This document shows positions 1-64,000 of a DNA stretch of 64,000 bases, piece after piece; position 1 is the first letter of the stretch; the number at the start of each line of letters is the position of its first letter. The position numbers were made by a program, and so were the translations under genes. This stretch comes from Chloroflexota bacterium (lineage in GTDB: Bacteria > Chloroflexota > Dehalococcoidia > Tepidiformales > Tepidiformaceae), in NCBI GenBank assembly GCA_016234445.1, contig JACRBT010000004.1, positions 248,001 through 312,000 of the forward strand, in the 5' to 3' direction. The notes under the pieces were generated by a model. The model worked only from the letters and a program-made list of their open reading frames with translations, did no database searches and had not been told where the DNA came from.

Positions 1-292
1 GGTGGTGAACTTCGACTGGATCAGCTTCGTCGCGGGCCTCACGACGATTCGCTTCTGGCCGTTCTTCGCCGCGAGCCTCCTCGGCATGCTCCTCCCGACG
101 ACCGTGGCGGTGGTTGCCGGGGACGCCCTGGGGAAGGACGTCCGGGTGACGCTGGCGATGGCCGGGCTCTGGGTAGGTGGGATCGCCGGGAGCGCCATCT
201 TCTTCTACGAACGGCGGCGGCGCCAGCAGAAGCGGCGAGCGATCGCGCTGGCGACCTCGGCGGCCCCGCCGGGCGAATTCAGGAGTTCCTGA
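1..292 (+). CDS. TVP38/TMEM64-DedA (VTT) family membrane protein, C-terminal fragment
   Basis: Only the last ~97 residues are inside the window; the frame is open to the left edge. The visible part carries the end of a SNARE-associated (VTT) domain: a 'FVAGLTTIRFWPF' stretch, a glycine-rich hydrophobic segment and a second hydrophobic helix near residues 50-70, then a basic tail (RRRRQQKRR) that would lie in the cytoplasm. VTT proteins are inner-membrane proteins tied to lipid scrambling or membrane homeostasis. The family call rests on this C-terminal pattern only; the true start is outside the window. Confidence 0.6.
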   Translation, partial: VVNFDWISFVAGLTTIRFWPFFAASLLGMLLPTTVAVVAGDALGKDVRVTLAMAGLWVGGIAGSAIFFYERRRRQQKRRAIALATSAAPPGEFRSS

Positions 293-373
293 CAGGGCCG
301 TGGGGGAAGCACCTATCTCCGTGAGGGCCCGCCGATAGGACAATCCGCACCAGCCGTCCCGTGGAGCCCTCGC

Positions 374-919
374 ATGACTCTCGCCCAGCTGCCCGCCCAC
401 CTGCGCCTGATCGTCCCCACGAAGAGCAAGGCGGGCGCGCCCTCGCCTGACACGCGGACGCGCGCTGAACGCCTCTTCGGGGCCTTCGAACGCGACCCTC
501 TCTGCCAGGTGGCGACTCGCCGGGCCTTGTTCGAACACCTCGAACGGGTGGGCACGATGGCCCCGTCCGCGCCCCTCTCCCTTGTGGTCGTGAAAGTGAA
601 CGGGCTGGCGGCGGTGAACCGTGACGAAGGCTGGCGGCGGGGCGACGAGCTGCTCCAGGAGATCGCCGGGCGAATCCGCTCCTTCACGCGGACCACGGAC
701 GTGGTCGGGCGCCTCACCGGCTCGTCGTTCGGGCTGGTGCTCCAGGGCGCGGGACCGACGGCCGCGGGTGCGGTCGCGTCGCGGCTGGCGTTCCAGCTTC
801 ACCGGCCGTCCATCGTGCCGCCGCCCACGGGGGTGCTGGTTTCGGTGGCGACGGGCACCGGGATCAACGCCGAAACGCTGCCGATGGCGGCGCTCGATTC
901 GCTCGGGGAGTGCAGCTGA
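374..919 (+). CDS. GGDEF-domain protein with degenerate active site
   Basis: 181 residues. After a ~40-residue N-terminal stretch the protein looks like a compact diguanylate cyclase (GGDEF) domain: 'FERDPLCQVATRRALFEHL' corresponds to the usual 'D.LTGL.NR' region, followed by the 'VVKVNGLAAVNRDEGWRRGDELLQEIAGRIR' helix pattern. The signature loop, normally GG(D/E)EF, reads GSSFG ('GRLTGSSFGLVL'), so metal and catalytic acidic residues are missing. It is therefore unlikely to make c-di-GMP; it may bind nucleotide or be a decayed copy. No sensory or membrane domain is fused. The ATG has a GTGGAG Shine-Dalgarno-like site 8 bases upstream. Confidence 0.7.
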   Translation: MTLAQLPAHLRLIVPTKSKAGAPSPDTRTRAERLFGAFERDPLCQVATRRALFEHLERVGTMAPSAPLSLVVVKVNGLAAVNRDEGWRRGDELLQEIAGRIRSFTRTTDVVGRLTGSSFGLVLQGAGPTAAGAVASRLAFQLHRPSIVPPPTGVLVSVATGTGINAETLPMAALDSLGECS

Positions 920-925
920 ACCCGG

Positions 926-1423
926 TTAGCCTCCCCGCGCCACGGGCACGGAGAGGTCCCCGCGCGGGTTGAGGTCGAGCACAACCGCCACTTCCTTGCA
1001 GTTGGTGAAAAACGGGCAGCGGACGCATTCGTTCCAGACTTTCTGGGGGAACTCCATCACGTTCGCGACGCGGAACCCCTGCTTTTCGAAGAAGCCCGGG
1101 CGGTAGGTGAGGGCGAAGACGCGCTCGAGGCCGAAGCTGCGCGCGTCGTCGATGCAGGCGGCGACGATGGCCGCGCCGATGCCCTTGACCTGGAGGTCTT
1201 CGCGGACGGCAAGGGACCGCACCTCGGCGAGATCCGAACCCATGATGTGGAGGGAGCCGCAGCCGGCGAGGGCGCCGTCGACGCGGGCGACCTTGAAGTC
1301 GCGGATCGCTTCGAATATTTCGCCGACGGGCCGGTGGAGCATGTCGCCGCGGTCGGCCCAGAACGTGACGAGTTGATGGATGGCTTCGGCGTCAGAGATC
1401 CGCGCCGCCTCGATGGATAGCAA
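926..1423 (-). CDS. argA: GNAT acetyltransferase, short ArgA (N-acetylglutamate synthase) type
   Basis: 165-residue GNAT protein. The acetyl-CoA loop is 'REDLQVKGIGAAIV' (R/Q-x-x-G-x-G/A pattern), and the C-terminus carries 'VWNECVRCPFFTNCKE', a Cys signature typical of the short, stand-alone N-acetylglutamate synthases that open arginine biosynthesis in actinobacteria and deltaproteobacteria. TTG start with an AGGAG site eight bases upstream. The ~130-base 5' leader contains a short ORF with two tandem rare AGA arginine codons and hairpins (see the leader entry), which fits an arginine-regulated gene. Another GNAT activity cannot be excluded without structure or assay. Confidence 0.7.
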   Translation of the reverse strand: MLSIEAARISDAEAIHQLVTFWADRGDMLHRPVGEIFEAIRDFKVARVDGALAGCGSLHIMGSDLAEVRSLAVREDLQVKGIGAAIVAACIDDARSFGLERVFALTYRPGFFEKQGFRVANVMEFPQKVWNECVRCPFFTNCKEVAVVLDLNPRGDLSVPVARGG

Positions 1424-1484
1424 AGGGGTACTCCTGGGGGACAGAGAAGGATGCGCCCGCTGGGGGCAGGGCCGGGTGGGGGCG

Positions 1485-1553
1485 CTATCGGCGGGCAGGG
1501 GCGACGTGCGTTGCGTCGCCCCGGGGACCTCTTCTGCTCTGAGCCATACCCAT
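1485..1553 (-). CDS. Candidate arginine leader peptide upstream of argA-like gene
   Basis: 22-codon ORF beginning nine bases after a TACACT -10 box (1563-1568). It contains five arginine codons, including adjacent AGA-AGA, which is rare in a genome this GC-rich, and ends Arg-Arg-stop. The ORF spans a 9-bp hairpin (1498-1522) and ends at a second, weaker GCGCCC/GGGCGC inverted repeat (1453-1485) followed by a pyrimidine-rich stretch. Layout resembles a ribosome-mediated attenuator; the second hairpin is weak as a terminator. Confidence 0.45.
   Translation of the reverse strand: MGMAQSRRGPRGDATHVAPARR
1498..1522 (-). promoter_or_regulatory. Hairpin inside argA leader
   Basis: Perfect 9-bp inverted repeat (GGGGCGACG / CGTCGCCCC) with a 7-base loop, lying within the Arg-containing leader ORF. 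Could be the pause hairpin of an attenuator. Confidence 0.5.
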
Positions 1554-1562
1554 GATCCTTCG

Positions 1563-1568
1563 AGTGTA
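1563..1568 (-). promoter_or_regulatory. -10 box for argA leader transcript
   Basis: TACACT on the minus strand, nine bases before the ATG of the leader ORF; no convincing -35 box is seen. Confidence 0.5.
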
Positions 1569-1641
1569 CGCGACCGGGGGATGTGGTGCAGCGGGGATCC
1601 AAAGCGCCGTGGGCGGTCGGCGCGGAGGTGGGGGGACGGCG

Positions 1642-1647
1642 TAGACT
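1642..1647 (+). promoter_or_regulatory. -10 box of leaderless mini-ORF
   Basis: TAGACT exactly six bases before an ATG (1654), the spacing seen at seven other start codons in this window. Confidence 0.5.
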
Positions 1648-1653
1648 GTGGGC

Positions 1654-1686
1654 ATGCTGTGGGCGGCCGAAGTGTTCACGGCGTAG
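1654..1686 (+). CDS. Ten-codon leaderless upstream ORF
   Basis: ATG at the predicted transcription start point, ten codons (peptide MLWAAEVFTA) and a TAG twelve bases before the GTG of the lipoprotein gene. It could load a ribosome onto a leaderless transcript that then reinitiates at the lipoprotein start. Could be chance. Confidence 0.35.
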   Translation: MLWAAEVFTA

Positions 1687-1698
1687 GCGAGGCCTGCC

Positions 1699-2130
1699 GT
1701 GCGGATTTCGAAGTGGACGGTTGTGGCTGTCGCAACCGTGGCAGGGCTGCTGCTGGCGCTCATCGTTGCCGGCTGCGGCGGCGACGATTCCCAGGACACG
1801 CTGCCGACTGGCCCCCTGGCGATCTACGCGGGCGAGTGGAATGGGGATGACGCGCTGGCGGAAGGCATCCTCGTCCTGGAGGGGAAGTGCCTGTACCTGG
1901 AGTCGTCCACCGCGGGGACGCTCACGCGCTTCCTTGTCGCGTTCGCTGCCGACGGCACCTCGTGGAGCGAGGCGGAGCGGGCCGTGACGATCCCTGGCGC
2001 GACCTACCGGGTGGGGACGCTCGTCGGGCTCGGGGGGAGCGAAGCCATCACTGGGCGGACGATGGAATGGGTCGTGCCCCCGGCGGAGTCGTGCGACCAG
2101 ACTCACATCTGGGGTGCGGGGCGGCCATAG
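1699..2130 (+). CDS. Putative lipoprotein, function unknown
   Basis: 143 residues, GTG start. N-terminal signal: two basic residues, a hydrophobic stretch and a lipobox-like LIVAGC at residues ~21-26, then an acidic GGDDS linker, so a membrane-anchored exported lipoprotein is likely. The remainder has no recognisable motif; two further cysteines (near residues 64 and 133) could form a disulfide. It sits alone, convergent with the CHRD gene and separated from it by a bidirectional terminator. No strong Shine-Dalgarno site precedes the GTG; a ten-codon mini-ORF ends just upstream. Confidence 0.6.
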   Translation: MRISKWTVVAVATVAGLLLALIVAGCGGDDSQDTLPTGPLAIYAGEWNGDDALAEGILVLEGKCLYLESSTAGTLTRFLVAFAADGTSWSEAERAVTIPGATYRVGTLVGLGGSEAITGRTMEWVVPPAESCDQTHIWGAGRP

Positions 2131-2216
2131 CCACGAGGAATGTTCAGGCGGCGCCGGGCAGTCCGCCGAGACTTCGAACCCCAGCGCGACCCTGGATCCG
2201 CTTGAGCGTGCCGGCG

Positions 2217-2242
2217 CGACGGCCAGCGGGGACTGGCCGTCG
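2217..2242. terminator. Bidirectional hairpin between convergent genes
   Basis: Perfect 10-bp inverted repeat CGACGGCCAG / CTGGCCGTCG with a 6-base loop between the 3' ends of the lipoprotein and CHRD genes; no long T tract. A smaller CCCGGA/TCCGGG repeat follows at 2270-2284. Confidence 0.7.
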
Positions 2243-2301
2243 TGTCGATCACATGGGTGAGACGCTACCCCCGGAGTTTCCGGGAGCGCCGCGCCGTTTC
2301 G

Positions 2302-2922
2302 CTACTCCCGCCGTCGGGCCACGGTGACAGCCCCGAGGGCAAGTCCGAGGGTGGTGATTGCGACCGCCGCCGCCAGGAACCACGACGGGACCGCTGAACT
2401 CGTGTCGTCGGCCAGGCCGGTCCCAGTGGATGGCGCCGCGGGCAGGGAGACGGCGACAAGCTGGCCGCGGATCTCGCCGGCCGCATTCGCTTTCGAATGC
2501 ACGTTGGCGTACAGGTTCCCGGCATTGAGCGCCGTAACGAAGTCAGCAAACGTCTTGCCCTGGAGCGGCCCCAGGAGCTCGGCTGCGGTTGCCGTCCCGG
2601 TGGCGTCGATGGTGGTTGTGCCGTTGGCGTTCGCAAACAGGTTGACGACGATTGGACCGGCGGCCCCGGCGGCCCCGTTGTGGATATGGGCGGCGGTCAA
2701 GTCCGTCCCCGTGGCCTGGAGGCTCCATTCAATGGATGTGCCTGTGACGGAGTAGGTGAAGGTCCCGGTCGCCGTCGTCGTGACGGGCGTGGACTCGGCG
2801 GCGCCAGTCAGCGTGACGACTTTCTGGGCCGACTGCGCGAATGCGACAGTCAGGCCGAGGGCCGCGACCATGACTGCTGTTGCGGCGGCAAGTGTGAAAC
2901 GGGTGGGTACAGAGAATGCCAT
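2302..2922 (-). CDS. Secreted CHRD-domain protein with C-terminal membrane anchor
   Basis: 206 residues from the chosen ATG: signal peptide (hydrophobic run ending VAFA at residue ~28), then a CHRD domain (~35-160) recognised by 'LTGAAESTPVTTTATG', 'AAHIHNGAAGAAGPIVVNLF', 'YANVHSKANAAGEIRGQL', then a linker, one transmembrane helix and a basic VARRRE tail. CHRD domains occur in exported bacterial proteins of unknown role. The start was chosen because AAGGAG lies five bases upstream and a signal peptide follows at once. A second in-frame ATG (3024) also has a perfect AAGGAG site and would add 34 residues, blocking normal signal-peptide placement. Confidence 0.8.
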   Translation of the reverse strand: MAFSVPTRFTLAAATAVMVAALGLTVAFAQSAQKVVTLTGAAESTPVTTTATGTFTYSVTGTSIEWSLQATGTDLTAAHIHNGAAGAAGPIVVNLFANANGTTTIDATGTATAAELLGPLQGKTFADFVTALNAGNLYANVHSKANAAGEIRGQLVAVSLPAAPSTGTGLADDTSSAVPSWFLAAAVAITTLGLALGAVTVARRRE

Positions 2923-3095
2923 AGGTGCTCCTTGGTGGGTCCAGGATTGCGCTTGGCGCGTGGTTGCTACGGCCCTTTGTTGCCCCACGGATTCACAGGC
3001 ATCTCTCGGCCGCACGGCGGCCATACCTCTCCTTAACCGGCTCACCCGCGTGGCGGCTCATGCCCTGTCGGCCTGGCGTGGCGAACGCCCGTCCC

Positions 3096-4283
3096 CTACC
3101 GGCGGCGCTGGACGAAGCGGCCGATCCGTTCGAGGGCGCGCTCGATGTTCTCGTAACTGCTGGCGTAGCAGGCGCGGACGTGGCCTTCGCCGCCGGCCCC
3201 GAAGGCGTTGCCCGGGACCACCGCCACGCGTTCCTCCGCCAACAGCCGCTCGCTGAAGGTGACGCTATCCAGGCCGGTCACGGTGATGTCGGGGAAGGCG
3301 TAGAAGGCGCCGCGCGGTTCGAACGTCGGAAGGCCAACGGCCCGGAAGCCGTCCACGATCAGCCGCCGCCGCCGGTCGTATTCGGCCACCATCTCGCGGA
3401 CGAAGGCCTCGCCGTGGTCCAGGGCCGCGATCCCGGCGTACTGGGCCGCCGTCGGCGCCGACATCATCACGTACTGGTGAACCTTCATCAGCGCCTCGGC
3501 GAGGGGCGCGGGGGCGGCCACCCAGCCCAGCCGCCAGCCGGTCATCGCGTAGGCCTTGCTGAAGCCGCCGAGGAGCACCGTCCGCCCGTGCATCCCCGGG
3601 AGCGCCGCGAAACAGGTGTGCTCGCCGCTGTAGGTCATCCGGTCGTACAACTCGTCGCTGATCACGGCGACGTCGTGCTTCGCCGCCACCTCGCCGATCG
3701 CGATCAGGTCCTCGCGGCCCATCACCGCGCCGGTTGGGTTCGCCGGGTAGCCGAGCAAGATCGCCTTCGTCCGCGGCGTGATCGCGGCTTCAACGTCGCC
3801 CGCCAGGAGCCGGAAGTCGTTCGCGGCGTAGGTCGGCACAGGCCGGAAACAACCGCCGGCCATCACCGTCGCCGGGAGGTAGGCCACGTAGGCGGGGTCG
3901 GCGCAGAGGACCTCGTCGCCCGGGTCCAGCAAAGCCCGGAGGGAGATGTCGAGCGCCTCGGAGGAGCCGCTGGTGATGACGATCTCGGTGCGCGAGTCGT
4001 AGCGGACGCCGTAGAGCCGTTCGAGGTGGGCGGCAAGCTTCTCGCGCAGTTCGAGCAGCCCATAGTTGCTCGTGTAGTGCGTGTCGCCGCGTTCGATGCT
4101 TTCGATCGCCGCCCGGCTGATCGGCGCGGGGGTGACGTAGTCGGGTTCCCCAACGCCAAGCGAGATGACGTCCTCGATCGTGCTCAGCAGGTCGAAGAAC
4201 TTGCGTATCCCGCTCGGGGGCACGCTCTGCATGCGGCGCGAAACGAATCGGCTCGACTCGGCGCTTGATGGGTCGGCTGTCAT
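3096..4283 (-). CDS. Pyridoxal-phosphate aminotransferase, class I/II (aspartate/alanine aminotransferase type)
   Basis: 395 residues, full length for fold-type I aminotransferases. The PLP lysine is K243 in 'GGFSKAYAMTGWRLGW'; upstream are the Asp/Tyr of 'VISDELYDRM' and the Asn of 'GYPANPTGAV' that hold the cofactor; the C-terminal Arg of 'HVRACYASS' would bind the substrate carboxylate. Substrate is not decided by sequence. The transcript passes a leader peptide with eight consecutive Ala codons and an intrinsic terminator before reaching this gene, which suggests it makes or feeds alanine. AGGAGGAG Shine-Dalgarno site just before ATG. It may also be annotated as AspC- or AlaA-like. Confidence 0.85.
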   Translation of the reverse strand: MTADPSSAESSRFVSRRMQSVPPSGIRKFFDLLSTIEDVISLGVGEPDYVTPAPISRAAIESIERGDTHYTSNYGLLELREKLAAHLERLYGVRYDSRTEIVITSGSSEALDISLRALLDPGDEVLCADPAYVAYLPATVMAGGCFRPVPTYAANDFRLLAGDVEAAITPRTKAILLGYPANPTGAVMGREDLIAIGEVAAKHDVAVISDELYDRMTYSGEHTCFAALPGMHGRTVLLGGFSKAYAMTGWRLGWVAAPAPLAEALMKVHQYVMMSAPTAAQYAGIAALDHGEAFVREMVAEYDRRRRLIVDGFRAVGLPTFEPRGAFYAFPDITVTGLDSVTFSERLLAEERVAVVPGNAFGAGGEGHVRACYASSYENIERALERIGRFVQRRR

Positions 4284-4317
4284 GGCTCCTCCTGTCCCCC
4301 CGCCGCGGCAGCCTCAC

Positions 4318-4343
4318 AAGAAAAAGCCGCCCCTGGAGGCGGC
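4318..4343 (-). terminator. Attenuator terminator upstream of aminotransferase
   Basis: On the minus strand GCCGCC-TCCAGG-GGCGGC followed directly by TTTTTCTT, a textbook intrinsic terminator, lying 35 bases before the aminotransferase ATG and 42 bases after the stop of the alanine-rich leader ORF. Its 5' arm is complementary to GGCGG in the segment just after the leader stop (minus strand, ~4373-4384), giving an antiterminator option. Confidence 0.8.
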
Positions 4344-4384
4344 CCGGATCTTCTCGACGCTAGTCTTGCTTGCGACCGCCAGCC

Positions 4385-4459
4385 TTACCCGCGCGCATGC
4401 GCAGCAGCCGCCGCGGCAGCAGCAAGGGCGAGGCGAAGGGCAGTGGCGGTCACATGCAT
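4385..4459 (-). CDS. Alanine-rich leader peptide (attenuator)
   Basis: 24-codon ORF (ATG to TAA) in which 12 residues are alanine, including eight Ala codons in a row at positions 13-20 (GCT, GCC and GCG mixed), plus three leucines. It starts eight bases after a CAGAGT -10-like box that is 17 bases from a TTGACG -35 box. The terminator at 4318-4343 follows. The arrangement matches classical leader-peptide attenuation responding to charged tRNA-Ala. Confidence 0.65.
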   Translation of the reverse strand: MHVTATALRLALAAAAAAAAHARG

Positions 4460-4467
4460 CGCAATGA

Positions 4468-4496
4468 ACTCTGTCGGACGGACTCGCTAGCGTCAA
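4468..4496 (-). promoter_or_regulatory. Promoter for the alanine leader transcript
   Basis: -35 TTGACG (4491-4496) and -10-like CAGAGT (4468-4473) separated by 17 bases on the minus strand. Confidence 0.5.
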
Positions 4497-4534
4497 TAGT
4501 GGCAATTGATACGAAGTCCAGCGGCGGCCGCCCC

Positions 4535-4540
4535 TATAAT
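4535..4540 (+). promoter_or_regulatory. Consensus -10 box for amidase gene
   Basis: TATAAT 24 bases before the amidase GTG, divergent from the alanine leader promoter. No well-spaced -35 box. Confidence 0.6.
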
Positions 4541-4564
4541 CGAAGAAAGCCCGCCGGGGGAGCC

Positions 4565-5980
4565 GTGCCCGATCCCACAGACCTCACCCTTGCCCAGGCC
4601 GCCGCCGCCATCCGTTCCCGGCAGCTTTCGCCGCTCGAACTCACCGAGGCCTACCTCGCCCGGATCGAACGCCTGGAACCCCGGCTCAACGCCTACATCA
4701 CGGTCACGGCGGAGCGCGCCCGCGACGACGCCCGCCGCGCCGAAACCGAAGTCGCCGGCGGCGAATACCGGGGGCCGCTCCACGGCATCCCCTTCGGGCT
4801 GAAGGACCTCTTCGAGACCGCGGGGATCCGCACGACCGCGGGCTCGAAGATCCTTGCGGACCACGTCCCCGCAGCCGACGGCACCGTGGTCCGCCGGCTG
4901 CGGGAAGCGGGCGCCGTCCTCCTCGGGAAGCAAAACCTGCACGAGTTCGCCTACGGGGCCACCTCCGAGAACCAACACTACGGCCCGGTCCACAATCCCT
5001 GGGCGCTCGCCCACATCCCCGGCGGGTCCAGTGGCGGGTCGGCCGCCGCGATCGTCGCTCGCACGGCCCTCGCGACTTTGGGCACCGACACCGCCGGCAG
5101 CATCCGCATCCCGGCGGCGCTTTCGGGATGCGTTGGGCTGAAGCCGACACGGGGCCGGGTGAGCAAGCAGGGCGTCATCCCCCTGTCCTGGACACTCGAC
5201 CACGCCGGCCCAATTACGCGGACGGTCGAGGACGCCGCCATCGTCCTGGAGGCCGTCGCCGGCTACGACCCCGCGGACTCCAGCGCCGTCCGCACGCCCG
5301 TGCCTGCTTATCGGGACGGCATCGATGGCGGCGTGAAGGGGCTCCGGGTCGGCGTGCCGCGCGCCTTCTTCTTCGACCCACTCCACGACGAGGTGAGGGC
5401 AGCAGTCGAGGCCGCGATCGAGGTCTTCCGCGGCCTCGGAGCCGACGTCCGGGACGTCGAGGGCCTCGACTTCGAACCGTTCGTGGAAGCGCGCGTCCTC
5501 GTCCAGCGGGCCGAAGCCCAGCACTACCATGAGCGCTGGTTCCGGGAACGGCCGGGGGACTACGGCGCCTCGGTGGCTGAGCGGCTCGCGGCCCCCACCC
5601 CGGCGACACTGGAACTGGTCGCGTCCCAGCGCGCCCTCGCCGCCTACACCGAGGCCGTCCGTGCGGCCCTTGAGGACGTGGACCTGCTCCTCACGCCAAC
5701 CATGGCCGGCCCGGCCCCGAAGATCGGCACGGGCGTGCTCGATTGCGGGCGAGAGTCGATCCCTGTTGGAGTAGGGTTAGTGCGGCTCACGCAGCCGTTC
5801 AACGCCACCGGATCGCCCGCGCTCTCGCTGCCTTGCGGCTTCACGCGCGACGGCCTGCCGATCGGTCTCCAGCTCGCCGGCCGCGACTTCGACGAAGCCA
5901 CGGTCCTCCGCGCCGGCCACGCCTACGAGCAGGCGACCGAGTGGCATCGGCGGCGACCGCCGGCGTTAGAGTTCCGGTAG
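4565..5980 (+). CDS. Amidase-signature family hydrolase (GatA paralogue)
   Basis: 471 residues. Amidase signature enzymes cleave amide bonds with a Ser-cisSer-Lys triad, visible as the Lys of 'PFGLKDLFETAGIRTTAGS', the cis-Ser in 'GTDTAGSIRIPA' and the nucleophile region 'PGGSSGGSAAA'. GTG start chosen because GGGGGAG precedes it by a few bases and because upstream in-frame sequence runs through the promoter and looks non-coding. The gene converges on gatA and their 3' ends overlap by 15 bases. Similar in length to GatA, but it lies outside the gatA-gatC operon, so a separate amide hydrolase is more likely than a second transamidase subunit. The natural substrate cannot be told. Confidence 0.85.
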   Translation: MPDPTDLTLAQAAAAIRSRQLSPLELTEAYLARIERLEPRLNAYITVTAERARDDARRAETEVAGGEYRGPLHGIPFGLKDLFETAGIRTTAGSKILADHVPAADGTVVRRLREAGAVLLGKQNLHEFAYGATSENQHYGPVHNPWALAHIPGGSSGGSAAAIVARTALATLGTDTAGSIRIPAALSGCVGLKPTRGRVSKQGVIPLSWTLDHAGPITRTVEDAAIVLEAVAGYDPADSSAVRTPVPAYRDGIDGGVKGLRVGVPRAFFFDPLHDEVRAAVEAAIEVFRGLGADVRDVEGLDFEPFVEARVLVQRAEAQHYHERWFRERPGDYGASVAERLAAPTPATLELVASQRALAAYTEAVRAALEDVDLLLTPTMAGPAPKIGTGVLDCGRESIPVGVGLVRLTQPFNATGSPALSLPCGFTRDGLPIGLQLAGRDFDEATVLRAGHAYEQATEWHRRRPPALEFR

Positions 5981-7426
5981 GCGGTTCGCCCAGCCGAGGG
6001 CACGTTCGAAGGCGTGGGCGGCCATCACGATCCGGGGCTCGTCGAAGAAGTTCCCGATGATCTGAAGGCCCACGGGCAGCCCCTCGCTCAGGCCGCAGGG
6101 GACGCTGATCGACGGCAGGCCCGCGACCGACGCCGGCAGCGTGTAGATGTCGTTCAAGTACATCGCATAGGGGTCGTCGACCTTCGCGCCGATGGGGAAG
6201 GCGACCGTCGGCGAGGTCGGCGTCACGAGCACGTCGTAGCGGCCGAAAGCCTCCTGGAACTCCTGGTTGATGACGGTGCGGACCTTCTGGGCCTTGAGGT
6301 AATAGGCGTCGTAGTACCCGGCGCTGAGGGCGTACGTCCCGAGCATGATCCGGCGCTTCACCTCGGCGCCGAAGCCACCCGCGCGGGTGTGTTCCATGTT
6401 CTCCCACATCGTGCCGTGGGAACGGTCGCTGTAGCCGTACTTGACGCCGTCGTAGCGGGCCAGGTTCGCGCTCGCCTCGCTCGGGGCGATCAAGTAGTAG
6501 ACCGCAAGCGCGTGTTCCGTGCTCGGCAGCGAGAGGTCCCGGTCGACGATGCAGCCGAGGCCTTCGAAAACGGCCAGCGCTTCCTCGATCCGCGCCTTCA
6601 CGCCCTCTTCCATCCCGGCGATGAAGTACTCCTTCGGGACGCCGATCCGAAGGCCCTTGATGTCGCGGCCGAGGTAGTGGCGAAGGTCCGGGAGCGGCTC
6701 GGGGTTGCTGGTGCTGTCGCGGGGGTCGTGCCCGGAGATGCAGTCCGCCATCGTCACGACATCCTCGACGTCGCGCCCGATCGGCCCCACCTGGTCGAGC
6801 GAACTCCCGAAGGCGATGATCCCGAAGCGCGAAACGCGGCCGTAGGTCGGATCCATCCCCACCACCCCGCAGAGCGCGGCCGGCTGGCGGATGCTCCCGC
6901 CGGTGTCGCTCCCAAGTGCGACGAGGCATTCGCCCGCCGCCACCGCGGCCGCCGACCCCCCCGAACTCCCGCCCGGGACAAGGGAGAGGTTCCATGGATT
7001 GTGCGAAGGCCCGAAGGCGGAATGCTCCGTGCTCGAACCCATGGCGAATTCGTCCATGTTCGCCTTGCCGACCATCACCGCCCCGGCGCGAAGGAGCTGT
7101 TCGTAGACGTGGCTGTCGTAGGGCGGGATGAAGTTCTCGAGGATGCGCGAACCTGCCGTGGTCCGCACCCCCGCGGTCACGATCAGGTCCTTTACCGCCA
7201 CGGGCACGCCGGTCAGGGGCGTGGCGGTCCCGGCTGCGAACCGGGCGTCGGCCTGGTGGGCTTGCTCCAGGGCAACCTCGGCGGTCGTCGTGATGTAGGC
7301 GTGGACGCGCGGCTCCACAGCCTCCATCCGCGCGAGCACGGACTCGGTGAGCTCCACTGCGGTGAACTGTTTCGAACGGAGGCCTTCGTGGGCTTCGTGC
7401 GCCGTCAGCCGCCAGAGGTCGCTCAT
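5966..7426 (-). CDS. gatA: Aspartyl/glutamyl-tRNA amidotransferase subunit A
   Basis: 486 residues. GatA releases ammonia from glutamine and passes it to GatB, which amidates Glu-tRNA(Gln) or Asp-tRNA(Asn). Triad elements are visible: Lys in 'VPVAVKDLIVTAGVRTTAGS', cis-Ser in 'GSDTGGSIRQPAA', nucleophile in 'PGGSSGGSAAAVAAG'. The N-terminus 'LTAHEAHEGLRSKQFTAVELTESVLARMEAVEPRVHAYI' is typical GatA. It overlaps gatC by four bases (ATGA), so the two are translationally coupled. gatB is not in the window. Confidence 0.93.
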   Translation of the reverse strand: MSDLWRLTAHEAHEGLRSKQFTAVELTESVLARMEAVEPRVHAYITTTAEVALEQAHQADARFAAGTATPLTGVPVAVKDLIVTAGVRTTAGSRILENFIPPYDSHVYEQLLRAGAVMVGKANMDEFAMGSSTEHSAFGPSHNPWNLSLVPGGSSGGSAAAVAAGECLVALGSDTGGSIRQPAALCGVVGMDPTYGRVSRFGIIAFGSSLDQVGPIGRDVEDVVTMADCISGHDPRDSTSNPEPLPDLRHYLGRDIKGLRIGVPKEYFIAGMEEGVKARIEEALAVFEGLGCIVDRDLSLPSTEHALAVYYLIAPSEASANLARYDGVKYGYSDRSHGTMWENMEHTRAGGFGAEVKRRIMLGTYALSAGYYDAYYLKAQKVRTVINQEFQEAFGRYDVLVTPTSPTVAFPIGAKVDDPYAMYLNDIYTLPASVAGLPSISVPCGLSEGLPVGLQIIGNFFDEPRIVMAAHAFERALGWANRLPEL

Positions 7427-7710
7427 TCGAGCACCGCCCGGACGCGGAAGAAGCCGTCCTCCTGCTCGGGCGCGTTCTTCAGGATCTCGGCTCGCGGCAG
7501 CGACGATGCAACTTCGTCGGCCCGCATGACGTTGAAGAGAGGGAGAGGATGTGCCGTGGGTTCAACAGACCGGGTGTCGACCGCCGAAAGCGCGGAGAAG
7601 TGGTCAAGGATGCCGGAGAGCTGGTCCGCCAGGCGTTCCACCTCGGCCTCCGTGAGCGCAATCCGGGCCAATTTCGCGATGTGGAGGACGTCTTCCGGGG
7701 TGAGAGCCAT
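7423..7710 (-). CDS. gatC: Aspartyl/glutamyl-tRNA amidotransferase subunit C
   Basis: 95 residues, standard GatC size: '[44 protein letters not shown]' at the N-terminus and '[37 protein letters not shown]' at the C-terminus, the belt that clamps GatA and GatB. First gene of gatC-gatA, divergent from the penicillin-binding protein gene. A TACGCT hexamer lies seven bases before its ATG on the minus strand, so it may be close to leaderless. Confidence 0.93.
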   Translation of the reverse strand: [95 protein letters not shown]

Positions 7711-7772
7711 GCAGACGAGCGTACAACGACTCTCCCTTTACCGCGCGCATGGCCCGCAGATCCGGGACTTGC

Positions 7773-7778
7773 TACGCT
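7773..7778 (+). promoter_or_regulatory. Possible -10 box for the penicillin-binding protein transcript
   Basis: TACGCT eight bases before the ATG of a 21-codon upstream ORF; a twin TACGCT faces gatC on the other strand. Confidence 0.35.
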
Positions 7779-7786
7779 CGGAAGCA

Positions 7787-7852
7787 ATGGATCACCCCAC
7801 ACCGAAGTGGTCCCCGGCCCTGAGGAATGACACCTGCGGGGGCCGCGCGTGA
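7787..7852 (+). CDS. 21-codon upstream ORF overlapping the PBP start
   Basis: ATG immediately downstream of a -10-like box; its TGA (7850-7852) overlaps the GTG of the penicillin-binding protein gene in GTGA fashion, so ribosomes ending here could restart on the main gene. The sequence is not recognisable; it may act only as a coupling device. Confidence 0.4.
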   Translation: MDHPTPKWSPALRNDTCGGRA

Positions 7853-10800
7853 ACAGTGTCTACAAGCGCCGCCTCCTTCGCGCCCGGTCGCAACGGCGGC
7901 GCGGCGGCATGCCCTGGTGGCTGACGGGCCTGCTTGCCCTCTTCGCGCTCGGTTCGATCTGCGCCGCGGCCGCCATCGGCGCCGTCTTCGCGGTCTACCA
8001 GTCCTACGCGAAGGACTACGTCCCAATCGAGGACAAGCTCCGCCAGACGAACATCGGGCTCACCGAGATCTATGACCGCGGCGGCCCAACCTCCGGCGTC
8101 CTCCTCGGCTCGCTGACCAACTCCGACGCCCAGCTGCTGGAGCCCGTGCCCCTCGACCAGATCTCCCGGTGGGTCATCCAGGCGACGATCTCCACGGAAG
8201 ACAACAGCTTCGAGTCGAACCCCGGGATCAACCTCCGGGGGCTCGCGCGCGCGGCCTGGGAAAACTACACCCAGGGCGGGATCGGCTCGGGCACGGGCGG
8301 CTCGTCGATCACCCAGCAGCTCATCAAGAACGTCTACATCTGCCCCAACATCGGCGACGAGCACACCCGCTGCGTCACCGCCGCCCGGACGATCGACCGC
8401 AAGCTCCGCGAAATCACCTACGCCCTCGAACTGGAGAAGGACTACACCAAGGACGAGATCCTGACCTGGTACCTGAACCAGATCTCCTACGCCGACCGCT
8501 ACGTGGGCATCCAGGCCGCTGCCCAGGGCTACTTCCGCAAAGACGCCGCCGACCTGACCCTCGGCGAAGCGGCCCTGCTCGCCGGAGTCCCCGCCTTCCC
8601 CACGGAATACCATCCCCGGCTCAACTGCGTGATCGACAAAGAGGACCCCGAAGGCAAGGCCTGCGTCGTCGACGGGCTTGGCCGGACGGTGGTGGGCGGC
8701 AAGGCCAAGCAGCGCCAGGAGGACGTCCTCGACCTGATGGTGCGCCACGGCCGCGCCACCCGAGAAGAAGCAGACGCCGCCAGGTCCGAGGACATCCGTG
8801 TCTACGGGACCACCAACCCGATCAAGTCCGCCGCCTTCATCGACAACCAGGTGGAGCCTCGGCTGGTGCGCATGTGCGAAGCGGGCTGGTTGCCCAAGAT
8901 CGAAGGCTCCACCGACTGCTCCGCCAGCGTCCACGCGGCCGGCTACCGGGTGACCACCACGCTCGACTGGAAGGCCACCGAGCGCGCGACCCAGCTCATC
9001 CAGGAGTGGATAGCGGACGGCGAGGCCAAGAAGTGCGAGTGCCACAACGCCGCCATCGTCACGATCGAGCCGAGCACGGGGCAGGTGACCGTCTACGCAC
9101 CGAACCGGAACCCGAAGGAAGTGCTCGACGAACGCATCGCCGGGGACGTGGACCAGCTCACCGAGATCAACCAGCCCGGGTCGTCGTTCAAGCCGGCCGT
9201 CTACCTCACCTGGTTCGACGTCCTTGGGAAGGCGCCACTCAACATCTTCTGGGACACGAGCCCGTTGACGATCGAAGGCGTCGCGATCACAAACCCGCGC
9301 TCCGACGTTGGCTACGAAGGCGCCGGCCTGATCTCCGCGCGGGCTGCCCTTGGCGGCTCGCAGAACGTCGGCGCCTTCCGGGCAGCGCAGGAAGCGGGCG
9401 TCGATAACGTCATCGAGATGGCGAAGAAGCTGGGCATCACCACCCTCCAGCAGTACTTCGACCCCACCTGGAGCTCGCACGCCGACGTGACCTACGGCGC
9501 TTCGATCGCCACCGGGGGCGCGAACATCCGGGCCATCGACATGGCCTACATGAACTCCGTCTTCGCCAACATGGGCGCGATGGTGGGGGTCGAGACGCTC
9601 GCGAAGACCATCGACCCGAAGGACCTGAAGAGCCTCTTCAACTCCGAGGGCGCCGAGTACGACCGCGCCTACAAGCAGTACCAGGACTTCAACCGCGGCC
9701 ACCTCCGCCTGCCCGGGACCCGGGAGCTGGACCCGATCGTCGTCCTCCAGGTGCAGGACATCGACGGCAACGTGCTCTTCACCCAGGGCGAACCCCAGCG
9801 CCGGCAGGTCGTGGACGCGGGCTCGGTGTGGCTGCTCAACTCGATCATCTCCGACTGCACGTCGCGTTTCATCATCTGGGGCTGCGGAGGTAGCAACGAC
9901 GACCTCCGCCTCGACTCCTTTGTCGATGGCGTCAAGATCCCGACGGGCGTCAAGACCGGCACCCAGCAAGGCTTCAAGAGCGCCGCAGCCACGCTCGAGA
10001 CTTGGACGAACGGGTACTCCCGCTATGCGGCCACCGCCCTCTGGGTGGGCAACGCCAACAACGATGAAGTGCGCGACGGCCCCGGCGCCGACTATGCCAC
10101 CGCCAACACGACGGTCCGCCTCTTCAAGAACTGGATGGGCGAATACCACGCCATGCTCAAAGCGCAGGGAGTCTTCACCACGCCGGAAGGCTTCGACTCG
10201 CTGAGGCCGAAGAACGTGGCGCTGACCGATGTCGAGACGCCGGCGACCGACCGCATATACACGAACAATGGCAAGGACCCCCCCAAGTTCTGTGAACAGA
10301 CCGCGCGGGGATGGGTGCGCACCGACGTCCCCTTCAAGAGCGACTGCGAAGCCAAGGACATCGACAGCCGCAACGGGCTCCTCGCCAGCGACCAGACCCC
10401 CGCCCAGTTCCGGGTCAGCAAGAAGTTCGTGAAGCTGCCGGGCTTCAAGGCGGACCTCGCCCAGGAGCTGGCGAAGAAGACCCACATCCCCATCGTCCCG
10501 ACCGAAAAGAGCACGGGGCAGGTGGCGCTCGCGATCACGAATCCGACGAACGGCAAGACGATCACGGCCAACTCGGACGTCGTCGGCAGCGTCCAGACGA
10601 GCAACGTGAAGGCATGGAAGCTGGAGATCGGCGCCGGGAGCAATCCGACGGAGTGGAAAACGATCGGCACCGGGACCACACGCGTCCAGAACGTCGTCCT
10701 CGGCACGATCGACCTGAAGGACCTCAAGGACGGCGTCTACACCATCCGGCTGACGGCCGAGGACGCGGTCGTGGTGGGCCTCTCCACGTCGGTGACGGTC

Positions 10801-10884
10801 AACGTCAAGAAGGGGCCTGGCACGCCAACTCCGACCGGGACGATAACGCCGTCGCCCTCACCATCGGCCACGCCCACGCCTTAG
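7849..10884 (+). CDS. Class A penicillin-binding protein (bifunctional transglycosylase/transpeptidase)
   Basis: 1011 residues. One N-terminal transmembrane helix (~24-48) anchors the enzyme; glycosyltransferase family 51 domain (~80-260) with 'STEDNSFESNPG' and 'GGSSITQQLIKN'; transpeptidase domain (~400-720) with SSFK (S445, K448), SQN (504-506) and KTGT (702-705), so the acyl-enzyme triad is complete. In the GT51 motif EDxxFxxHxG the His is Asn. After ~870 comes an Ig-like extracellular domain and a low-complexity TPTP/PSPS tail. Polymerises and crosslinks peptidoglycan outside the membrane. GTG start after a GCGGGGG site; coupled to a 21-codon upstream ORF. Confidence 0.92.
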   Translation: MNSVYKRRLLRARSQRRRGGMPWWLTGLLALFALGSICAAAAIGAVFAVYQSYAKDYVPIEDKLRQTNIGLTEIYDRGGPTSGVLLGSLTNSDAQLLEPVPLDQISRWVIQATISTEDNSFESNPGINLRGLARAAWENYTQGGIGSGTGGSSITQQLIKNVYICPNIGDEHTRCVTAARTIDRKLREITYALELEKDYTKDEILTWYLNQISYADRYVGIQAAAQGYFRKDAADLTLGEAALLAGVPAFPTEYHPRLNCVIDKEDPEGKACVVDGLGRTVVGGKAKQRQEDVLDLMVRHGRATREEADAARSEDIRVYGTTNPIKSAAFIDNQVEPRLVRMCEAGWLPKIEGSTDCSASVHAAGYRVTTTLDWKATERATQLIQEWIADGEAKKCECHNAAIVTIEPSTGQVTVYAPNRNPKEVLDERIAGDVDQLTEINQPGSSFKPAVYLTWFDVLGKAPLNIFWDTSPLTIEGVAITNPRSDVGYEGAGLISARAALGGSQNVGAFRAAQEAGVDNVIEMAKKLGITTLQQYFDPTWSSHADVTYGASIATGGANIRAIDMAYMNSVFANMGAMVGVETLAKTIDPKDLKSLFNSEGAEYDRAYKQYQDFNRGHLRLPGTRELDPIVVLQVQDIDGNVLFTQGEPQRRQVVDAGSVWLLNSIISDCTSRFIIWGCGGSNDDLRLDSFVDGVKIPTGVKTGTQQGFKSAAATLETWTNGYSRYAATALWVGNANNDEVRDGPGADYATANTTVRLFKNWMGEYHAMLKAQGVFTTPEGFDSLRPKNVALTDVETPATDRIYTNNGKDPPKFCEQTARGWVRTDVPFKSDCEAKDIDSRNGLLASDQTPAQFRVSKKFVKLPGFKADLAQELAKKTHIPIVPTEKSTGQVALAITNPTNGKTITANSDVVGSVQTSNVKAWKLEIGAGSNPTEWKTIGTGTTRVQNVVLGTIDLKDLKDGVYTIRLTAEDAVVVGLSTSVTVNVKKGPGTPTPTGTITPSPSPSATPTP

Positions 10885-11798
10885 CGGAAGCGGAAGCCTT
10901 CCTGGAGCCCGGCGGCGGCCGCCCACTCGCCCGCGCTGGTCTTCTTGCCGCCTTCCGGCTGCACCCGGAGCACACGAAGGACGCCGCCGTTGAGCCTGAC
11001 CGTGACGCCATCGCCATCCACGGCGAGGACGCGGCCGGGCATCCCCGGGGCGTGGTCGCCCGTCAGGCGGGAGTCGAAGATCCGCAGTTTCGCGCCGCCG
11101 AAGGTCGTCCAGGCGCCCGGCTGCGGGTTGCACCCGCGGATGCGCGCGTAGACCTGGTTCGCGGGTTCGTACCAGCGAATTTCGCCGTGGTGGTCGGCAC
11201 AGGGCGGTTCGTAGGTGGCCATGGCGTGGTCCTGGGCGTCGTGCGGCTCTTTCCCGGCCGCCACAAGCGCAACCGACTCGGCCACGGCGTCGATGCCCAT
11301 CGGGAAAAGCTTCTCAAAGTAGAGCGAACCAACCGTGTCGTCGGGGCCGATTGGGCAGCGCTTCTGGAGGAGGATCGGCCCGGTGTCGATGCCCCTGTCG
11401 GGCCAGAACATCGTCAGGCCGGTTTCGGCGTCGCCGTTGATGATCGCCCAGTTGATGGCTGAGCTCCCGCGGTGCAGCGGCAGCAGGCTCGGGTGGTACT
11501 GGACCGTCCCCTTCGGCGGGAGTCCAAAGACCCCGTCCGGCAGGATCTCCGTGACGAAGGCCATCACGCAGAGGTCGCCGGCCAGCGCTGCCCACCGCGA
11601 AAGGCCCTCGGGAGACTTCAACGAGGCGGTGTCGAGCAGGGCGATGCCCGCTTCCTCCGCCGCCTTCCAGAGCGGGTCGGGGCGGGCCGGGTCACGCGGC
11701 GCGGGGGCGCTGATTCCGACAATCTCGACTCCCTCGGCCTGGAGGCGGCGGAGTGCCGCTTCACCGAACGCTGCCTGGCCAATCATCGACACGCGCAT
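10881..11798 (-). CDS. Methionyl-tRNA formyltransferase-family protein
   Basis: 305 residues with the formyltransferase catalytic core, 'QYHPSLLPLHRGSSAINWAIINGD' containing the HxSLLP motif and the downstream Asp of 'TGLTMFWPDRGIDTGPIL', then a C-terminal Fmt-type domain ('RIRGCNPQPGAWTTFGGAKLRIF'). Length matches Fmt. The 'RGSSAINW' version of the motif is closer to the hydrolase/transferase half of 10-formyltetrahydrofolate dehydrogenases than to classical Fmt, so it could be a 10-formyl-THF-dependent transferase with another acceptor. ATG chosen with GGGGAG ten bases upstream. Converges on the PBP gene with a 4-base overlap. Confidence 0.75.
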   Translation of the reverse strand: MRVSMIGQAAFGEAALRRLQAEGVEIVGISAPAPRDPARPDPLWKAAEEAGIALLDTASLKSPEGLSRWAALAGDLCVMAFVTEILPDGVFGLPPKGTVQYHPSLLPLHRGSSAINWAIINGDAETGLTMFWPDRGIDTGPILLQKRCPIGPDDTVGSLYFEKLFPMGIDAVAESVALVAAGKEPHDAQDHAMATYEPPCADHHGEIRWYEPANQVYARIRGCNPQPGAWTTFGGAKLRIFDSRLTGDHAPGMPGRVLAVDGDGVTVRLNGGVLRVLRVQPEGGKKTSAGEWAAAAGLQEGFRFR

Positions 11799-11910
11799 GC
11801 TCGTTCTCCCCGGCGGATTGCACCCGGAGTGTAGCGCACCGGCAGGCTTCGGCCCCGGCCGTGACGGGCGCCGGGAGGGCCGCTTGTTCGCCCCGCGCGA
11901 AAGATCCTGA

Positions 11911-11916
11911 TACAAT
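11911..11916 (+). promoter_or_regulatory. Extended -10 promoter of acyl-CoA dehydrogenase gene
   Basis: TGATACAAT (TG, one base, TACAAT). The 5' leader contains a GCGCCCGC/GCGGGCG inverted repeat and a GAAAGGGA ribosome site. Confidence 0.55.
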
Positions 11917-11978
11917 CCCGCCGCAATCTAAGAGCGCCCGCGGGGCGGGCGAACCACCACGAAAGGGACTGACGCCGC

Positions 11979-13091
11979 ATGGACCTCGGCCTTAGCGAAG
12001 AGCAAGAGCTGCTCAAGAACTCCGCCCGCGAATTCCTCGAGAAGGAATGCCCCGAAGAACACGTCCGCGCCATGGAAGAGGACGAAAAGGGCTACAGCCC
12101 GGCGCTCTGGAAGAAGATGGCCGACCTCGGCTGGCAGGGCCTCATGATCCCCGAGGCCAACGGCGGCGCCGGCTTCTCCTTCCTCGACCTCTGCGTCCTC
12201 ATCGAAGAGTGCGGCCGCGCCCTCCTGCCCGGGCCGTTCATCCCGAACCAGTTCGCCGCCGCCCAGATCATCAACGCCGGCACCGACGCCCAGAAGGCGA
12301 AGTACCTGCCCAAGATCGCCGACGGCAGCGCCATCCACACCTACGCGGTCACCGAAGCGAGCGGCCGCTGGGACATGGACGGCATCCAGATGAAGGCGAC
12401 CGCCAGCGGCAGCGACTTCGTCCTCAACGGCACGAAGCTCTTCGTCCCGGACGCGCACGTCGCCGACTACCTGAACGTCGTCGCTCGCAAGCCCGATGGC
12501 AGCACGGCCGTCTTCATCGTCCCGCGCGCGCAGCCCGGGATCACGGTGACCGTCCTCAAGACCATCGCCAGCGACAAGCAGGCCGAGGTCGTCTTCAAGG
12601 ACGTGAAGGTCGCCGCCGCGGACGTCATGACCGCCGCCAGCCCGAAGGTCGTTTCGCACATCCGGAACATGGCCATGAACATGGAGTGCGCCTATCTCGT
12701 CGGTCTCGCCCAGCGCGACTTCGAGATCTCGGTGAACTACGCCAAGGAGCGCGTCCAGTTCGGCCGGCCCATCGGCTCGTTCCAGGCCATCCAGCACAAG
12801 GCCGCCGACATGGTGACCGACGTCGATGGCATGCGGTTCATCATGTACAAGGCTGCCTGGGCGACGAGCGAGAACGAAGATTCGCAGGACATGGACACGG
12901 CGATGGCGAAAGCCTGGTGCAGCGACGCCAGCCGCCGGGTCGTGGCCCACGGCCAGCAGATCCATGGTGGCATCGGCTTCACCAAGGACTACATCATCCA
13001 GCTGTTCTTCCGCCGCCAGAAGCGGGCGGAACTCTTCTGGGGCGACGGCGACTTCCACCGCGAGCGCGTCGCGCAGATGCTCGAGATCTAG
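11979..13091 (+). CDS. Acyl-CoA dehydrogenase
   Basis: 370 residues with the three-part acyl-CoA dehydrogenase fold: N-terminal helices (1-~115), a central beta barrel with 'YAVTEASGRWDM', and a C-terminal helical domain with 'RVQFGRPIGSFQAIQHKAADM' and 'HGQQIHGGIGFTKDY'. FAD-dependent oxidation of an acyl-CoA to the 2-enoyl-CoA. The central region lacks the usual 'A.TEP.AGSD' wording, so its chain-length class is unclear; this form is common in actinobacterial and Chloroflexi lipid or steroid gene sets. Monocistronic: its own promoter and a strong terminator flank it. Confidence 0.88.
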   Translation: MDLGLSEEQELLKNSAREFLEKECPEEHVRAMEEDEKGYSPALWKKMADLGWQGLMIPEANGGAGFSFLDLCVLIEECGRALLPGPFIPNQFAAAQIINAGTDAQKAKYLPKIADGSAIHTYAVTEASGRWDMDGIQMKATASGSDFVLNGTKLFVPDAHVADYLNVVARKPDGSTAVFIVPRAQPGITVTVLKTIASDKQAEVVFKDVKVAAADVMTAASPKVVSHIRNMAMNMECAYLVGLAQRDFEISVNYAKERVQFGRPIGSFQAIQHKAADMVTDVDGMRFIMYKAAWATSENEDSQDMDTAMAKAWCSDASRRVVAHGQQIHGGIGFTKDYIIQLFFRRQKRAELFWGDGDFHRERVAQMLEI

Positions 13092-13117
13092 TTTCAGGCG
13101 CTCGAAAGACCACGAAA

Positions 13118-13149
13118 GAGGCGGCTCGCAAGGGCCGCCTCCTTCTTTG
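13118..13149 (+). terminator. Terminator after acyl-CoA dehydrogenase
   Basis: GAGGCGGC / GCCGCCTC 8-bp stem with an 8-base loop followed by CTTCTTT. Confidence 0.8.
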
Positions 13150-13228
13150 CCCGGGAAAGAGTGAGCGGCCTCGCTTTACTTGCCGACGCAGATAGCCGTT
13201 AATTCACAAAGACAACGAGGAGGGACTC

Positions 13229-13765
13229 TTGGATACGAAGCATTTCCGAAGGTGGGCGCTGATTCTGCCCGCGATGCTCGCCGTCGTGGCCGCGTTCGCG
13301 CTGGTCGCATGTGGCGGCGATGACGACGACGACGACACCGGCGGGTCGGGTGGCGACACCGGCGGCAACGTCCAGACCGGCAGCGACGAGAAATACGTCG
13401 GACAGATCTGCAAGGCCATGAAGACGTTCACCACCAGCCTCGACGCGGCGACCAAGGACCTCTCGTCCGCGTCCAACGGCGATGTCGACAAGCTCCTGGA
13501 GAAGATGGCGGCGCCGTTCGATCAGCTCGCGAAGGACTTTGGTAAGGCCAACCCGCCCAAGGACATGAAGGACTGGCACGTGGCCGCCACGAAAGCGCTC
13601 CAGGACATTGCGAAGTCACTGAAGGACGCAAAGGGGCTCGACGCGCTCGACGCGTTGGGCGAGGACCCGTTCCCCGAGCCTCCTGCGGGCGTGGAGGAGC
13701 GGCTGAGCAAGCTCGCGGACAACAACGCCGACTGCAAGGCCGCACAGTTCGACTTCGGCGAGTAG
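13229..13765 (+). CDS. Putative secreted lipoprotein, function unknown
   Basis: 178 residues from a TTG start with GAGGAGGG just upstream. Signal peptide ends in a lipobox-like LVAC (Cys at ~28), followed by an Asp/Gly-rich flexible linker with seven consecutive Asp. The mature part is helical: 'YVGQICKAMKTFTTSLDAATKDLSS...', an amphipathic Lys/Ala/Asp-rich pattern, with two more Cys (residues ~55 and ~171). Likely outside the membrane, lipid-anchored. No family recognised. Own terminator downstream. Confidence 0.65.
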   Translation: MDTKHFRRWALILPAMLAVVAAFALVACGGDDDDDDTGGSGGDTGGNVQTGSDEKYVGQICKAMKTFTTSLDAATKDLSSASNGDVDKLLEKMAAPFDQLAKDFGKANPPKDMKDWHVAATKALQDIAKSLKDAKGLDALDALGEDPFPEPPAGVEERLSKLADNNADCKAAQFDFGE

Positions 13766-13795
13766 GCGAAGCCAGACCAGCGCAACGACACTCGA

Positions 13796-13826
13796 GAGAG
13801 GCGGCGGGAACCCTGCCGCCTCTCTT
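13796..13826 (+). terminator. Terminator after lipoprotein gene
   Basis: Perfect 10-bp stem GAGAGGCGGC / GCCGCCTCTC with a 9-base loop, followed by TT. Confidence 0.8.
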
Positions 13827-13976
13827 CATGTCTGCCCCCGCAACAGCGAAGGGAATGTAGGGCCCGGTGTCCCGCGGGTTCTGCCCCGATCGGCCGCGTT
13901 GTGTAGGGAGCCTTCCTCCTACCGTTGCTTGCGAGGCGCCCGGAGCACGGCGCCGGAAGGTTGAGCGGAGGCTGTC

Positions 13977-15746
13977 ATGCGATTCTCCCTGGGCGGGCTC
14001 GTGGCCCTGGCGATCATTGCGGGGACGCTCCTGGTGGCGGGCCCGGGCGGACATGGTTTCGCCGCGGGCGGCGAACGGCTGCCCGGCACGGTCCTCGTCC
14101 TGCGGGAAGGCCCCGGCGAGGCGGGGACGTACATCCCGCCCCAGCCACCTCCTTCCGCCCCCGGCGTGGCTCCACAGGCCGCGGGAGCGACGGTCGTCGT
14201 GAACTACACCGGCTTCACTCCCGAGGCGCAGGCGGCGTTCCAATACGCCGTCGACATCTGGAAGGCCCGCCTTACTTCGCCGGTCACCATAGTCGTCGAC
14301 GCAACGTGGGAGCCCCTGACGACGGGGACGCTCGGGTCGGCGAAGGCTGCGAGCTTGCGGCGAAACTTCACCAACGCCCCGAGAACGAACACCTGGTACC
14401 CCATCGCCCTCGCCAACAAGTTCGCGGGGACCGACATCGACGACACGGAATCGGACATCGAGGCTTCGTTCAACAGCACCAAGAGCAACTGGTACTTCGG
14501 CACCGACGGCAACACCCCGGTCGGGACGCACGACCTCGTGACGGTCGTCCTCCACGAACTTGGCCACGGGCTCGGCTTCAGCGATTCGATGGTGATGATC
14601 GGCACGATCGGGCGGTGGCAGAACGGGAACGTGACCACCACGCCGGTCGCGCCGAAGGTCTATGACCTCCTGCTCTACAACGGCAGCGGGCAACAGCTGG
14701 TGACTTCTTTCGGCACGGGGACCACCGCCCTCGGTTCGCAGCTGACCAGCGACAACCTCTTCCTCGACGGGCCGAAGATCCGGGCGGCAAACGGAGGCGC
14801 CCCCGCGAAGGTCTACGCCCCCACCTACTTCGAAGAGGGCAGCAGCATCGGGCACCTCGACGAGACAGCGTTCCCGGCCGGTGACCCGAACTCACTCATG
14901 ACCCCCATGCTCGATCGTGCGGAGGCGATCCACGATCCCGGCGCCATCGCGATGGCCGCTCTCGAAGAGACGGGCTGGTCGGTGCCGGAACCGCCGCCAA
15001 CGCCTCATCCCGTCTACGCCAACCGGGGGCTCGCCCCGCTCGCCGCCAAGGACACCTCCGGTGGCCCCGCGCCGGCCACTCCGACGATCCCCGGCGCCCC
15101 CACCGCGACCGCCACGAAGACAGCCACGAAGACGCCGACGCCCCCGTCAACGCTCCCGCCGGGCGGGGCCGTCACCCTCCAACACGTCGCCTGGTGGACC
15201 AACTCGCTGGGCTCGATCTACGTCCACGGCGAAGCCGTCAACGGGCTGGGGCACCCCATCTCGTTCGTGAAGGTCACTGCCAGCTACTGGAACGCCGCGA
15301 ACCAGCTCCTCGGGACGGAATACGGCTACGCGGGGCTCACGACCATCCCCGGGGGCGCGGACTCGGTCTTCACGATCCTCAAGACCAACCCATGGGCCGG
15401 GATCCACCACGTGACCGTCGGGGTCACAAGCTACACCGACCCCGCATCGGCGTCCTACCCGCCAGTCACCGGCCTGGTGGCGAATGTGACAAACCAGTAC
15501 ACGGACTCGATCGGCTGGCTCCACCTGGTGGGCACTGTGACGAACACCTCCGGCAACACCTACAAGTGGGTGCAGCCCTACGCGGGCTTCTACAACAGCG
15601 CCGGGGACGTTGTCCGCGCCTTCTTCGACTACACCGACCCGACAACGCTCGCGCCGGGCCAGTCCGGGACGTTCGACATCAGCGTCTCCGCCAGCGGGAC
15701 CGGGATCGTCTCCTATCGCATCTGGGTCGACGGCGACTGGCCGTAG
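13977..15746 (+). CDS. Secreted zinc metalloprotease (matrixin-like) with two C-terminal beta domains
   Basis: 589 residues. Signal peptide (1-~30), short proregion, then a metzincin-type catalytic domain with HELGHGLGF at 193-201 (zinc His193, His197; catalytic Glu194) and a later 'SLMTPML' that can serve as the Met-turn. After a Pro/Thr/Lys low-complexity linker (~360-395) come two related beta-sandwich domains ('LGSIYVHGEAVNGLGHPISFVKVTASYWNAANQLLG' and 'IGWLHLVGTVTNTSGNTYKWVQPYAGFYNSAG') resembling FxLYD domains. Lacks the third zinc His of the strict HExxHxxGxxH motif at the usual spot, so the third ligand is uncertain. GGAGG site before ATG. Confidence 0.8.
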   Translation: MRFSLGGLVALAIIAGTLLVAGPGGHGFAAGGERLPGTVLVLREGPGEAGTYIPPQPPPSAPGVAPQAAGATVVVNYTGFTPEAQAAFQYAVDIWKARLTSPVTIVVDATWEPLTTGTLGSAKAASLRRNFTNAPRTNTWYPIALANKFAGTDIDDTESDIEASFNSTKSNWYFGTDGNTPVGTHDLVTVVLHELGHGLGFSDSMVMIGTIGRWQNGNVTTTPVAPKVYDLLLYNGSGQQLVTSFGTGTTALGSQLTSDNLFLDGPKIRAANGGAPAKVYAPTYFEEGSSIGHLDETAFPAGDPNSLMTPMLDRAEAIHDPGAIAMAALEETGWSVPEPPPTPHPVYANRGLAPLAAKDTSGGPAPATPTIPGAPTATATKTATKTPTPPSTLPPGGAVTLQHVAWWTNSLGSIYVHGEAVNGLGHPISFVKVTASYWNAANQLLGTEYGYAGLTTIPGGADSVFTILKTNPWAGIHHVTVGVTSYTDPASASYPPVTGLVANVTNQYTDSIGWLHLVGTVTNTSGNTYKWVQPYAGFYNSAGDVVRAFFDYTDPTTLAPGQSGTFDISVSASGTGIVSYRIWVDGDWP

Positions 15747-15764
15747 GATCGAGCGCGCGCCGGT

Positions 15765-16064
15765 CTAGTGAGAGTGGCCGCCGGGGCCGTGGCTGTGACC
15801 GCCGGGGCCATGCGAATGGCCGTGGCCGTGGCCACCGAAGTCGGCGGTGTCCATTCCGCCATCGTCGCCGCCCTCCGAATCCCAGGGCGCAGGGCCGTCG
15901 CCCACGCCTTCCGCGGCGCGGCCAGTCACCGCGAACCCGCCGATGACTTTCTGGGCCTGCTTCCCGCATTTCGAGCAGGGGATGAACTGGAGGACGTCAG
16001 ACATGGGCATGCGCTTCTCGGTGCGCGTGCCGCACTTCGGGCAGGAGTATTCATAGAGAGCCAT
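15765..16064 (-). CDS. FmdB-family zinc ribbon protein with histidine-rich tail
   Basis: 99 residues. N-terminal FmdB/CxxC_CXXC_SSSS zinc ribbon: 'MALYEYSCPKCGTRTEKRMPMSD' and 'IPCSKCGKQAQKVIGG' give the two CxxC knuckles. The last ~35 residues are a Gly/His repeat with alternating HGH and HSHGPGG units, eleven or so His, suited to binding nickel, zinc or cobalt. Probably a cytoplasmic regulator or metal handler. Its ATG has no Shine-Dalgarno site but a promoter with correctly spaced boxes places the transcript start on the ATG (leaderless). Confidence 0.8.
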   Translation of the reverse strand: MALYEYSCPKCGTRTEKRMPMSDVLQFIPCSKCGKQAQKVIGGFAVTGRAAEGVGDGPAPWDSEGGDDGGMDTADFGGHGHGHSHGPGGHSHGPGGHSH

Positions 16065-16070
16065 GGGCCG

Positions 16071-16099
16071 ATCGTCGGCGGCGCGGGCGCGAGGGTCAA
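16071..16099 (-). promoter_or_regulatory. Leaderless promoter of the FmdB gene
   Basis: -35 TTGACC (16094-16099), 17-base spacer, -10 GACGAT (16071-16076), six bases, ATG. The -35 box overlaps the stop codon of the upstream MaoC-like gene. Confidence 0.6.
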
Positions 16100-16959
16100 C
16101 CGCCGGCGGCGCCAACTTTGCGGACGTCGTAGATCGCCGTGTGGTGGATCGTCATCACCGGGCGGGCTTCGCCGGCGACAATGAGCACGTCGTAGTCGAC
16201 GAAGCGGTGGCCCTTGCGGTCGAAGAGGCTCGTGACGCGGCCGCGGGTGGAGAGCGCCTCGCCCGGTCGCGCGATCGAGTGGTGGGTGACCTCGCTGGAG
16301 ACGTGGATCCAGGGTGCGAGGACGACGTTCTCGACGAGGATGGTGTTCGCCCGGCGGATGAGGTACCCGGAGGGGACCACGGCATCGGCGCCGCGATAGA
16401 GCGCGAGGTCGTCGCCGACCTCGTCGAGATATCCCTCCAGCTGGGCCGCCTCCACGGTCTCTGAGAGGCTGCCGAGGACGTCGACCGCGGCGAGGGCCTC
16501 GTACGAAACCGGTGGGCGGGCGGCAGGCAAGGGGGATTTCGGGAACCGGGCCAGGTCCGGGGCCGGAGAGGCGTCCCCAAGTGCGGCGGTCCCGATCGCG
16601 CAGACTTCGCCGGACTGGTTCAGGGCTTCGAGCGCGAACTCGACCCGGTCCCCGGCGACGGCGCTCACCGTCGCCCGGCAGGTGACGAGGTCGCCTTCGT
16701 AGAACGGCTTGATGAAGCGCGCCGTCATCGTGCCCCGTTCGAGCCAGGCCGGGCCGAGGGCGTCCATGATCGGCCGGGTCATGTAGGCGTAGCCCGTGAC
16801 GCCGGGCACGAGGCCGCCGCTGAAGCCGTACTGCTTCGCGACGACGTTGTCGTGGATCTTGTTGTCGGAGGCGACGGCGCCGTTGTGAGCGACGACGCGG
16901 TATTCGGGCAGAGACTGGCCTTCGTGGAAGCGGGCCGAGAACCCGCCTGGCGCGGCCAT
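16096..16959 (-). CDS. Double-hotdog (MaoC-like) dehydratase-family protein
   Basis: 287 residues, two hotdog halves. N-half has 'ASDNKIHDNVVAKQYGFSGGLVPGVTGYAYM', which matches the hydratase-2 loop layout but with Ser where the catalytic Asp of D-x-N-P-x-H normally sits; the His is kept. C-half ('SSEVTHHSIARPGEALSTRGRVTSLFDRKGHRFVDY') is the second hotdog. Related actinobacterial proteins are annotated as acyl dehydratases without proven substrate; thioesterase-like or acyl-binding function is possible. The ATG overlaps by one base the TGA of the upstream Cys-rich gene, so the two are translated as a unit. Confidence 0.7.
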   Translation of the reverse strand: MAAPGGFSARFHEGQSLPEYRVVAHNGAVASDNKIHDNVVAKQYGFSGGLVPGVTGYAYMTRPIMDALGPAWLERGTMTARFIKPFYEGDLVTCRATVSAVAGDRVEFALEALNQSGEVCAIGTAALGDASPAPDLARFPKSPLPAARPPVSYEALAAVDVLGSLSETVEAAQLEGYLDEVGDDLALYRGADAVVPSGYLIRRANTILVENVVLAPWIHVSSEVTHHSIARPGEALSTRGRVTSLFDRKGHRFVDYDVLIVAGEARPVMTIHHTAIYDVRKVGAAGG

Positions 16960-17192
16960 CAGTCCTGCGACCTGCTGGTCTCGTAGGGCGTGGCCACGCG
17001 CGCGGCCTGGCGGAAGCGGTCGAAGTTGGTGTCGTAACGGCGGACGTAGGCGGCGCGATGGACGCCCTGGTGCTCGCAAGCGGAGCCAACAGAGCAGCTG
17101 GCGCAGCAGTAGGGGCGGCCTGCCATGAGGTAGGGGGCGCCGGCAAGGACGGCGTAGCAGCGGATGCAGCGGCCGGGAAGTTGGCTGGCCAC
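16959..17192 (-). CDS. Small Cys-rich protein, metallothionein- or zinc-knuckle-like
   Basis: 77 residues, GTG start with AGGAG upstream. Cysteines are arranged as CxxC (C9, C12), then after ~16 residues CCxxC (29, 30, 33) and Cys-Glu-His near 39-41. The stretch 'GRPYCCASCSVGSACEHQG' resembles the core of bacterial metallothioneins of the SmtA/BmtA type, though overall Cys content is lower; a zinc knuckle is the alternative. The second half is basic and has no Cys. Coupled (TGATG) to the MaoC-like gene, which is an unusual partner for a metal-binding protein. Confidence 0.55.
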   Translation of the reverse strand: MASQLPGRCIRCYAVLAGAPYLMAGRPYCCASCSVGSACEHQGVHRAAYVRRYDTNFDRFRQAARVATPYETSRSQD

Positions 17193-17421
17193 GGGTACTC
17201 CTGGGGCACGGCAGGACGCCGCGAATTGCCCTCACTCTAGCGAACCGGCGGGGTTCCGGCCATCTTCGATTCCCATCCCGGCGCCAGCGGCGCACAATGG
17301 CTCGACTCCTCGACGGGAAGGCAAGTGACACGCGCGATGACCCCAGGACACTACGACGGCATCCTCGGTTCTTCCGCCCGGAAGATGCCGGGAAGGGCGG
17401 TCTGACACGCGCGCCCTGGTC

Positions 17422-18036
17422 GTGGCGAACGGCGAGCCCCCGTCGGCCGGCCTCCTGCGGGAACTGGGGGCGGCGGCGGACCTTATCGTCGCGGCCGACG
17501 GTGGCGCCCACGCCGCGATGGCGGCCGGCCTCCGCGTGGACATGGCCGTGGGCGACCTCGACTCGCTGGGCGGCGAAGCGCGAGAGTCGCTCGGCGACCG
17601 CGTCCTCCTCCGCGCCGACCCCAACCGGACGGACCTCCAGAAGGCCATCGACTACTGCCTCGAAGGCGGCTGCGGCGAAGTTGACATCGCCGCGGCCGGA
17701 GGGGGACGGGCGGACCACGCCCTCGCGAACCTGGCCCTCCTGACGCTCTCGCGTGGCAAGGCCCGCCTCCGGATCGTGGACGACCTCTTCGAAGTCTCCC
17801 TCGTCGAGGGGACGGCGGTCGTCGATGCGCCCCCGGGGACGGTGGTGTCGCTCGTGGCAATCGGCGAATGCCGCGGGGTTTCCACGTCCGGCCTGCGGTG
17901 GGACCTCGACCGGAAGACGCTGGCGTTCAGCCCCCTCGGGATCCACAACGAAGTGGCGACCACGCCGGCGACGGTGAGCGTCGGTTCCGGGGACCTCCTC
18001 CTCTTCCGTGGGCGGTGGGTGGAAAAGCACCGGTAA
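17422..18036 (+). CDS. thiN: Thiamine pyrophosphokinase
   Basis: 204 residues from GTG. Transfers pyrophosphate from ATP to thiamine to make TPP. Family motifs: 'ADLIVAADGGAHAAMAAGLRVDMAVGDLDSL' (catalytic Asp of GDLDS), 'DPNRTDLQKAIDYCLE' (D..K.D pattern), 'AAGGGRADHALANLALL'. The first beta strand of the family ('TRALVVANGEPP') starts six codons upstream of the GTG; no ATG, GTG or TTG exists in frame back to the stop at 17338, so a CTG (17416) or ACG (17407, nine bases after AAGGG) start may be used. No TPP riboswitch was found. Confidence 0.85.
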   Translation: MANGEPPSAGLLRELGAAADLIVAADGGAHAAMAAGLRVDMAVGDLDSLGGEARESLGDRVLLRADPNRTDLQKAIDYCLEGGCGEVDIAAAGGGRADHALANLALLTLSRGKARLRIVDDLFEVSLVEGTAVVDAPPGTVVSLVAIGECRGVSTSGLRWDLDRKTLAFSPLGIHNEVATTPATVSVGSGDLLLFRGRWVEKHR

Positions 18037-18164
18037 ATGTGCCAGCCCCGCGCACACGGCCGTCACCCCGGGGGCCACGGCGGCCATCTTGTTCGTGAAG
18101 GGCGCCGCTGACGCCGCTAACCCCGCGGAGCGGCAGCGCACCACGAACGAAGGAGTGACTCGCA

Positions 18165-18893
18165 ATGAAGTACACACGGAAGTCCCGGTTGATGGCCCTG
18201 AGCGTCGCCGGCGTCATGGCGGTCGGGCTGCTCGGCGCGGCCGGTGTGGCGATGGCCCAGAGCCCCGGCGACGGCAGCAGCGCCCAGCACCTCGGCGCCC
18301 ACCGCGGCCGGATCTTCAAGTCGACCATGAAGCAGATCGTGGAGAGTTCCGAGCTCTCGCCCGAGGTCTTCAATCAGGGCTTCAAGGACGGCAAGAGCAT
18401 CAACACCATCCTCACCGAGAACGGCGTCGACCCCGCCACCGTGCAGGCCGCCGTGCTCGCCGCGCTCGACGCGAAGCTCGACGAGAAAGTCCTCGCGGGC
18501 GACCTCACCCAGGAGAAGGCTGACGCCCTCTACGCCCGCGCGGAGACCGCCCTGCCGAAGCTGATGGACCACACCCCCCAGCCCGGCGAACACCGCGGCA
18601 AGATCGCGAAGGCCCTCAGGGGCGCGATCAAGACCGCCGCCGAGACCATCGGTATCGAACCGCAGGAACTCGCCGGGGCTCTCAAGGGCGGCCAGAGCAT
18701 CGCCGACGTCGCCAGCGCGAACGGGGTCGATCCCCAAACGGTCGTCGACGCCCTCGTCGCCCAGGCCAGCGCGAAGCTGGACGAAGCCGTCGCCAACGGC
18801 CGGATCAGCGAAGAAAAGGCCGCCGAGATCAAGAGCGGGCTCCCCGAGCGGATGACCGAGCTGGTGAACAAGAGCCGTCAGCCCAATCCGTAG
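18165..18893 (+). CDS. Secreted protein with an internal duplication, function unknown
   Basis: 242 residues. Signal peptide (1-~31, ending AMAQS), then two tandem ~85-residue helical repeats. Each has the pattern 'F/L-x-x-G-x-S-I-x-x-I/V-x-x-x-N-G-V-D-P-x-T-V', followed by 'A-K-L-D-E-x-V-A-x-G-x-(L/I)-(T/S)-(Q/E)-E-K-A' and a Leu-Pro-x-x-(L/M) end. The repeats resemble the small exported domains that follow signal peptides in actinobacteria and Chloroflexi ('DUF' type); no catalytic residues are evident. AAGGAG site seven bases before ATG; strong terminator downstream. Likely extracellular or wall-associated and structural or ligand binding. Confidence 0.65.
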   Translation: MKYTRKSRLMALSVAGVMAVGLLGAAGVAMAQSPGDGSSAQHLGAHRGRIFKSTMKQIVESSELSPEVFNQGFKDGKSINTILTENGVDPATVQAAVLAALDAKLDEKVLAGDLTQEKADALYARAETALPKLMDHTPQPGEHRGKIAKALRGAIKTAAETIGIEPQELAGALKGGQSIADVASANGVDPQTVVDALVAQASAKLDEAVANGRISEEKAAEIKSGLPERMTELVNKSRQPNP

Positions 18894-18926
18894 CCACGGC
18901 GACCGGGCGCGAACGCCCCTGGACAC

Positions 18927-18954
18927 GAGGCCCCGGCACCCCGGCCGGGGCCTC
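18927..18954 (+). terminator. Strong hairpin terminator
   Basis: Perfect 11-bp stem GAGGCCCCGGC / GCCGGGGCCTC with a 6-base loop, 33 bases after the repeat-protein stop; no T tract. Confidence 0.7.
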
Positions 18955-19031
18955 GCCGCGCCCCGGGTGCCCGCACACCGGGCAACCGGTAGCATGGCAA
19001 GACGGGCCGTTTCGCCCCGGGGACGCCACGA

Positions 19032-20513
19032 TTGGGAACGGGATCGCCTCGCGTCTTGATGATCGGCCTGGACGCGCTCGAGGTCTCATGGGTCGACCGG
19101 CTCCTCGCCCAGGGCCGCCTCCCGAACCTCGCCCGGCTCGCGGAAGGCAGCGCCCGGCTCGCGGTCCGCTCCGATGGATTCACGCTCCACGGCTCCCTCT
19201 GGCCGACGTTCGCGACCGGCGCGCCCCCCGGGGTCCACGGCGTCCACTTCTGGCAGCAGTGGCTGGCCGAAGAGATGCGCCATGTGCGCAACAACCACCC
19301 CGCCTTCGCGATCACGCCGTTCTGGGCTGCCCTCGCCCCGGCCGGGATGACCGCCACCGTCATCGACCTGCCATACCTGCCGCTGGTGATGGAGCGGGGG
19401 TTTCGCGGGCTGGCGGCATGGGGCCTCCATGATGAGATGGAGGAGGCCTCGTACCCGCCGAAGCTCATGCGACGAGTCCGGAAGCGCTACGGGAAGCACC
19501 CCCTCCACTTCGACACAGTCGAGCCACAGTCAGGGAGGGACAAGCGGAAGATGGTCCGGGAACTGCAGCGGGGCATCGCCATGCGGATGCGCCTGTGGAC
19601 GGACATCGCCCGGCGCCGCAACTGGAACCTGCTCCTGGGCACGGTCGCCGAATTCCACAAGATGGGGCACTACCTCGCCCTGCCGGAAGACCTCGGCGGC
19701 GGCTACACGAACGACGACGCGATCTTCGCCACCGTCCGTGCCTTCGACGACGGGATCGAGGCGCTCCTCGAGGCGGCGGGCGACGACTGCGAGGTGTTCG
19801 TTTTCGCGCTCCATGGGATGAGCGGCCAGGTAGAGTACAGCTCGCTGGGGCGGCAGGTGCTCCGCGCCTTCGCGGGAGAACAGCCGGAAGACCCTGAGGC
19901 GTCACCCGACCTGCTCCGGCGCATCCGGGAACTGCTCCCCGACAGCCTCCACAGGGCCATCTGGCAGCGGCTGCCGGCCCGGGTGAGGAGTGCCAGGCAG
20001 GGAGCGATCACAACAACCGGTTGGGACTACAGCCGCGACCGGCTCTTCACGGTCACCCACGACGGTCACCCGGGGGTGCGGGCGAACGTCGCCGGGCGCG
20101 AACGGGACGGGTTCGTGGACGCCAACGAAGTCCCGCGCCTGCTCGACGGCCTCGAACGGTTCATCCTCGACCTGCGCGCGGAAGACGGGCTCGCGGCCTA
20201 CGGCAGCCTCTGGCGCGCCACCCGGGACGCTCCGGGCCCCCGCTCACACCTGCTGCCCGACGCCCTGATGGTCGCGAACCCCGCGGTAGTCCGGACGCAG
20301 CGGCTTTCCGGACCGGGGGGCGTGGAAATCGCGACCAGGCGAGCCGAGGCGCGAAACGGCATCCACACCGGCACGGGGTTCTGCTTCTACCGCGGGAGCC
20401 GCTCGTTGCCGGGCGCCAGCGTCATCGACAACCTCGACTTCGCGCCCAGCGTCCTCTCGCTCCTGCGTCTCCCGGCTGGCCCCGGGATGCAGGGGGAGAA
20501 CCTTTTCGCCTGA
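19032..20513 (+). CDS. Alkaline-phosphatase-superfamily protein (type I phosphodiesterase/nucleotide pyrophosphatase-like)
   Basis: 493 residues, TTG start after GGGGAC. Superfamily landmarks: 'VLMIGLDALEVSWVD' (first metal Asp), 'SLWPTFATGAPPGVHG' (nucleophile Thr), 'GTVAEFHKMGHYL', and near the end 'NGIHTGTGFCFY'. The motif usually written SDHG reads 'FALHGM', so one metal-ligand Asp is replaced by Leu; two-metal catalysis may be impaired or altered. No signal peptide, so cytoplasmic. Similar enzymes with an early GLD and 'TG..P..HG' act on sugar-phosphate or nucleotide diesters, but no substrate can be given. Confidence 0.7.
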   Translation: MGTGSPRVLMIGLDALEVSWVDRLLAQGRLPNLARLAEGSARLAVRSDGFTLHGSLWPTFATGAPPGVHGVHFWQQWLAEEMRHVRNNHPAFAITPFWAALAPAGMTATVIDLPYLPLVMERGFRGLAAWGLHDEMEEASYPPKLMRRVRKRYGKHPLHFDTVEPQSGRDKRKMVRELQRGIAMRMRLWTDIARRRNWNLLLGTVAEFHKMGHYLALPEDLGGGYTNDDAIFATVRAFDDGIEALLEAAGDDCEVFVFALHGMSGQVEYSSLGRQVLRAFAGEQPEDPEASPDLLRRIRELLPDSLHRAIWQRLPARVRSARQGAITTTGWDYSRDRLFTVTHDGHPGVRANVAGRERDGFVDANEVPRLLDGLERFILDLRAEDGLAAYGSLWRATRDAPGPRSHLLPDALMVANPAVVRTQRLSGPGGVEIATRRAEARNGIHTGTGFCFYRGSRSLPGASVIDNLDFAPSVLSLLRLPAGPGMQGENLFA

Positions 20514-20531
20514 AGCCCCGGGCGAAGGCGC

Positions 20532-20636
20532 TCAGTTGCCGAAGGTGCTGCTCACCAACACAGCGACGCTCAGCAAGCAGGTGGCGAGCGTAAGGATCAT
20601 GATCCCCGGGCGGATGCCGGGTTCTCGGCTGTTCAA
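20532..20636 (-). CDS. Small single-pass membrane peptide (34 residues), candidate
   Basis: TTG start with GAGGAG five bases upstream, 34 codons, TGA. The peptide is a short polar N-terminus (NSREPGIRPG) followed by one ~18-residue hydrophobic helix (ILTLATCLLSVAVLV) and a short polar end, a plausible single-pass membrane microprotein. It fills an otherwise empty 290-base interval between the phosphodiesterase-like gene and dapA. Evidence is the ribosome site plus the composition; conservation was not tested. Confidence 0.45.
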   Translation of the reverse strand: MNSREPGIRPGIMILTLATCLLSVAVLVSSTFGN

Positions 20637-20763
20637 GTCACTCCTCGATTTCTGGGGCGCATCTTCCCAGACGGCGCCGGGAAGTTGCTGGCGCACGTGT
20701 TCCAGGTAGCGGCACAGTGAAGGTCGCGAGGCGTGCGCTACGCGGGGTCCCGGCCGGCTCTGG

Positions 20764-20769
20764 TACACT
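20764..20769 (+). promoter_or_regulatory. Extended -10 promoter of dapA
   Basis: TGG-TACACT 33 bases before the dapA ATG; short 5' leader with GGAG, no attenuator. Confidence 0.55.
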
Positions 20770-20802
20770 GCGGTGCTACATCCCCCTGCTGGAGCCTTCA
20801 CG

Positions 20803-21696
20803 ATGAACGAGCTCGGCCGCCTTCTCACGGCGATGGTCACCCCCTACACGGCCGACGGGGCCGTCGACTACCAGCACGCCCGGCGCCTCGCCGACCACCT
20901 CGTCCGCTGCGGGAACGATGGCGTCGTCGTCACCGGGACCACCGGCGAGTCGCCACTGTTGACCGACGACGAGAAGGCGCGGATCTGGGGCGAAGTCAAG
21001 GAACAACTCGGCGACCGGGCCACCGTCGTTGCCGGTTCCGGGACGAACGACACCCGCCACTCGATCCACCTGACCCGGCTGGCGGAGAAGGCCGGCGCCG
21101 ACGCGGTCCTGGCGGTCGTCCCCTACTACCTGAAACCGCCCCAGGAGGGCGTCTACCAGCACTTCAAGGCGATCGCCGAGAGCACCAGCCTGCCGGTCAT
21201 CGTCTACAACGTCCCCGGCCGCGTGGGCATGGGGATGACCGTGGAGACGATCCTCCGGCTGGCCGAAATCCCGAACATCGTCGGCAACAAGGAAGCGAAC
21301 GGGGACCTCGCCCACACCGCGGCAGTGATGGAAGGTGCGCCGGGCTTCAAGATCTGGAGCGGGAACGACAACGACAACTTCCACCTCTGGTGCATGGGCG
21401 CCTGGGGAGCGATCAGCGTGACCTCGCACGTCGTGGCCGGCCAGCAGCAGAAGATGCTGCGCCACATCCTCGCGGGCGAACTCCCGCAGGGGGCGGCCAT
21501 CCACCGCCAGCTCTGCCGCGTGACCGACGCCTGCTTCCTCAACGGCAGCCCGAGCACGATCCGCTACGTGATGCGCCAGCTCGGCTTCGAAATCGGCGCG
21601 CCGCGGTTGCCGGTGGTGGAACCGGACCCGGCAGTGGGGGCGAAGGTGATGGCCGAACTGCGCCGCCACCGGCTCGACGTGCCGGTCTCTGCCTGA
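20803..21696 (+). CDS. dapA: 4-hydroxy-tetrahydrodipicolinate synthase
   Basis: 297 residues, normal DapA length. Condenses pyruvate with aspartate semialdehyde at the start of the diaminopimelate/lysine pathway in the cytoplasm. Schiff-base Lys163 ('IVGNKEANGDL'), Tyr135 in 'VIVYNVPGR', and the pyruvate-binding 'GTTGES' at 45-50 are all present. ATG chosen with GGAG ten bases upstream and matching the family N-terminus 'LLTAMVTPY'. A diaminopimelate need fits the nearby class A penicillin-binding protein. Own promoter; possibly read through into the RodZ-like gene 43 bases downstream. Confidence 0.92.
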   Translation: MNELGRLLTAMVTPYTADGAVDYQHARRLADHLVRCGNDGVVVTGTTGESPLLTDDEKARIWGEVKEQLGDRATVVAGSGTNDTRHSIHLTRLAEKAGADAVLAVVPYYLKPPQEGVYQHFKAIAESTSLPVIVYNVPGRVGMGMTVETILRLAEIPNIVGNKEANGDLAHTAAVMEGAPGFKIWSGNDNDNFHLWCMGAWGAISVTSHVVAGQQQKMLRHILAGELPQGAAIHRQLCRVTDACFLNGSPSTIRYVMRQLGFEIGAPRLPVVEPDPAVGAKVMAELRRHRLDVPVSA

Positions 21697-21739
21697 CTCC
21701 CGTGTGCCTAGCGGGGCGCCCCTGTACCCTTGATCTTCT

Positions 21740-22609
21740 ATGGGCGAACTCGGGACCTGGCTGGTGCGGGCACGCGAAGCCCGCGGCCTGACCCTCGAAG
21801 ACGCAGAACGCGACACGCGCATCTCCAGGCGGTACCTCCAGGCGCTCGAAGCTGAGCACTTCGAGGTGATCCCCGCCCCGGTGTACGCGCGTGGCTTCCT
21901 GCGTTCGTATTCGCAGTACCTCGGGCTCGACCCGCAGGAGATGCTCGCCCTCTTCCCGCGTGACGAGGAAGCCGCCTACCCGGCGACCGTGGGCCAGCCG
22001 CGCGCCACCCGGCAGCAACCGCTCGCGCCGGTGAGCCCTTCGCGGCCGCAGTGGCAACGCCCGGACCGAGCCGAGCGCCAGGGCGCCCCGGGGCCGCAAC
22101 GCCCACGCACGCCCCAGCAGGCGCCGTCCGAGCCGGTCATCGGGATCGACATCGGGGTACCCTCGCCCGCCCGCAGGATCCAGACGGACCCGGCCGCCCA
22201 GACGCGCGCCCTGACAGTGCTCGTGATCGCGGTGGCCGGGGTCCTCGGCGTCATCCTCCTGGCCATGCTGATTTCGAAGCTGGGCGGCGGCAGCAGCCCG
22301 GCTTCCGAGAGCGGATCGCTGGCGGGAAGCGCCACCCAGACCGCCGCCGCTGCAACCGCAGCCGCCGTCTCTCAACCCACCCAGGCCGCCGCGGACCTCC
22401 CGGACGTGCCGAAGGGCGTCGTGCCCAACGTCACCGGGCAGCAGGTCGCGGCGGCGAGGCTGACCCTCCAGGCGGCCGGCTACAGGGTCAAGGAACTGAC
22501 GCAGAAGGATTCGGCCGCGAAAGGCCTCATCCTGCAGCAGGCGCCCGCGGCCGGCATCACCCTGGCCGAAGGCTCCGAAGTGACCATCGTCGTGAGCGGG
22601 GGACCATAG
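21740..22609 (+). CDS. RodZ-like HTH membrane protein with a PASTA domain
   Basis: 289 residues. N-terminal HTH_25 domain (~1-70, 'LVRAREARGLTLEDAERDTRISRRYLQALE... PVYARGFLRSYSQYLGLDP') as in RodZ, a disordered Pro/Gln/Arg-rich linker, one transmembrane helix (~157-180), an Ala/Thr linker and a C-terminal PASTA domain (~226-289, 'VPNVTGQQVAAARLTLQAAGYRVKEL'). RodZ normally ends in DUF4115; here a peptidoglycan-sensing PASTA module replaces it. Likely links the cytoplasmic shape cytoskeleton to the wall. TACCCT lies nine bases before ATG; no ribosome site. Stop overlaps the rimO start (TAGTG). Confidence 0.75.
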   Translation: MGELGTWLVRAREARGLTLEDAERDTRISRRYLQALEAEHFEVIPAPVYARGFLRSYSQYLGLDPQEMLALFPRDEEAAYPATVGQPRATRQQPLAPVSPSRPQWQRPDRAERQGAPGPQRPRTPQQAPSEPVIGIDIGVPSPARRIQTDPAAQTRALTVLVIAVAGVLGVILLAMLISKLGGGSSPASESGSLAGSATQTAAAATAAAVSQPTQAAADLPDVPKGVVPNVTGQQVAAARLTLQAAGYRVKELTQKDSAAKGLILQQAPAAGITLAEGSEVTIVVSGGP

Positions 22610-23916
22610 TGGCGGTCCCCCGCACCTACCACCTGGTGACGCTCGGTTGCCCCAAGAACGATGTCGACAGCGAACACCTGGAGCGGCTCCTGGTCGGCGG
22701 CGAACTGCTGCCGGTGCTCCAGCCGGAAACCGCCGACGCGATCATCGTCAACACCTGCGGCTTCATCGAACAGAGCCAGGAACAGTCGATGGCCGCCGTG
22801 CGGGCGCTCGCGGCCGGGAAGCGAGACGGCCAGACGCTGATCGTCGCCGGTTGCATGACCCAGCTCTACGCCGGGGAAGTGCGCGCCGAAGCGCCGGGGA
22901 TCGACCACGTCTTCGGCGTCGGCCAGTGGCAGGAAGTGGCGCGGCTGCTGAGCGTCGACGTCGATGCCGTCTACGACATCCCCGAGCACAACGCGAAAGT
23001 CACCGGCCCGAGCGCCTACCTCAAGATCTCCGACGGCTGCGACGCGCCCTGCACCTTCTGCGTCATCCCCCGGATCAAGGGCGGGCTCCGCTCGGCGCCG
23101 CTGGGGCTGCTCGTGAAGGAAGCCCGGCGCCTCGTCGCCGCCGGGGCGAAGGAGTTGGTCCTGGTGGGGCAGGACACGACGGCCTGGGGCGAGGACCTCG
23201 GGATGCCCGTCGCCAGCGGCCTCCCGGGGCTGCTGCGGGCGCTGAGTGAGGCCGTGGGGCCGGACACCTGGCTGCGCCTGATGTATGCCTACCCCAGCCG
23301 CGTGACGCCGGCGCTCATCGAGACGATGGCGGCGCTGCCCAACGTCGTCCACTACCTCGACGTGCCCCTCCAGCACGGCTCCGAAGCGGTGCTCCGCCGG
23401 ATGAAGCGGCCCCACAACGTCGAGCGCGTGCACGCCTTCGTCCGTGAGCTCCGCGCGGCGATGCCGGATGTCGTGCTGCGGACGTCGTTCATCGCCGGGT
23501 TCCCGGGCGAAACCGAGGCCGAGTTCGACGAACTGATGGCCTTCGCAAAAGCCACCCGCTTCGACCACGCGGGCTGCTTCACCTACTCGCTCCAGCAGTG
23601 GACCGGCGCCTACGAGATGCCCGGGCAGGTGCCGGACGAGGTCAAGCAAGACCGCCGTGACCGCTTCATGCGCCAGCAACAGCGAATCTCGGCGAAGCAG
23701 GCGACGCGCTTCGTCGGGAAGACCCTGCCGATGCTGGTCGAGGGCATCGGCGACGCCGAGGGCCAGCCCGTGGTCGCGGGGCGCACCTACCGGGAAGCAC
23801 CGGAAGTCGACGGCCTCGTCTTCGCCGAAGGGCAGGCGCAGCCGGGCGACCGCGTCCTCGTCCGGATCGAAGAATCCGGCGAGTACGACCTCTTCGGCAG
23901 CCTCGTCCCCGGTTAG
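22609..23916 (+). CDS. rimO: Ribosomal protein S12 methylthiotransferase
   Basis: 435 residues from a GTG that overlaps the stop of the RodZ-like gene. Radical-SAM methylthiotransferase: N-terminal UPF0004 domain ('LGCPKNDVDSE', 'NTCGFIEQ', 'GCM' cysteines for the auxiliary cluster), radical SAM cysteines 'CDAPCTFC', C-terminal TRAM domain (~375-435). LGCPKNxVDSE is diagnostic for RimO rather than MiaB. Adds a methylthio group to Asp of ribosomal protein S12. Linked to the RodZ-like gene in a two-gene operon. Its end overlaps the convergent SDR gene by four bases. Confidence 0.9.
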   Translation: MAVPRTYHLVTLGCPKNDVDSEHLERLLVGGELLPVLQPETADAIIVNTCGFIEQSQEQSMAAVRALAAGKRDGQTLIVAGCMTQLYAGEVRAEAPGIDHVFGVGQWQEVARLLSVDVDAVYDIPEHNAKVTGPSAYLKISDGCDAPCTFCVIPRIKGGLRSAPLGLLVKEARRLVAAGAKELVLVGQDTTAWGEDLGMPVASGLPGLLRALSEAVGPDTWLRLMYAYPSRVTPALIETMAALPNVVHYLDVPLQHGSEAVLRRMKRPHNVERVHAFVRELRAAMPDVVLRTSFIAGFPGETEAEFDELMAFAKATRFDHAGCFTYSLQQWTGAYEMPGQVPDEVKQDRRDRFMRQQQRISAKQATRFVGKTLPMLVEGIGDAEGQPVVAGRTYREAPEVDGLVFAEGQAQPGDRVLVRIEESGEYDLFGSLVPG

Positions 23917-24704
23917 CCCTGGCCGACCCCGAACGCGGGGAAGAGCTCCGGGTATTTCTTCAGGCTCTGGCCGCCGTCGATGTAAAGCGCCTGCCCGGTC
24001 ATCAACGACGACGCATCCGAGGCAAGGTAGAGGGCGAGCTGGGCGACGTCCTCGGGCTCGCCGGCGCGGCCCATGGGCGTGTTTTCGATGAAGCCCTCGT
24101 AGACGGCGGGCATCGCCTGGAACCCGGCCGTGGCCGGCGTGTGGATGAGCCCCGGACCGATGGCGTTCACGCGGATCTTGTGGCGGCCCAGTTCCAGGGC
24201 GGCGACCTTCGCCAGCATCGCCACCCCGGCCTTCGCCGAGCAATACGCGGCAAAGCCCTCCGTCGCCTGGATCGCGTTGAGGCTGGCGATGTTGATGATG
24301 CTGCCCCCCTGCCCCTGGGCGATCAGCCGCGCGGATTCGTGCTTGATGCAGAGGAAGGTGCCCGTGAGGCAGATCTCGACCACTCGCTGGAACTCGGCCA
24401 GGGGGTAATCCTGGATCGGCGAGAACCCCCCGACTCCCGCGTTGTTGAAGCCGACGTCGAGGCGGCCGAACCGCCGGAATGCGAGGTCGACCATCTTCTT
24501 GACCCCGTCTTCGTCGCGGATGTCCATCGCGAGGCCGTCCACGTAGTTGTGCCCGAGCTGGCCGACCATCGCCCCGATGCCGTCGGCGTTGATGTCGCCG
24601 ATGATGACGCGAGCGCCCTCCTCGACGAACAGTTCAGCGGTCCGCTTGCCGATTCCCGAGCAGCCGCCGGTGACGATCGCTACTTTGCCTTCGAGCTTCC
24701 CCAT
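23913..24704 (-). CDS. Short-chain dehydrogenase/reductase
   Basis: 263 residues, classical SDR. Cofactor motif 'TGGCSGIG' near the N-terminus, an Asp after beta-2 ('IIGDIN') favouring NAD, 'NNAG' at beta-4, catalytic Ser in 'IASLNA' and Tyr-Lys in 'YCSAK', and a C-terminal 'DGGQSLKKYPELFPAFG' extension. Likely oxidises or reduces an alcohol/ketone; substrate unknown. Downstream partner of the dienelactone-hydrolase gene (12-base gap), so the two are probably cotranscribed. The ATG has only a GGAG directly adjoining it, so translation may rely on coupling. Confidence 0.85.
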   Translation of the reverse strand: MGKLEGKVAIVTGGCSGIGKRTAELFVEEGARVIIGDINADGIGAMVGQLGHNYVDGLAMDIRDEDGVKKMVDLAFRRFGRLDVGFNNAGVGGFSPIQDYPLAEFQRVVEICLTGTFLCIKHESARLIAQGQGGSIINIASLNAIQATEGFAAYCSAKAGVAMLAKVAALELGRHKIRVNAIGPGLIHTPATAGFQAMPAVYEGFIENTPMGRAGEPEDVAQLALYLASDASSLMTGQALYIDGGQSLKKYPELFPAFGVGQG

Positions 24705-24716
24705 CTCCGCGGCGGC

Positions 24717-25382
24717 CTAAAGGTGCGCGCGGAAGAAGGCGAGGGAGCGCCGCCACGTGTCGTCCGCGGCCTCCTTGTTGAAGATCTCGGGCCGGTCGTC
24801 GTTGAAGAAGGCGTGCTGCGTCGCCGGGTAGTGGATCCCCTCGTAGGCGACGCCCGCGCCCTTGATGCCGGCTTCAAGGTTCGGGATGTTGGGGTTGACG
24901 AAGTCGTCGTGGCCGGCCCAGAAGCCGAGGACCGGCGCCGTGAGGCCCCCCCAGTTGTACTTCACCGCCGGGTGGCCGCCGTAGTAGTCGATGCAGGCGC
25001 CGACGTCCTTGCCGCTGTTGCAGGCGGTGAACAGGCTCAGGGCGCCGCCCATGCAGAAGCCGGTGGTCCCGACCGGGCCGCCAGTCAGGTTCTTGAGGTA
25101 CTGGACGGCGCCGCGGGCGTCCTTCTCCGCCTGGGCGATGTTGAGCGCCATCAGGAGCTTGCCGGCCTCGTCCGGCTCCGTCGTAAGCTTGCCGTGGTAC
25201 ATGTCCGGCGCCAGGGCGACAAAACCCTCGCCGGCGAAGCGGTCGGCGATTCCCTTGATGTTGGCGTTCAGCCCCCACCACTCCTGGAAGATGACGACAC
25301 CTTTGCCGGAGCCGCTCGCGGGCTTCGCGAGGTAGCCGGGAGTGGTGCCGCCGTTGGATGGAAAGCTGATCATTTCGCCCAT
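24717..25382 (-). CDS. Dienelactone hydrolase family protein
   Basis: 221 residues, alpha/beta hydrolase with the Cys nucleophile of dienelactone hydrolases (C110 in 'TTGFCMGGALS'), acid in 'AGHDDFVNP' and His in 'ATQHAFFND'. 'IFQEWWGLNANIKGIADRFAGEGFVALAPDMYHG' is the family's oxyanion/cap region. Hydrolyses lactone or related esters in the cytoplasm; in genomes without aromatic degradation its role is unclear. GGAGG site before ATG. First gene of a two-gene unit with the SDR; divergent from otsA. Confidence 0.87.
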   Translation of the reverse strand: MGEMISFPSNGGTTPGYLAKPASGSGKGVVIFQEWWGLNANIKGIADRFAGEGFVALAPDMYHGKLTTEPDEAGKLLMALNIAQAEKDARGAVQYLKNLTGGPVGTTGFCMGGALSLFTACNSGKDVGACIDYYGGHPAVKYNWGGLTAPVLGFWAGHDDFVNPNIPNLEAGIKGAGVAYEGIHYPATQHAFFNDDRPEIFNKEAADDTWRRSLAFFRAHL

Positions 25383-25499
25383 GAGATGCCTCCGTTGCGC
25401 GGACCGCGCGATGTGCCCGTCACTCTACCGCCGGGGGACGCCGCTCACAACGCGGGCCCGGGGGCGCGGCGCGAAACCTGCCGGTAACAGGTCATCTCC

Positions 25500-25505
25500 T
25501 ATAGT
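25500..25505 (+). promoter_or_regulatory. Leaderless -10 box of otsA
   Basis: TATAGT exactly six bases before the otsA ATG; no ribosome-binding site between. Confidence 0.6.
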
Positions 25506-25511
25506 AGAAAG

Positions 25512-26954
25512 ATGGACCCTCGCCCCCGGATCGTTCTCGCCAACCGGGCCTTCGTCGACCACACGACGCCCCCGGGCGGGGGAACGGCGCCCGGGATGCC
25601 GCCGGGTGGGCTCCTTGCCGCCCTGCGGCCATTGATCGACCCTTGGGACGGCGCCGAAGGCACGACCTGGATCGGGGCGGGCCGGGGCGCCTGCGACCGG
25701 TCCTGGACCGACGAGCGTGGCTACGAATTCGTCCCAACCCCACGCGGCCCCCTGCGCCACCGCCGGATCTACCTCGACAACCCGACCTGGCAGGGCCACT
25801 ACGGGGCCGTCGCGAACAGCTTCCTCTGGCCGCTAGTGCACCTCGTCCGGCGGCCATTCCCCCTGGTCACGGACTACTATCCCCTCCCGGCGACGCCTTC
25901 CGACGGCCAGTGGGACGCCTACCGCTGGGTCAACGAGCTCTTCGCAGCGGCGGCCGTTGAGGAAGCGCCCGGGCAGACCTGCTGGGTGCACGACTACCAG
26001 CTCGCCCTCGTCCCCGCCTTCCTCCGCCGCTACGGGTTCCGCGGGCGGGTCGGGTTCTTCCTCCACACCCCCTACCCGGATGTCACCACCGCCTTCAGCG
26101 TCCTCGAACCGCGCGGGATCGACCTCTTCCGGGAGTGGACGCAGGGGATCCTCTCGGCCGACGTCGTGGGCGTCCAGACCGCGGGCGACCGCGACCGGCT
26201 CCTGGAAGCGGCGCGGCGGTTTGAATACCCCGGCGCACTCTCCCGGGTCCTCGTTTGCCCGGTCGGGATCGACTGCGACGACGTCTCCGCTGTGGCCGAG
26301 ACCGGCGAGCTGCCGGTCGCGATGGCCCGGATCGCCGACCCTTCGCTGCCGTTGGTGGTGGGGCTTGAGCGGGCGGACTTTACGAAGGGGATCCCGGAGC
26401 GGATGCGGTCGGTGGCCCGCTTGCTCGACTCTGGCTCCCGGTTCAACTACGTCGGCGTCGCCGCGCCCACCCGCCGGGGAGTCCACTCCTACACGCGGTT
26501 CGATTCGAACCTGCGGGCGGCCGCCGGGATCGCGGAGGCCGCGGGGCGCAGGGCGGGGGTCAGCGTCATCCACTACGAGGAAGCGCTCGGCTGGCGCGAC
26601 GTCGTTGCACTTCAACGAGAGGCCGATGTCGTCTTCACGTCTTCGCTGGCCGATGGGATGAACCTGGTCCCCCTCCAGGCCGCCATCGCCCAGGCGCAGC
26701 GTCCCCCCGCCGAGCGCGCTGTGCTTATCGCGGGGATGGACGCGGGCGTGGCCTCGGCCTTCCCGGGATTTCAAGCAGACGGGCTCACGCTGGTCGACCC
26801 GCTTGACGCGACCAGCATGGACACGACCCTGGAAGCCGCGCTCCGGGGGGAGCCGGGGAGAGTCAGCGAACGGCTCATCGGGGACGTGCGCCGGCAAGAC
26901 GCGCGGGCCTGGGCGTCGGCGTTTCTTTCCGAACTGGAGGGTGTCCGGTGCTGA
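25512..26954 (+). CDS. otsA: Alpha,alpha-trehalose-phosphate synthase (UDP/ADP-glucose type)
   Basis: 480 residues, GT20 retaining glycosyltransferase with two Rossmann domains. Motifs: 'TCWVHDYQLALVPAFL', 'VGFFLHTPYPD', 'GLERADFTKGIPERM' (the LDRxDYxKG donor-binding loop, with Phe for Tyr) and 'LADGMNLVP'. Joins a nucleotide-glucose to glucose 6-phosphate, giving trehalose 6-phosphate for osmotic or heat protection. The downstream otsB overlaps by seven bases. A glucosylglycerol-phosphate synthase cannot be wholly excluded, but the adjacent phosphatase is OtsB-like. Predicted leaderless mRNA. Confidence 0.9.
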   Translation: MDPRPRIVLANRAFVDHTTPPGGGTAPGMPPGGLLAALRPLIDPWDGAEGTTWIGAGRGACDRSWTDERGYEFVPTPRGPLRHRRIYLDNPTWQGHYGAVANSFLWPLVHLVRRPFPLVTDYYPLPATPSDGQWDAYRWVNELFAAAAVEEAPGQTCWVHDYQLALVPAFLRRYGFRGRVGFFLHTPYPDVTTAFSVLEPRGIDLFREWTQGILSADVVGVQTAGDRDRLLEAARRFEYPGALSRVLVCPVGIDCDDVSAVAETGELPVAMARIADPSLPLVVGLERADFTKGIPERMRSVARLLDSGSRFNYVGVAAPTRRGVHSYTRFDSNLRAAAGIAEAAGRRAGVSVIHYEEALGWRDVVALQREADVVFTSSLADGMNLVPLQAAIAQAQRPPAERAVLIAGMDAGVASAFPGFQADGLTLVDPLDATSMDTTLEAALRGEPGRVSERLIGDVRRQDARAWASAFLSELEGVRC

Positions 26955-27733
26955 CGATGGCGACGATCGAGCGGCTCCGGGCTGTTGCCGGCGGGCGCGG
27001 CCCCTTCCTCATCGCCACCGACCTGGATGGGACGCTCGCGCCGATCGTCGAACAGCCGTCCGAGGCCCGCGTGCCGCCATCGACGCTCGCGGTGCTCGAC
27101 CGCCTCGCGCCGGCCGTCAGGGTCGCGGTGATCACCGGGCGCGACCTCAACACGGCGCGACGGATGGTCCCCTGCGACGGGGTCACGATCGTCGGGAGCC
27201 ATGGCCTGGAGACAAGCGGCCCCGACGGGTTGCTTCCCGGCGTCGACCGCCTGGGGCTGGCGGCGGCGCTCGAACGCATCGAACAGCAAGTGGTCTCCGC
27301 CGTCCCCAGCGCCTACCTCCACGTCGAACGGAAAGCGATCTCGACGGCGTTCCACTACCGCCAGACCCCCGAGCTGGAAGCGCCGCTGCGCCAGGCCCTC
27401 GACCCCCTGCCAAAGGGGCTGCGGCTGCGCGAAGGCCGCATGGTCCTGGAGGTGCTGCCGGATGCGCGTGGAGGCAAGGACCGGGCCATCCTCGCCATCG
27501 TCAAGCACTACCGCCCGAAGACTGTGATCGCGATCGGCGACGACGAGACCGACGTGGCGATGTTCCGGGCAGTCCGGGGGCTCCAGTCCGACGCCGTGGC
27601 GGCGATGGTCATCGGCGTGGCCGGCGGCAGGGAGACGCCACCGGCCATCGAGGAACTGGCCGACTTGATGCTGCGCTCGACGGAAGAGGCGCGCGAGGCC
27701 CTGGAGACGCTGGCGCGCGCGCTCGGCGTCTGA
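26948..27733 (+). CDS. otsB: Trehalose-6-phosphate phosphatase
   Basis: 261 residues, HAD phosphatase: nucleophile motif 'DLDGTLAPIVEQPSEARV', 'VITGRDLNTARRMV' (motif II region), 'GSHGLET', and C-terminal 'AIGDDETDVAMFRAVRG' (Mg-binding acidic residues). Removes phosphate from trehalose 6-phosphate. GTG start with GGAGG just upstream, overlapping the otsA 3' end, so the two enzymes are made together. Converges on the glycerophosphodiesterase gene with a four-base gap. Confidence 0.9.
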   Translation: MLTMATIERLRAVAGGRGPFLIATDLDGTLAPIVEQPSEARVPPSTLAVLDRLAPAVRVAVITGRDLNTARRMVPCDGVTIVGSHGLETSGPDGLLPGVDRLGLAAALERIEQQVVSAVPSAYLHVERKAISTAFHYRQTPELEAPLRQALDPLPKGLRLREGRMVLEVLPDARGGKDRAILAIVKHYRPKTVIAIGDDETDVAMFRAVRGLQSDAVAAMVIGVAGGRETPPAIEELADLMLRSTEEAREALETLARALGV

Positions 27734-27737
27734 CGGA

Positions 27738-28421
27738 TCAGTTCAACAGGCGGGGCGGCGGGGCGGTCCGGAAGGCGTGGACCGCGCGAAGCAGCGCGAG
27801 GCTGTCGGTGGTGACCCCGTCGACACCCCACCCCGCGACCTCCTCCAGGTGGCCAACGGTGTTGATCGGCCAGGTGACGACGGCCGACGCCTTCTCCTTC
27901 AGTGCGGCGACCGCGGCAGCGCTCAAAAGGCGGCGATGGATGGAAATCGCGTGGTTGTCGTGCCAGGTGAGGCGGCCCCAGACCGTCCGCAGCTGTGCCG
28001 GGCTGCCGACCGAGTGAAGCGCCCGCACCGCCGGGTAATGCCGGAACTCTTCGAGGAGGTCCCAGTTGCGGGAACAGACCGCGTAGGGCCGTCCCGGGGC
28101 TTCCTTCTCCATCGTCTCGACCACCATCGCCGGGAGCAGGGGGTCCGTGCCCTTGAGGTCCAGGAGCAACTCCGTCGCGGGCCGGGCGGCGCGGACGATC
28201 TCGGCGAGGGAGAGGCGGCGGGTCCAACCGGGCGACAGCTTCCAGCGGTCCCAGAGGATGGGGATGGGCCCCATGGTCTTGAGGTGGCGGACTTCGAGGG
28301 CGCCGTGCCGGGCCCAGACGTCGGCTTCGACGATGTCGGCGCCCGCCGCCTCGGCGGTGTTGAGCTCCGCGATGCTGTTCCCGGCGCGATGGGCAACGAC
28401 GAAGAGTGGCGGCAGGTTCAC
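27738..28421 (-). CDS. Glycerophosphodiester phosphodiesterase family protein
   Basis: 227 residues. GDPD TIM-barrel marks: 'VVAHRAGNSIAE' (catalytic HR and N), 'ADIVEADVWARHGALEVRH' (metal-binding E, D and following His), 'ELLLDLKG', 'GVDGVTTDSLALL' at the end. Shorter than typical (250-350), and the usual E of HRGxxxxxPENT is moved, so substrate may not be glycerophosphodiesters. GTG start overlaps the stop of the PAP2 gene (GTGA). Both are lipid/phosphate hydrolases, a likely two-gene operon. Confidence 0.8.
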   Translation of the reverse strand: MNLPPLFVVAHRAGNSIAELNTAEAAGADIVEADVWARHGALEVRHLKTMGPIPILWDRWKLSPGWTRRLSLAEIVRAARPATELLLDLKGTDPLLPAMVVETMEKEAPGRPYAVCSRNWDLLEEFRHYPAVRALHSVGSPAQLRTVWGRLTWHDNHAISIHRRLLSAAAVAALKEKASAVVTWPINTVGHLEEVAGWGVDGVTTDSLALLRAVHAFRTAPPPRLLN

Positions 28422-29233
28422 GCCGCCACCCGGGCCGGCGGGATCTCGGGATCGCCCCAGAACCACGGGGAGATGCGCGGCGGAAGCGCGATCCGGCGGA
28501 GGAGGATCGCTACCGCTAACCCGGCGAGCGCGACCGCGGCGCCGGCAATCCCGTCGATCACGAAGTGGTTCGCCGTGAGGACGATGGCCAGCGCCATGAG
28601 CACCGGCAGCACCCATCCGAACAGCCGCACCGGCCAGTAGCGGCCTTCCCGGACAAGCGCCCAGCCAACCAGCAGGTTCCAGCCGAAGTGGAGGCTCGGC
28701 ATCGCGGCGTACTGGTTGACGAAGGCCGGCGGCTGAAGCACCCGGTAAGCCCGGGAATGGAGCGTCACCGTGTCGACGAACTCGCTGTCAAGGAGCCGCG
28801 GCGGGGCCACGGGGAAGGTCGCGAAGACCACGATGCCGATCGTGCCGGAGATCAGGCAGGCATTGCGAAGCAGGAAGAACGTGTGCGGCCGCCGCAAGTA
28901 GAGCCAGGCCCCGGCAACGGCGATGACCGGCCAGTGGCCGTACATGTAGACCCAGTTGAACAACGTGACCATGGACGAGTGACCGACGATGAGGTCCTGA
29001 CCTTCATCCTCCCAGGCTGTCCAGGTCGCGCGCTCGAAATCGAGGAGCCACCGCGCGTTGCGGAGGGCATCGTCCCTGCTGCCTTCGGTAAGCCCGCGGA
29101 CGAGGAAGTAGGCCGCGACAGCGGCGAGCACCACAACCAGTTCGCGGCCGAATTCGAGGGCAGCGCGGCGCCGGGACCTGCCGGCGGCCTCGCCCAGGGC
29201 CGGAGCCGGACCACCGGGGGCTTGCTGCTCCAC
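28418..29233 (-). CDS. PAP2-superfamily membrane phosphatase/transferase
   Basis: 271 residues, five to six membrane helices. PAP2 motifs of the Aur1-like (PAP2_3) group: 'YAAMPSLHFGWNLL' (PSxH) and 'LTANHFVIDGIAGA' (HxxxD). Such proteins dephosphorylate polyprenyl or phosphatidate lipids, or transfer inositol-phosphate headgroups, on the outer membrane face. The GTG start was chosen because TACACT lies exactly six bases upstream (leaderless); the in-frame upstream sequence crosses the ilvN terminator. Coupled to the GDPD gene. Confidence 0.82.
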   Translation of the reverse strand: MEQQAPGGPAPALGEAAGRSRRRAALEFGRELVVVLAAVAAYFLVRGLTEGSRDDALRNARWLLDFERATWTAWEDEGQDLIVGHSSMVTLFNWVYMYGHWPVIAVAGAWLYLRRPHTFFLLRNACLISGTIGIVVFATFPVAPPRLLDSEFVDTVTLHSRAYRVLQPPAFVNQYAAMPSLHFGWNLLVGWALVREGRYWPVRLFGWVLPVLMALAIVLTANHFVIDGIAGAAVALAGLAVAILLRRIALPPRISPWFWGDPEIPPARVAA

Positions 29234-29239
29234 CCGACC

Positions 29240-29245
29240 AGTGTA
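29240..29245 (-). promoter_or_regulatory. Leaderless -10 box of PAP2 gene
   Basis: TACACT on the minus strand, six bases before the GTG start. Confidence 0.55.
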
Positions 29246-29267
29246 CCCAGCCCAACCAAGGATTACA

Positions 29268-29296
29268 GCCCCCAAACGGTCTCGCGTTTTGGGGGC
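29268..29296 (-). terminator. Terminator of ridA/ilvBN transcript
   Basis: Nine-bp stem GCCCCCAAA / TTTGGGGGC with an 11-base loop between ilvN and the PAP2 gene. Confidence 0.75.
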
Positions 29297-29315
29297 CGAT
29301 TGTCCCTTGCCGTCG

Positions 29316-29936
29316 TCAGTCGCTGCTGAAGGGCAGTTCCCCCGCGACCCGGCGGCCCTGGCTGGCATGGATCTTCGCGATCTGCTCGGGCTCCTTGTCG
29401 TGGACGTTGGTGCTCTTCGCCCCGCGGACCATCGCCATTCGCCCGGTGCGGCTGAGTTCGCGGATGCCGTAGGGCTCGCACATCTTGATCAACCCGTCGA
29501 CCTTGTCCTCGTCTCCCACCACCTGGAGGATGATCGAATTCGTGGCCATGTCGACGATGTCCGCCCGGAAGACGTTCGCGATGTCGAGCAGCTCGTGTCG
29601 ATTGACGTTGTTGCAGCGAACCTTGATGAGCGCGAGTTCCCGGGCGACGACGTCCTCCTGGGAAAGGTCGCTCACCTTGACGACGTCGATCAGCTTGTAC
29701 AGCTGCTTCTCGACCTGCTCCACCGGGGCGCTTTCGCCGTCGACAACAATGGTCATCCGGCTGAGACCGCGCTCCTCGGTCGGGCCCACGGTGAGGGACT
29801 CGATGTTGAAGCCGCGCCGCCGGAAGAGGCTGGAGACGCGCATGAGCACGCCCGGCTTGTCTTCGACGATCGCGACGACGGTGTGGACGGTGTGGTTCTG
29901 ACGGGACCGGGAGCCGCTGGTCGTTGTCGTGCTCAT
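29316..29936 (-). CDS. ilvN: Acetolactate synthase small (regulatory) subunit
   Basis: 206 residues: N-terminal ACT domain ('HTVVAIVEDKPGVLMRVSSLFRRRGFNIESLTVGPTEERGLSRMTIVV') that binds valine, then the C-terminal ALS_ss_C region ('RELALIKVRCNN... NSIILQVVGDEDKVDGLIKM'). Activates IlvB and gives feedback inhibition. Longer than the usual ~160-175 by a C-terminal tail of ~30 residues. ATG overlaps the ilvB stop (ATGA). A strong terminator follows. Confidence 0.93.
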   Translation of the reverse strand: MSTTTTSGSRSRQNHTVHTVVAIVEDKPGVLMRVSSLFRRRGFNIESLTVGPTEERGLSRMTIVVDGESAPVEQVEKQLYKLIDVVKVSDLSQEDVVARELALIKVRCNNVNRHELLDIANVFRADIVDMATNSIILQVVGDEDKVDGLIKMCEPYGIRELSRTGRMAMVRGAKSTNVHDKEPEQIAKIHASQGRRVAGELPFSSD

Positions 29937-31624
29937 CGCGCCAGCTCCGCTTCCGGGGCCTCGATGGTTTCCGAGAGGGATGCGCCCGCCGGGACCATCG
30001 GCCAGACGTTCTCTTCCTGGTCGACCTGGAAGTCGATGAGGATGGGGCCGTCGTATTCGCGTGCGATGCGGATGGCGTCGTGCACCTCGGCCTTCGTGTT
30101 CACGCGGAGGGCACGGATCCCGTAGGCGTCGGCGAGCTTGACGAAGTCCGGCTGGGTGACCGCGACAGAGACGAAGTTGCGGTCGTAGAAGAGCTCCTGC
30201 CACTGGCGGACCATGCCGAGGTAGCCATTGTTGAAGATGGCCATCTTCACGGGCAGGCGTTCGTCGACAAGGACGGCGAGTTCGTGGAGCGTCATCTGGA
30301 AGCTGCCGTCGCCGCAAATCGCCCAGACTTCGGCGTCGGGGGTGGCCACCTGCGCGCCGATAGCGCCCGGCAGTTCGAAGCCCATGGTCCCGAGCCCGCC
30401 CGAGCTGATGAGCTGGCGCGGGCGTTCGTAGAAGTAGTGCTGGCCGGCGAACATCTGGTGCTGGCCGACGCCCGTGACGATCGTGGCGTTGCCCTCCGTC
30501 TCTTCGTAGATCGAGCGCATCACGTACTGCGGCAGCAAGCGCCGGGTCTCGCGGATGTGGAGGCTGGGGTGGAGTTCGCGCTCATTGTCGATCCACTTGA
30601 TCCACTCGGTCCGGGACTGCGGGTGGACCTGGGCGGCGAGCCGCGGCAGCACGTTCTTTGCGTCACCGACAATGGGGACGGTGGTCGGGAAGTTTTTGCC
30701 GATCTCGGCGGGGTCGATGTCGATGTGGATGATCTTGACGCCGGGGTTGAAGCCGGAGAAGCGGCCCATGGCGCGGTCGTCGAAGCGCATGCCGACGCCG
30801 ATGACGAGGTCGGCGTTGTCGGCGGCGCGGTTGGCGTAGAACATCCCGTGCATGCCCAGCCAGCCGTAGCTGAGGGTGTGACTTTCAGGGAAGCCGCCGA
30901 TGCCGAGGAACGTCGTGATGACCGGGATCTGGGCCTTTTCCGCGAGCTCCACCAGTTCGTTGTGGGCGTCGCCCCAGATGACCCCGTGGCCGGAGATGAT
31001 GATCGGCTTCTTCGCCTGGTCGATGAGCTCGGCGGCGCGGCGGATCATCCCGGGGTGGCCCTCGGTGTTCGGCTTGTAGCCGCGCAGGTTGATCTGCTCG
31101 GGCCACTCGAATTCGGCCGACTCCTGGAAGACGTCCTTCGGGATGTCGATGTGGACGGGGCCTGGCCTCCCCGTGGTGGCGATGTGCACCGCTTCGCGGA
31201 CAGCGAGGGCGATGTCCTCGGCCTTCATGACCAGGTAGTTGTGCTTCGTGATCGAGTGGGTGATGCCGGTGATGTCGGCTTCCTGGAACCCGTCCTTGCC
31301 GAGGAGGGTGCGGGAGACGTTACCCGTGAGGACGAGCATCGGGGTCGAGTCCATCCAGGCCGTGCAGATGCCCGTGACCAGGTTCGTGGCGCCCGGACCG
31401 CTGGTGCCCAGGCAGACCCCGATGCGGCCACTGGCACGGGCGTAGCCGTCGGCCATGTGGGCGGCGCCCTGTTCGTGCCGGACGAGGATGTGGCGAAGTT
31501 CGGGGAACTCGGGCAGCGTGTCGTAGAGCGGGAGGACGACGCCGCCGGGGTAGCCGAAAATCGTGTCGATCCCTTCCCTGCGGAGACACTCCAGCAGGAT
31601 TTGGGAGCCAGTCATGCGGACCAT
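29933..31624 (-). CDS. ilvB: Acetolactate synthase large (catalytic) subunit
   Basis: 563 residues. TPP- and FAD-dependent enzyme joining two pyruvates (valine/leucine) or pyruvate and 2-oxobutyrate (isoleucine). Seen: N-terminal Pyr domain with catalytic Glu in 'HILVRHEQGAAHMADGYARA', central FAD domain, C-terminal PP domain with 'ICGDGSFQMT... VKMAIFNNGYLGMVRQWQ' (GDG...NN TPP motif). Start set at the first ATG of 'MVRMTGSQILLECL', which has AGAGG nine bases upstream. Coupled to ilvN; preceded by a 233-base gap with several hairpins. Confidence 0.95.
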   Translation of the reverse strand: MVRMTGSQILLECLRREGIDTIFGYPGGVVLPLYDTLPEFPELRHILVRHEQGAAHMADGYARASGRIGVCLGTSGPGATNLVTGICTAWMDSTPMLVLTGNVSRTLLGKDGFQEADITGITHSITKHNYLVMKAEDIALAVREAVHIATTGRPGPVHIDIPKDVFQESAEFEWPEQINLRGYKPNTEGHPGMIRRAAELIDQAKKPIIISGHGVIWGDAHNELVELAEKAQIPVITTFLGIGGFPESHTLSYGWLGMHGMFYANRAADNADLVIGVGMRFDDRAMGRFSGFNPGVKIIHIDIDPAEIGKNFPTTVPIVGDAKNVLPRLAAQVHPQSRTEWIKWIDNERELHPSLHIRETRRLLPQYVMRSIYEETEGNATIVTGVGQHQMFAGQHYFYERPRQLISSGGLGTMGFELPGAIGAQVATPDAEVWAICGDGSFQMTLHELAVLVDERLPVKMAIFNNGYLGMVRQWQELFYDRNFVSVAVTQPDFVKLADAYGIRALRVNTKAEVHDAIRIAREYDGPILIDFQVDQEENVWPMVPAGASLSETIEAPEAELAR

Positions 31625-31764
31625 GGGAAGACCTCTTTGCGGCCCCGTGAGATTCGTACCCGGCGCTTCCCCGGTGAGGGGTGGCCGGTGCCCGCCACGC
31701 CATTCGGTCGTGGCTGCCGCCCGGACGGCAGGGGAGCCGTATCCGGGAGGCTGAAGGCAAGAGG

Positions 31765-31795
31765 GACGGGCCGGTAAGCCCGCGGACCCTCCGAC
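31765..31795 (-). promoter_or_regulatory. Structured element in ilvB leader
   Basis: On the minus strand a two-part hairpin, outer GAGGG/CCCTC and inner CGGGC/GCCCG, resembling the outer frame of a T-box antiterminator but without the tRNA-pairing UGGN bulge. A 10-bp hairpin (CCCGG-ACGGC / GCCGT-CCGGG) follows. Function unknown. Confidence 0.35.
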
Positions 31796-31812
31796 GTAAG
31801 CCGCAGGATCCC

Positions 31813-31841
31813 ACAGTACCCCGAAACCAACGTTACGTGAA
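31813..31841 (-). promoter_or_regulatory. Possible ilvBN promoter
   Basis: -35 TTCACG (31836-31841), 17 bases, -10 TACTGT (31813-31818), between ridA stop and ilvB. Would give a ~180-base leader. Confidence 0.45.
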
Positions 31842-31857
31842 GGAGATCCCGCCGGCG

Positions 31858-32316
31858 TCAGCCAACTTCGACCACCATTTCGATCTCCACGGAGATGTTG
31901 AACGGGAGCATCTGCATGCCGACGGCCGAGCGGGCGTGCTTGCCACGGTCGCCGAAGGCCGCGACCAGGAGGTCGGAAGCGCCGTTGATCACCGCCGGCT
32001 GGTCGGGGAAGTCTTCGGTGCAGTTGACCAGGCCGAGGAGCTTGACGATGCGGGTGACGCGGTCGAGGTCGCCGATCTCGGCCTTGAGCGAGGCGAGGCA
32101 GGCGAGAATCGTGAGGCGAGCGGCTTCGTAACCCTCTTCGAGGGTGCGGTCGCGCCCGAGCTTTCCCGTGACGTAGGAGCCGTCGGCGAGCCGGGGGCCG
32201 TGGCCGGAGACGAAGACGAGATTCCCCGTGCGCACGGCGCCGACGTAGTTGGCGGCCGGCGGGTAGACCGGCGGCAGGGGTGAACCGAGGCTGGCGAGTT
32301 TCTCTTCGACGGACAT
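31858..32316 (-). CDS. RidA/YjgF/YER057c-family protein
   Basis: 152 residues, single chorismate-mutase-like barrel. Seen: 'GNLVFVSGHGP' and 'HARSAVGMQMLPFNISVEIEMVVEV', where the Arg of the RidA active site is retained. RidA enzymes hydrolyse reactive 2-aminoacrylate and other enamines, protecting PLP enzymes such as the branched-chain aminotransferase. This is the longer ('XOO'/YjgH-like) subfamily, so the substrate may differ from canonical RidA. Sits directly upstream of ilvB-ilvN on the same strand. GGAGG site before ATG. Confidence 0.87.
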   Translation of the reverse strand: MSVEEKLASLGSPLPPVYPPAANYVGAVRTGNLVFVSGHGPRLADGSYVTGKLGRDRTLEEGYEAARLTILACLASLKAEIGDLDRVTRIVKLLGLVNCTEDFPDQPAVINGASDLLVAAFGDRGKHARSAVGMQMLPFNISVEIEMVVEVG

Positions 32317-32429
32317 GCTGCACCTCCGGGAGTTGATCCGGGGGATGGTGGGGCCGAATCGGCCGCCGGCGCAAGTGACAGCCGTGCCGCTGACAGGCAC
32401 GGGCCGGCTCCGGGTGAGAAGATACCCCC

Positions 32430-32834
32430 ATGGCCAGCAGGTTCGCTCTCAGTCTGGCGGGCTTGGCGGTTGCGCTCGGCGGTGCCGCCGCTCTCTTTGC
32501 GCCCCTGGTCCAGTCAGGCCCGTCAATTGGGTCCAACGGCGTCGCGACTGCGGCAACCCGGCATTCGTACTTCGACGAGGGTGTGTCCCCAGGAATGCTT
32601 TTCCTGCTGGTCTGGTTTGGCGCGCTGGCGCTGGGTTTCCTCCTCCTCGCCCTATCCGGCATCTCGCGTCCCGGGCCGGCTCGTGCTGCTGCCTGGGCGG
32701 CCACGGTCGCGCTCACGGTCAGTGCCGGGCTCACCGCCCTCACAATCGGCTGGCTGATGGTCCCGGCGGTGGTCGTGGCTTTCGCTGGAATTGCGCTCGC
32801 CAGCCGGCGGGCGGCGCGGCCGGCTGACTCGTAG
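32430..32834 (+). CDS. Small integral membrane protein, function unknown
   Basis: 134 residues with four hydrophobic helices (~8-28, 55-77, 85-105, 108-128) and a basic C-terminus, so it sits in the cytoplasmic membrane. The loop after helix 1 ('[22 protein letters not shown]') is polar. No family recognised. It lies between divergent ridA and leuB, 43 bases before leuB, whose own leaderless promoter is at its 3' end. GGTGAG ten bases before the ATG could be its ribosome site. Confidence 0.6.
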
Positions 32835-32865
32835 CCCGCCACTTTCCCGTTCGCCCGGCGCTGTC

Positions 32866-32871
32866 TACTGT
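32866..32871 (+). promoter_or_regulatory. Leaderless -10 box of leuB
   Basis: TACTGT six bases before the leuB ATG; the same hexamer appears in the possible ilvB promoter. Confidence 0.5.
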
Positions 32872-32877
32872 GTCGCA

Positions 32878-33966
32878 ATGTCAACCTTCCGCATCCTCCT
32901 GACCCCTGGCGACGGCATCGGCCCCGAAGTGATGGAAGAAGCGACGAAAGTGCTCGGCCGGGTCGAGCGCCGCTTCCGCCACGAATTCGTCTACGACGAG
33001 GAGAAGCTCGGCGGCGCCGCCATCGACGCCTACGGGACCGCCCTTCGCGCCGAGACAGTGGCGAAGGCGAAGCAGTCCGCGGCAGTGCTCTTCGGCGCGG
33101 TCGGCGGCCCAAAGTGGGACGACCCGAAGGCGACGGTCCGCCCCGAAGACGCGATCCTCGGGATGCGGAAGCAACTGGGGCTCTTCGCGAATCTGCGGCC
33201 CGTCCGCGTCCACCCCCTCCTCCTCGGCGACAGCACCCTCAAGCCGGAAGTGCTTGAGGGCACGGACATGGTCGTCATCCGCGAACTCACGGGCGGCCTC
33301 TACTTCGGCAAGCCGAAGAAGCGCTGGACCAACGCCGCGGGCCGGCAGGGGGTCGACACCCTTCGCTACAGCGAGAAGGAGATCGTCCGCATCTGCCACG
33401 TCGCCTTCCAGCTGGCGCGGCAGCGGCGAAAGAAGGTGACCAGCGTCGACAAGGCGAACGTCCTCCGCACCGGCCAACTCTGGCGGGAGGTCGCGACCGA
33501 AGTCGGGCGCGAGTACCCGGATGTGACCCTGGACCACCTGCTGGTCGACGCCTGCGCGATGCACCTGCTCCGGCGCCCGGCCAGCTTCGACGTGATCGTC
33601 ACCGAGAACATGTTCGGCGACATCCTCACGGACGAGGCAGCGATGCTGGCGGGGTCGATGGGGATGATGCCATCCGCCAGCCTTGGTCGGCGGCGCAAGG
33701 ATGGCACCGGCATCGGCCTCTACGAGCCCATCCATGGGAGCGCCCCGGACATCACCGGCCAGGGCAAGGCGAACCCGCTGGCGATGATCCTCAGCGCCGC
33801 GATGATGCTGCGGCTCTCGCTCGGCCTCGAAGCGGAGGCGGCAGCGATCGAGTCAGCCGTGGACGGCGTCATCGCCGGCGGCTACCGGACCCCCGACATC
33901 GCCGGCGCCGGGACCACCGTCGTCGACACGCGGAAGATGGGGACGCTCGTCGCCGAGCGCCTGTAG
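32878..33966 (+). CDS. leuB: 3-isopropylmalate dehydrogenase
   Basis: 362 residues. NAD- and Mg-dependent oxidative decarboxylation in leucine synthesis. Seen: '[14 protein letters not shown]', '[14 protein letters not shown]' (substrate loop), catalytic Tyr in '[11 protein letters not shown]', Lys in 'SVDKANVL', metal Asp region '[30 protein letters not shown]', and '[10 protein letters not shown]' (NAD loop). The E-L-x-G-G-x-Y form of the loop is LeuB-type rather than isocitrate dehydrogenase. Completes a branched-chain amino acid neighbourhood with ilvBN. leuA, leuC and leuD are not in the window. Confidence 0.93.
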
Positions 33967-33995
33967 CCGGCTGGCAGCGCGTCCCGCACTGCCGG

Positions 33996-34001
33996 TAGAC
34001 T
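33996..34001 (+). promoter_or_regulatory. Leaderless -10 box of alpha/beta hydrolase gene
   Basis: TAGACT six bases before the ATG at 34008. Confidence 0.55.
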
Positions 34002-34007
34002 TCGGGA

Positions 34008-34796
34008 ATGCCCTACGCCCGCGTCAACGGCGCCAGCCTCTACTACGAACAGCACGGGACTGGCCCCGACGTGGTCTTTCTCCACGGCGCGGGCGGCAAC
34101 CACCTCTCCTGGTGGCAGCAACTGAGCGCCTTCGCCCCCCACTACCGCTGCACCGTCTACGACGCCCGCGGCTGGGGCCTCAGCCGCGGCGACATGGGCG
34201 CCGGCCGCTGGACCCTCGGGACCGACCTCGTCGCCCTTCTGGAGCACCTCCACGTCGAGCGCGCGCACGTCGTCGCCCAGTCGATGGGCGGGCGGGCGGT
34301 GGCCGGGCTGGTCCGGCTTGCGCCCCAGAAGGTGCGTTCGATGGTGCTCTGCGGCACGACAGCGGGCGCGACCAACGACCGCGTGCGTGAACTCCAGGAC
34401 GAACTCCGGGACGAACGTGGCAACGGGAGCCTCCGCGAACATGCGCTCGCGCCTGCATTCGAACGGTCGAACCCGGGGCTGGCTGTGCTTTACCGCCAGG
34501 TGAACGCCCTCAACCCGCCGCGGCCAAAGGGGCTCCTCGGGCGCCCGCCGGCGACCTACAAGGGGAGCATGCACCAGGCGATCACGGCGACCGGCGCGCC
34601 CGTCCTGTTCGTGGTCGGCGAGCACGACATGATCACCTCGCCGGCGATGATCCGGCAGGCGCACGGGCTGATCGAAGGGTCGCGGGTCCACGAGATCGCG
34701 GGCGCCGGGCACTCCGCCTTTTTCGAAGCCGCCGAGGAGTGGAACCGCGTCGTCCTCGCCTTCGTGAAGGCCGCGCCTGGGGGGAATCCCGGATAG
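34008..34796 (+). CDS. Alpha/beta hydrolase
   Basis: 262 residues. Oxyanion-hole 'VVFLHGAGGNHLSWWQQL', nucleophile elbow 'VVAQSMGGRAV' (Ser near 90), acid in 'VVGEHDMITSP', catalytic His in 'IAGAGHSAFFE'. The fold and motif spacing match the 3-oxoadipate enol-lactonase/haloperoxidase group, but substrate is open. Cytoplasmic, no signal peptide. Predicted leaderless mRNA. Confidence 0.87.
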   Translation: MPYARVNGASLYYEQHGTGPDVVFLHGAGGNHLSWWQQLSAFAPHYRCTVYDARGWGLSRGDMGAGRWTLGTDLVALLEHLHVERAHVVAQSMGGRAVAGLVRLAPQKVRSMVLCGTTAGATNDRVRELQDELRDERGNGSLREHALAPAFERSNPGLAVLYRQVNALNPPRPKGLLGRPPATYKGSMHQAITATGAPVLFVVGEHDMITSPAMIRQAHGLIEGSRVHEIAGAGHSAFFEAAEEWNRVVLAFVKAAPGGNPG

Positions 34797-34839
34797 GCCG
34801 GTTGCCCGGCCCTCACGCACAGGTTATTGTTCACCGGTT

Positions 34840-35211
34840 ATGGTCGCCCTTTTCCGGCGATGGTATTCGCTTGTCTCAAGCGTGCGGGCCCGGGTCGGTT
34901 TCCGCCAGGACCACTGGGTTCAGCCGTGGAACGAGATCACGCGCCAGGTGGAAGCGTCGTTGCTGGCGCTGCCCGCCCCGGCCCGGGCAACCCTGATCAC
35001 CCCCGCAAAGAACGCACCCGCCCTCGCGGCCCCGCTCACCGCCGCGGAAGCGGTCATCGAAGGCGAAGCCGTCGAAGTCGAGCCGTGGCCGCCGGAAGAG
35101 GCCCCAGCAGCGGCCCCCACCGCCGTCGAACAGGCGCCAGCGGCCGAGGCCCCCGCCGCGGACGGTCGGCCGCAGAAGAAGCGCCGCCGGGGTGCCCGCC
35201 GCGCGGCCTGA
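34840..35211 (+). CDS. Small protein with Ala/Pro/Glu-rich middle and basic tail, function unknown
   Basis: 123 residues. N-terminal third is amphipathic ('MVALFRRWYSLVSSVRARVGFRQDHW...'), the middle is low-complexity and acidic, and the last 14 residues are strongly basic (KKRRRGARRAA), so it could bind nucleic acid. No known domain. No clear ribosome site or -10 at the usual spacing before the ATG; coding status rests on length, position and the lack of any competing frame. Confidence 0.45.
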   Translation: MVALFRRWYSLVSSVRARVGFRQDHWVQPWNEITRQVEASLLALPAPARATLITPAKNAPALAAPLTAAEAVIEGEAVEVEPWPPEEAPAAAPTAVEQAPAAEAPAADGRPQKKRRRGARRAA

Positions 35212-35224
35212 GCCGCCCGTTCGG

Positions 35225-35230
35225 TATACT
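35225..35230 (+). promoter_or_regulatory. Leaderless -10 box of second FmdB gene
   Basis: TATACT six bases before the ATG at 35237. Confidence 0.6.
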
Positions 35231-35236
35231 TCAGCC

Positions 35237-35461
35237 ATGGCGATCTACGAGTACTACTGTCCCACCTGCCGGAGCCGTTTCGAACAGCGCCGGCCCATGT
35301 CCCAGGCGGCTGTCGCCGTCCGTTGCGAACGCGGCCACGCGGCCGAACGGACCGTCTCTGCATTCGCGGCCCCCCGCGGAGGCGCTGGCCCGATGGAGTT
35401 CGAGGCCGGCCCCGGCGGCGGCTGTTGCGGCGGTGGCGGCGGCTGCGCTTGCTCCAACTAA
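35237..35461 (+). CDS. FmdB-family zinc ribbon protein
   Basis: 74 residues. FmdB zinc ribbon start 'MAIYEYYCPTCRSRFEQRRPMSQ' with CxxC; the second knuckle is reduced to 'VRCERGH' (Cys and His instead of CxxC). The tail is Gly-rich and ends with Cys pairs ('GGGCCGGGGGCACSN') in place of the His-rich tail of the other FmdB copy at 15.8 kb. Probably a zinc-binding regulator. Leaderless promoter; 3' end meets the DUF1461 gene seven bases away. Confidence 0.8.
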   Translation: MAIYEYYCPTCRSRFEQRRPMSQAAVAVRCERGHAAERTVSAFAAPRGGAGPMEFEAGPGGGCCGGGGGCACSN

Positions 35462-35468
35462 GCCAGGC

Positions 35469-36218
35469 TCAGGGCCGCGCGCGGACCCTGTGTGCCGTCG
35501 CTCGCGGCGGTTCTGATGTGGGCGGTTGCGGCTCCCCGCGGCTGACCACCAGGTAGGCGACGGAAACCACCACCAGGACCGCGACCTCAAGCAACGAGAG
35601 GCCCACCACCAGGTAGGTCGCGCTCTCCCAGAACGGCTCCGGGAACATCTGGATCAGCCGGTCCGTGTCCGGGTCGAGCTGCCAGAGGTCGTTCCGGAAG
35701 ACCACTTTGTGGAAGCGGTTCCAGACTTCGTCGAAGCCGACCGCGACCGCCAGCCCGCCGATCGCGCCAACCGCTGCGAACCCCGCCCCCACACCCAGGA
35801 GCGTCTGCTTCGCCAGCGCCCGGACTTGCCGGTCCCGCGCCCAGATGAAGACGGCAGCGATGTAGGTGAGCACCACCACCAGCGAGATCTCGTTCAGACG
35901 ATAGGTGAACCGCACCAGGGACTTCACGTCGCGCATGTGGTCCGTCTCACGCTGGTTGAAGAGGGAGACCTCCTCCCCGTCGACGTGGACGACGATCCGG
36001 AGCGAACTGGCGTCGTCCTCGAAGTAGTCGATCAGTTCGCCGGCGGCCATGTCGAGTTCGGCCTGCGAGATCCCTGTGGTCTTCACGGCGTCGTATTCGC
36101 GGAGGCCGCGCTTGTAGTACCCCTCGTCGCTGAGGAGGAAGCGGACGTTGGAGGTGACGAGGAGGATGGGTACGGCGAGGACGTAGAGGACGGTGGCCGC
36201 GATCGGGAAGAATCTCAT
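35469..36218 (-). CDS. TIGR01906/DUF1461 family integral membrane protein
   Basis: 249 residues, four transmembrane helices: one at the N-terminus, an outside domain (~28-105) with 'YYKRGLREYDAVKTTGISQAEL', 'ELIDYFEDDASSLRI' and 'LFNQRETDHMRDVKSLV', then three helices. The 'LFN.RE..HM.DVK' stretch is the mark of the DUF1461 family, whose members include the Lit-type lipoprotein acyl-modifying proteins of Firmicutes, so a lipoprotein or lipid substrate is possible but unproven. Divergent from the CoA-ligase gene. Confidence 0.75.
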   Translation of the reverse strand: MRFFPIAATVLYVLAVPILLVTSNVRFLLSDEGYYKRGLREYDAVKTTGISQAELDMAAGELIDYFEDDASSLRIVVHVDGEEVSLFNQRETDHMRDVKSLVRFTYRLNEISLVVVLTYIAAVFIWARDRQVRALAKQTLLGVGAGFAAVGAIGGLAVAVGFDEVWNRFHKVVFRNDLWQLDPDTDRLIQMFPEPFWESATYLVVGLSLLEVAVLVVVSVAYLVVSRGEPQPPTSEPPRATAHRVRARP

Positions 36219-36306
36219 GCCTGCGCCCCCAGCCTTCCTGCGCCTATCGTGGGCAACGGCGTCGCGCGGGTCAATCCGCGCACGCGCTCCGAAGGCGGCT
36301 GTCTGG

Positions 36307-36312
36307 TAAGCT
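36307..36312 (+). promoter_or_regulatory. Extended -10 promoter of CoA-ligase transcript
   Basis: TGG-TAAGCT, followed by GGGAG and an ATG at 36330. Confidence 0.4.
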
Positions 36313-36329
36313 TCGTTTGCCCCGGGAGC

Positions 36330-36383
36330 ATGAACGAAGGGGCCACGACACGCTCACTCCCTCGGAACTGGAGACGCCCTTGA
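36330..36383 (+). CDS. 17-codon upstream ORF overlapping the CoA-ligase start
   Basis: ATG after GGGAG; TGA (36381-36383) overlaps the TTG of the next gene as TTGA. Basic peptide with four Arg; no known function, possibly a coupling or sensing ORF. Confidence 0.4.
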   Translation: MNEGATTRSLPRNWRRP

Positions 36384-37816
36384 CCACTCCGGCCACTGCT
36401 GTGCCCGAACTCGACTTCATCTTCCACCCGCGCTCGATCGCCATCGCCGGCGTCTCGGCGAAGGAGGGGACCGGCTTTGGTGGCGGCGGATTCGTGTCCT
36501 CGCTGCAGGATATCGGCTTCCGGGGGCCCATCTACCTGATCCATCCCAGCGCCCCCGCCATCCGCGGGATCAAGTGCTATCCGAGCCTCCGCGACATCCC
36601 GGACATGGTTGATTATGTCATCTCTTCCGTGCCCGCCCGCTTCGTCCCCCAGCTCCTGGAAGACTGCATCACCAGGGGGGTGCGAGTCCTGCACCTCTTC
36701 ACCGCCGGCTTCACGGAAACGGGCGACGCCGAGCGCGCGAAGATGGAGCAGGCCGTGGTCGCCCGCGCGCGGGAGGCCGGCATCCGCCTGATCGGCCCCA
36801 ACTGCATGGGCCTCTACGCTCCCTCCGGCCGGCTGGCGATGATGCAGGGCCAGCTCCCCGAAGCCGGTCCCGTGGGGATGGTCTCGCAGTCGGGGATGAA
36901 CGCGGGCGAATTCGTCCGCTACGCGACGCCGCGGGGCATCCGCTGCTCGAAGGTCATCAGCTTCGGCAACGGCGCCGACCTCAAGGCCGCCGACTTCTTC
37001 GACTACCTCGCCGACGACCCGGAGACGGAGATCATCGTCGCCTATCTCGAAGGCATCCAGGACGGTCCCCGGCTGGCCCGGGCGATCCGCAAGGCCGGGG
37101 CGGCGAAGCCCGTGGCCATCCTCAAGAGCGGGCGGACAGAGGCAGGCTCGCGGGCGGCGAGTTCGCACACCGCTTCGCTCGCCGGCTCGCTCCAGATCTT
37201 CGACGGGCTCTGCCGGCAGGCGGGGGCGCTGCGGGTCGAAAGCCTCGAAGAACTCGTGGACGTGGCGGTGACGTTCCGCTTCGTCAAACACCTTTCCGGG
37301 CCGAACGTGGTGGTCGTTGGCGGCGGCGGCGGCGCCAGTGTCCTCGCTGCCGACGACCTCGCCGCCGCCGGGCTCCAGGTGCCGCCCCTGCTCCCGGAGA
37401 CGCAGGAAGAGCTGGCCAAAGTCACGCACGAAGCCGGCACCAGCATCCGCAATCCCATCGACACGACCTCGCTCTGGGAGGACCAGGGCTTCGAAGCGAC
37501 CCTGATGCCCTGCGCCCGGGCTTCGAACATCGACGTCATCCTCTACCACACCAGCTTCGGCGGGGGCCCGATGGGTCGATACGCTGACATTCGCCCGCGC
37601 ATGCAGCGCCAGGCCGAGAGCCTCCGGAAGGTGCAGGAAGACGGCGGCAAGCCGGTGGTCGTGGCGATCCGGCCGGCCACCACGGGCGATTCGTTCGAAC
37701 AGTCCGTCGAGTTCCAGGAAGCCTGCTGGCGGAACGGCCTCGCCACCTACCCGAGCATCGACCGGGCAGGGCGGGCGCTGGCGAAGCTCCTCCAGTGGCA
37801 ACGCCTGCGCGAATGA
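36380..37816 (+). CDS. NDP-forming acyl-CoA synthetase, alpha-type subunit
   Basis: 478 residues from TTG. Domains: CoA-binding Rossmann ('FIFHPRSIAIAGVSAKEGTGFGG'), succinyl-CoA-ligase-like domain with the phospho-His in 'GSRAASSHTASLAGS', then the ligase-CoA domain. The ATP-grasp beta part normally fused or adjacent is missing, so a separate beta subunit or another role (acyl-CoA transferase-like) is needed. Interconverts acyl-CoA with acid, using ADP or GDP. Coupled at both ends: 17-codon ORF upstream, GrpB protein downstream (ATGA). Confidence 0.8.
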   Translation: MTTPATAVPELDFIFHPRSIAIAGVSAKEGTGFGGGGFVSSLQDIGFRGPIYLIHPSAPAIRGIKCYPSLRDIPDMVDYVISSVPARFVPQLLEDCITRGVRVLHLFTAGFTETGDAERAKMEQAVVARAREAGIRLIGPNCMGLYAPSGRLAMMQGQLPEAGPVGMVSQSGMNAGEFVRYATPRGIRCSKVISFGNGADLKAADFFDYLADDPETEIIVAYLEGIQDGPRLARAIRKAGAAKPVAILKSGRTEAGSRAASSHTASLAGSLQIFDGLCRQAGALRVESLEELVDVAVTFRFVKHLSGPNVVVVGGGGGASVLAADDLAAAGLQVPPLLPETQEELAKVTHEAGTSIRNPIDTTSLWEDQGFEATLMPCARASNIDVILYHTSFGGGPMGRYADIRPRMQRQAESLRKVQEDGGKPVVVAIRPATTGDSFEQSVEFQEACWRNGLATYPSIDRAGRALAKLLQWQRLRE

Positions 37817-38388
37817 GCGCAACGGGCAGCGACCCTCTGCGTGACCGCGCACGCGCGCGGGGCGTGGTCCTGCTGCCCTACGACCCGGAGTGGCCGGCCC
37901 GCTTCGAAACGGCGAAAGCCGCGATCCTCGCCGCCTGCGGGAACGTGGTCATCGCCCTCGAACACATCGGGAGCACCTCGGTGCCGGGCCTTGGCGCCAA
38001 GCCCTACCTGGACCTGATGCCCGGGCTCCGCGCCGCCGATGACGCGATGGCGATGATCGACCCGATGGCCGCCCTCGGCTACGAGTACCTCGGTGAATAC
38101 GGCCTCCCCGGGCGCCACTACTTCACGAAGTGGGTCGACGGCGACGGGCACGTCTGGAAGCACAATGTCCACGCCTGGACGGTGGGCCACGCGGAATGGG
38201 TGCGCCACCTCGTCTTCCGCGACGCCCTTAGGAACGACGCCGGGCTCCGGCAGGCGTACTGGGAGCTCAAGGTCGCGCTCTCCCGGCGATTCCCGGACGA
38301 CGTGGAGGCCTATGCGATGGCCAAGTCGGAGTTCGTTGAGGGCGTGCTGGCCGCGCACGGGGGCCCCTCCCGTCGGGCACACGGCTAA
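37813..38388 (+). CDS. GrpB/UPF0157 family nucleotidyltransferase-fold protein
   Basis: 191 residues. 'IALEHIGSTSVPGLGAKPYLDLMPGLR' is the GrpB signature (GS...D.D of the polymerase-beta nucleotidyltransferase fold); 'HVWKHNVHAW... HLVFRDALRND' is the conserved second half. Biochemical role unknown for the family. Its ATG overlaps the stop of the CoA-ligase gene, so they share a message; no functional link is known. Confidence 0.88.
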   Translation: MSATGSDPLRDRARARGVVLLPYDPEWPARFETAKAAILAACGNVVIALEHIGSTSVPGLGAKPYLDLMPGLRAADDAMAMIDPMAALGYEYLGEYGLPGRHYFTKWVDGDGHVWKHNVHAWTVGHAEWVRHLVFRDALRNDAGLRQAYWELKVALSRRFPDDVEAYAMAKSEFVEGVLAAHGGPSRRAHG

Positions 38389-38425
38389 CCGGCCGCGCCA
38401 TTTCCATCGCCTTCCCTTCCCGATG

Positions 38426-38431
38426 TAGACT
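38426..38431 (+). promoter_or_regulatory. -10 box of second acyl-CoA dehydrogenase
   Basis: TAGACT, followed by a CATGCG-CTT-CGCATG hairpin (38446-38460) and an AAGGAG ribosome site. Confidence 0.5.
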
Positions 38432-38498
38432 GTCCCGGCCCGGCACATGCGCTTCGCATGCCGCCGTCCACCGTGAATTCCAGGACAAGGAGTGAACA

Positions 38499-39704
38499 AT
38501 GGACAACGTCCTGAGCATCAGCGAAGAAACCATGCAACGCCGGAAGGTCGTCAGCGACTTCATGGTGGAGCACATCTACCCCAACGAGCGGCTCTTCGAG
38601 CACGGCGGCCCCGAGGCCGAAGACCTGATGAAGAGCCTCAAGAAAAAGACCAAGGCGATGGGCTACTGGGCGCCCCATCTCCCGGAAGAGGCCGGCGGCA
38701 TGGGCATCGGCTTCCTCCCCTACGCCTACCTGAACGAGATCATCGGGCGCAGCGCTTACGCCCCCTCGGTCTTCGGCTCCCAGGCCCCCGATTCGGGCAA
38801 CGCCGAAATCCTCCACCAGTACGGCACCCCCGAGCAGAAAGAGAAGTACCTCAAGCCGCTCGTCGATGGCGACATCCGCTCCTGCTTCTCGATGACGGAG
38901 CCCGCCGTCTCCGGTGCGGACCCGACCGGCCTCCAGATGCGGGCCACCCGTGAAGGCGACGAGTTTGTCATCCAGGGGCGGAAGTGGTTCAGCTCGGGCG
39001 CGATCGGGGCGAAGTTCGCCATCGCCATGTGCGTCACCGACCCCGAGGCGCCGCCGCACAGCCGGATGAGCCAGATCATCGTCCCCACAGACACGCCGGG
39101 CTTCAAGATCGAACGCCGGGTCGAGGTCTGGGGCGAGCGCGAGTCGAACCATCCCCAGATTCACTACGACAACGTCCGCGTTCCCGTGACGAACCTCCTC
39201 GGGCCGCAAGGGGCGGGCTTCAAGCTCTCCCAGAAGCGCCTCGGGCCGGGCCGCATCCACCACTGCATGCGCGCCCTCGGCCAGGCCCAGCGCGCCTTCG
39301 ACCTCATGTGCCAGCGTTCCCTCAACCGCGAGGCCTTCGGGAGCCTGCTGGCCGACAAGGGCATCATCCAGACGTGGATCGCGGACGCCCTTGTCAACAT
39401 CCAGGCAGCGCGTCTCCTGACCATGCAGGCGGCCCTGAAGATCGACTCGGGCGACGAGGCCCGCGTCGAGGTCTCGATGATCAAGTTCTTCGTCGTCAAC
39501 GTGACCTGCGACGTCATCGACAAGGCGATCCAGGTGCATGGCGCCATGGGCGTCACCTCGGACGTGCCGCTCCAGGCGATGTACAAGAACGCCCGCACCC
39601 TCCGCATCGCGGACGGTCCGGACGAAGTGCACCGAATGGTCGTGGCGCGCCGCGCGCTTCGCACCTACCGCCAGGGCGGCACCTGGGACTTCGCGACGTT
39701 CTAG
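38499..39704 (+). CDS. Acyl-CoA dehydrogenase (ACAD10/11-like)
   Basis: 401 residues. FAD-dependent desaturase of acyl-CoA: 'CFSMTEPAVSGADPTGLQMRA' (FAD/substrate loop), 'HCMRALGQAQRAFDLMCQRSLNREAFG', catalytic-region 'IQVHGAMGVTSDVPLQAMYKNARTLRIADGPDEVHR'. The C-terminal third matches the ACAD10/11 branch, which handles 4-hydroxy- or branched acyl-CoAs in mammals. Not closely like the 370-residue paralogue at 12 kb. AAGGAG before ATG; own promoter and a 9-bp terminator. Confidence 0.9.
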   Translation: MDNVLSISEETMQRRKVVSDFMVEHIYPNERLFEHGGPEAEDLMKSLKKKTKAMGYWAPHLPEEAGGMGIGFLPYAYLNEIIGRSAYAPSVFGSQAPDSGNAEILHQYGTPEQKEKYLKPLVDGDIRSCFSMTEPAVSGADPTGLQMRATREGDEFVIQGRKWFSSGAIGAKFAIAMCVTDPEAPPHSRMSQIIVPTDTPGFKIERRVEVWGERESNHPQIHYDNVRVPVTNLLGPQGAGFKLSQKRLGPGRIHHCMRALGQAQRAFDLMCQRSLNREAFGSLLADKGIIQTWIADALVNIQAARLLTMQAALKIDSGDEARVEVSMIKFFVVNVTCDVIDKAIQVHGAMGVTSDVPLQAMYKNARTLRIADGPDEVHRMVVARRALRTYRQGGTWDFATF

Positions 39705-39735
39705 CCCCCGGGCACCGGGTCCCACGGCACTTTCG

Positions 39736-39766
39736 AGAGCGGCCTCCAACCCGGGGGCCGCTCTTC
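39736..39766. terminator. Terminator between convergent acyl-CoA dehydrogenase and mutL
   Basis: AGAGCGGCC / GGCCGCTCT, 9-bp perfect stem, followed on plus by TCCT; serves both strands. Confidence 0.75.
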
Positions 39767-41560
39767 CTATCTCCGGCCGAACTGGCGCTCGACGGCGTCC
39801 GTGCTGAGGTGCACCAGGGTTGGGCGCCCGTGGGGGCAGGTCCGCGGCGATGCTGTCGCTTCGAGGTCGGCCACCAGCTGGCGCATCTCTTCCAGCGAGA
39901 GGGCGGTGCCGGCGCGCACGCTGGAATGGCAGGCCACGGTCGCCGCCGCCCGGGCGAAGGGGTCGGTCACGCGCCGCTCGCCCGCCAGCTGATCGAGGAC
40001 GGCGCGGATGGCCCCGGTGACATCCGTGCCGCCGAGGCCTGGGGGGATCGCCCGGATGAGATAGCTGCGCTCGCCGAACGCCTCAATCGCGAGCCCGAGC
40101 GCCGCCAGCTGCTCGTGGTGCTCTTCGAGGGTCGCACAGGCGGCAAGGTCCAGTTCCAGCAGGGCCGGCTCGAGCAGCGGCTGGACGGCGCCCCCGTTGC
40201 CGTCGCCAGTCCGCGCGAGGAGGCGGTCGTAGACGACGCGTTCGTGGGCAGCGTGCTGGTCGATGAGATACATCCCGTCGGGGCCTTCCGCGACCACGTA
40301 GGTCGCGCCGACCTGGCCGACGACGCGAAGCATCGGGAGCAGCTCGCGCTGGGTCAGCGGCGCCACCGGGGCGCCCGACGCTGTCCGCCACGAGAGCGTG
40401 GCTTGCACCGGCTCCGGCGCGCGAAGGGCCGCCACGGGCGCGGAGGAGGCCTGGAGACGGTCGCGCAAGGGCGAGAGCGCCACAGTGCCGCCCCCAACGG
40501 TCGCGACTACCGCTGGCTGGAGGCTGACGCCCACCGGGGCTCCCCATGCGGCCGGCCGCGAAGCGTCGAGCGCGGCGAGGACGGCGTGGCGCACGACCCG
40601 GCCTACCAGCCGCTCGTCGCGGAAGCGCACCTCGGCCTTGGCGGGGTGGACGTTCACGTCGACGTCTGCCTCCGGGATCGTTATCGACAGCGCGGCGATG
40701 GGGTGACGCCCAATCGGGAGCTGCGACTGGTAGGCGTCGGCGACGGCGAAGGTCAGCGGCCGGCTCTGGACCCAGCGCCCGTTGATGAACACCGAGATGG
40801 CGGAACGGTTGCCGCGGTGCACCGACGGCGGCCCCGCAAGCCCGGTCACCCCGATCTCAGCCTCGTTGTAAGCGGTGTCGAGCATGGCCGCGCCCGTCTC
40901 GGCCCCATAGACGGCGGCAAAGGCGTGGCGGATGTTGCCGTCGCCCGGGGTGGCCAGCAGCCGGCGTCCGCCCATCGAGAGATGGAAGGCGATGCCGGGG
41001 TAGGCGAGGGCGTAGTGCGAGACGAGCACCGTCACCTGTCGCCCCTCGGCGGCCGGGGACGCGAGGAACTTCCGCCGGGCCGGCAGCCGGGCAAAGAGAT
41101 CGCGCACGGCGATGCTCGTGCCCACCGGGGCAGGCCGGGCCGATCGCCTCGCCGGGCGGGCCTCGATGAAGACGGCGTGGACGCCGACCGGCTCCCCCCG
41201 GGCGCGCGAAAGCACCTCCACGTCCCCGGCGGCGGCGATCGAAGGCAGCGCTTCGCCCCGGAAGCCGAGCGTGTGGAGGTGGGCAAGGTCGTCGAGCATC
41301 GTGATCTTGCTCGTCGCGTGGCGTTCGAAGGCGACCTCCAGCTGCTCCGGCGGGATGCCGTGGCCGTTGTCGGCGACGCGAATGAGCCCGAGGCCGCCGT
41401 CCTCGATCTCGACCGAGACCTGGGTGCTGCCGGCGTCGATCGCGTTGTCCAGGAGCTCGCGGACGACCGAGACCGGGCGCTCGACGACTTCGCCCGCGGC
41501 GATGCTGGCGGCCACCTCCGGCGGGAGGACGCGGATTGCGGCGGGGGTCGCGCCGGTCAC
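39767..41560 (-). CDS. mutL: DNA mismatch repair protein MutL
   Basis: 597 residues. N-terminal GHKL ATPase: 'ELLDNAIDAGSTQ' (Mg Glu/Asn), 'VADNGHGIP', 'ATSKI', 'TLGFRGEAL', 'GTSIAVRDLFARLPARRKFL'. C-terminal endonuclease motifs: 'LIDQHAAHERVVYD' (DQHAxxExxxx with a final Asp instead of Glu), 'ACHSS', 'CPHGRPTL' and terminal 'QFGRR', so it is probably an active nickase, as in bacteria lacking MutH. GTG start overlaps the mutS stop (GTGA). Confidence 0.95.
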   Translation of the reverse strand: MTGATPAAIRVLPPEVAASIAAGEVVERPVSVVRELLDNAIDAGSTQVSVEIEDGGLGLIRVADNGHGIPPEQLEVAFERHATSKITMLDDLAHLHTLGFRGEALPSIAAAGDVEVLSRARGEPVGVHAVFIEARPARRSARPAPVGTSIAVRDLFARLPARRKFLASPAAEGRQVTVLVSHYALAYPGIAFHLSMGGRRLLATPGDGNIRHAFAAVYGAETGAAMLDTAYNEAEIGVTGLAGPPSVHRGNRSAISVFINGRWVQSRPLTFAVADAYQSQLPIGRHPIAALSITIPEADVDVNVHPAKAEVRFRDERLVGRVVRHAVLAALDASRPAAWGAPVGVSLQPAVVATVGGGTVALSPLRDRLQASSAPVAALRAPEPVQATLSWRTASGAPVAPLTQRELLPMLRVVGQVGATYVVAEGPDGMYLIDQHAAHERVVYDRLLARTGDGNGGAVQPLLEPALLELDLAACATLEEHHEQLAALGLAIEAFGERSYLIRAIPPGLGGTDVTGAIRAVLDQLAGERRVTDPFARAAATVACHSSVRAGTALSLEEMRQLVADLEATASPRTCPHGRPTLVHLSTDAVERQFGRR

Positions 41561-44094
41561 GGCTGGTTGCCCCGCCGGGCAAGCGCGCGGAGCTCATAGA
41601 GCCGCTGAATCGCCTCCAGCGGCGTCATCCCCTCGACGTCGAGCGCGCCTACCTCTCGCTCCACCGCGGACGGCCCCCCGAAGAGCGACGGCTGGAGCCG
41701 TGGCGCCGTGTCGGCCGGGACCGGACGGACACCGTCGCGGCTGGCTTCGAGCTCGTCGAGAAGGTGCTGGGCGCGGCTCACGACGGCTGACGGCAGCCCG
41801 GCGAGGCGGGCGACATGGATGCCGTAGGAACGGTCGCTGGGACCCGGGACGATGCGGTGTTCGAAGACGACGTCGCTGCCCTCCTCCCGGACGGAGACAT
41901 GGGCGTTGCGGACCCGCGGGAGGACGCCTTCGAGCGACGTGAGTTCGTGGTAGTGGGTGGCGAAGAGCGTGCGGGCGGCGATCTCGCGGCGATTGTGGAG
42001 GAATTCGACCACGGCCCGGGCAATGGCCATGCCGTCGAAGGTGCTGGTGCCCCGGCCGACTTCGTCGAGGATGACGAGCGACTGCGGCGTTGCCCGGTGC
42101 AGGATCTGGGCAGTCTCCACCATCTCCACCATGAAGGTGGACTGCCCGGCGGCGAGGTCGTCCTGCGCGCCCACGCGGGTGAAGATGCGGTCGAAGAGCG
42201 GGAGGTCGGCTTCGGCCGCAGGGACGAAGGAGCCGGCCTGGGCCATCAGGGCGATGAGCGCCACCTGCCGGAGGTAGGTCGACTTCCCGCTCATGTTCGG
42301 CCCCGTGAGGATGACAACCTGGCAGCCGTCGTCGAGGAGGCAGTCGTTGGGGACGAAGCGGCCGGCGCCGAGCGCGGCTTCCACGACCGGGTGGCGCGCC
42401 CCCACCAGGCTCAGCCGCGAGCCGTCGTTGAACGCCGGGCGGACGTAGTTGCGAAGCGCTGCCGCCTCCCCCAGCCCGAGGGCGAGGTCGATGAAGGCGA
42501 GGGCCTCGGCCACCGCCTGGAGCCCGGCGAGCCCCGCGGCGAGGGTCTCCACCAGCTGTGCGAAGGCCTGCTTCTCCAGTTCGACCAGGCGGTCGCGGGC
42601 GCCGACGAGGCGCGATTCGTACTCCTTCAGCTCCTCGGTGACGTAGCGTTCCGCGCCGACGAGCGTCTGGCGGCGCTGATAGTGGGCCGGGACAAGGCCC
42701 GCGTTCGAGGCGGAGATCTCGATGTAGTAGCCGAAGACCCGATTGTGGCCGACCTTCAGCGTTTTGATCCCGCTCCGCTCGCGTTCGAGGCGTTCGAGGC
42801 CGAGGAGGAAGCCGCGGGCGTCGCGAGTCATCGCCCGGAGGGTGTCGATCTCCCCGAGGAAGCCGGGCTTGATGACGCCGCCTTCGTCGAAGCTCGATGG
42901 CGGATCGTCGTCGAGGGCCGCATCGAGGGCGAGGAGCGGTTCGGCCGCGCCCGCGAGCCGTTGGCGGGCGTCCGCGAGCATCGCCGGGAGATCCTGGCGG
43001 GCGAGGATCGCCCCGAGGTCGAGGGTGGCGCGCAGGGCCGTCCGCAGCCCATGGAGGTCGCGCGGCGCGGCCGCCCGGGAACCGACCCTCCCCGCAAGCC
43101 GGCCGGCGTCCGGCATGGAGCGAAGCACCGCCTGGCACTGTTCGCGCTCAATCGGGTGACTCACCGCCCAGCCGACGGCGTCGAGCCGGGCTTCGAGCGC
43201 TGGCGCCTCCCGGAGGGGGTGGGTCAGCCAGGTCCGGAGGAGCCGCGCCCCCATGGGCGTCTTCGCCAGGTTCAGCACCGAGAAGAGCGAGGCCCGGCCG
43301 TCGCTGCCGAGCACGTCGAGGTTGCGGAGGGTGCGGGGGTCGACCGTCAGGACCTGGCCGCCCGCCACCTGGCGGACGCGCTGGAGCGAACCGAGGGCGG
43401 CGGGGTAAGTCTCGCGGAGGTAGATGAGGATGTGGGCGAGCGCCGCCGCTTCCGCTTCCCCCGGGACAAGGCCGGCGCGGGCATGCTCGCCGAACTGGCG
43501 CGTGACCTCGTTCGCGGCCTGGAAGTCGCTCACCTGCGGCCGTCGGCAGAGGGCGACGGTCACTCCCGCCGGGGCTTCGCCGTCTTCGACCAGCAGCTCC
43601 GCCGGGGCGCTGCGAAGGAGCTCGTCGAGCGCCTCGTCGCCCGTCGCGAGGCGGACCTCCCCGGTCGTGATGTCGGCGAGGGCGAGGGCGGTGCCGTCGC
43701 GGCGGGAGACCATCGCCGCGAGGTAATTCGGCGCGTGGGCGTCGAGGGAGCTTTCCGCGGTGACCGTACCGGCGGTGACGACGCGGACGATGTCGCGGGG
43801 GACGAGGCCCTTCACCTCCGCCGGATCGGCCATCTGTTCGCAGATCGCGACGCGGTAGCCGCGGCCGACGAGCTTCGCCACGTGGCCGTCGATGCTGTGG
43901 TAGGGCACCCCGGCCAGGGGAACGCGGATGTCCTTGCCCATCGGCTTCGAGGTGAGGGTTATCTGGAGCTCGGAAGCGACCAGCTTCGCATCGTCGTCGA
44001 AGGTTTCGTAGAAGTCGCCGAGGCGGAAGAAGAGGATGGTTTCCGGGAAGCGCTGCTTGAGTTCGAGGTACTGGCGGCGGATGGGCGTGGGCAC
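41557..44094 (-). CDS. mutS: DNA mismatch recognition protein MutS
   Basis: 845 residues, full length. Mismatch-binding 'ILFFRLGDFYETF' (Phe-x-Glu), clamp and lever domains, ATPase with Walker A 'ILTGPNMSGKSTYLRQVAL', Walker B 'LVILDEVGRGTSTFDGMAIA', 'FATHYHEL'. GTG start with ACGGAG upstream; a minus-strand TAGAAT -10 box (in 44120-44140) lies about 30 bases before it. First gene of mutS-mutL, which together start methyl-independent mismatch repair. Confidence 0.96.
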   Translation of the reverse strand: MPTPIRRQYLELKQRFPETILFFRLGDFYETFDDDAKLVASELQITLTSKPMGKDIRVPLAGVPYHSIDGHVAKLVGRGYRVAICEQMADPAEVKGLVPRDIVRVVTAGTVTAESSLDAHAPNYLAAMVSRRDGTALALADITTGEVRLATGDEALDELLRSAPAELLVEDGEAPAGVTVALCRRPQVSDFQAANEVTRQFGEHARAGLVPGEAEAAALAHILIYLRETYPAALGSLQRVRQVAGGQVLTVDPRTLRNLDVLGSDGRASLFSVLNLAKTPMGARLLRTWLTHPLREAPALEARLDAVGWAVSHPIEREQCQAVLRSMPDAGRLAGRVGSRAAAPRDLHGLRTALRATLDLGAILARQDLPAMLADARQRLAGAAEPLLALDAALDDDPPSSFDEGGVIKPGFLGEIDTLRAMTRDARGFLLGLERLERERSGIKTLKVGHNRVFGYYIEISASNAGLVPAHYQRRQTLVGAERYVTEELKEYESRLVGARDRLVELEKQAFAQLVETLAAGLAGLQAVAEALAFIDLALGLGEAAALRNYVRPAFNDGSRLSLVGARHPVVEAALGAGRFVPNDCLLDDGCQVVILTGPNMSGKSTYLRQVALIALMAQAGSFVPAAEADLPLFDRIFTRVGAQDDLAAGQSTFMVEMVETAQILHRATPQSLVILDEVGRGTSTFDGMAIARAVVEFLHNRREIAARTLFATHYHELTSLEGVLPRVRNAHVSVREEGSDVVFEHRIVPGPSDRSYGIHVARLAGLPSAVVSRAQHLLDELEASRDGVRPVPADTAPRLQPSLFGGPSAVEREVGALDVEGMTPLEAIQRLYELRALARRGNQP

Positions 44095-44159
44095 GCAGCG
44101 CGCTCCGTGTGGGGCGGGAGATAGGCCATTCTACCCTGATGCGAACGGATGTGCGGCGG

Positions 44160-44858
44160 TCAGGCCGGCGGGCCGGTGGCGGGGCCGGGGCCGAACGGGT
44201 TGCCGCGGGTGATCCGCTCCCGGATCTCGGCGACGAGCACCCGCAGCGACGCGACGTCCGACGCCAGCATGTCGGTCGACAGGACTGCGAGCAGCGCTTC
44301 GCTGTCGATGTCCGAGTGGCTGAGGAGCTGGCGGATGTCGGCTTCGTAGATCGCGGCCTTGTCTGTCTGGCCGCGGCGATACAGCGACGGCAGGGCGAAC
44401 AGCTTCAGGAACACCAGCCCCTCCGGGGTCGCACAGGCGATGTCGGCCCGGCCGGCGATCTTGCCCTTCGCGACGTACCTTCGCCGGAACTCGCGAAAGA
44501 TCGTGTTCTCGGTCAGGAGGATGTCGACGCGGACGCCCTCAAAGTCCGCGTTCGCGAAGTCCCGGTCCCGGGTGAGAACCTGGAGCTCCGGCAGGCGGCG
44601 GAGGTCGGACAGCGCCATCACAAGGTCGACATCCCGGGTGTTCCGCCCCTCGACGTACTGGAGCATGGCGAGGCCACCGACGAGCACGTAGTCCACCTTG
44701 CGCTCAGCGAGGAGGTCGAAGAGGCGCGTCGCGGCGCGGTAGAGCGAGTCGTAGGCGGCGGGGTCTTCGCCAAGCCATCGAAGGGTCCCGAACCGGGCCG
44801 CCTCGAGGACCGCGGGGACGTCCACCTCGCGCGGGGCCGCCGAGGCGTCTTCGTTCAC
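44160..44858 (-). CDS. Nucleotidyltransferase-fold protein (AbiEii-like), function unknown
   Basis: 232 residues. 'DYVLVGGLAMLQYVEGRNTRDVDLVMAL' is the polymerase-beta nucleotidyltransferase core (GG...D-x-D) with a third acidic residue in 'FEGVRVDILLTE'. The rest is helical. Resembles AbiEii/MenT-type or 'nucleotidyl transferase' housekeeping proteins; no AbiEi-like antitoxin is adjacent, so a toxin role is not supported. GTG start predicted to be leaderless. Confidence 0.7.
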   Translation of the reverse strand: MNEDASAAPREVDVPAVLEAARFGTLRWLGEDPAAYDSLYRAATRLFDLLAERKVDYVLVGGLAMLQYVEGRNTRDVDLVMALSDLRRLPELQVLTRDRDFANADFEGVRVDILLTENTIFREFRRRYVAKGKIAGRADIACATPEGLVFLKLFALPSLYRRGQTDKAAIYEADIRQLLSHSDIDSEALLAVLSTDMLASDVASLRVLVAEIRERITRGNPFGPGPATGPPA

Positions 44859-44864
44859 CCCACT

Positions 44865-44870
44865 ATTGTA
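44865..44870 (-). promoter_or_regulatory. Leaderless extended -10 of nucleotidyltransferase gene
   Basis: TGG-TACAAT, six bases, GTG. Confidence 0.6.
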
Positions 44871-44897
44871 CCACCCGGGCCGGCCGCGCCCCCGGTT

Positions 44898-46796
44898 TCA
44901 GGCTCCCGCGGCAGCCCCCGCGGCGATCGGCGCGGCCAGCCGATCCCGCACCTCGATCGCATTGGGCGCGACCTCCCGGCAGGCGCCGCAGCGGACGCAG
45001 AGCGCGTCGTCGACCCGCCACTGGCCGCCTTCCTCGACGAACGCGGCCGTCGGGCAAATCGCCCGGGCCTCGGCGAGGGCAGCGTCGGTCTGGGAGCGGA
45101 CGCGGTATTCGATAAGCCCGGGACAGACGCCGGCGCGGCAGCGCTTCTCGACGATGTGCTCGGTCCATTCGCCGGCGAAGGCCTTCAGCGCGGTCTTAAT
45201 CGTCGTCATCGCGAACTGCCCGTGGAAGCAGTTCGACCAGACGAGCGTCTTGACGAGTTCCTGGAAGTTTTCGAGGTCGGCCTCGCGGCCACCGCCAAGG
45301 GAGATCCGCCGGAGGATCTCCACGGCGCGCTGGGTGCCCCCGTGGCAGGTCGTGCAGCGCCCGCACGACTCCGCCTCGCAGAACCCGAGGAAGTAGGTGC
45401 AGAGGTCGACGATGCAGGCGCTCTCGTCGAAGAAGACGATGCCGCCGCCGCCGAGGAAGAGCCCGCGCTCGCGGTAGGGGTCGAGCGTGAGTGTCAGGTC
45501 GAGTTCGTCGCCGTTGACGACGCCAGAGAGGGGGCCGCCGGGCTGGAATCCCTTGCAGCGCTTGCCGTCCTTCATCCCACCGGCGTACTGCTCGAGCGCT
45601 TCCCGGACCGTTGGGCCGTAGACGATCTCGACGCAGCCCTGCCAGTTCACGCTGCCGGAGAAGGTGAACATCTTGGTGCCCTTCTCCTTGGCGGTGCTGA
45701 CGGTGCTCCACCATTCGGCGCCGTTGCGCAGGATCAGGGGCGCGTTCGCGTACGACTCGACGTTGTTGACGTTGGTTGGCTTGTTCCAGAGGCCCGCCTG
45801 GGCCGGGAACGGCGGCTTGATCCGCGGCATCCCGCGGTAGCCGTCGATCGAGTTGATCAGGCCGGTCTCTTCGCCGCAGACGTACGAGCCCGCGCCCCGG
45901 AAGACGACGAGGTCGAAGTCGAGGCCGCTGCCGAGGATGTTCGTCCCAAGGAGGCCCTTCGCGTAGGCCTGGTCCACCGCGGTCTGCATCCTGGCGAAGG
46001 CGAGCGGGTATTCGTAGCGGATGTAGATGTAGCCTTCGCGGGCGCGGGCGGCCAGCGCCGCGATCAGCATCCCTTCGACGATCAGCTGGGGGTCGCCCTC
46101 CATGAGGACGCGGTTCACCCAGGCGCCGGGGTCGCCTTCGTCGGCGTTGCAGACAAGGTAGCGCGGCTCGGCCGTGGCGCTGCGAAGGAAGTCCCACTTT
46201 CGCCCGGCCGGGAAGCCGCCCCCGGCGCGACCGCCGAGACCGCTGTCGACGACTTCCTTGACGATCGCCTCGGCGTCCATCTCCAGCGCCTTGCCGAAGC
46301 CCTCATAGCCGCCGAGGGCGATGTAGTGGTCGATGTTCTCAGGGTCGATGACGCCGATGTTCGCCATCAGCCGGCGGACCTGGCCCTTCATGAACGGGTG
46401 GTCGCTGAGGAGCGGCACTTCCGGGGTGGAGGTGCCTTCAACGACCCCAAGGGCGAGTTCGGGCATGTCGCCGCCGGCGGCGAGGACGCGGTCGACGAAT
46501 TCGTCCACCCGCTCGGCCGTCAGGTTCGCGTAGAGGACGGTGCGGGTGCCGGCGGCGGAGCGGACGGTCAGGGTCGGCTCCATCCAGGAGAAGCCCCAGG
46601 AACCTCCGGTGCCGACGTCAACGTTAAGGCCGCGGGCCGCCACCGCCGCGCGGAGGGCGTCGAGCGTCGCCTGGCCGCCGCGGGCGAGCGACGAAGTGTC
46701 GATGCAGATGCGGACGTGCTGGCGGCCGTCGGACTGGTAGGCGGCCCAATCGCGCTTCGCCGAGTCGATGATCGCCTGGAGCTTCGCGTTCGTCAT
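44898..46796 (-). CDS. NuoF/HydB-type NADH dehydrogenase subunit with C-terminal ferredoxin domain
   Basis: 632 residues. N-terminal thioredoxin-like [2Fe-2S] domain (~25-95) that has lost its Cys ligands except C31; NADH/FMN domain ('GLGGRAGGGFPAGRKW', 'CNADEGDPGAWVNR'); SLBB domain; N3-type cluster 'ESCGRCTTC' with a later Cys ('SNCFHG'); 'CRAGVCPGL'; and a C-terminal CxxCxxC 4Fe-4S site ('CVRCGAC', fourth Cys in 'AICPTAA'). Layout is that of HydB/HndC/NfnB-type electron-bifurcating or formate/hydrogenase beta subunits. No alpha subunit is nearby. ATG overlaps the nuoE stop (ATGA). Confidence 0.85.
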   Translation of the reverse strand: MTNAKLQAIIDSAKRDWAAYQSDGRQHVRICIDTSSLARGGQATLDALRAAVAARGLNVDVGTGGSWGFSWMEPTLTVRSAAGTRTVLYANLTAERVDEFVDRVLAAGGDMPELALGVVEGTSTPEVPLLSDHPFMKGQVRRLMANIGVIDPENIDHYIALGGYEGFGKALEMDAEAIVKEVVDSGLGGRAGGGFPAGRKWDFLRSATAEPRYLVCNADEGDPGAWVNRVLMEGDPQLIVEGMLIAALAARAREGYIYIRYEYPLAFARMQTAVDQAYAKGLLGTNILGSGLDFDLVVFRGAGSYVCGEETGLINSIDGYRGMPRIKPPFPAQAGLWNKPTNVNNVESYANAPLILRNGAEWWSTVSTAKEKGTKMFTFSGSVNWQGCVEIVYGPTVREALEQYAGGMKDGKRCKGFQPGGPLSGVVNGDELDLTLTLDPYRERGLFLGGGGIVFFDESACIVDLCTYFLGFCEAESCGRCTTCHGGTQRAVEILRRISLGGGREADLENFQELVKTLVWSNCFHGQFAMTTIKTALKAFAGEWTEHIVEKRCRAGVCPGLIEYRVRSQTDAALAEARAICPTAAFVEEGGQWRVDDALCVRCGACREVAPNAIEVRDRLAAPIAAGAAAGA

Positions 46797-47263
46797 TCGC
46801 CCTTCACCTCGCGGGCCAGGCGGATGGCGGCGGAAACGCTCAGGTTCCCGACGACCTCGCCGTTCACCCAGACCTGGGGGGCTTCGCTGCAGGTGCCGTT
46901 GCACTGGCCCACGTGGAGGCCGTAGCGGTGGTCTTCGCTTTCGCCGCCGAGGGGGAGTTCGAGCGTCTGCTGGATGGCCTCGCGGATGCGGTCACCGCCG
47001 CGCAGGCGGCAGGCGGGGCCGCTGCACCAGGCGATCTCGGTCTCAGGGCGAGGGTGGGTTCGGAAGTCGTCGTAGAACGAGACGGTGCCGTAGACGAGCG
47101 CCGGGGTCGTGTTCAGCTGGCGGGCGACGACCTCGATCGCTGCTCGCGAGATGTACCCGTAGCGATCCTGCACGCGATGGAGCGCGGGCATGACGTGACC
47201 GCGTCCCGGCTGGAAATCGGCGACAAGACCGCGCAGTTCTTCGAGTGTTGGCTCAGGCTGCAT
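46793..47263 (-). CDS. NuoE/HydC-type [2Fe-2S] subunit
   Basis: 156 residues. Thioredoxin-like ferredoxin fold with ligands in 'WCSGPACRLRGG' (Cys, Cys) and 'GQCNGTCSEAP' (Cys, Cys); N-terminal helices 'VMPALHRVQDRYGYISRAAIEVVARQLNTTPALVYGTVSFYDDF' are the NuoE signature. Passes electrons between NuoF and the partner subunit. GGGGAG six bases before ATG; TATAGT promoter 30 bases further up. First gene of nuoE-nuoF. Confidence 0.9.
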   Translation of the reverse strand: MQPEPTLEELRGLVADFQPGRGHVMPALHRVQDRYGYISRAAIEVVARQLNTTPALVYGTVSFYDDFRTHPRPETEIAWCSGPACRLRGGDRIREAIQQTLELPLGGESEDHRYGLHVGQCNGTCSEAPQVWVNGEVVGNLSVSAAIRLAREVKGE

Positions 47264-47294
47264 GCCCGCTCCCCGGCTTGTGAAATCGGGCACT

Positions 47295-47300
47295 ACTATA
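47295..47300 (-). promoter_or_regulatory. -10 box of nuoEF
   Basis: TATAGT on the minus strand between the FAD-oxidase stop and nuoE. Confidence 0.55.
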
Positions 47301-47314
47301 ACTCGGGAGCGGCC

Positions 47315-48649
47315 CTATATGCGCGCCCCGGCCGCGGCGGAGACCGCCCGCCAGTCTTCGTCCATCAGCCCCGCCACCTTTTCGCCCAGCAGCAGGCTGT
47401 AGTTCTGGCCACGATCCTCGGGGTAGACCTGGGTGGTGTTCGCCAGGTAGAGCCCGCTCACGCCGGTGCGCATCTCCGGGATCTGCTGGGAGTAGTTCGT
47501 CGTGATCACCGGCTGGCCGCCCGGGTCCTTGAAGAGCCACTTCTGCCGCACCCACGACGGGTCGAAGGCCGGGTTGATGGCCCGGATGCCCTCAAGGTAG
47601 CTCGCGAGAACCGCGTCGGCGTCCATCTCCAGCACGGGGTGGCCGGGCGGCACGTAGTTCGAAAAGTAGACCACGTGGTTGCCGCCGTAGCGCTCGGCGG
47701 GGATGAAGTTCGTGTGCTCAACGCAGGCGACGAACGGCAGCGGGTCGCCGATGTTGAGCCAGTAGTAGGGGCTGAGCTGGCGGTCGAGGGAGAGGATGAG
47801 GCAGGTCGCCCACTGGTAGCGCACGCGCTTGAGGACGTCGCTGTAGCCCTCCGGCAGCGACGGCGCGATCTTCATGGTGATGCTGTTCGGGGTGGTCATC
47901 AGGACCTGGTCGAACTCCCGGAGTTCGCCGTTCACCCGGATGCCGCGGACGGCGCCTTCCTCGACCACGACCTCCTCGACGGGGCAGGACAGGTTGATCT
48001 GGCCGCCGTTGTCCCGGACCCGCTGGGCGAGCCGGTCGATGTAGGCTTCGAAGGACCCCTGGAGGTATCCGAGCTGCTCGCGGGAGCCGGTGGCCCCCTT
48101 CCGGGAGGCGAAGCGCAGGTAGACCTTCCCCCACAGCCAGGTCATGCCCACGTGGTCGGCCTGGTCGGCGAACTTGCCCCGGAGGAGCGGGCCCCAGACG
48201 GCTGCGAACGCCTTCTTGCCGACGGCGCGTTCCATCCATGCTCGGGCGGTGACGTTCTCGTACTTTCGCCAGTCCTTCTGGCGGCGCAGCCAGACCGCGG
48301 CCAGCCCGAGGCGCACCCGGCCCAGGAGCGGCGCGGGCTTGTAGCGGAGGAGGTCCACGGGCGTGACGAAGGGGTACATCTTGCCGCCGCGGAGGAAGGC
48401 GACCTTCGACTCGATCCACTGGAGCCGGTCCCCGAGGCCGAGTTCTTCGATGTAGCGGACGACGGCGGTGTCGTTCGTGAAGATGTGGTGGTAGAAGCAC
48501 TCCAGCTTTTCGCCGCCCACCTCGAACGTCACCACCTGGCCGCCGACACCGTCCCGGGCCTCGAAGATCGTGACCTGGTGGCCCCGCTCCTGGAGCACCT
48601 TCGCCGCGGCAAGCCCGCCAACGCCCGCGCCGACAATACCGACGTTCAT
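47315..48649 (-). CDS. FAD-dependent amine oxidase/protoporphyrinogen-oxidase-like protein
   Basis: 444 residues. N-terminal FAD Rossmann 'VGIVGAGVGGLAAAKVLQERGHQVTIFEARDGVGGQ', FAD motif end 'TGVSGLYLANTTQVYPEDRGQNYSLLLG'. The central 'ECFYHHIFTND' region is found in UDP-galactopyranose-mutase-like and amine-oxidase-like proteins of sugar-lipid loci. It lies in the glycosylation-type operon: its ATG overlaps the stop of the flippase-like gene. Acting on a lipid or sugar-lipid is likely, but chemistry is unproven. Confidence 0.75.
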   Translation of the reverse strand: MNVGIVGAGVGGLAAAKVLQERGHQVTIFEARDGVGGQVVTFEVGGEKLECFYHHIFTNDTAVVRYIEELGLGDRLQWIESKVAFLRGGKMYPFVTPVDLLRYKPAPLLGRVRLGLAAVWLRRQKDWRKYENVTARAWMERAVGKKAFAAVWGPLLRGKFADQADHVGMTWLWGKVYLRFASRKGATGSREQLGYLQGSFEAYIDRLAQRVRDNGGQINLSCPVEEVVVEEGAVRGIRVNGELREFDQVLMTTPNSITMKIAPSLPEGYSDVLKRVRYQWATCLILSLDRQLSPYYWLNIGDPLPFVACVEHTNFIPAERYGGNHVVYFSNYVPPGHPVLEMDADAVLASYLEGIRAINPAFDPSWVRQKWLFKDPGGQPVITTNYSQQIPEMRTGVSGLYLANTTQVYPEDRGQNYSLLLGEKVAGLMDEDWRAVSAAAGARI

Positions 48650-49647
48650 GGGAGCACCGGATCTTCCGTCACCGAGACGTGTGTGATCCGCCCGAAGGAG
48701 ACGCCGAAGCTCCAGAGGAGGATGAGTCCGACGATCGTGGTTGGGACGAAGATCACGGCGTGGGAGACGACGGAATAGGCGCCGGCCAGCCCGTCGGAGA
48801 CGCCGGCCCCCACGAGGACGAGCTTGGCCGCCCACTCGAACGGCCCGGTGCCGCCAAAAAAGGTGGGGATGATGATGGCCAGGTTCGCCGCGGAGAGCAG
48901 GAGGCAGTAGTGCCCGAACCCGACACCGAGGTCGAACCCCAGGCCGATGACCATGTAGGACGATGCCTCTACCGTCCACGCGACCGCACTGAGGAGGACG
49001 ACGAGGAAGAGCGAGCGGGGGTTGTGCACCGATCGCAGCGAGAGCACCAGCTGGTCGGCGATGTGCTCGGCCCGGGGTTCGAACCGGTCCGGGAGGATCC
49101 GGATCAGCCGGTGGATGACCCGTTTCGCCCGCGTTTCGGAGAGCGTGAGGACATAGAAGCCGGTTACCGCGGCGATGAACAGGATGCTCGAAGCAACGGC
49201 GATGGTACGGAGTTTCGGATCCTCGAAGCCGACGATCGAGCCGGAGATAAGCAGCATCAGGACGAGCACCGAGCCATCGAAGAGGCGCTCGACGGCAATG
49301 GTGCCGAAGGTGCCCGTCCGCGAGACCTTCTCCCGGTCGCCGAGGACGTAGGCGCGAACGACCTCACCGGCGCGGGCGGGCAGGAGGTTGTTCGCCATGT
49401 AGCCGATGATGGCGTAGGGGAAGAGCCGCCAGGGGCTCATCGGCGCGACCGGGCGCATGAGGAGCGACCAGCGGTAACAGCGGACCATGATCGCGACGCC
49501 AAGGACGCCAACAGCCGGGAACATGTACCAGTAGTTGGCTTCCTTGAGCGCGTCACCAATCTCCCCCGCGTCGGTTGCGCGGAAGAACAGGTAAATGAAC
49601 ACGGCACTGATGGCCACGCCGGCCCAGAAGCGGAGGGAACGGAGCAA
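48646..49647 (-). CDS. Lysylphosphatidylglycerol-synthase-like (UPF0104) membrane protein
   Basis: 333 residues, eight or so transmembrane helices. 'YMANNLLPARAGEVVRAYVLGDREKVSRTGTFGTIAVERLFD' and 'PTFFGGTGPFEWAAKLVL' are the signature of the LPG_synthase_TM family, which holds lipid flippases and glycolipid transferases (AglD-like). TTG start with GGGAG eleven bases upstream, 20 bases after the Agl23-like stop. Likely moves or builds the polyprenyl-linked intermediate of this operon. Confidence 0.83.
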   Translation of the reverse strand: MLRSLRFWAGVAISAVFIYLFFRATDAGEIGDALKEANYWYMFPAVGVLGVAIMVRCYRWSLLMRPVAPMSPWRLFPYAIIGYMANNLLPARAGEVVRAYVLGDREKVSRTGTFGTIAVERLFDGSVLVLMLLISGSIVGFEDPKLRTIAVASSILFIAAVTGFYVLTLSETRAKRVIHRLIRILPDRFEPRAEHIADQLVLSLRSVHNPRSLFLVVLLSAVAWTVEASSYMVIGLGFDLGVGFGHYCLLLSAANLAIIIPTFFGGTGPFEWAAKLVLVGAGVSDGLAGAYSVVSHAVIFVPTTIVGLILLWSFGVSFGRITHVSVTEDPVLP

Positions 49648-49667
49648 GAGGAAGGTGCTCCCGGTTG

Positions 49668-52600
49668 TTATGGGATAGCGAAGAGGCGTACCCGGCCGCT
49701 GCCGCCCTCCACCACCCAGAGCTTACCATCGGCCGTCGCAGCAATCCCGTAAGGGCGGCTTAACGGCTCCGAAGGCGCAACGGCCACGACCTGGCGGCCA
49801 CTCCGGTCGTAGGTCCGCACCTGGTTCAGCCCGGGGAGACCGACCGCGACCCGCCCGCCGGTCAGCGCCTCCAGGTACGGTTTGTCCTCGACGCCCTGGC
49901 CGCCCCAGCCGGCAACGGTGAATTCGCCGGAATAGGTGCCGTCGGGCTTCAAGATGACCACGCGGGAGTTGTACATGTCGGCGACGTAGATGGCGCCGTC
50001 ATCGGCGATGGCGAGCCCGACGGGCTCCTGGAACTCGCCGATGCCGGTGCCGCGCTTGCCGACGGCGAAGAGCGGCTCGCCGTTCAGGTTGAATACGAGG
50101 AGGCGGTGGTTTCCGGTGTCCGTCACCCAGAGCTGCCCCTTCGCATCCACAACGGCGTCGCGGGGGCCGAAGAAGTCGAGCGGCCCCGGGGCGCCCTTCG
50201 AGAGATCCGCCGGCTGGCCGAAGCTGAGCACCGGCTTCAGGTCCTTGTCGAAGACCCGGATGCGATGGCCGAACGTGTCCGCGACGATGACCCGGCCGTC
50301 CGGGGCGATGGCCAGGCCCCACGGTTCGCTCCCTTCCTGGGGAGAGTTTCGGACGTCGATGGCCGCGAGGAAATTGCCCGCGGCGTCGAACTTCTGGAGC
50401 CGCTTCGTCGCGCGGTCGATAACGTAGAGGTTGCCCGCGGCGTCGATCTCGATGTCCACCGGCGCGAAGAACTGGCCCGGCTGGGCGCCAAGTCCCCCGA
50501 ACATCGGGCGTCCTTCGCTGTCCGCCGTCGGCTTCGGCGGCTCGATCGGCCTGAGCGAGAGCTTGCCGGTCGCCGTGTCGAAGTTGGCGGGGAAGAATGC
50601 AAAGGCGTCGACCGACCCGCAGCTGTTGCAGGCCCGATCCCCGGTGGCGCCGGCAATCTTGTCAGGGTCGTGGTCGCGCCAGTAGGAGAACCAGGTGTCG
50701 AGCCATTTCCCGCCGAACACCCCCTCGGCGATGATCTTCCACGTCTGGGGGTTGGTAGGCCCGCAGTTGCCTTTCTTGGTGATGCAGGGGCCGCTGCCGG
50801 TGTCCAGCGCCTGCTTGTAGGTTTCGTCGAACCACCAGCGGTGAGGGTAGCGGACGGGGACGCCGTAGATGCCCCCACCCTGGCCGGCAAGCGCGTCGTT
50901 CACCCGGTTCACGTTCGAAGAATTGACGAGCAGGACCGGGTAGTCGCCCGTGGGCGGACCGTTCGTGAACTCGACGTAGCTCACCGCCCGGTAGTCGCGG
51001 AGGTACCAGGCCCACGGCCAGGAGAACGAATCCGTCGAGTCCACCGCGATGGGCAGGTCGAAGCCTCTCCCCGTGGCCGCGGCGAGGGCGTCGATCTCGT
51101 CGGCGATCCGGGCGATGTCCGGCGAGCTCTGGGTGTAGACGAGCATGTCCTTCGGCACGTCACCGCGTTCGTACGCGGCCATGAACATCGCCCGGAGGGA
51201 GAACAGGGCAAGGGCCGCCGCGATCGCGACGACCGTGAACATCGGGGCGGCACGGAAGCCGAAGGGACGGGCGGCCATGACGACGGCCGCGACCGCCGCC
51301 ACTGCGGCGACGACCCGCACGACGTCGTAGGCCGACCCCCCGGGCGCGAAGGCGACGACGATCAGCCCCCCCGCGGCGATGGCGCCTGCCCCCGCCAGCG
51401 CCGGAAGCGTGCGCGAAGCTTCGGGCCGGTCCGTCCAGGCGGACCAGGCACGGCTCACGGTCCAGGCGGCGAGGAGGCAGGCGGGCACGGCCAGGTGGGT
51501 GTTGTTCCACGGCATCTTCTCGGAGGTCCAGGACAGCATGAGGAGCATCGAGAAGAACCAGAAGGCGAGGAAGCGGGAGAAGGCGTCGCCGCGGACGACC
51601 GCCCACCACGTGCCCGCCAGGGCAAGGGCCACCGGGAGGAATTCGTAGGCCCCGACGAGGATGTAGTAGTAGTACCAGGGCTGATCACCGCGGGTTTCGT
51701 CCTGCTGGGTCGCCCAGTAGTCGAGCGATCCCCACGGTCCGCTGACGAGCCCGTTCATGTTCGTCCAGAACGAAGTCATCAGCGTGAGGTAGATGGCGCC
51801 GCAGCCCACGAAAAGGATCGCCCAGAGCTTCGGCCGCCACTGCAAGCCCACGAAGGCGGCGGCGCTGATCGTGATCGCGAAAAGCCCGCCCAGGGCGCGC
51901 TGGTCGGCCGAGGTGATGCCGGAGCGAAGGTGCTGGTCCCAGTTCAGGCGGCTGGTGAGCTTGCCATCGCCGAACTTGATGTCCTTGTCGATGAACCCGA
52001 GCGGCTCGAGCACGTAGATTCGAAGCAGTGGCGTCAGCAGCGGCAGGACCAGGGTGCCGAGAATGATCAGGAGGTCACCCTGGCGGGGAAGTTCGTCGCG
52101 CCAGCCGAACGACTTCCGGATCCCGCCGAGGAACGGCCAGAAGGCCGCCACCGCCCAGGCGTAGGGAGCGTAGGCGCCGGCCAGGACGAACCTTCGCCGC
52201 GACGAGTCGAGGCCGCGGTCGGCAAGCGTCTGGCCAGCAAGGTCGGCGGCGAGGTAGAGGTCGAGGTAGACCAGGAGGATGGCGGCGACGAGGAACGTGC
52301 CTTCCTTCGTGAGCATCGCCCCGGTGAAGCAGAGCGCGAACCCGAGGAGCCAGCGTTCGCGCCCGCTGTCGACGTACCGCCAGATCGCCACCCCCATCGC
52401 CAGGACGAAGAACGCCATGTAGATGTCTTCGCGGAAGAAGCGGCTGAAGTAGACGAGCGTGGGCGAAAAAACGAGCAGCGCGACCGCTGCCATCGTCCCG
52501 GCCGGCCCCAAACGGCGCCGCAGCAGCAGCGGCAGCGCCACGATGCCCGTCCCGAAGAGCGCTGCAGTCAGCCGGGCGGTGTAGTCGGTGGCGCCGAAGA

Positions 52601-52877
52601 GGGTGAAGGCCAGTCCCTGGAGGTGATAGTAGAGCGGCCCGTGGAAGACCGGGCTGTGCGTGTAGTCCCCCTGCGCCAGCTTCCAGGACCACTGCGCGTG
52701 GATGCTTTCGTCGTGGTGCAGGGCGCGGGAACCGAGGTCCCAGAACCGGAGCGCGATCGCCGCGGCAAAAAGGGCGATGTAGATCGCCATCTCCCAGGTC
52801 AGGGGGATGCGGACGGCCAGGAGGCGGTCGAGCGGTCCCGGGCGCTCCGGGGCGAGGCGGGCTGCACGGGCCGTCAT
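49668..52877 (-). CDS. Agl23-type (TIGR03663-like) GT-C membrane protein fused to an NHL beta-propeller
   Basis: 1069 residues. N-terminal GT39/GT83-like fold: 'LHHDESIHAQWSWKLAQGDYTHSPVFHGPLYYHLQGLAFTLFGATDYTARL' (catalytic DE, then 'HGPLYYH') and ~11 helices to residue ~600; then an outside domain with a few Cys ('CITKKGNCG', 'CNSCG'); then ~6 NHL repeats (~790-1069, e.g. 'GLAIAPDGRVIVADTFGHRIRVF'), an extracellular beta-propeller. TIGR03663 proteins are thought to transfer polyprenyl-phosphate sugars in archaea and Chloroflexi. ATG overlaps the stop of the 546-residue gene (ATGA). Confidence 0.8.
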   Translation of the reverse strand: MTARAARLAPERPGPLDRLLAVRIPLTWEMAIYIALFAAAIALRFWDLGSRALHHDESIHAQWSWKLAQGDYTHSPVFHGPLYYHLQGLAFTLFGATDYTARLTAALFGTGIVALPLLLRRRLGPAGTMAAVALLVFSPTLVYFSRFFREDIYMAFFVLAMGVAIWRYVDSGRERWLLGFALCFTGAMLTKEGTFLVAAILLVYLDLYLAADLAGQTLADRGLDSSRRRFVLAGAYAPYAWAVAAFWPFLGGIRKSFGWRDELPRQGDLLIILGTLVLPLLTPLLRIYVLEPLGFIDKDIKFGDGKLTSRLNWDQHLRSGITSADQRALGGLFAITISAAAFVGLQWRPKLWAILFVGCGAIYLTLMTSFWTNMNGLVSGPWGSLDYWATQQDETRGDQPWYYYYILVGAYEFLPVALALAGTWWAVVRGDAFSRFLAFWFFSMLLMLSWTSEKMPWNNTHLAVPACLLAAWTVSRAWSAWTDRPEASRTLPALAGAGAIAAGGLIVVAFAPGGSAYDVVRVVAAVAAVAAVVMAARPFGFRAAPMFTVVAIAAALALFSLRAMFMAAYERGDVPKDMLVYTQSSPDIARIADEIDALAAATGRGFDLPIAVDSTDSFSWPWAWYLRDYRAVSYVEFTNGPPTGDYPVLLVNSSNVNRVNDALAGQGGGIYGVPVRYPHRWWFDETYKQALDTGSGPCITKKGNCGPTNPQTWKIIAEGVFGGKWLDTWFSYWRDHDPDKIAGATGDRACNSCGSVDAFAFFPANFDTATGKLSLRPIEPPKPTADSEGRPMFGGLGAQPGQFFAPVDIEIDAAGNLYVIDRATKRLQKFDAAGNFLAAIDVRNSPQEGSEPWGLAIAPDGRVIVADTFGHRIRVFDKDLKPVLSFGQPADLSKGAPGPLDFFGPRDAVVDAKGQLWVTDTGNHRLLVFNLNGEPLFAVGKRGTGIGEFQEPVGLAIADDGAIYVADMYNSRVVILKPDGTYSGEFTVAGWGGQGVEDKPYLEALTGGRVAVGLPGLNQVRTYDRSGRQVVAVAPSEPLSRPYGIAATADGKLWVVEGGSGRVRLFAIP

Positions 52878-54514
52878 TCCTTGTCCCTCGTGTAGACGAT
52901 CGCCTTCTCCGCCATGACGGCAGGCGAGTTGCGGTCGATGAACCAGCGCAGGTAGTCGAGGCCGTCCCCCGTGGGAGGCTTGATCGCCTGCATGAAGGCC
53001 CATTCTCCTTCGAGGCGCGTAAAGCCATCGGGAGGCGGAGCCGCCGACGGCCAGATCGCGACGTTCGCTTCCGCGGGCACCCGGGAGACGATCAGGACGG
53101 GACCGGAGTCGCGGAAGGCCCATGCGACACCCTTACGGAAACTGTCGTGGATGGCGATTTCGCCGCCGGCGGATGACTGGAGTTCGAAGGTGACGTCGCG
53201 CAGGAGCCTGGCCTGGGATGGGCTCACCGGCGAGGGGATCGGCTCCTCGACCGCGCTCAGCCCGACGTTCATGGCCCCCGCCAGGAGCGGAAGCGCGGCC
53301 ACGCCGATGGCGACAGACCAGAGCGCCGGGGCGCGGCGGCGGCCGTTGCCGGCGAACACGAGTGCTGCGCCCGCGACGGCCACGAAGGCCAGCACCCGCC
53401 GCCAGTCGTCGGCGCCGCCCGTGCGGTCGTTGCTGGCCCAGTCGACGACGACGGCCCCGGCGAGGGAGGCAGCCACGACGCCGGCAGGGACCAGGTAGCG
53501 CGCGAACCGCCAGTCGGCGCGGGTCATGGCCGTGATTGCGGCCGAAAGCGCGGGCCCGAGGAGGAGGGCAAGGGGCAGCGTGAGCGCCGTCACAGGGAGG
53601 GCGCTGTGCGCGTTCGCGGTCGCCACGAGCCAGGCCGCGGCGAACCCGCACCAGGCGAGCAGAAGGAGGTTGGTGCGGTCGGGGGCGCGGTCGAAGAGGA
53701 GGCGGCGGCCGCACCAGCCCGCGGCGACGATGCCACCCACGAGCAGCGGCCAGCTGTAGAGCGCCACAACCTGCGCCGCCGTCGCCGTCGACCACGGCGT
53801 CGAGGAACCACTGTCGAGGAGGCGGAACGGGGCCACAACAAGGCCGTCGGCGCCGAACCCGAACCCGGCGGAGGTGGCGGCGACCGCCGCAGCCACGCCC
53901 ACGGCGCCGGCGCCGAGCAGAGCCCCCGGCGGCTGCTCCCTCCGGAGGAACGCGACCGTCGCGGCCCCCGCGGCAAGCGGCAAGGCCAGCGGCCCCGCGG
54001 ACGCAACGAGGAACCCGAGGACGGCCCAGGCCCAAGGCGCCCGGACTGGCCGGTCAAGTGCGACGAAGAGCCATGCCGTGATGGCCAGGTCGAACCCCAT
54101 CGCCGAGGCCGTCGAACCGAGGACGATGGCCGGCGCGTCGAAGGCAAGGATGACCAGCGTCAGCAGCGCCCCCGCCTCCCCGAGCCGCGGCCGCAGGCAG
54201 TAAATCGCGGCGGGCACGGTTGCCGTCGCCGCGAAGGCAAGGATGCGAGCCGGGACCTCCGACGCTGTCCAGTTGAACAGGAGGGCACACAGGGCCTGGA
54301 ACAGCGACGGGACGAACCGGGAGTCGCCGATGTCCGCTTGTGCCTGCCATGCGCCGGAAAGGTGGGCGAGTTCGGCCCCGCCGACCGGGGCCTGCCACGT
54401 TGGACCCAGGCGCAAGCCCAGGAAGATCGCCGTCACGCCAAGCCAGAGTGCTGCCGAGAGGGGGATCTCCCGGCGGCGGGCGGGGGCGTCAACCGGTGCC
54501 GCGCCGATGGTCAT
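52874..54514 (-). CDS. Large membrane protein, degenerate GT-C-like, function unknown
   Basis: 546 residues, ~11 transmembrane helices. The first loop reads 'WQAPVGGAELAHLSGAWQAQADIGDSRFVPSLFQAL', which lines up with the 'hhDE...' loop of GT-C enzymes but keeps only a Glu. C-terminal 120 residues are outside and soluble. Lies between the YYY and Agl23 proteins with ATGA overlaps on both sides, so all three are made together. May be a regulatory or accessory GT-C relative. Confidence 0.6.
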   Translation of the reverse strand: MTIGAAPVDAPARRREIPLSAALWLGVTAIFLGLRLGPTWQAPVGGAELAHLSGAWQAQADIGDSRFVPSLFQALCALLFNWTASEVPARILAFAATATVPAAIYCLRPRLGEAGALLTLVILAFDAPAIVLGSTASAMGFDLAITAWLFVALDRPVRAPWAWAVLGFLVASAGPLALPLAAGAATVAFLRREQPPGALLGAGAVGVAAAVAATSAGFGFGADGLVVAPFRLLDSGSSTPWSTATAAQVVALYSWPLLVGGIVAAGWCGRRLLFDRAPDRTNLLLLAWCGFAAAWLVATANAHSALPVTALTLPLALLLGPALSAAITAMTRADWRFARYLVPAGVVAASLAGAVVVDWASNDRTGGADDWRRVLAFVAVAGAALVFAGNGRRRAPALWSVAIGVAALPLLAGAMNVGLSAVEEPIPSPVSPSQARLLRDVTFELQSSAGGEIAIHDSFRKGVAWAFRDSGPVLIVSRVPAEANVAIWPSAAPPPDGFTRLEGEWAFMQAIKPPTGDGLDYLRWFIDRNSPAVMAEKAIVYTRDKE

Positions 54515-56922
54515 GGCGCCCCCACCTGGTCCCGGACGGGAAGCCGGTAGATACGAAGGTCGCCCGATTCGAAGGCGAGGTCGAGGACGCCGTCGAACGG
54601 CTGGAGCAGGTTCCCGGGGTAGCGCTGCCGTTCGATCCGGCCGGCCACCAGGTACTCGGCGCCGAATTCGGCCATCACGCGGACCACCGTGGCCCGGTCA
54701 GCGGCGAGGTAGGCGCTATCGACGAGATCCTGGCGGCGGGAGAACTCAGCATGGTTCGCTGCAGTTTCGCCCCGCCACTGCACTTCGTGGAAGTACCAGC
54801 CGATCGGCGTGGGCCGGCCGGTGCGTGCGCTCACGCGCCCGGAGTCGCTGTAGTCGCTGCCCGGATTGGTCACCGTGGGGTTGCCGCTGCCGTCGCGGCC
54901 CCACGTCCGCCCCGATGCTTCGACGATGACCGTCCCGGCCGGCACGTTGTCCTGGACCCAGCGGATGAGCGCGTACTCGTCGGGATCGCTGCGGGCGACG
55001 AAGGCGAGGCCGTCGATGGAAGTCTCGCGGTTGAAGGCGTCGGTGCGGTTGGGGATCGCGATCACGGCGTAGACGCCGCCGAGGGCGAGCACGCCCGCCA
55101 CCGGCGCCGCGACCCACCCCGCCGGTGCCCGGCCCGACCAGGCTCCCCGGATGGCCGCCACGAACGCCGGCCCTCCCCCGACCGAAAGCAAGATCCATGC
55201 CTGGTAGGAGAGCTTGAACACGGTGTTCAGCCGCGGCACCGAGCCCGCGAAGACATCCTTGATGTAGAACAGCTCGGACCCCAGGAGCAGGAGCACCCCA
55301 AGGGCGAGGAGCCCCGCCGGGAGCGCGGCCGCGCTTCGCCGCCGGGCGAGGGCGACGAGGGCGGTGGTCAGCGCCCAGGTGACCGCCCCGTAGATCGCGA
55401 GCGTCACCCAGCCGCCCGTGCCGCGCGCCTCGGTGGCGTCGCCGAATTGGCCGTGGTAGGCGCAGAGGACGATCCACAGCACGAGCGGCAGGAGCGGCAC
55501 CCAGGCCGTGAACGCCGCCGCCGACACAAGCGCGCCGCGGTCCGCCCGCCGGACCGCCCAGACCAGCGTGAGCGCCGCGCAGAGCAGGAGCGGCCCGAAC
55601 TGGAGGAAGGCGTGCGCCGGCCGCGTCCCTTCGCCGACGTAGGGGAAGAACCCGGACGCCTGGGAGCTGAAGTCCAAGTACCAGGGCACGTAGGCCGCGA
55701 CGCCGAGCACCGCGACCGGCACAACGAAGGTCACGACCCCGGCGATCGCGTCGACTACAGGCGCCGCCCGCAGGTTGCGGAGCAGCGCCGCCACCGCGAA
55801 GACGGCCGTGAAGGTGAGCACGTCCCAGGCGTTTTCGAAGGCGAGCGCGCCGAAGAGGACGGCGAAGGCCACGAGTTCGAACGGCGCCCGGCGGTGGCGG
55901 CGCCAGTCGAGCCGCCCGCGCCCTCGCCAGAGTGAGGCGCTCAGCCCGAGCGAGAGGAGCACGAGCGGGATCGACATGACGTGGGGGTGGAGGTCGCCGA
56001 GGAGGAAGCTGAAGAACGGCGTTTCCGTGATCGTGTCGGGGATGACTCGCGTGTCCCGGAACCAGAACCAGAACTCCGTCGGGTACCAGGCGGTCGATCT
56101 CGGCGTTGGCCCGCGGTAGCAGTCCTCCGTCACGCCGGGGGCGCACGGCAGGAGGAAGTCGACGCCAAAGGCTTCGTAGACGCCCGTGTTGTAGCGGTCA
56201 TGGGCGGCGGCGAGTTCGAACACCCCCGCGAGCGACCCGAGGAACAGCAGGAGGAAGAGGCTCACCCCCGAGGCGGCGAAGGCCCAGCGTTGGGCGGCGC
56301 CACCCAGCACCCAGCGCGCCAGCGCGAAGGCGAGCGACACCACGCCGGTCGCGGCGGCGGCGAAGGTGTAAGCGAGCCCGAGGTTGTACCCCTCGGAAGC
56401 AGGCACGCCCGCGGTCGCGGTGAGCACCCCGGTCTGGAGGTAGCCGAAGTAGTAGTAGCTCGCCTTGTGGCCCGAAAGCCAGGGGTCATCCGGGGGGTAG
56501 TCCGGCGATTCCAGCGTCGCGTTCAGGTACATCAGGTCCATCGGCTGCTCGGTCCCGGAGATGTCGGCGGTGTAGGACCGGAAGAACGTGTAGCCGAAGA
56601 AGGCCACCGTGAAGAGCCCCGCAGTCATGACAAGGGCGGGCCCACCGCGGCGCAGTGTGGGGACGAAGCGGCGGTCGCGGCTGGCCAGGAGCACCGAGAC
56701 CAGGGCGAAAAGCCCGAAAACGAGCAGGTACCCCGCCCGCCCCGCGGGAAGCACGTCGGCCACCCGGAGGGTGAAGTAGGCGTAGCTGAGAAGCGCAAGC
56801 CCAAGAGGGAAGCTCAGCCCGGCGCCGGCGTCGGGGAAACGGCGGAGAAGACGGAAGGCAAGGGGCAGAGCGAGCGCGCCGGTGAGCAGAGAGACGCCCC
56901 AGAACGCCAGGACGCCCGTCAT
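54511..56922 (-). CDS. Chlor_Arch_YYY/DUF2298 membrane protein
   Basis: 803 residues, ~14 transmembrane helices. '[22 protein letters not shown]' carries the YYY motif that names the Chlor_Arch_YYY family, and '[18 protein letters not shown]' is the second conserved segment (DLHPH); both would face outward as in other GT-C enzymes. Known from Chloroflexi and haloarchaea, with no proven activity. Third in an operon after rnc-smc-ftsY; three bases from ftsY, GGAG directly before ATG. Confidence 0.83.
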
Positions 56923-56925
56923 CTC

Positions 56926-57951
56926 CTATCCCTCGGCCAACAGCGAGTCGACGAACTCGTGGGGGTCGAAGGGGGCGAGGTCGGTGATTTTCTCGCCGGT
57001 GCCGATGAAGCGGACCGGGATCCCCAGCTCGTGGGCGATGGCGAAGGCGATGCCGCCCTTCGCGGTGCCGTCGAGCTTCGCCAGGACGATGCCGCTGACA
57101 CCAACCGCGGCGGTGAATGTGCGTGCCTGGGCGAGCCCGTTCTGCCCGGTCGTCGCGTCGAGCACGAGGAGGGTTTCGTGGGGCGCGTCCGGGTAGTTGC
57201 GCTGGACGACGCGGTTGATCTTCTTCAGCTCTTCCATCAGGTTCGTCTTCGTGTGGAGGCGGCCGGCGGTGTCGACGATGACGATCTCCGCGCGCGCACT
57301 TTCCGCCGCCGAGAGGGTGTCGAAGACGACCGCGCCGGGGTCGGCCCCCGGCTGGTGGGCGATCACGCGGACGCCGGCGCGCTCGCCCCAGACCTTCAGC
57401 TGGTCGCTGGCGGCGGCGCGAAAGGTGTCGGCCGCCGCGAGGAAGACCGTTGCGCCGTCGGCCTTGAAGGCGTGGGCGAGCTTGGCGATGCTCGTCGTCT
57501 TGCCCGCGCCGTTCACGCCGATCACAAGGACGATGAGCGGCACGGGGACATCCTCGCGCGCCCAGACAGGCACGCTGGCGTGGGGCTCGTGGAGGGTGGC
57601 CAGGAGTTCTTCGCGGAGGACCTCGCGGACGCGGTCGCCCTGCTTGATGCCCTCGTCCTTCACCCGCTTCTTCACCCGCCCGATGATGGCGCCAGTCGTG
57701 GCGAGCCCCGCGTCGGAGGCGATAAGCGTCTCTTCGAGGTCGTCCCAGAGGTCTTCGGTGAAGTCGGCGCGTTCGAAAAGCCCGCCCAGGCGGCTGCGCC
57801 AACCCCGTCGGGTGCGTTCGACCGCGCGTTCGGTCTGTTCGTGGACCTCGGCCGCTTCCTCGGGCGCGAGGACAAGGTCTTCGGCGGCTGGCGCGGCGGC
57901 CGCGGCTCCCGGTTCAGCTTCGAGGGTGGTTTTCCGACGCCAGAACCGCAC
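56926..57951 (-). CDS. ftsY: Signal recognition particle receptor FtsY
   Basis: 341 residues. Acidic/Ala-rich N-terminal A domain (~10-45), N helical domain, then SRP GTPase: P-loop '[15 protein letters not shown]', '[11 protein letters not shown]', 'DTAGRLHTK', '[11 protein letters not shown]' (usual TKLD with Ala for Thr), '[22 protein letters not shown]'. Docks ribosome-bound SRP at the membrane; its place before a row of huge membrane proteins is convenient. GTG start, 53 bases after smc. Confidence 0.95.
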
Positions 57952-58004
57952 GCGGCGCTCCTTCTCAATGGTCTCCCGGATGGTAGGCGGCTGGCTGGTA
58001 ACGG

Positions 58005-61000
58005 TCAGTTCTGGGGCAGGTCGGCGATGCGCAGCGAGAGTACCTTCGAAACGCCGTCCTTGCCCATCGAGACGCCGTAGATGGCGTCAGCGACCTCCAC
58101 CGTGCGGCGGTTGTGGGTGACGATCAGGAACTGGGTACGCTCGGCCAGCTTCTTCAAAGCGGCGGTGAAGCGGCCGACGTTCGCCTCGTCGAGCGCGGCG
58201 TCGACCTCGTCCAGCACGCAGAAGGGGGCGGGGTTCGCCGAGAGGAGGGCGAAGAGGAGCGCCACCGCGGTCAGGGAACGCTCGCCGCCGGAAAGCAGGC
58301 TGAGGCTCTTGATCCGCTTGCCCGGCGGCTGCGCTTCGATCTCGATGCCGGCCTCGGCCAGGTTGTCGGGGTCGGTGAGCATCAGGGAGGCGCTCCCGCC
58401 ACCGAAGAAGGCGTCGAAGTATTCGCCGAACGCCTTGTTCACCAGCTCGAAGGTGACCCCGAAGCGGCTCCGGATCTCTTCGTTCAGGTCGGCGATGACC
58501 TCGCGCAGCTGGGTCTCGGCATCGGCAAGGTCGCGCATCTGGGTGGTGAGGAACTCGTAGCGCTCCTGGCTCTCGCGGTAGTCCTCCGGGGCCTCTTCGT
58601 TGATCGGGCCGATGCGGCGGATCTGGCGGCGAAGCTCCTCGATCCTCGATCGCGCCTCGTCGACGTCCAGCAGCGCGCCGCCCTGGACGCGGGGCGCACC
58701 CGCCTCTTCGGTCGCGGACTCGATCCCGGCTGCTGCTTCCTCGGCCGTGACCACCCGGCCCCCGCGGTCGGCGGCGAGGCCCTCGCGTTCCATCTCCAGG
58801 CGAAGGCTCTCGATGTGCTCCTGGGCGCGGCCGACCTCGGTCTCGACGTCGAGCCGCCGCCGCTCGATGGCAAGGAGGCTGGACTGGGCGTCCTGGTAGT
58901 CCTCCTGGACCTGGCGCTCGTGGGCTTCGAAGCGGTGGAGCTCGTCGCGGTCGGGGGCGGCGTCGTCGGAGAAGCGCTCGCGTTCGAGGAGGATGGCCTG
59001 GTGCTGCGATTGGAGCCTCGTGAGGCGCTCGCTGATCACGTTCGCTTCGAGTTCGAGGTTGCGCGCCTGGAGCCGGCGGGCCGCGATCTGGTTGGCGAGC
59101 CGCTCGATCGCCTTTTCGTGCTGTTCCCGCATGAGCAGCAGGGTGCGCCGTTCGCCTTCGACCGAAGCCAGGCGCCCGCTCGCCTCGGAGACAGCCTTGA
59201 GGGCGTTCTCCCGGCGGTTGGTGGCCGCGGTAAGGTCGGCTTCGAGGGCCGCCATCGTCGTCCGGCGTTCGTCCCTGCGTCCGCTGAGCTGTGCCTCGGC
59301 CTGGGTCGCCTGGGCGATGGCACGTTCGCGGCCCTCGCGTTCGCGGGCGATGCCGCTGCGCTTGGAGTTCACGGCGTCCATCTCGCGGCGAAGGCGGTGG
59401 AGCCGGTCGCGTTCGCGTTCGAGCTCCGTGCGGGCGGCGTCGAGGGCCCGGCGGAGGGCGTCGTAGGCGGCTTCCGCTTCGTGAGCCTTCGTGGCGAGCT
59501 GTTCGATCGCCTGGCGGGCGTTCTGGAGCTGGTGCGCGCTCACGGCCGTGCGGTCACGGAGCTCGGTGATGCGTTCCGGGAGCTCCTCCATCTCGCGCTG
59601 GCGCGTAAACGCCGACTCCTCGGCCCCGCTCGCCCCACCCGTGATGACCCCGGTCTGTTCGATGTAGGTGCCATCGAGCGTGACCACCGCGCCCAGGCTC
59701 CGGCGGATCATCCTGAGGCCGGTCTGGACGTCTTCGACGATGATCACGCGGCCGAGGAGCGTGTCGACCAGCGGCCGGAACTTGTTTTCGCAACGCACGA
59801 GCTTCGCGGCGACGCCGACGACCCCGCGCTCCTTCTGGAGGTTCAGCGGGTAGACGTGGCGGACCGTGTCGAGCGGGAGGAACTGGGCGCGGCCGTGGCG
59901 GCGGTGCTGGAGCGCCTCGACGGCCTGGAGCGCAACCTGCTCGTTTTCGACGATGACCGCGTGGAGCCGCTGTTCGAGGGCGGCATTGACAGCGGTCTCC
60001 ATCCCCGCGGGTACCTTCAGCTGGCGCGCGAGGAGGCCGACGACCCCCTGGATCTCCGGCGGCTCGCCGAGGCTCCCTGGCTGGACCCCTTCGATCAACG
60101 CCTGGCCCATGATGAGGACGTTGCGCGTGCCCGCGGCGACGCCGTCGTGCTCTGCCTGGACCCGGCGAAGGGCGTCGAGGCGGCCTTCGAGGTGGTCGAG
60201 CTCGCGCAGGTCCTGGTTCGAGGCCTGTTCGTACGATCTCACCTCGTCCTGGACGCGGAGGAGCCGTTCACGGGCGTCCTCGGCGTCGTCGCGGGCGGCG
60301 CCCAGCTCGCTCTCCGCCTGCCAGGTGCGCTCGCGCAGTTCCATGAAGCGGCGGCCGTAGGCGATCAGTTCGAGCAAGAGCTGCTTGCGGCGGACAACCA
60401 GTTGCTCCCCTTCCCGTTCGAGTTCGGCGATGCGGCGGCTGGCGGCCTCGCGGTCGGCGGCGGCGCCACCCGCACGCCGTTCGTCGGCCTCTGCCCCATC
60501 GCGGAGTTCGTGGACCCGGCTGCGGACGGCCGCATACTCGCGCTCCGACATCTCCAGGGCATCGCGGCAGCTGGCGAGGTGGGCCTTCGCCTGCTCAGCT
60601 TCCTCCACCACTTCGAGGCCGCGGCGGCCCTCGTCCACGTCGGTGGTCGAAAGCGTCATCTTCTCGGCTTCGAGGGCGTCAATCTCCAGCCGCAGCTCTT
60701 CGCCGCGGGAGGCGACCATCGCGTGGCGTTCGCGGTCGAGCGCGGTCGACTGCTCCACCGAGGCAAGCCGCTGGTCGATGTCGAGGCTGCGGGTGTCGCG
60801 GCGGGAGATGGCTTCGCGGCGCTTGCGGATCTCTTCGCCGAGCGCGCGAAGCTGTTCCTTGAGCTGGGTGACGCGGTCCTGGGCGGCGGCCTGTTCGGCG
60901 ACGCGCTGGTCCAGCCCCGCGCGAGCCCGGACGACCGCGTTCTGGGCCTCGGCCCATCGGTAACCGTAGAACGTCCGCAGCGCCTCCCCGAGTTCGGCGG

Positions 61001-61655
61001 AGAGGGCGGCATGCTGGGCGGCGCGTTCCGCCTGGCGGCTCAACTGGGCAAGGCGCGGCTCGATCTCCCCGATGACGATGTTGACCTTCGCCATGTTCTC
61101 GCGGGTGGCGGCCAGACGGTCCTGCGCCTCCTTGATCTTGACCCGGAAGCGCTTCACGTCGGCGGCTTCGTCGAGGAACGAGCGGCGCTCGTCGGGCGTC
61201 ATGCTCAGGACCTCGTCGACGAGCCCCTGCCCCATGATCGTGTAGCTGTTCTGGCCGACGTCGCCCTTCATCAGGAGGTCGATCACGTCGCGAAGGCGGA
61301 CGCGGGAGCCGTTCAGCAGGTACTCGGACTCGCCGTTGCGGTAGACACGGCGGCCGACTTCGACTTCGGAGAACTCGACCGGCAGCCAGCGGTCTTCGTT
61401 GTCGAGGGTGAGGATGACTTCGGCCATGCCGACGGCGGCGCGCCCGCTCGTGCCCGAGAAGATGACGTCTTCCTGCTTCCGGGCGCGGAGGAGGCGGATG
61501 CTCTGTTCGCCGAGGACCCAGCGGATGGCGTCGGAGACGTTGCTCTTGCCCGAGCCGTTGGGGCCGACGACCGCCGTGATCCCGCTGCCGTACTCGAACG
61601 TCGTCCGGTTGGCGAAACTCTTGAAGCCCTGGATTGACAGCTTCTTGAGGTACAC
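58005..61655 (-). CDS. smc: Chromosome segregation protein SMC
   Basis: 1216 residues. N-terminal ATPase half with Walker A '[23 protein letters not shown]', two long coiled coils, a hinge (~510-660, '[13 protein letters not shown]... [20 protein letters not shown]' region) and C-terminal half with signature '[19 protein letters not shown]', Walker B '[16 protein letters not shown]', D- and H-loops. Condenses and sorts the chromosome with ScpA/ScpB, which are not here. GTG start one base after the rnc stop. Confidence 0.96.
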
Positions 61656-61656
61656 G

Positions 61657-62394
61657 TCAGCCCTCCAGCCCGCCGGGCCGCGACAACAAGGCGACGGCGT
61701 GGCCCGCTGCCTGCTGTTGCGCTTCCCGCTTGCTCGCCCCGCTCCCCCTGCCCAGCAGGTTCGGCCCGACCTTCACCTCGACCGTGAAGCGCCGTCCAGC
61801 CTCGCCGGCAGCCTCCTCCACCGTCACATACTCGGGCGGTTCGTGCCACCGCGCCTGAACCAGGTGCTGCAGGTTCGACTTCGGGTCCAGCGGCTCTCCC
61901 TCCCGGCGGACCCGCGCGAGTTCTGGCTTGAGCAGGCGGCGGCAGAGGGCGCCAGCCTTGCGAAGGCCCTGGCCGGTGTACACGGCGCCGATGATCGCTT
62001 CGAGCCCACCCGCGAGATTGCGTTCGCGGTGGCGGCCGCCGGCTGCCTCTTCCCCGCGGCCGAGGATGAGGTGGTCGCCGAGGTGGAGGCGGTGCGCCGC
62101 CCGGGCGAGCGTGGTGCCGCGGACGATCCCGGCGCGCATCCGGGTCAGCGGGCCTTCGCCGGCGTCGGGGAACCAGCGGAAGAGCTGGTCCGCCACGACC
62201 ATCCCAAGGATGGCGTCACCGAGGAACTCGAGGCGTTCGTTGGAGATGGCTGCGGCGTCCGTTTCGTTGAGATAAGAGGAGTGGGTCAGGGCTTGCTGGA
62301 GGAGGGCGTCCGGGAGCGAGGCGATGCCCAGCCGCTCGATGAGCGCTTCGCGAGTCGCGGGTTCAGCCAGCGGCACGGGACCCCCTGCCAGCAT
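61657..62394 (-). CDS. rnc: Ribonuclease III
   Basis: 245 residues. RNase III domain with 'NERLEFLGDAILGMVVADQLF' signature (Mg-binding E and D), 'NLAGGLEAIIGAVYTGQG' second acidic site, then dsRNA-binding domain ('DPKSNLQHLVQARWHEPPEY... GSGASKREAQQQAAGHAV'). Processes rRNA and double-stranded RNA. Start is either this ATG or a GTG 18 bases inside with a better AGGGGG site. Classical rnc-smc-ftsY order. Confidence 0.95.
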   Translation of the reverse strand: MLAGGPVPLAEPATREALIERLGIASLPDALLQQALTHSSYLNETDAAAISNERLEFLGDAILGMVVADQLFRWFPDAGEGPLTRMRAGIVRGTTLARAAHRLHLGDHLILGRGEEAAGGRHRERNLAGGLEAIIGAVYTGQGLRKAGALCRRLLKPELARVRREGEPLDPKSNLQHLVQARWHEPPEYVTVEEAAGEAGRRFTVEVKVGPNLLGRGSGASKREAQQQAAGHAVALLSRPGGLEG

Positions 62395-62437
62395 CGCCCT
62401 GTCCGGTCGAGGGACGAAGAAATGCTAAAGTTCCATG

Positions 62438-62467
62438 ATCATATGGACCGGGTTTTGCCGATGTCAA
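62438..62467 (-). promoter_or_regulatory. rnc promoter
   Basis: Consensus -35 TTGACA (62462-62467), 18 bases, -10 TATGAT (62438-62443) on the minus strand; the strongest sigma-70-like promoter in the window. Confidence 0.75.
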
Positions 62468-62482
62468 GGATAACGCTATGAT
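62455..62482 (+). promoter_or_regulatory. Divergent promoter of zinc-protein operon
   Basis: -35 TTGCCG (62455-62460), 16 bases, -10 TATGAT (62477-62482). It overlaps the -35 end of the rnc promoter, so the two would compete for RNA polymerase. Confidence 0.55.
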
Positions 62483-62504
62483 CCCGGCAGACCCCCATTT
62501 ACCT

Positions 62505-62888
62505 ATGACAACTACGAAAAATTCATGCAGCGTCTGTGGCGAAGGCCTCACCGAGGCCACCTCGGCGATCTGCAACTCCTGCGGCGAGCCCTACCACCTG
62601 AACCAGCGCGCCGACATCCCCGGCAAGGACTGCGGCGAGGTCTGGATCGACGAAGGCCACCTCGCCCTCGAGTTCGCCTGCAACACCTGCCTGAACCCCC
62701 CGCTGGAACCCGGCGGCCTCGACGACGTGCTCGACATCGAAGAAGCCGCGGCACTGGCGGGCGTGGCCGCGGGTGCCCTCGAAGCGGCGGCCGGGATGGG
62801 GGCGCTGCGCCACCGGAAGACCGGGAGCGGAACCTATCTCTTCTCCCGGGGCGACGTGATGGAGTTTCGCGAAGGCGGCAATGCGTGA
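62505..62888 (+). CDS. Small zinc-finger protein with C-terminal HTH
   Basis: 127 residues. N-terminal treble-clef/RING-like region (~8-65) with Cys pairs 'CSVCGEG', 'CNSCGEPYHLNQ' and 'CGEVW... CNTCLN' (C and H spacing like PHD/RING fingers). C-terminal part 'LDIEEAAALAGVAAGALEAAAGMGALRHRKTGSGTYLFSRGDVMEF' reads as a MerR/excisionase-type winged HTH, so a zinc-dependent DNA-binding protein. The ATG at 62478 lies inside the -10 box, so 62505 is taken as start. 3' end overlaps the next gene by eight bases. Confidence 0.6.
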   Translation: MTTTKNSCSVCGEGLTEATSAICNSCGEPYHLNQRADIPGKDCGEVWIDEGHLALEFACNTCLNPPLEPGGLDDVLDIEEAAALAGVAAGALEAAAGMGALRHRKTGSGTYLFSRGDVMEFREGGNA

Positions 62889-63108
62889 CCTCTGCTGCGA
62901 ATGCGGTGAACCGGCCGGGCGCTCGAGCGTGCTCATCTGTGCCGACTGCGGCGCCTGGTTCCACAGCCCCGACGAGCGCGTCGCCGAAGACGGGCGGAAA
63001 TGCGGTGTCCACGTGATCGGTTTCCGGCAACTGCTCGGGCGCGACGTGGTGCCCCTTTGCCTGCGCTGCGACATGGCCTTCCGCTTGCGCTACGGTATCC
63101 CCTCATGA
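62881..63108 (+). CDS. Small zinc-finger protein, partner of the upstream one
   Basis: 75 residues with the same finger plan as its neighbour: 'CCECGEP', 'CADCGAWFHSPDE' and 'CGVHVIG... CLRCDMAF' (CxxC..CxxC-x-x-x-H..C...CxxC), but no HTH. Probably a zinc-ribbon adaptor. Overlaps both neighbours, so one message is read by coupled ribosomes. Similarity to the first protein suggests duplication. Confidence 0.6.
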   Translation: MRDLCCECGEPAGRSSVLICADCGAWFHSPDERVAEDGRKCGVHVIGFRQLLGRDVVPLCLRCDMAFRLRYGIPS

Positions 63109-63434
63109 CGACGAAACGGCGCGAACGCAAGACGCCCCGGGCGGCCCACGCCCCTGCGGCGGCCGGGTCGACCCAGCCCCAGGCCGGACTGCCGCCCCTG
63201 CCCCCCTGGCACTGGCGGACGTTTCCCGTCTACTTCGCGGGGGCGCTCGGGTTGTTCCTGGGCGTCTACGCGGGCTACCTGGTCGGTTTCGTCCACGCCG
63301 AGACGGGCAACGGCACGCCCACGCTGGTCCTGTTCGTGACCGCGGCACTGCTGCTGGGATTCGGGCTCTCGCGGCTCACTTCCCGGCTGATGATCACTCG
63401 CCGCTGGGTGAAGCCGCGGCCAAAGCGAAAATAA
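63105..63434 (+). CDS. Small two-helix membrane protein, function unknown
   Basis: 109 residues. Basic, Pro/Ala-rich N-terminus (~1-38), transmembrane helices ~42-64 and ~74-92, basic C-terminal tail (RRWVKPRPKRK). ATG overlaps the stop of the zinc-protein gene (ATGA), so third in that operon. No family recognised. Confidence 0.65.
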   Translation: MTTKRRERKTPRAAHAPAAAGSTQPQAGLPPLPPWHWRTFPVYFAGALGLFLGVYAGYLVGFVHAETGNGTPTLVLFVTAALLLGFGLSRLTSRLMITRRWVKPRPKRK

Positions 63435-63451
63435 GGACGAGGAGCGCCCCG

Positions 63452-64000
63452 ATGGTGTTTTCTGGAGTCGCGCTCACGGGCGCAAGCGTCGAAGAGCACG
63501 TCCGCACGGCCGTCGAAGCCGAACGGGACGGCTACACAACCGGCTGGGTGACCGAAGTTTCCGGGGCCGACGCGGTGACCGTGATGGCCGCCGCCGCGAT
63601 CGCCACGACCACCCTCCGGCTCTCCACCGGAATCGTCTCGACGTACGTGCGGAGCCCCTACCTCGCGGCGATGACCTTCCATTCGCTGGCCGACCTCTCG
63701 GGTGGCCGCGTCGCCGCCGGCTTTGGGACCAGCACCCCCGCGATCGTCACCGGCTGGCACGGGATCCCCTTCGAGCGGCCCCTCGCCACCACGCGTGAAT
63801 TCGTCGACCTCTTCCGGAAGTTGCTTGCGGGCGAGCGCGTGAAAAGCAGCGGCCGCTTCGAGATCCGCGGCGCCTCCCTCCGTGGGCCGGCAAAGGGCGG
63901 CCCGATGCGCGTCTACCTGGCCGCGCTCAACGACGGCATGCTCTCGCTCGCGGGCGAAATCGCCGACGGGGTGATCCTCAACTTCCCGACGCCCGGCTAC
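63452..64000 (+). CDS. LLM-class (F420-type) oxidoreductase, N-terminal part
   Basis: First 183 residues; the gene runs off the window. Luciferase-like TIM barrel: 'EAERDGYTTGWVTEVSGADAVTVMAAAAIATTTLRLSTGIVSTYVRSPYLAAMTFHSLADLSGGRVAAGFGTSTPAIVTGWHGIPFERP' is typical of F420-dependent LLM enzymes, with 'MRVYLAALNDGMLSLAGEIADGVIL' the next segment. Uses F420 or FMN to oxidise or reduce an unknown substrate. GAGGAG site before ATG, 17 bases after the previous gene. Confidence 0.87.
   Translation, partial: MVFSGVALTGASVEEHVRTAVEAERDGYTTGWVTEVSGADAVTVMAAAAIATTTLRLSTGIVSTYVRSPYLAAMTFHSLADLSGGRVAAGFGTSTPAIVTGWHGIPFERPLATTREFVDLFRKLLAGERVKSSGRFEIRGASLRGPAKGGPMRVYLAALNDGMLSLAGEIADGVILNFPTPGY

Follow-up and report, generated by a model that had tools for sequence, protein, structure and literature searches.

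A candidate alanine-sensing leader-peptide attenuator upstream of an aminotransferase gene in a Chloroflexota family

Does a short open reading frame (ORF) with a run of alanine codons, lying ahead of an aminotransferase gene in a Chloroflexota genome, couple the supply of alanyl-tRNA to transcription of that gene? The ORF is located on the minus strand of the window, the 64-kb stretch of DNA analyzed here, which belongs to a genome of 3.5 Mb in 20 contigs (G000). An initial annotation had described promoter boxes, a 24-codon Ala-rich ORF, a GGCGG segment, an intrinsic terminator, and the aminotransferase gene, all of which are present where it placed them (Table 1), and had read them as a leader-peptide attenuator. 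The reading favored here, with a probability of about 0.82, is a trp-type ribosome-mediated transcription attenuator that senses alanyl-tRNA upstream of an alanine-forming aminotransferase. The mechanism itself is classical; alanine as the signal and the occurrence in Chloroflexota appear to be essentially new for attenuation.

Table 1. Features of the leader locus and of other elements in the 64-kb window
Feature	Position	Strand	Remarks
-35 box TTGACG	4491..4496	-	TTGAC[G/C] kept in 29/29 leaders at a fixed distance from the ORF
-10 box CAGAGT	4468..4473	-	17-nt spacer to the -35 box; ends 8 nt 5' of the leader ATG
Leader-peptide ORF MHVTATALRLALAAAAAAAAHARG	4385..4459	-	24 codons, 12 Ala; homologous ORFs of 21-30 codons in 29 genomes
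Region 1, GACCGCCA	4444..4451	-	Leader codons 3-6; pairing partner, region 2
Run of eight Ala codons (putative sensor)	4400..4423	-	GCT GCT GCC GCG GCG GCT GCT GCG
GCG-x-GCG-CGC motif	4388-4402	-	3' end of the leader ORF
Region 2, TGGCGGTCG	4373..4381	-	Begins 3 nt past the leader stop; partner, region 1 (protector) or region 3 (antiterminator)
Intrinsic terminator stem-loop, regions 3 and 4	4324..4345	-	GGGCCGCC TCCA GGGGCGGC, then TTTTTCTT; T-rich tail to ~4317
Class I PLP aminotransferase gene	3096..4283	-	Shine-Dalgarno-like AGGAGGAG of its own
GatA-like amidase gene	4565-5980	+	Divergent from the leader
True gatA	5966-7426	-	Separated from the leader by the amidase gene
G-rich spacer, ~170 nt	2925-3095	-	Between the aminotransferase gene and the gene at 2302-2922
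Gene for a small exported-looking protein	2302-2922		
Structured RNA, ~145 nt	31655-31800	-	Directly upstream of ilvB
ilvB	29960-31615	-	

Distribution and conservation of the leader

Of the 38 genomes of the same Dehalococcoidia family, 29 contain a single copy of the leader unit, as detected at 69–94 bits by a covariance model that extends from the Ala run through the terminator, with background matches reaching at most ~34 bits. The leader-carrying genomes span 14 or so genera; the aminotransferase gene follows the leader in 27 of them, and a contig end follows it in the other two. Candidate second copies scoring 24–34 bits, both in the genome of the window and in its relatives, were rejected as coding DNA or as lacking some of the parts. 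Searches of 393 genomes from the class and 400 from the phylum give nothing above background outside the family, and no short ORF with at least four consecutive Ala codons is present within 350 nt upstream of the same enzyme at ~80 loci outside the family, ~30 of which have a G+C content of at least 60%. The leader is real rather than a GC artefact, and it is confined to this Dehalococcoidia family. No Rfam family, T-box included, matches the leader at the gathering score, and the sole weak hit, to isrG at 12 bits, lies on the other strand. In the four genomes inspected, no leader of the same kind occurs before trpE, where there is no intergenic leader, or before ilvB, where a structured RNA is found instead.

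The ORF, the GGCGG segment, and the terminator are all conserved in relatives, which supports the attenuator interpretation of the initial annotation. The comparison of related genomes that it had proposed as a check, with non-conservation counting against it, finds the Ala codons conserved with shifting third bases. When changes are counted by parsimony on a maximum-likelihood aminotransferase tree of 27 rows, the six core Ala codons require at least 33 codon changes but a single amino-acid change (Ala to Ser), whereas the residue changes 4–6 times on the tree at the positions beside them. Across leaders, the runs use all four Ala codons and comprise 6–8 tandem Ala, but 4 in one of the 29 genomes. 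Both the conserved parts and the selection on the Ala codons are therefore established computationally. At the 3' end of the ORF, the motif GCG-x-GCG-CGC is nearly invariant at this place in the window and in 28 relatives, with one change per codon on the tree even when silent sites are included, although the preceding Ala codons vary freely, so that a constraint at the nucleotide or codon level acts there. A hairpin, an RNA polymerase pause, or a codon-specific stall are options for this constraint, and the near-invariant GCGC-N4-GCGC corresponds to a small predicted hairpin.

Departures from this arrangement are few. Three family genomes possess the enzyme without the leader: two members of one genus (G011, locus L018; G047, locus L171) have nothing leader-like before the enzyme gene, and the third (G007, locus L020; 1.4 Mb) retains the promoter boxes and a T-tract hairpin, with the Ala ORF absent. 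No alanine dehydrogenase scores above the cut-off in these three genomes, a small sample. The remaining family genomes in which no leader was detected carry no intact copy of the orthologous enzyme gene in their assemblies. Two leaders (L125 in G019 and L138 in G024) have lost the stop codon, so that the ORF reaches 30 codons through region 2, with the other parts kept; in these genomes, region 2 would be cleared as the ribosome translates through it.

A generic sigma-70 scan makes no promoter call at the leader; the promoter assignment is supported by conservation of the boxes across leaders, in which a hexamer of the form [C/G]A[G/C/A]AGT occurs at equal spacing from the -35 box in 27 of 29 cases. 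In all 29 leaders, an in-frame ATG or GTG stands 7–10 nt from the -10 box, a spacing that is too short to accommodate a Shine-Dalgarno sequence and that places the presumed transcription start at, or a few nucleotides from, the start codon. The leader ORF is thus probably translated in leaderless fashion, as judged from this spacing.

Alternative pairings and the proposed mechanism

Attenuators of the trp type depend on mutually exclusive RNA pairings. Region 2 (TGGCGGTC) sits directly 3' of the leader stop, and a protector segment inside the ORF (region 1), which the initial annotation had overlooked, completes the set of 1:2, 2:3, and 3:4 stems. In a swap test that compares pairing within and between genomes for 17 diverse leaders, with relatedness left uncorrected, pairing is stronger within the genome for the 1:2 protector (p=0.0026), the 2:3 antiterminator (p=0.012), and the 3:4 terminator (p<0.0002). 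The Ala run itself was rejected as the protector of region 2 by the same test (p=0.46). RNAalifold detects no compensatory changes on a MAFFT alignment, partly owing to a one-base misalignment of the terminator's 3' arm; swap tests served in its place. The terminator hairpin is present in all 29 leaders with a mean energy of -17.0 kcal/mol and a T-rich tail. In the window, it does not belong to an upstream gene, since the divergent amidase gene points away from it.

Folding of the nascent RNA depends on the position of the ribosome. Before region 4 has been transcribed, region 3 is sequestered with a mean probability of 0.93–0.95 when the ribosome is placed on the first, fourth, or last Ala codon, compared with 0.45 when it stands at the stop and 0.62 in its absence. 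The difference between stall and stop amounts to 0.50 versus 0.11 once region 2 and the spacer are shuffled (Wilcoxon p=1.5e-5). The three alternative pairings are established computationally, and dependence on ribosome position is supported by these models for RNA made ahead of region 4. Once region 4 has been added, equilibrium folding favors the terminator in most genomes whatever the ribosome state, a stalled ribosome included, and the switch must therefore be kinetic. In these folding models, the equilibrium preference for the terminator is the main mechanistic weakness of the attenuator reading. A second weakness concerns the position of region 1 on the 5' side of the Ala run: a ribosome that stalls early in the run would be found between regions 1 and 2 and would not cover region 1.

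The following sequence of events is proposed. RNA polymerase would begin at the leader ATG or immediately beside it, and a ribosome would load onto the 5' end of the new RNA. With ample alanyl-tRNA, the ribosome would cross the Ala run, reach the stop, and cover region 2 (UGGCGGUCG), leaving region 3 to pair with region 4; the resulting terminator would end the transcript after ~145 nt. When alanyl-tRNA is short, the ribosome would stall within the run, and the exposed region 2 would pair with region 3 before region 4 exists, allowing transcription to continue into the aminotransferase gene. In the absence of translation, region 1 would pair with region 2 and the terminator would be favored. 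Both termination in vivo and the role of alanine as the signal are what we infer from this architecture.

Competing interpretations of the alanine run

The Ala run could be viewed as merely a sensitive part of a general translation-stress sensor, in which any slowdown of the leader ribosome relieves termination, as proposed for whiB7/wblC. Non-Ala codons do flank the run, and leader ORFs that answer several stresses are known, but the Ala codons are conserved where the neighboring residues are not, and the downstream gene encodes a metabolic aminotransferase and no stress regulator; such a sensor is considered unlikely. The near fixation of GCG-x-GCG-CGC down to its silent sites would also accord with nascent-peptide or codon-pair arrest at the C-terminal (H/R/Q)-A-R-(G/R), the pause then arising from the peptide rather than from uncharged tRNA. 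However, the predicted GCGC-N4-GCGC hairpin also explains the invariant bases, and one genome (G013) has APSCR in place of the motif and retains the rest of the unit, so that arrest of this type seems rather less probable still.

It is very improbable that the ORF encodes a functional microprotein acting in trans, for example at the membrane, with a merely operonic link to the aminotransferase. With its hydrophobic run of Ala and the Arg behind it, the product does resemble a small membrane or signal-like peptide, yet the N-terminal half of the peptide varies freely, and the terminator and alternative pairings are placed exactly as an attenuator requires. The initial annotation cautioned that Ala runs arise by chance in high-GC DNA. 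A chance run, together with an ordinary terminator of an upstream gene, would accord with the composition of the leader region (68–71% G+C). This possibility is already refuted and is given next to no weight: the run persists across the genera with synonymous turnover, none is found at the comparable loci outside the family, and the upstream gene in this genome faces the other way. The alanyl-tRNA-sensing attenuator thus remains the preferred interpretation.

The aminotransferase, related systems, and neighboring elements

The identity of the enzyme bears directly on the proposed signal. Among NCBIfam families, PRK07682 is the best match of the aminotransferase, at 492.7 bits and thus below the cut-off of 620; relatives of the enzyme with solved structures bear the names of aspartate or aromatic aminotransferases. 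PRK07682 presumably includes B. subtilis YugH, renamed AlaT, whose gene adjoins that of the Lrp-type regulator AlaR. On that assumption, the Lrp/AsnC-type gene found near the same enzyme at 61 loci, all outside the family and almost always directly upstream, fits an alanine aminotransferase. From sequence comparison, the enzyme is likely an alanine transaminase, with alanine as the product. Alanine dehydrogenase is also encoded in three leader-carrying genomes, so the aminotransferase need not be the sole source of alanine. In other Chloroflexota, the enzyme gene follows gatA; within the family, several relatives carry gatA immediately ahead of the leader and in the same orientation. On the other side of the aminotransferase gene, the G-rich spacer possibly folds, and the small exported-looking protein encoded beyond it falls in no NCBIfam family. 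The leader would itself provide functional evidence for naming this poorly resolved aminotransferase.

Among known systems, the E. coli trpL-type (trp/his/leu) attenuators are the closest in design, sharing a short ORF with tandem cognate codons, the 1:2, 2:3, and 3:4 stems, and a U-tailed terminator before the gene. The present leader differs from them in its Ala codons, its occurrence in Chloroflexota, its lack of a Shine-Dalgarno sequence (it is probably leaderless), and the single aminotransferase gene directly downstream. The statement in the initial annotation that alanine attenuators are not known needs softening, as an alanine-dependent leader peptide, AlaL (MNVIGRNIFATARATSSPVAAA), has been predicted before alaS in Streptomyces lividans TK24 and was, according to its authors, previously undescribed (PMC8079986). 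AlaL has three tandem Ala in one genome and precedes an alanyl-tRNA synthetase gene, whereas the leader described here occurs in 29 genomes, precedes an aminotransferase gene, and has comparative support.

Another link to alanine comes from whiB7, which has been tied to alanine starvation through an attenuator in its upstream ORF (uORF) (PMC13236596, PMC11550727). Systems of the whiB7/wblC type resemble the present one in having a uORF, a terminator, an antiterminator, and a connection with alanine starvation (PMC11550727, PMC13393426). They control a transcription factor and answer many translation stresses, whereas the gene regulated here would be that of a metabolic aminotransferase. To our knowledge, the whiB7/wblC uORF has no long conserved Ala run, and alanine starvation has reportedly been described for whiB7 by Poulton et al. 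in 2024. Within the open-licence literature, the Streptomyces alaS prediction and the whiB7 link are the only precedents for a leader peptide with alanine as the signal, and a further, unseen precedent is possible.

Leaderless leader peptides are known from Streptomyces (PMC8079986) and from S. meliloti trpL (PMC7298713), in which the leader ORF opens the transcript, as it probably does here; those leaders contain Leu, Trp, Ile/Val, Met, or Thr codons and belong to other phyla, whereas the codons here are for Ala. The mycobacterial polycysteine ORFs (Canestrari et al. 2020, as cited in PMC9031893 and PMC13236596) are leaderless and are described as acting by translational attenuation. They share with the present, probably leaderless, short ORF a run of one cognate amino acid, but the run is of Cys, whereas an Ala run is combined here with a transcription terminator. 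A 2010 survey, which added Firmicutes, gave Proteobacteria and Actinobacteria as the sole phyla from which leader peptides had been known (PMC2965389). The present leader would extend leader-peptide attenuation to Chloroflexota and points to leaderless initiation of the leader there. An alanine attenuator with comparative support would demonstrate that 6–8 repeats are enough to turn even a very common codon into a signal. The chances appear evenly balanced that a leaderless Ala-specific attenuator arose once in this family and took over an alanine aminotransferase often paired with Lrp/AsnC elsewhere, which would make it the first comparatively proven case of a biosynthetic gene under an alanine attenuator. 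If true, a protein regulator would here have been replaced in nature by a sensor based on the translating ribosome.

Elsewhere in the window, a conserved structured RNA lies directly upstream of ilvB. It has no Rfam match at E<1 and no counterpart outside the family among 400 genomes of the phylum. DNA-similarity matches are present in 24 of the 38 family genomes, and all 13 that were inspected sit just before ilvB. This element is a candidate for a new RNA regulator of branched-chain amino-acid synthesis; in 12 aligned copies, 14 of 46 predicted pairs have changed on both sides, and the covariation score is above that of 500 of 500 shuffles.

Follow-up and report, generated by a model that had tools for sequence, protein, structure and literature searches.

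The NuoE–NuoF pair encoded in the window, that is, in the whole 64,000-nucleotide stretch of DNA that was analysed, is likely to be the NADH module of a complex I encoded at scattered places in the genome, and to descend from an electron-bifurcating module that has shed its ferredoxin-side clusters. This reading rests on gene content, on co-occurrence and synteny, and on the cluster ligands that NuoF has kept or lost. The pair is probably not a stand-alone enzyme, and the point most in doubt is whether it serves one or the other of two complex I sets.

An earlier note on this DNA, drawn from the sequence alone, had described a NuoE–NuoF pair, and both open reading frames are indeed in place and match the corresponding Pfam families (table 1), with a 4-nt overlap between the start of NuoF and the stop of NuoE. 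The gene list comes from a codon-usage gene caller, applied to a GC-rich genome with long antisense frames; since a homologue of NuoF is present in 36 of the 38 genomes of the order Tepidiformales, the pair is not a chance occurrence. NuoE, whose best match is a formate dehydrogenase gamma subunit, has all four Cys of its [2Fe-2S] site (WCSGPAC, GQCNGTC), and NuoF is the sole PF01512 match of the whole genome in a profile search. The HydB/HndC-like layout ascribed to NuoF is borne out as well: its best sequence matches among solved structures are HydB/NfnB-type subunits of bifurcating enzymes, aligned over nearly the full length, and its AlphaFold model (mean pLDDT 85.9, with a confidently folded N-terminal thioredoxin-like part) has 9bp5_B as its closest structural match (Z 49.8, rmsd 3.5 over 575 aligned residues), followed by 9bov_B (Z 48.4). 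Every element of the BfuB layout is present, namely the thioredoxin-like, FMN/NADH, [4Fe-4S] and ferredoxin domains. The canonical NuoF/Nqo1 of 14-subunit complex I (Z 42.7–45.7 among the 50 matches listed) has in common with the window protein the FMN/NADH-binding fold and the N3 cluster, but is without the thioredoxin-like domain at the N-terminus and the ferredoxin domain at the C-terminus; against the NuoF equivalog TIGR01959 the window protein scores 433.3 bits, below the cut-off of 558.65. A search of PHROGs returned no match.

Table 1. Features of the NuoE–NuoF locus, with positions in the window
Feature	Position	Strand	Basis
MutS, conserved neighbour on the other side of the pair	41557..44094	-	synteny
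NuoF-like subunit, 632 aa, HydB/BfuB layout	44898..46796	-	PF01512, PF10589, structure matches
NuoF C-terminal ferredoxin domain, C581, C600, C603 and C606 kept, other set lost	44979..45056	-	ligand table
NuoF [4Fe-4S] site N3/B1 (C478, C481, C484, C523), intact	45228..45365	-	invariant columns
NuoF N-terminal thioredoxin-like domain, [2Fe-2S] ligands lost	46479..46724 (approximate limits)	-	ligand table, model
NuoE-like subunit, 156 aa	46793..47263	-	PF01257 E 1.5e-33
Flavin amine-oxidase-like protein, conserved neighbour	47318..48649	-	PF01593, synteny

As the earlier note had also stated, no alpha subunit is close by: the gene list of the window, judged from the starts of the proteins, holds no hydrogenase, formate dehydrogenase or NuoG gene. 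The surroundings of the pair are conserved. Among 29 other loci of the clade in the class, some of them cut by contig ends, mutS was seen next to NuoEF 20 times, the flavin oxidase gene 14 times and NuoG never. Gene mutS thus marks an old location of the pair, and the flavin amine-oxidase-like neighbour is conserved in position, its membership of the complex being unsupported. Between NuoF and mutS, the window also holds a gene (44163–44858, minus strand) with a sub-threshold match to DUF6036 (nucleotidyltransferase), a relative of which was seen in 3 of 18 named Tepidiformales loci.

The partner of NuoEF would have to be sought elsewhere in the genome, and the full-genome search that the earlier note had proposed, on the view that electrons must pass to an unlinked partner, lends weight to that view, as NuoG and NuoABCDHIJKLMN are all encoded in NuoF's own genome. 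An 824-residue NuoG on contig C6 carries PF13510, PF10588 and PF04879, plus weak matches to PF00384 and PF01568, and has a NuoI gene 2.1 kb upstream; contig C8 holds a lone NuoB, and contig C20 an operon NuoA-C-D-H-J-K-L-M-N without B, I, E, F or G, hereafter set 2. NuoEF, NuoG/NuoI, NuoB and the set 2 operon are four loci on different contigs, which counts against a single complex. A further set on contig C1, set 1, is a contiguous 11-subunit NuoABCDHIJKLMN, also without EFG. With NuoG, NuoI, NuoB and a headless operon in the same genome, the idea of a stand-alone orphan enzyme was set aside.

The missing alpha subunit might instead be a hydrogenase or a molybdopterin enzyme, of the formate dehydrogenase kind or another, to which NuoEF would dock; we regard this as very improbable. 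The 3.5 Mb genome (G000) does encode 12 PF00384 molybdopterin oxidoreductases, NuoG among them (contigs C1, C2, C5, C6, C7, C11, C14 and C20), and the sister NuoEF of the clade, at the locus L257, has as its neighbour the alpha subunit of a selenocysteine-type formate dehydrogenase. However, PF10588, the domain that NuoEF-docking alpha subunits are known to carry, occurs in a single gene of the genome, the C6 NuoG, whose catalytic Cys-His is missing, and the FeFe hydrogenase domain PF02906 was found nowhere in the genome, so that neither another molybdopterin enzyme nor an FeFe hydrogenase is supported as a partner. The formate dehydrogenase Cys-His is in fact absent from 20 of 20 clade NuoG sequences and present in both FdhA-like controls. 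Kinship with formate dehydrogenases is evident all the same and counts against the dispersed complex I: among solved structures, clade NuoG is closest to formate dehydrogenase alpha subunits (E 2e-62 for the C6 protein, the best complex I subunit reaching 3.1e-32). The best NCBIfam match of the C6 protein is nevertheless NuoG, TIGR01973, at 212.5 bits, below the cut-off of 470.05. NAD-linked formate dehydrogenases of the FdsABG type resemble the window system in that NuoE matches their gamma and NuoG their alpha subunits best and that the sister NuoF stands beside such an enzyme, but they differ in their active site, the catalytic Cys or Sec being absent from all 20 clade NuoG sequences.

Several features of the complex I loci were observed in passing. 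In all 20 of its sequences (L086:5300-7771 on the minus strand, L257, L273-L282), clade NuoG has a second, tandem N5-like His/Cys motif, which adds about 25 residues and may bind an additional iron–sulphur cluster; the motif also occurs in the L257 formate dehydrogenase alpha subunit and is absent from two other FdhA-like controls, and a PDB sequence search with this stretch gave two significant matches, both to the second copy only. A 65-residue protein with no Pfam match, encoded between NuoK and NuoL of set 2 (L084:12935-13129, plus strand) and conserved across 15 further loci of the class, is a candidate accessory subunit of complex I. The lone NuoB of Tepidiformales is flanked by two small proteins (L176:7781-7981 and 8735-8980, plus strand), the upstream one Cys-rich, with no Pfam match and present in 5 of 5 NuoB loci, the downstream one with a sub-threshold DUF2795 match and present in 4 of 5. 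Finally, NuoI of set 1 (L085:11593-12957, plus strand) has 455 residues and extends far past its ferredoxin-like part.

The distribution of the genes ties NuoF to NuoG well beyond this genome. Within Tepidiformales, NuoG is found in 34 of the 38 genomes. Among the matches listed for 216 other Dehalococcoidia genomes, 61 have both NuoF and NuoG (G050 being counted here, though its NuoF stands with a formate dehydrogenase), 2 have NuoF only, 8 NuoG only and 145 neither; these counts include related genomes and are not phylogenetically independent, so that their p-value is given no weight, and where clade identities overlap, at 43–44%, assignment went by family and, where fetched, by neighbours. 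Four of the eight genomes with NuoG only (G128, G154, G228, G236) have a weaker NuoF match, with E from 7e-104 to 1e-133. A set 2 NuoD match of at least 64% was seen in 28 of 28 chosen clade-positive genomes, but also in 2 of 21 chosen negatives (the others comprising 15 at 54–61% and 4 without a match), so that set 2 NuoD is not diagnostic by itself.

What NuoF has kept and lost was read from a ligand table of 30 Tepidiformales rows, 28 further clade members of the class (the sister L257 included), five intact HydB-type sequences from the same class (Dehalococcoidia) as controls and one outgroup, L074; L230, L234 and L250, in which no open frame passed the motif filter, are absent from it, and L232 was excluded from alignment A1. 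The N3-type [4Fe-4S] site is intact in 58/58 clade rows and 5/5 controls. Of the Tepidiformales rows, 0/30 retain the three N-terminal Cys seen in the controls, against 11/28 of the other clade rows; the window protein has, as previously claimed, a single Cys in this domain, residue 31, a position occupied by Gly in 5/5 controls and by Cys in the outgroup and 14/30 Tepidiformales rows. Four of the eight ferredoxin-domain Cys are gone from the window protein as well: motif 1 lacks its first three and motif 2 its “CP” Cys, so that the “CP” Cys of motif 1 and the CxxCxxC of motif 2 are left, whereas the five controls and the outgroup have all eight. The same four are absent in all 49 tailed clade rows (22 Tepidiformales, 27 others), and the other four are present in 48 of these, L258 lacking one, and invariant in 23 aligned sequences. 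In classical two-cluster ferredoxins, those four Cys together ligate one cluster. The four retained Cys thus make up one complete ligand set, meaning that one C-terminal [4Fe-4S] cluster has been cleanly removed. The whole ferredoxin tail is absent in 8/30 Tepidiformales rows, six from the genus holding Tepidiforma flava (g16) and two from g3.

On this basis, the C-terminal 4Fe-4S domain that had been announced is there with one full ligand set, but is itself reduced and has lost the other; likewise, the N-terminal domain has lost its ligands, but to call it “decayed” is misleading, the loss being common to all 30 Tepidiformales rows. With the N-terminal loss in every Tepidiformales row and the C-terminal loss in every tailed clade row, the ligand losses are old and tolerated, and a recent decay of NuoF was rejected.

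The positions that matter for bifurcation were taken from PMC9304861 and located by counting in the structure-match alignment. At the B2 [2Fe-2S] site, the window protein keeps C438, H525, C531 and C536 and has Ser at 476, where Cys or Thr is expected; as a block, these four ligands are all absent in 11/30 Tepidiformales rows and all kept in 19/30. Of the paper's signature residues, A202 and M204 could be placed by this count and F182 could not. A202 is kept, and Met204, which is associated with bifurcation, is present in 5/5 controls and 0/58 clade rows, with Val in the window protein and Gln in the outgroup. As the [2Fe-2S] cluster listed for StnB is B2 only (PMC10482914), the N-terminal ligand loss alone would be compatible with bifurcation. 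It is the combined loss of the N-terminal [2Fe-2S] cluster, one C-terminal [4Fe-4S] set and the bifurcation-associated residue that leads us to expect plain NADH dehydrogenase behaviour. The HydB, StnB and NfnB proteins remain the closest relatives of the window NuoF in sequence and structure, nearly over its full length, but differ from it by one ferredoxin-domain ligand set and M204, and from 11/30 Tepidiformales rows by C438, H525, C531 and C536 as well.

The same losses bear on the other option raised in the earlier note, in which NuoEF would be a soluble NADH–ferredoxin (or diaphorase-type) oxidoreductase without any alpha subunit. The family does have ferredoxin-linked members (PMC9304861, PMC10482914), and the invariance of the retained C-terminal set would suit such an activity; yet half of the ferredoxin-domain Cys are gone throughout the tailed clade rows, some Tepidiformales have dispensed with the tail altogether, and clade NuoF strongly co-occurs with NuoG across the class, all of which makes us give this option hardly any credence.

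If NuoEF is the head of a complex I, gene order points to set 2 as its body. Over the stretches covered, two of which (L264, L266) stop at a contig edge, the set 2 operon is without B and I in all ten further loci, and in 10 of 10 further loci NuoI adjoins NuoG, with a NuoB-NuoI-NuoG cluster in 3 of 10. In the genus of Tepidiforma flava, NuoEF lies 12–14 kb from a NuoD in 6 of 6 genomes, confirmed as that of set 2 in G021 and G022, and in the genome G003/FeB_14 it lies just downstream of NuoN and ybeY; the former proximity comes from one genus and the latter junction from one MAG, which weighs against the dispersed-complex reading. That NuoEF and the unlinked NuoG would serve set 1 instead, or both complexes in turn, is in our view distinctly unlikely. 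Set 1 is admittedly without EFG too, and in G050 a nuo operon closer to set 1 comes after the NuoEF unit; but the class-wide NuoG partner adjoins the NuoI, and in three loci the NuoB, that set 2 needs and of which set 1 has its own, and the 90% complete assembly of G003 yielded a single NuoD (87%) and a single NuoB (88.5%), each belonging to set 2, and no set 1 NuoD or NuoB. NuoG was not found in this 90% complete assembly either, a point against the dispersed complex I.

In a NuoF tree rooted on HydB-type sequences, the sister of the clade is the G050 protein of locus L257 (support 0.997 with L257, 0.925 without it). There (5600-10690, minus strand), NuoE and NuoF are followed by an alpha subunit with a TGA codon at the catalytic position of formate dehydrogenase, probably a selenocysteine formate dehydrogenase by its sequence, then by a putative GltD-like flavoprotein, so called from a reading of its sequence, and by a nuo operon in which A, B, C, D, H, I, J, K and L were seen and which resembles set 1 better (A 57%, B 62%, D 55%, K 69%). 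Given this TGA, the locus was rejected as a NuoE-F-G operon joined to complex I; the unit possibly encodes a formate-fed complex I. G050 additionally carries a NuoB-NuoI-NuoG cluster of the set 2 kind. A close relative of the window NuoEF therefore appears to work with a formate dehydrogenase beside complex I, which suggests that the NuoEFG module derived from a formate-dehydrogenase-like one; it also weakens any argument from ancestry, as the sister NuoEF stands with a formate dehydrogenase and not in a NuoEFG unit.

Taken as the NADH module of a dispersed complex I, the pair would work as follows. NADH would reduce the FMN in NuoF, and electrons would pass from its N3-type [4Fe-4S] cluster to the unlinked NuoG, then through NuoI (C6) and NuoB (C8) to the quinone site, with NuoACDHJKLMN from C20 as the proton-pumping arm. 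NuoF would descend from a HydB/BfuB-type subunit of an electron-bifurcating module and would behave as a plain NADH dehydrogenase module, without bifurcation. We infer the assembly of the parts into one complex, the electron path, quinone reduction and the loss of ferredoxin reactivity. A more elaborate scenario, which we consider rather unlikely as a whole, is that a formate-dehydrogenase-like bifurcating module was tamed into an NADH-only head of complex I: the alpha subunit would have lost its formate site and become NuoG, and NuoF would have lost first the ferredoxin-side cluster, then the N-terminal cluster, certain lineages also losing the B2 ligands or the entire tail. The single C-terminal cluster retained by most members may, in this scenario, still be a second, non-bifurcating electron port into complex I, for instance from ferredoxin.

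The dispersed NADH module has parallels among known systems. In Nuo-Bfu (Schut et al. 2022, PMC9304861), described from Deferribacteres, Proteobacteria, Planctomycetes and Nitrospirae, complex I has a bifurcating HydB-type module, BfuABC, so that a BfuB-type NuoF with N-terminal thioredoxin-like and C-terminal ferredoxin domains serves as NADH module, as proposed here; but Nuo-Bfu is a 14-gene operon with conserved bifurcating clusters, when the window module is unlinked and has partly lost them. According to the same paper, non-bifurcating homologues are devoid of clusters B2–B5. The C-terminal ferredoxin-like domain of StnB is the putative site of ferredoxin reduction (PMC10482914), and, for HydABC, the cluster Cys of this domain are stated to be conserved in all biochemically characterised bifurcating FeFe hydrogenases (PMC9499530). 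An unlinked NuoF has precedents: the second complex I of Chloroflexus aurantiacus is loosely arranged, with nuoF far from the rest as here (Tang et al. 2011, PMC3150298), and in Nitrospira a separate nuoF was proposed to serve a complex I without E, F and H (PMC6606698). In the Chloroflexus set no nuoG was identified, whereas here B, I, G and EF were located and their co-occurrence was counted. In the literature searched, part of it accessible as excerpts, we found no report of a class-wide dispersed set with a located NuoG and a partial loss of bifurcation clusters, and the Tepidiforma paper PMC10284905, in a text search, proved not to speak of complex I, nuo or NADH.

In many bacteria the complex I operon is without nuoEFG, and the source of its electrons is a matter of debate (PMC11238625). 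In the genome studied here, the NADH module of one such operon probably lies at another site, kept stably beside mutS in many families of the class; if so, naming a complex I “headless” or ferredoxin-type from its operon alone may be a mistake in these bacteria. With cluster ligands lost to different degrees, the clade also supplies natural variants in which to examine the clusters required for bifurcation, and, as Tepidiforma has been isolated in culture (PMC10284905), the reading of NuoEF as the NADH module of a dispersed complex I is testable.
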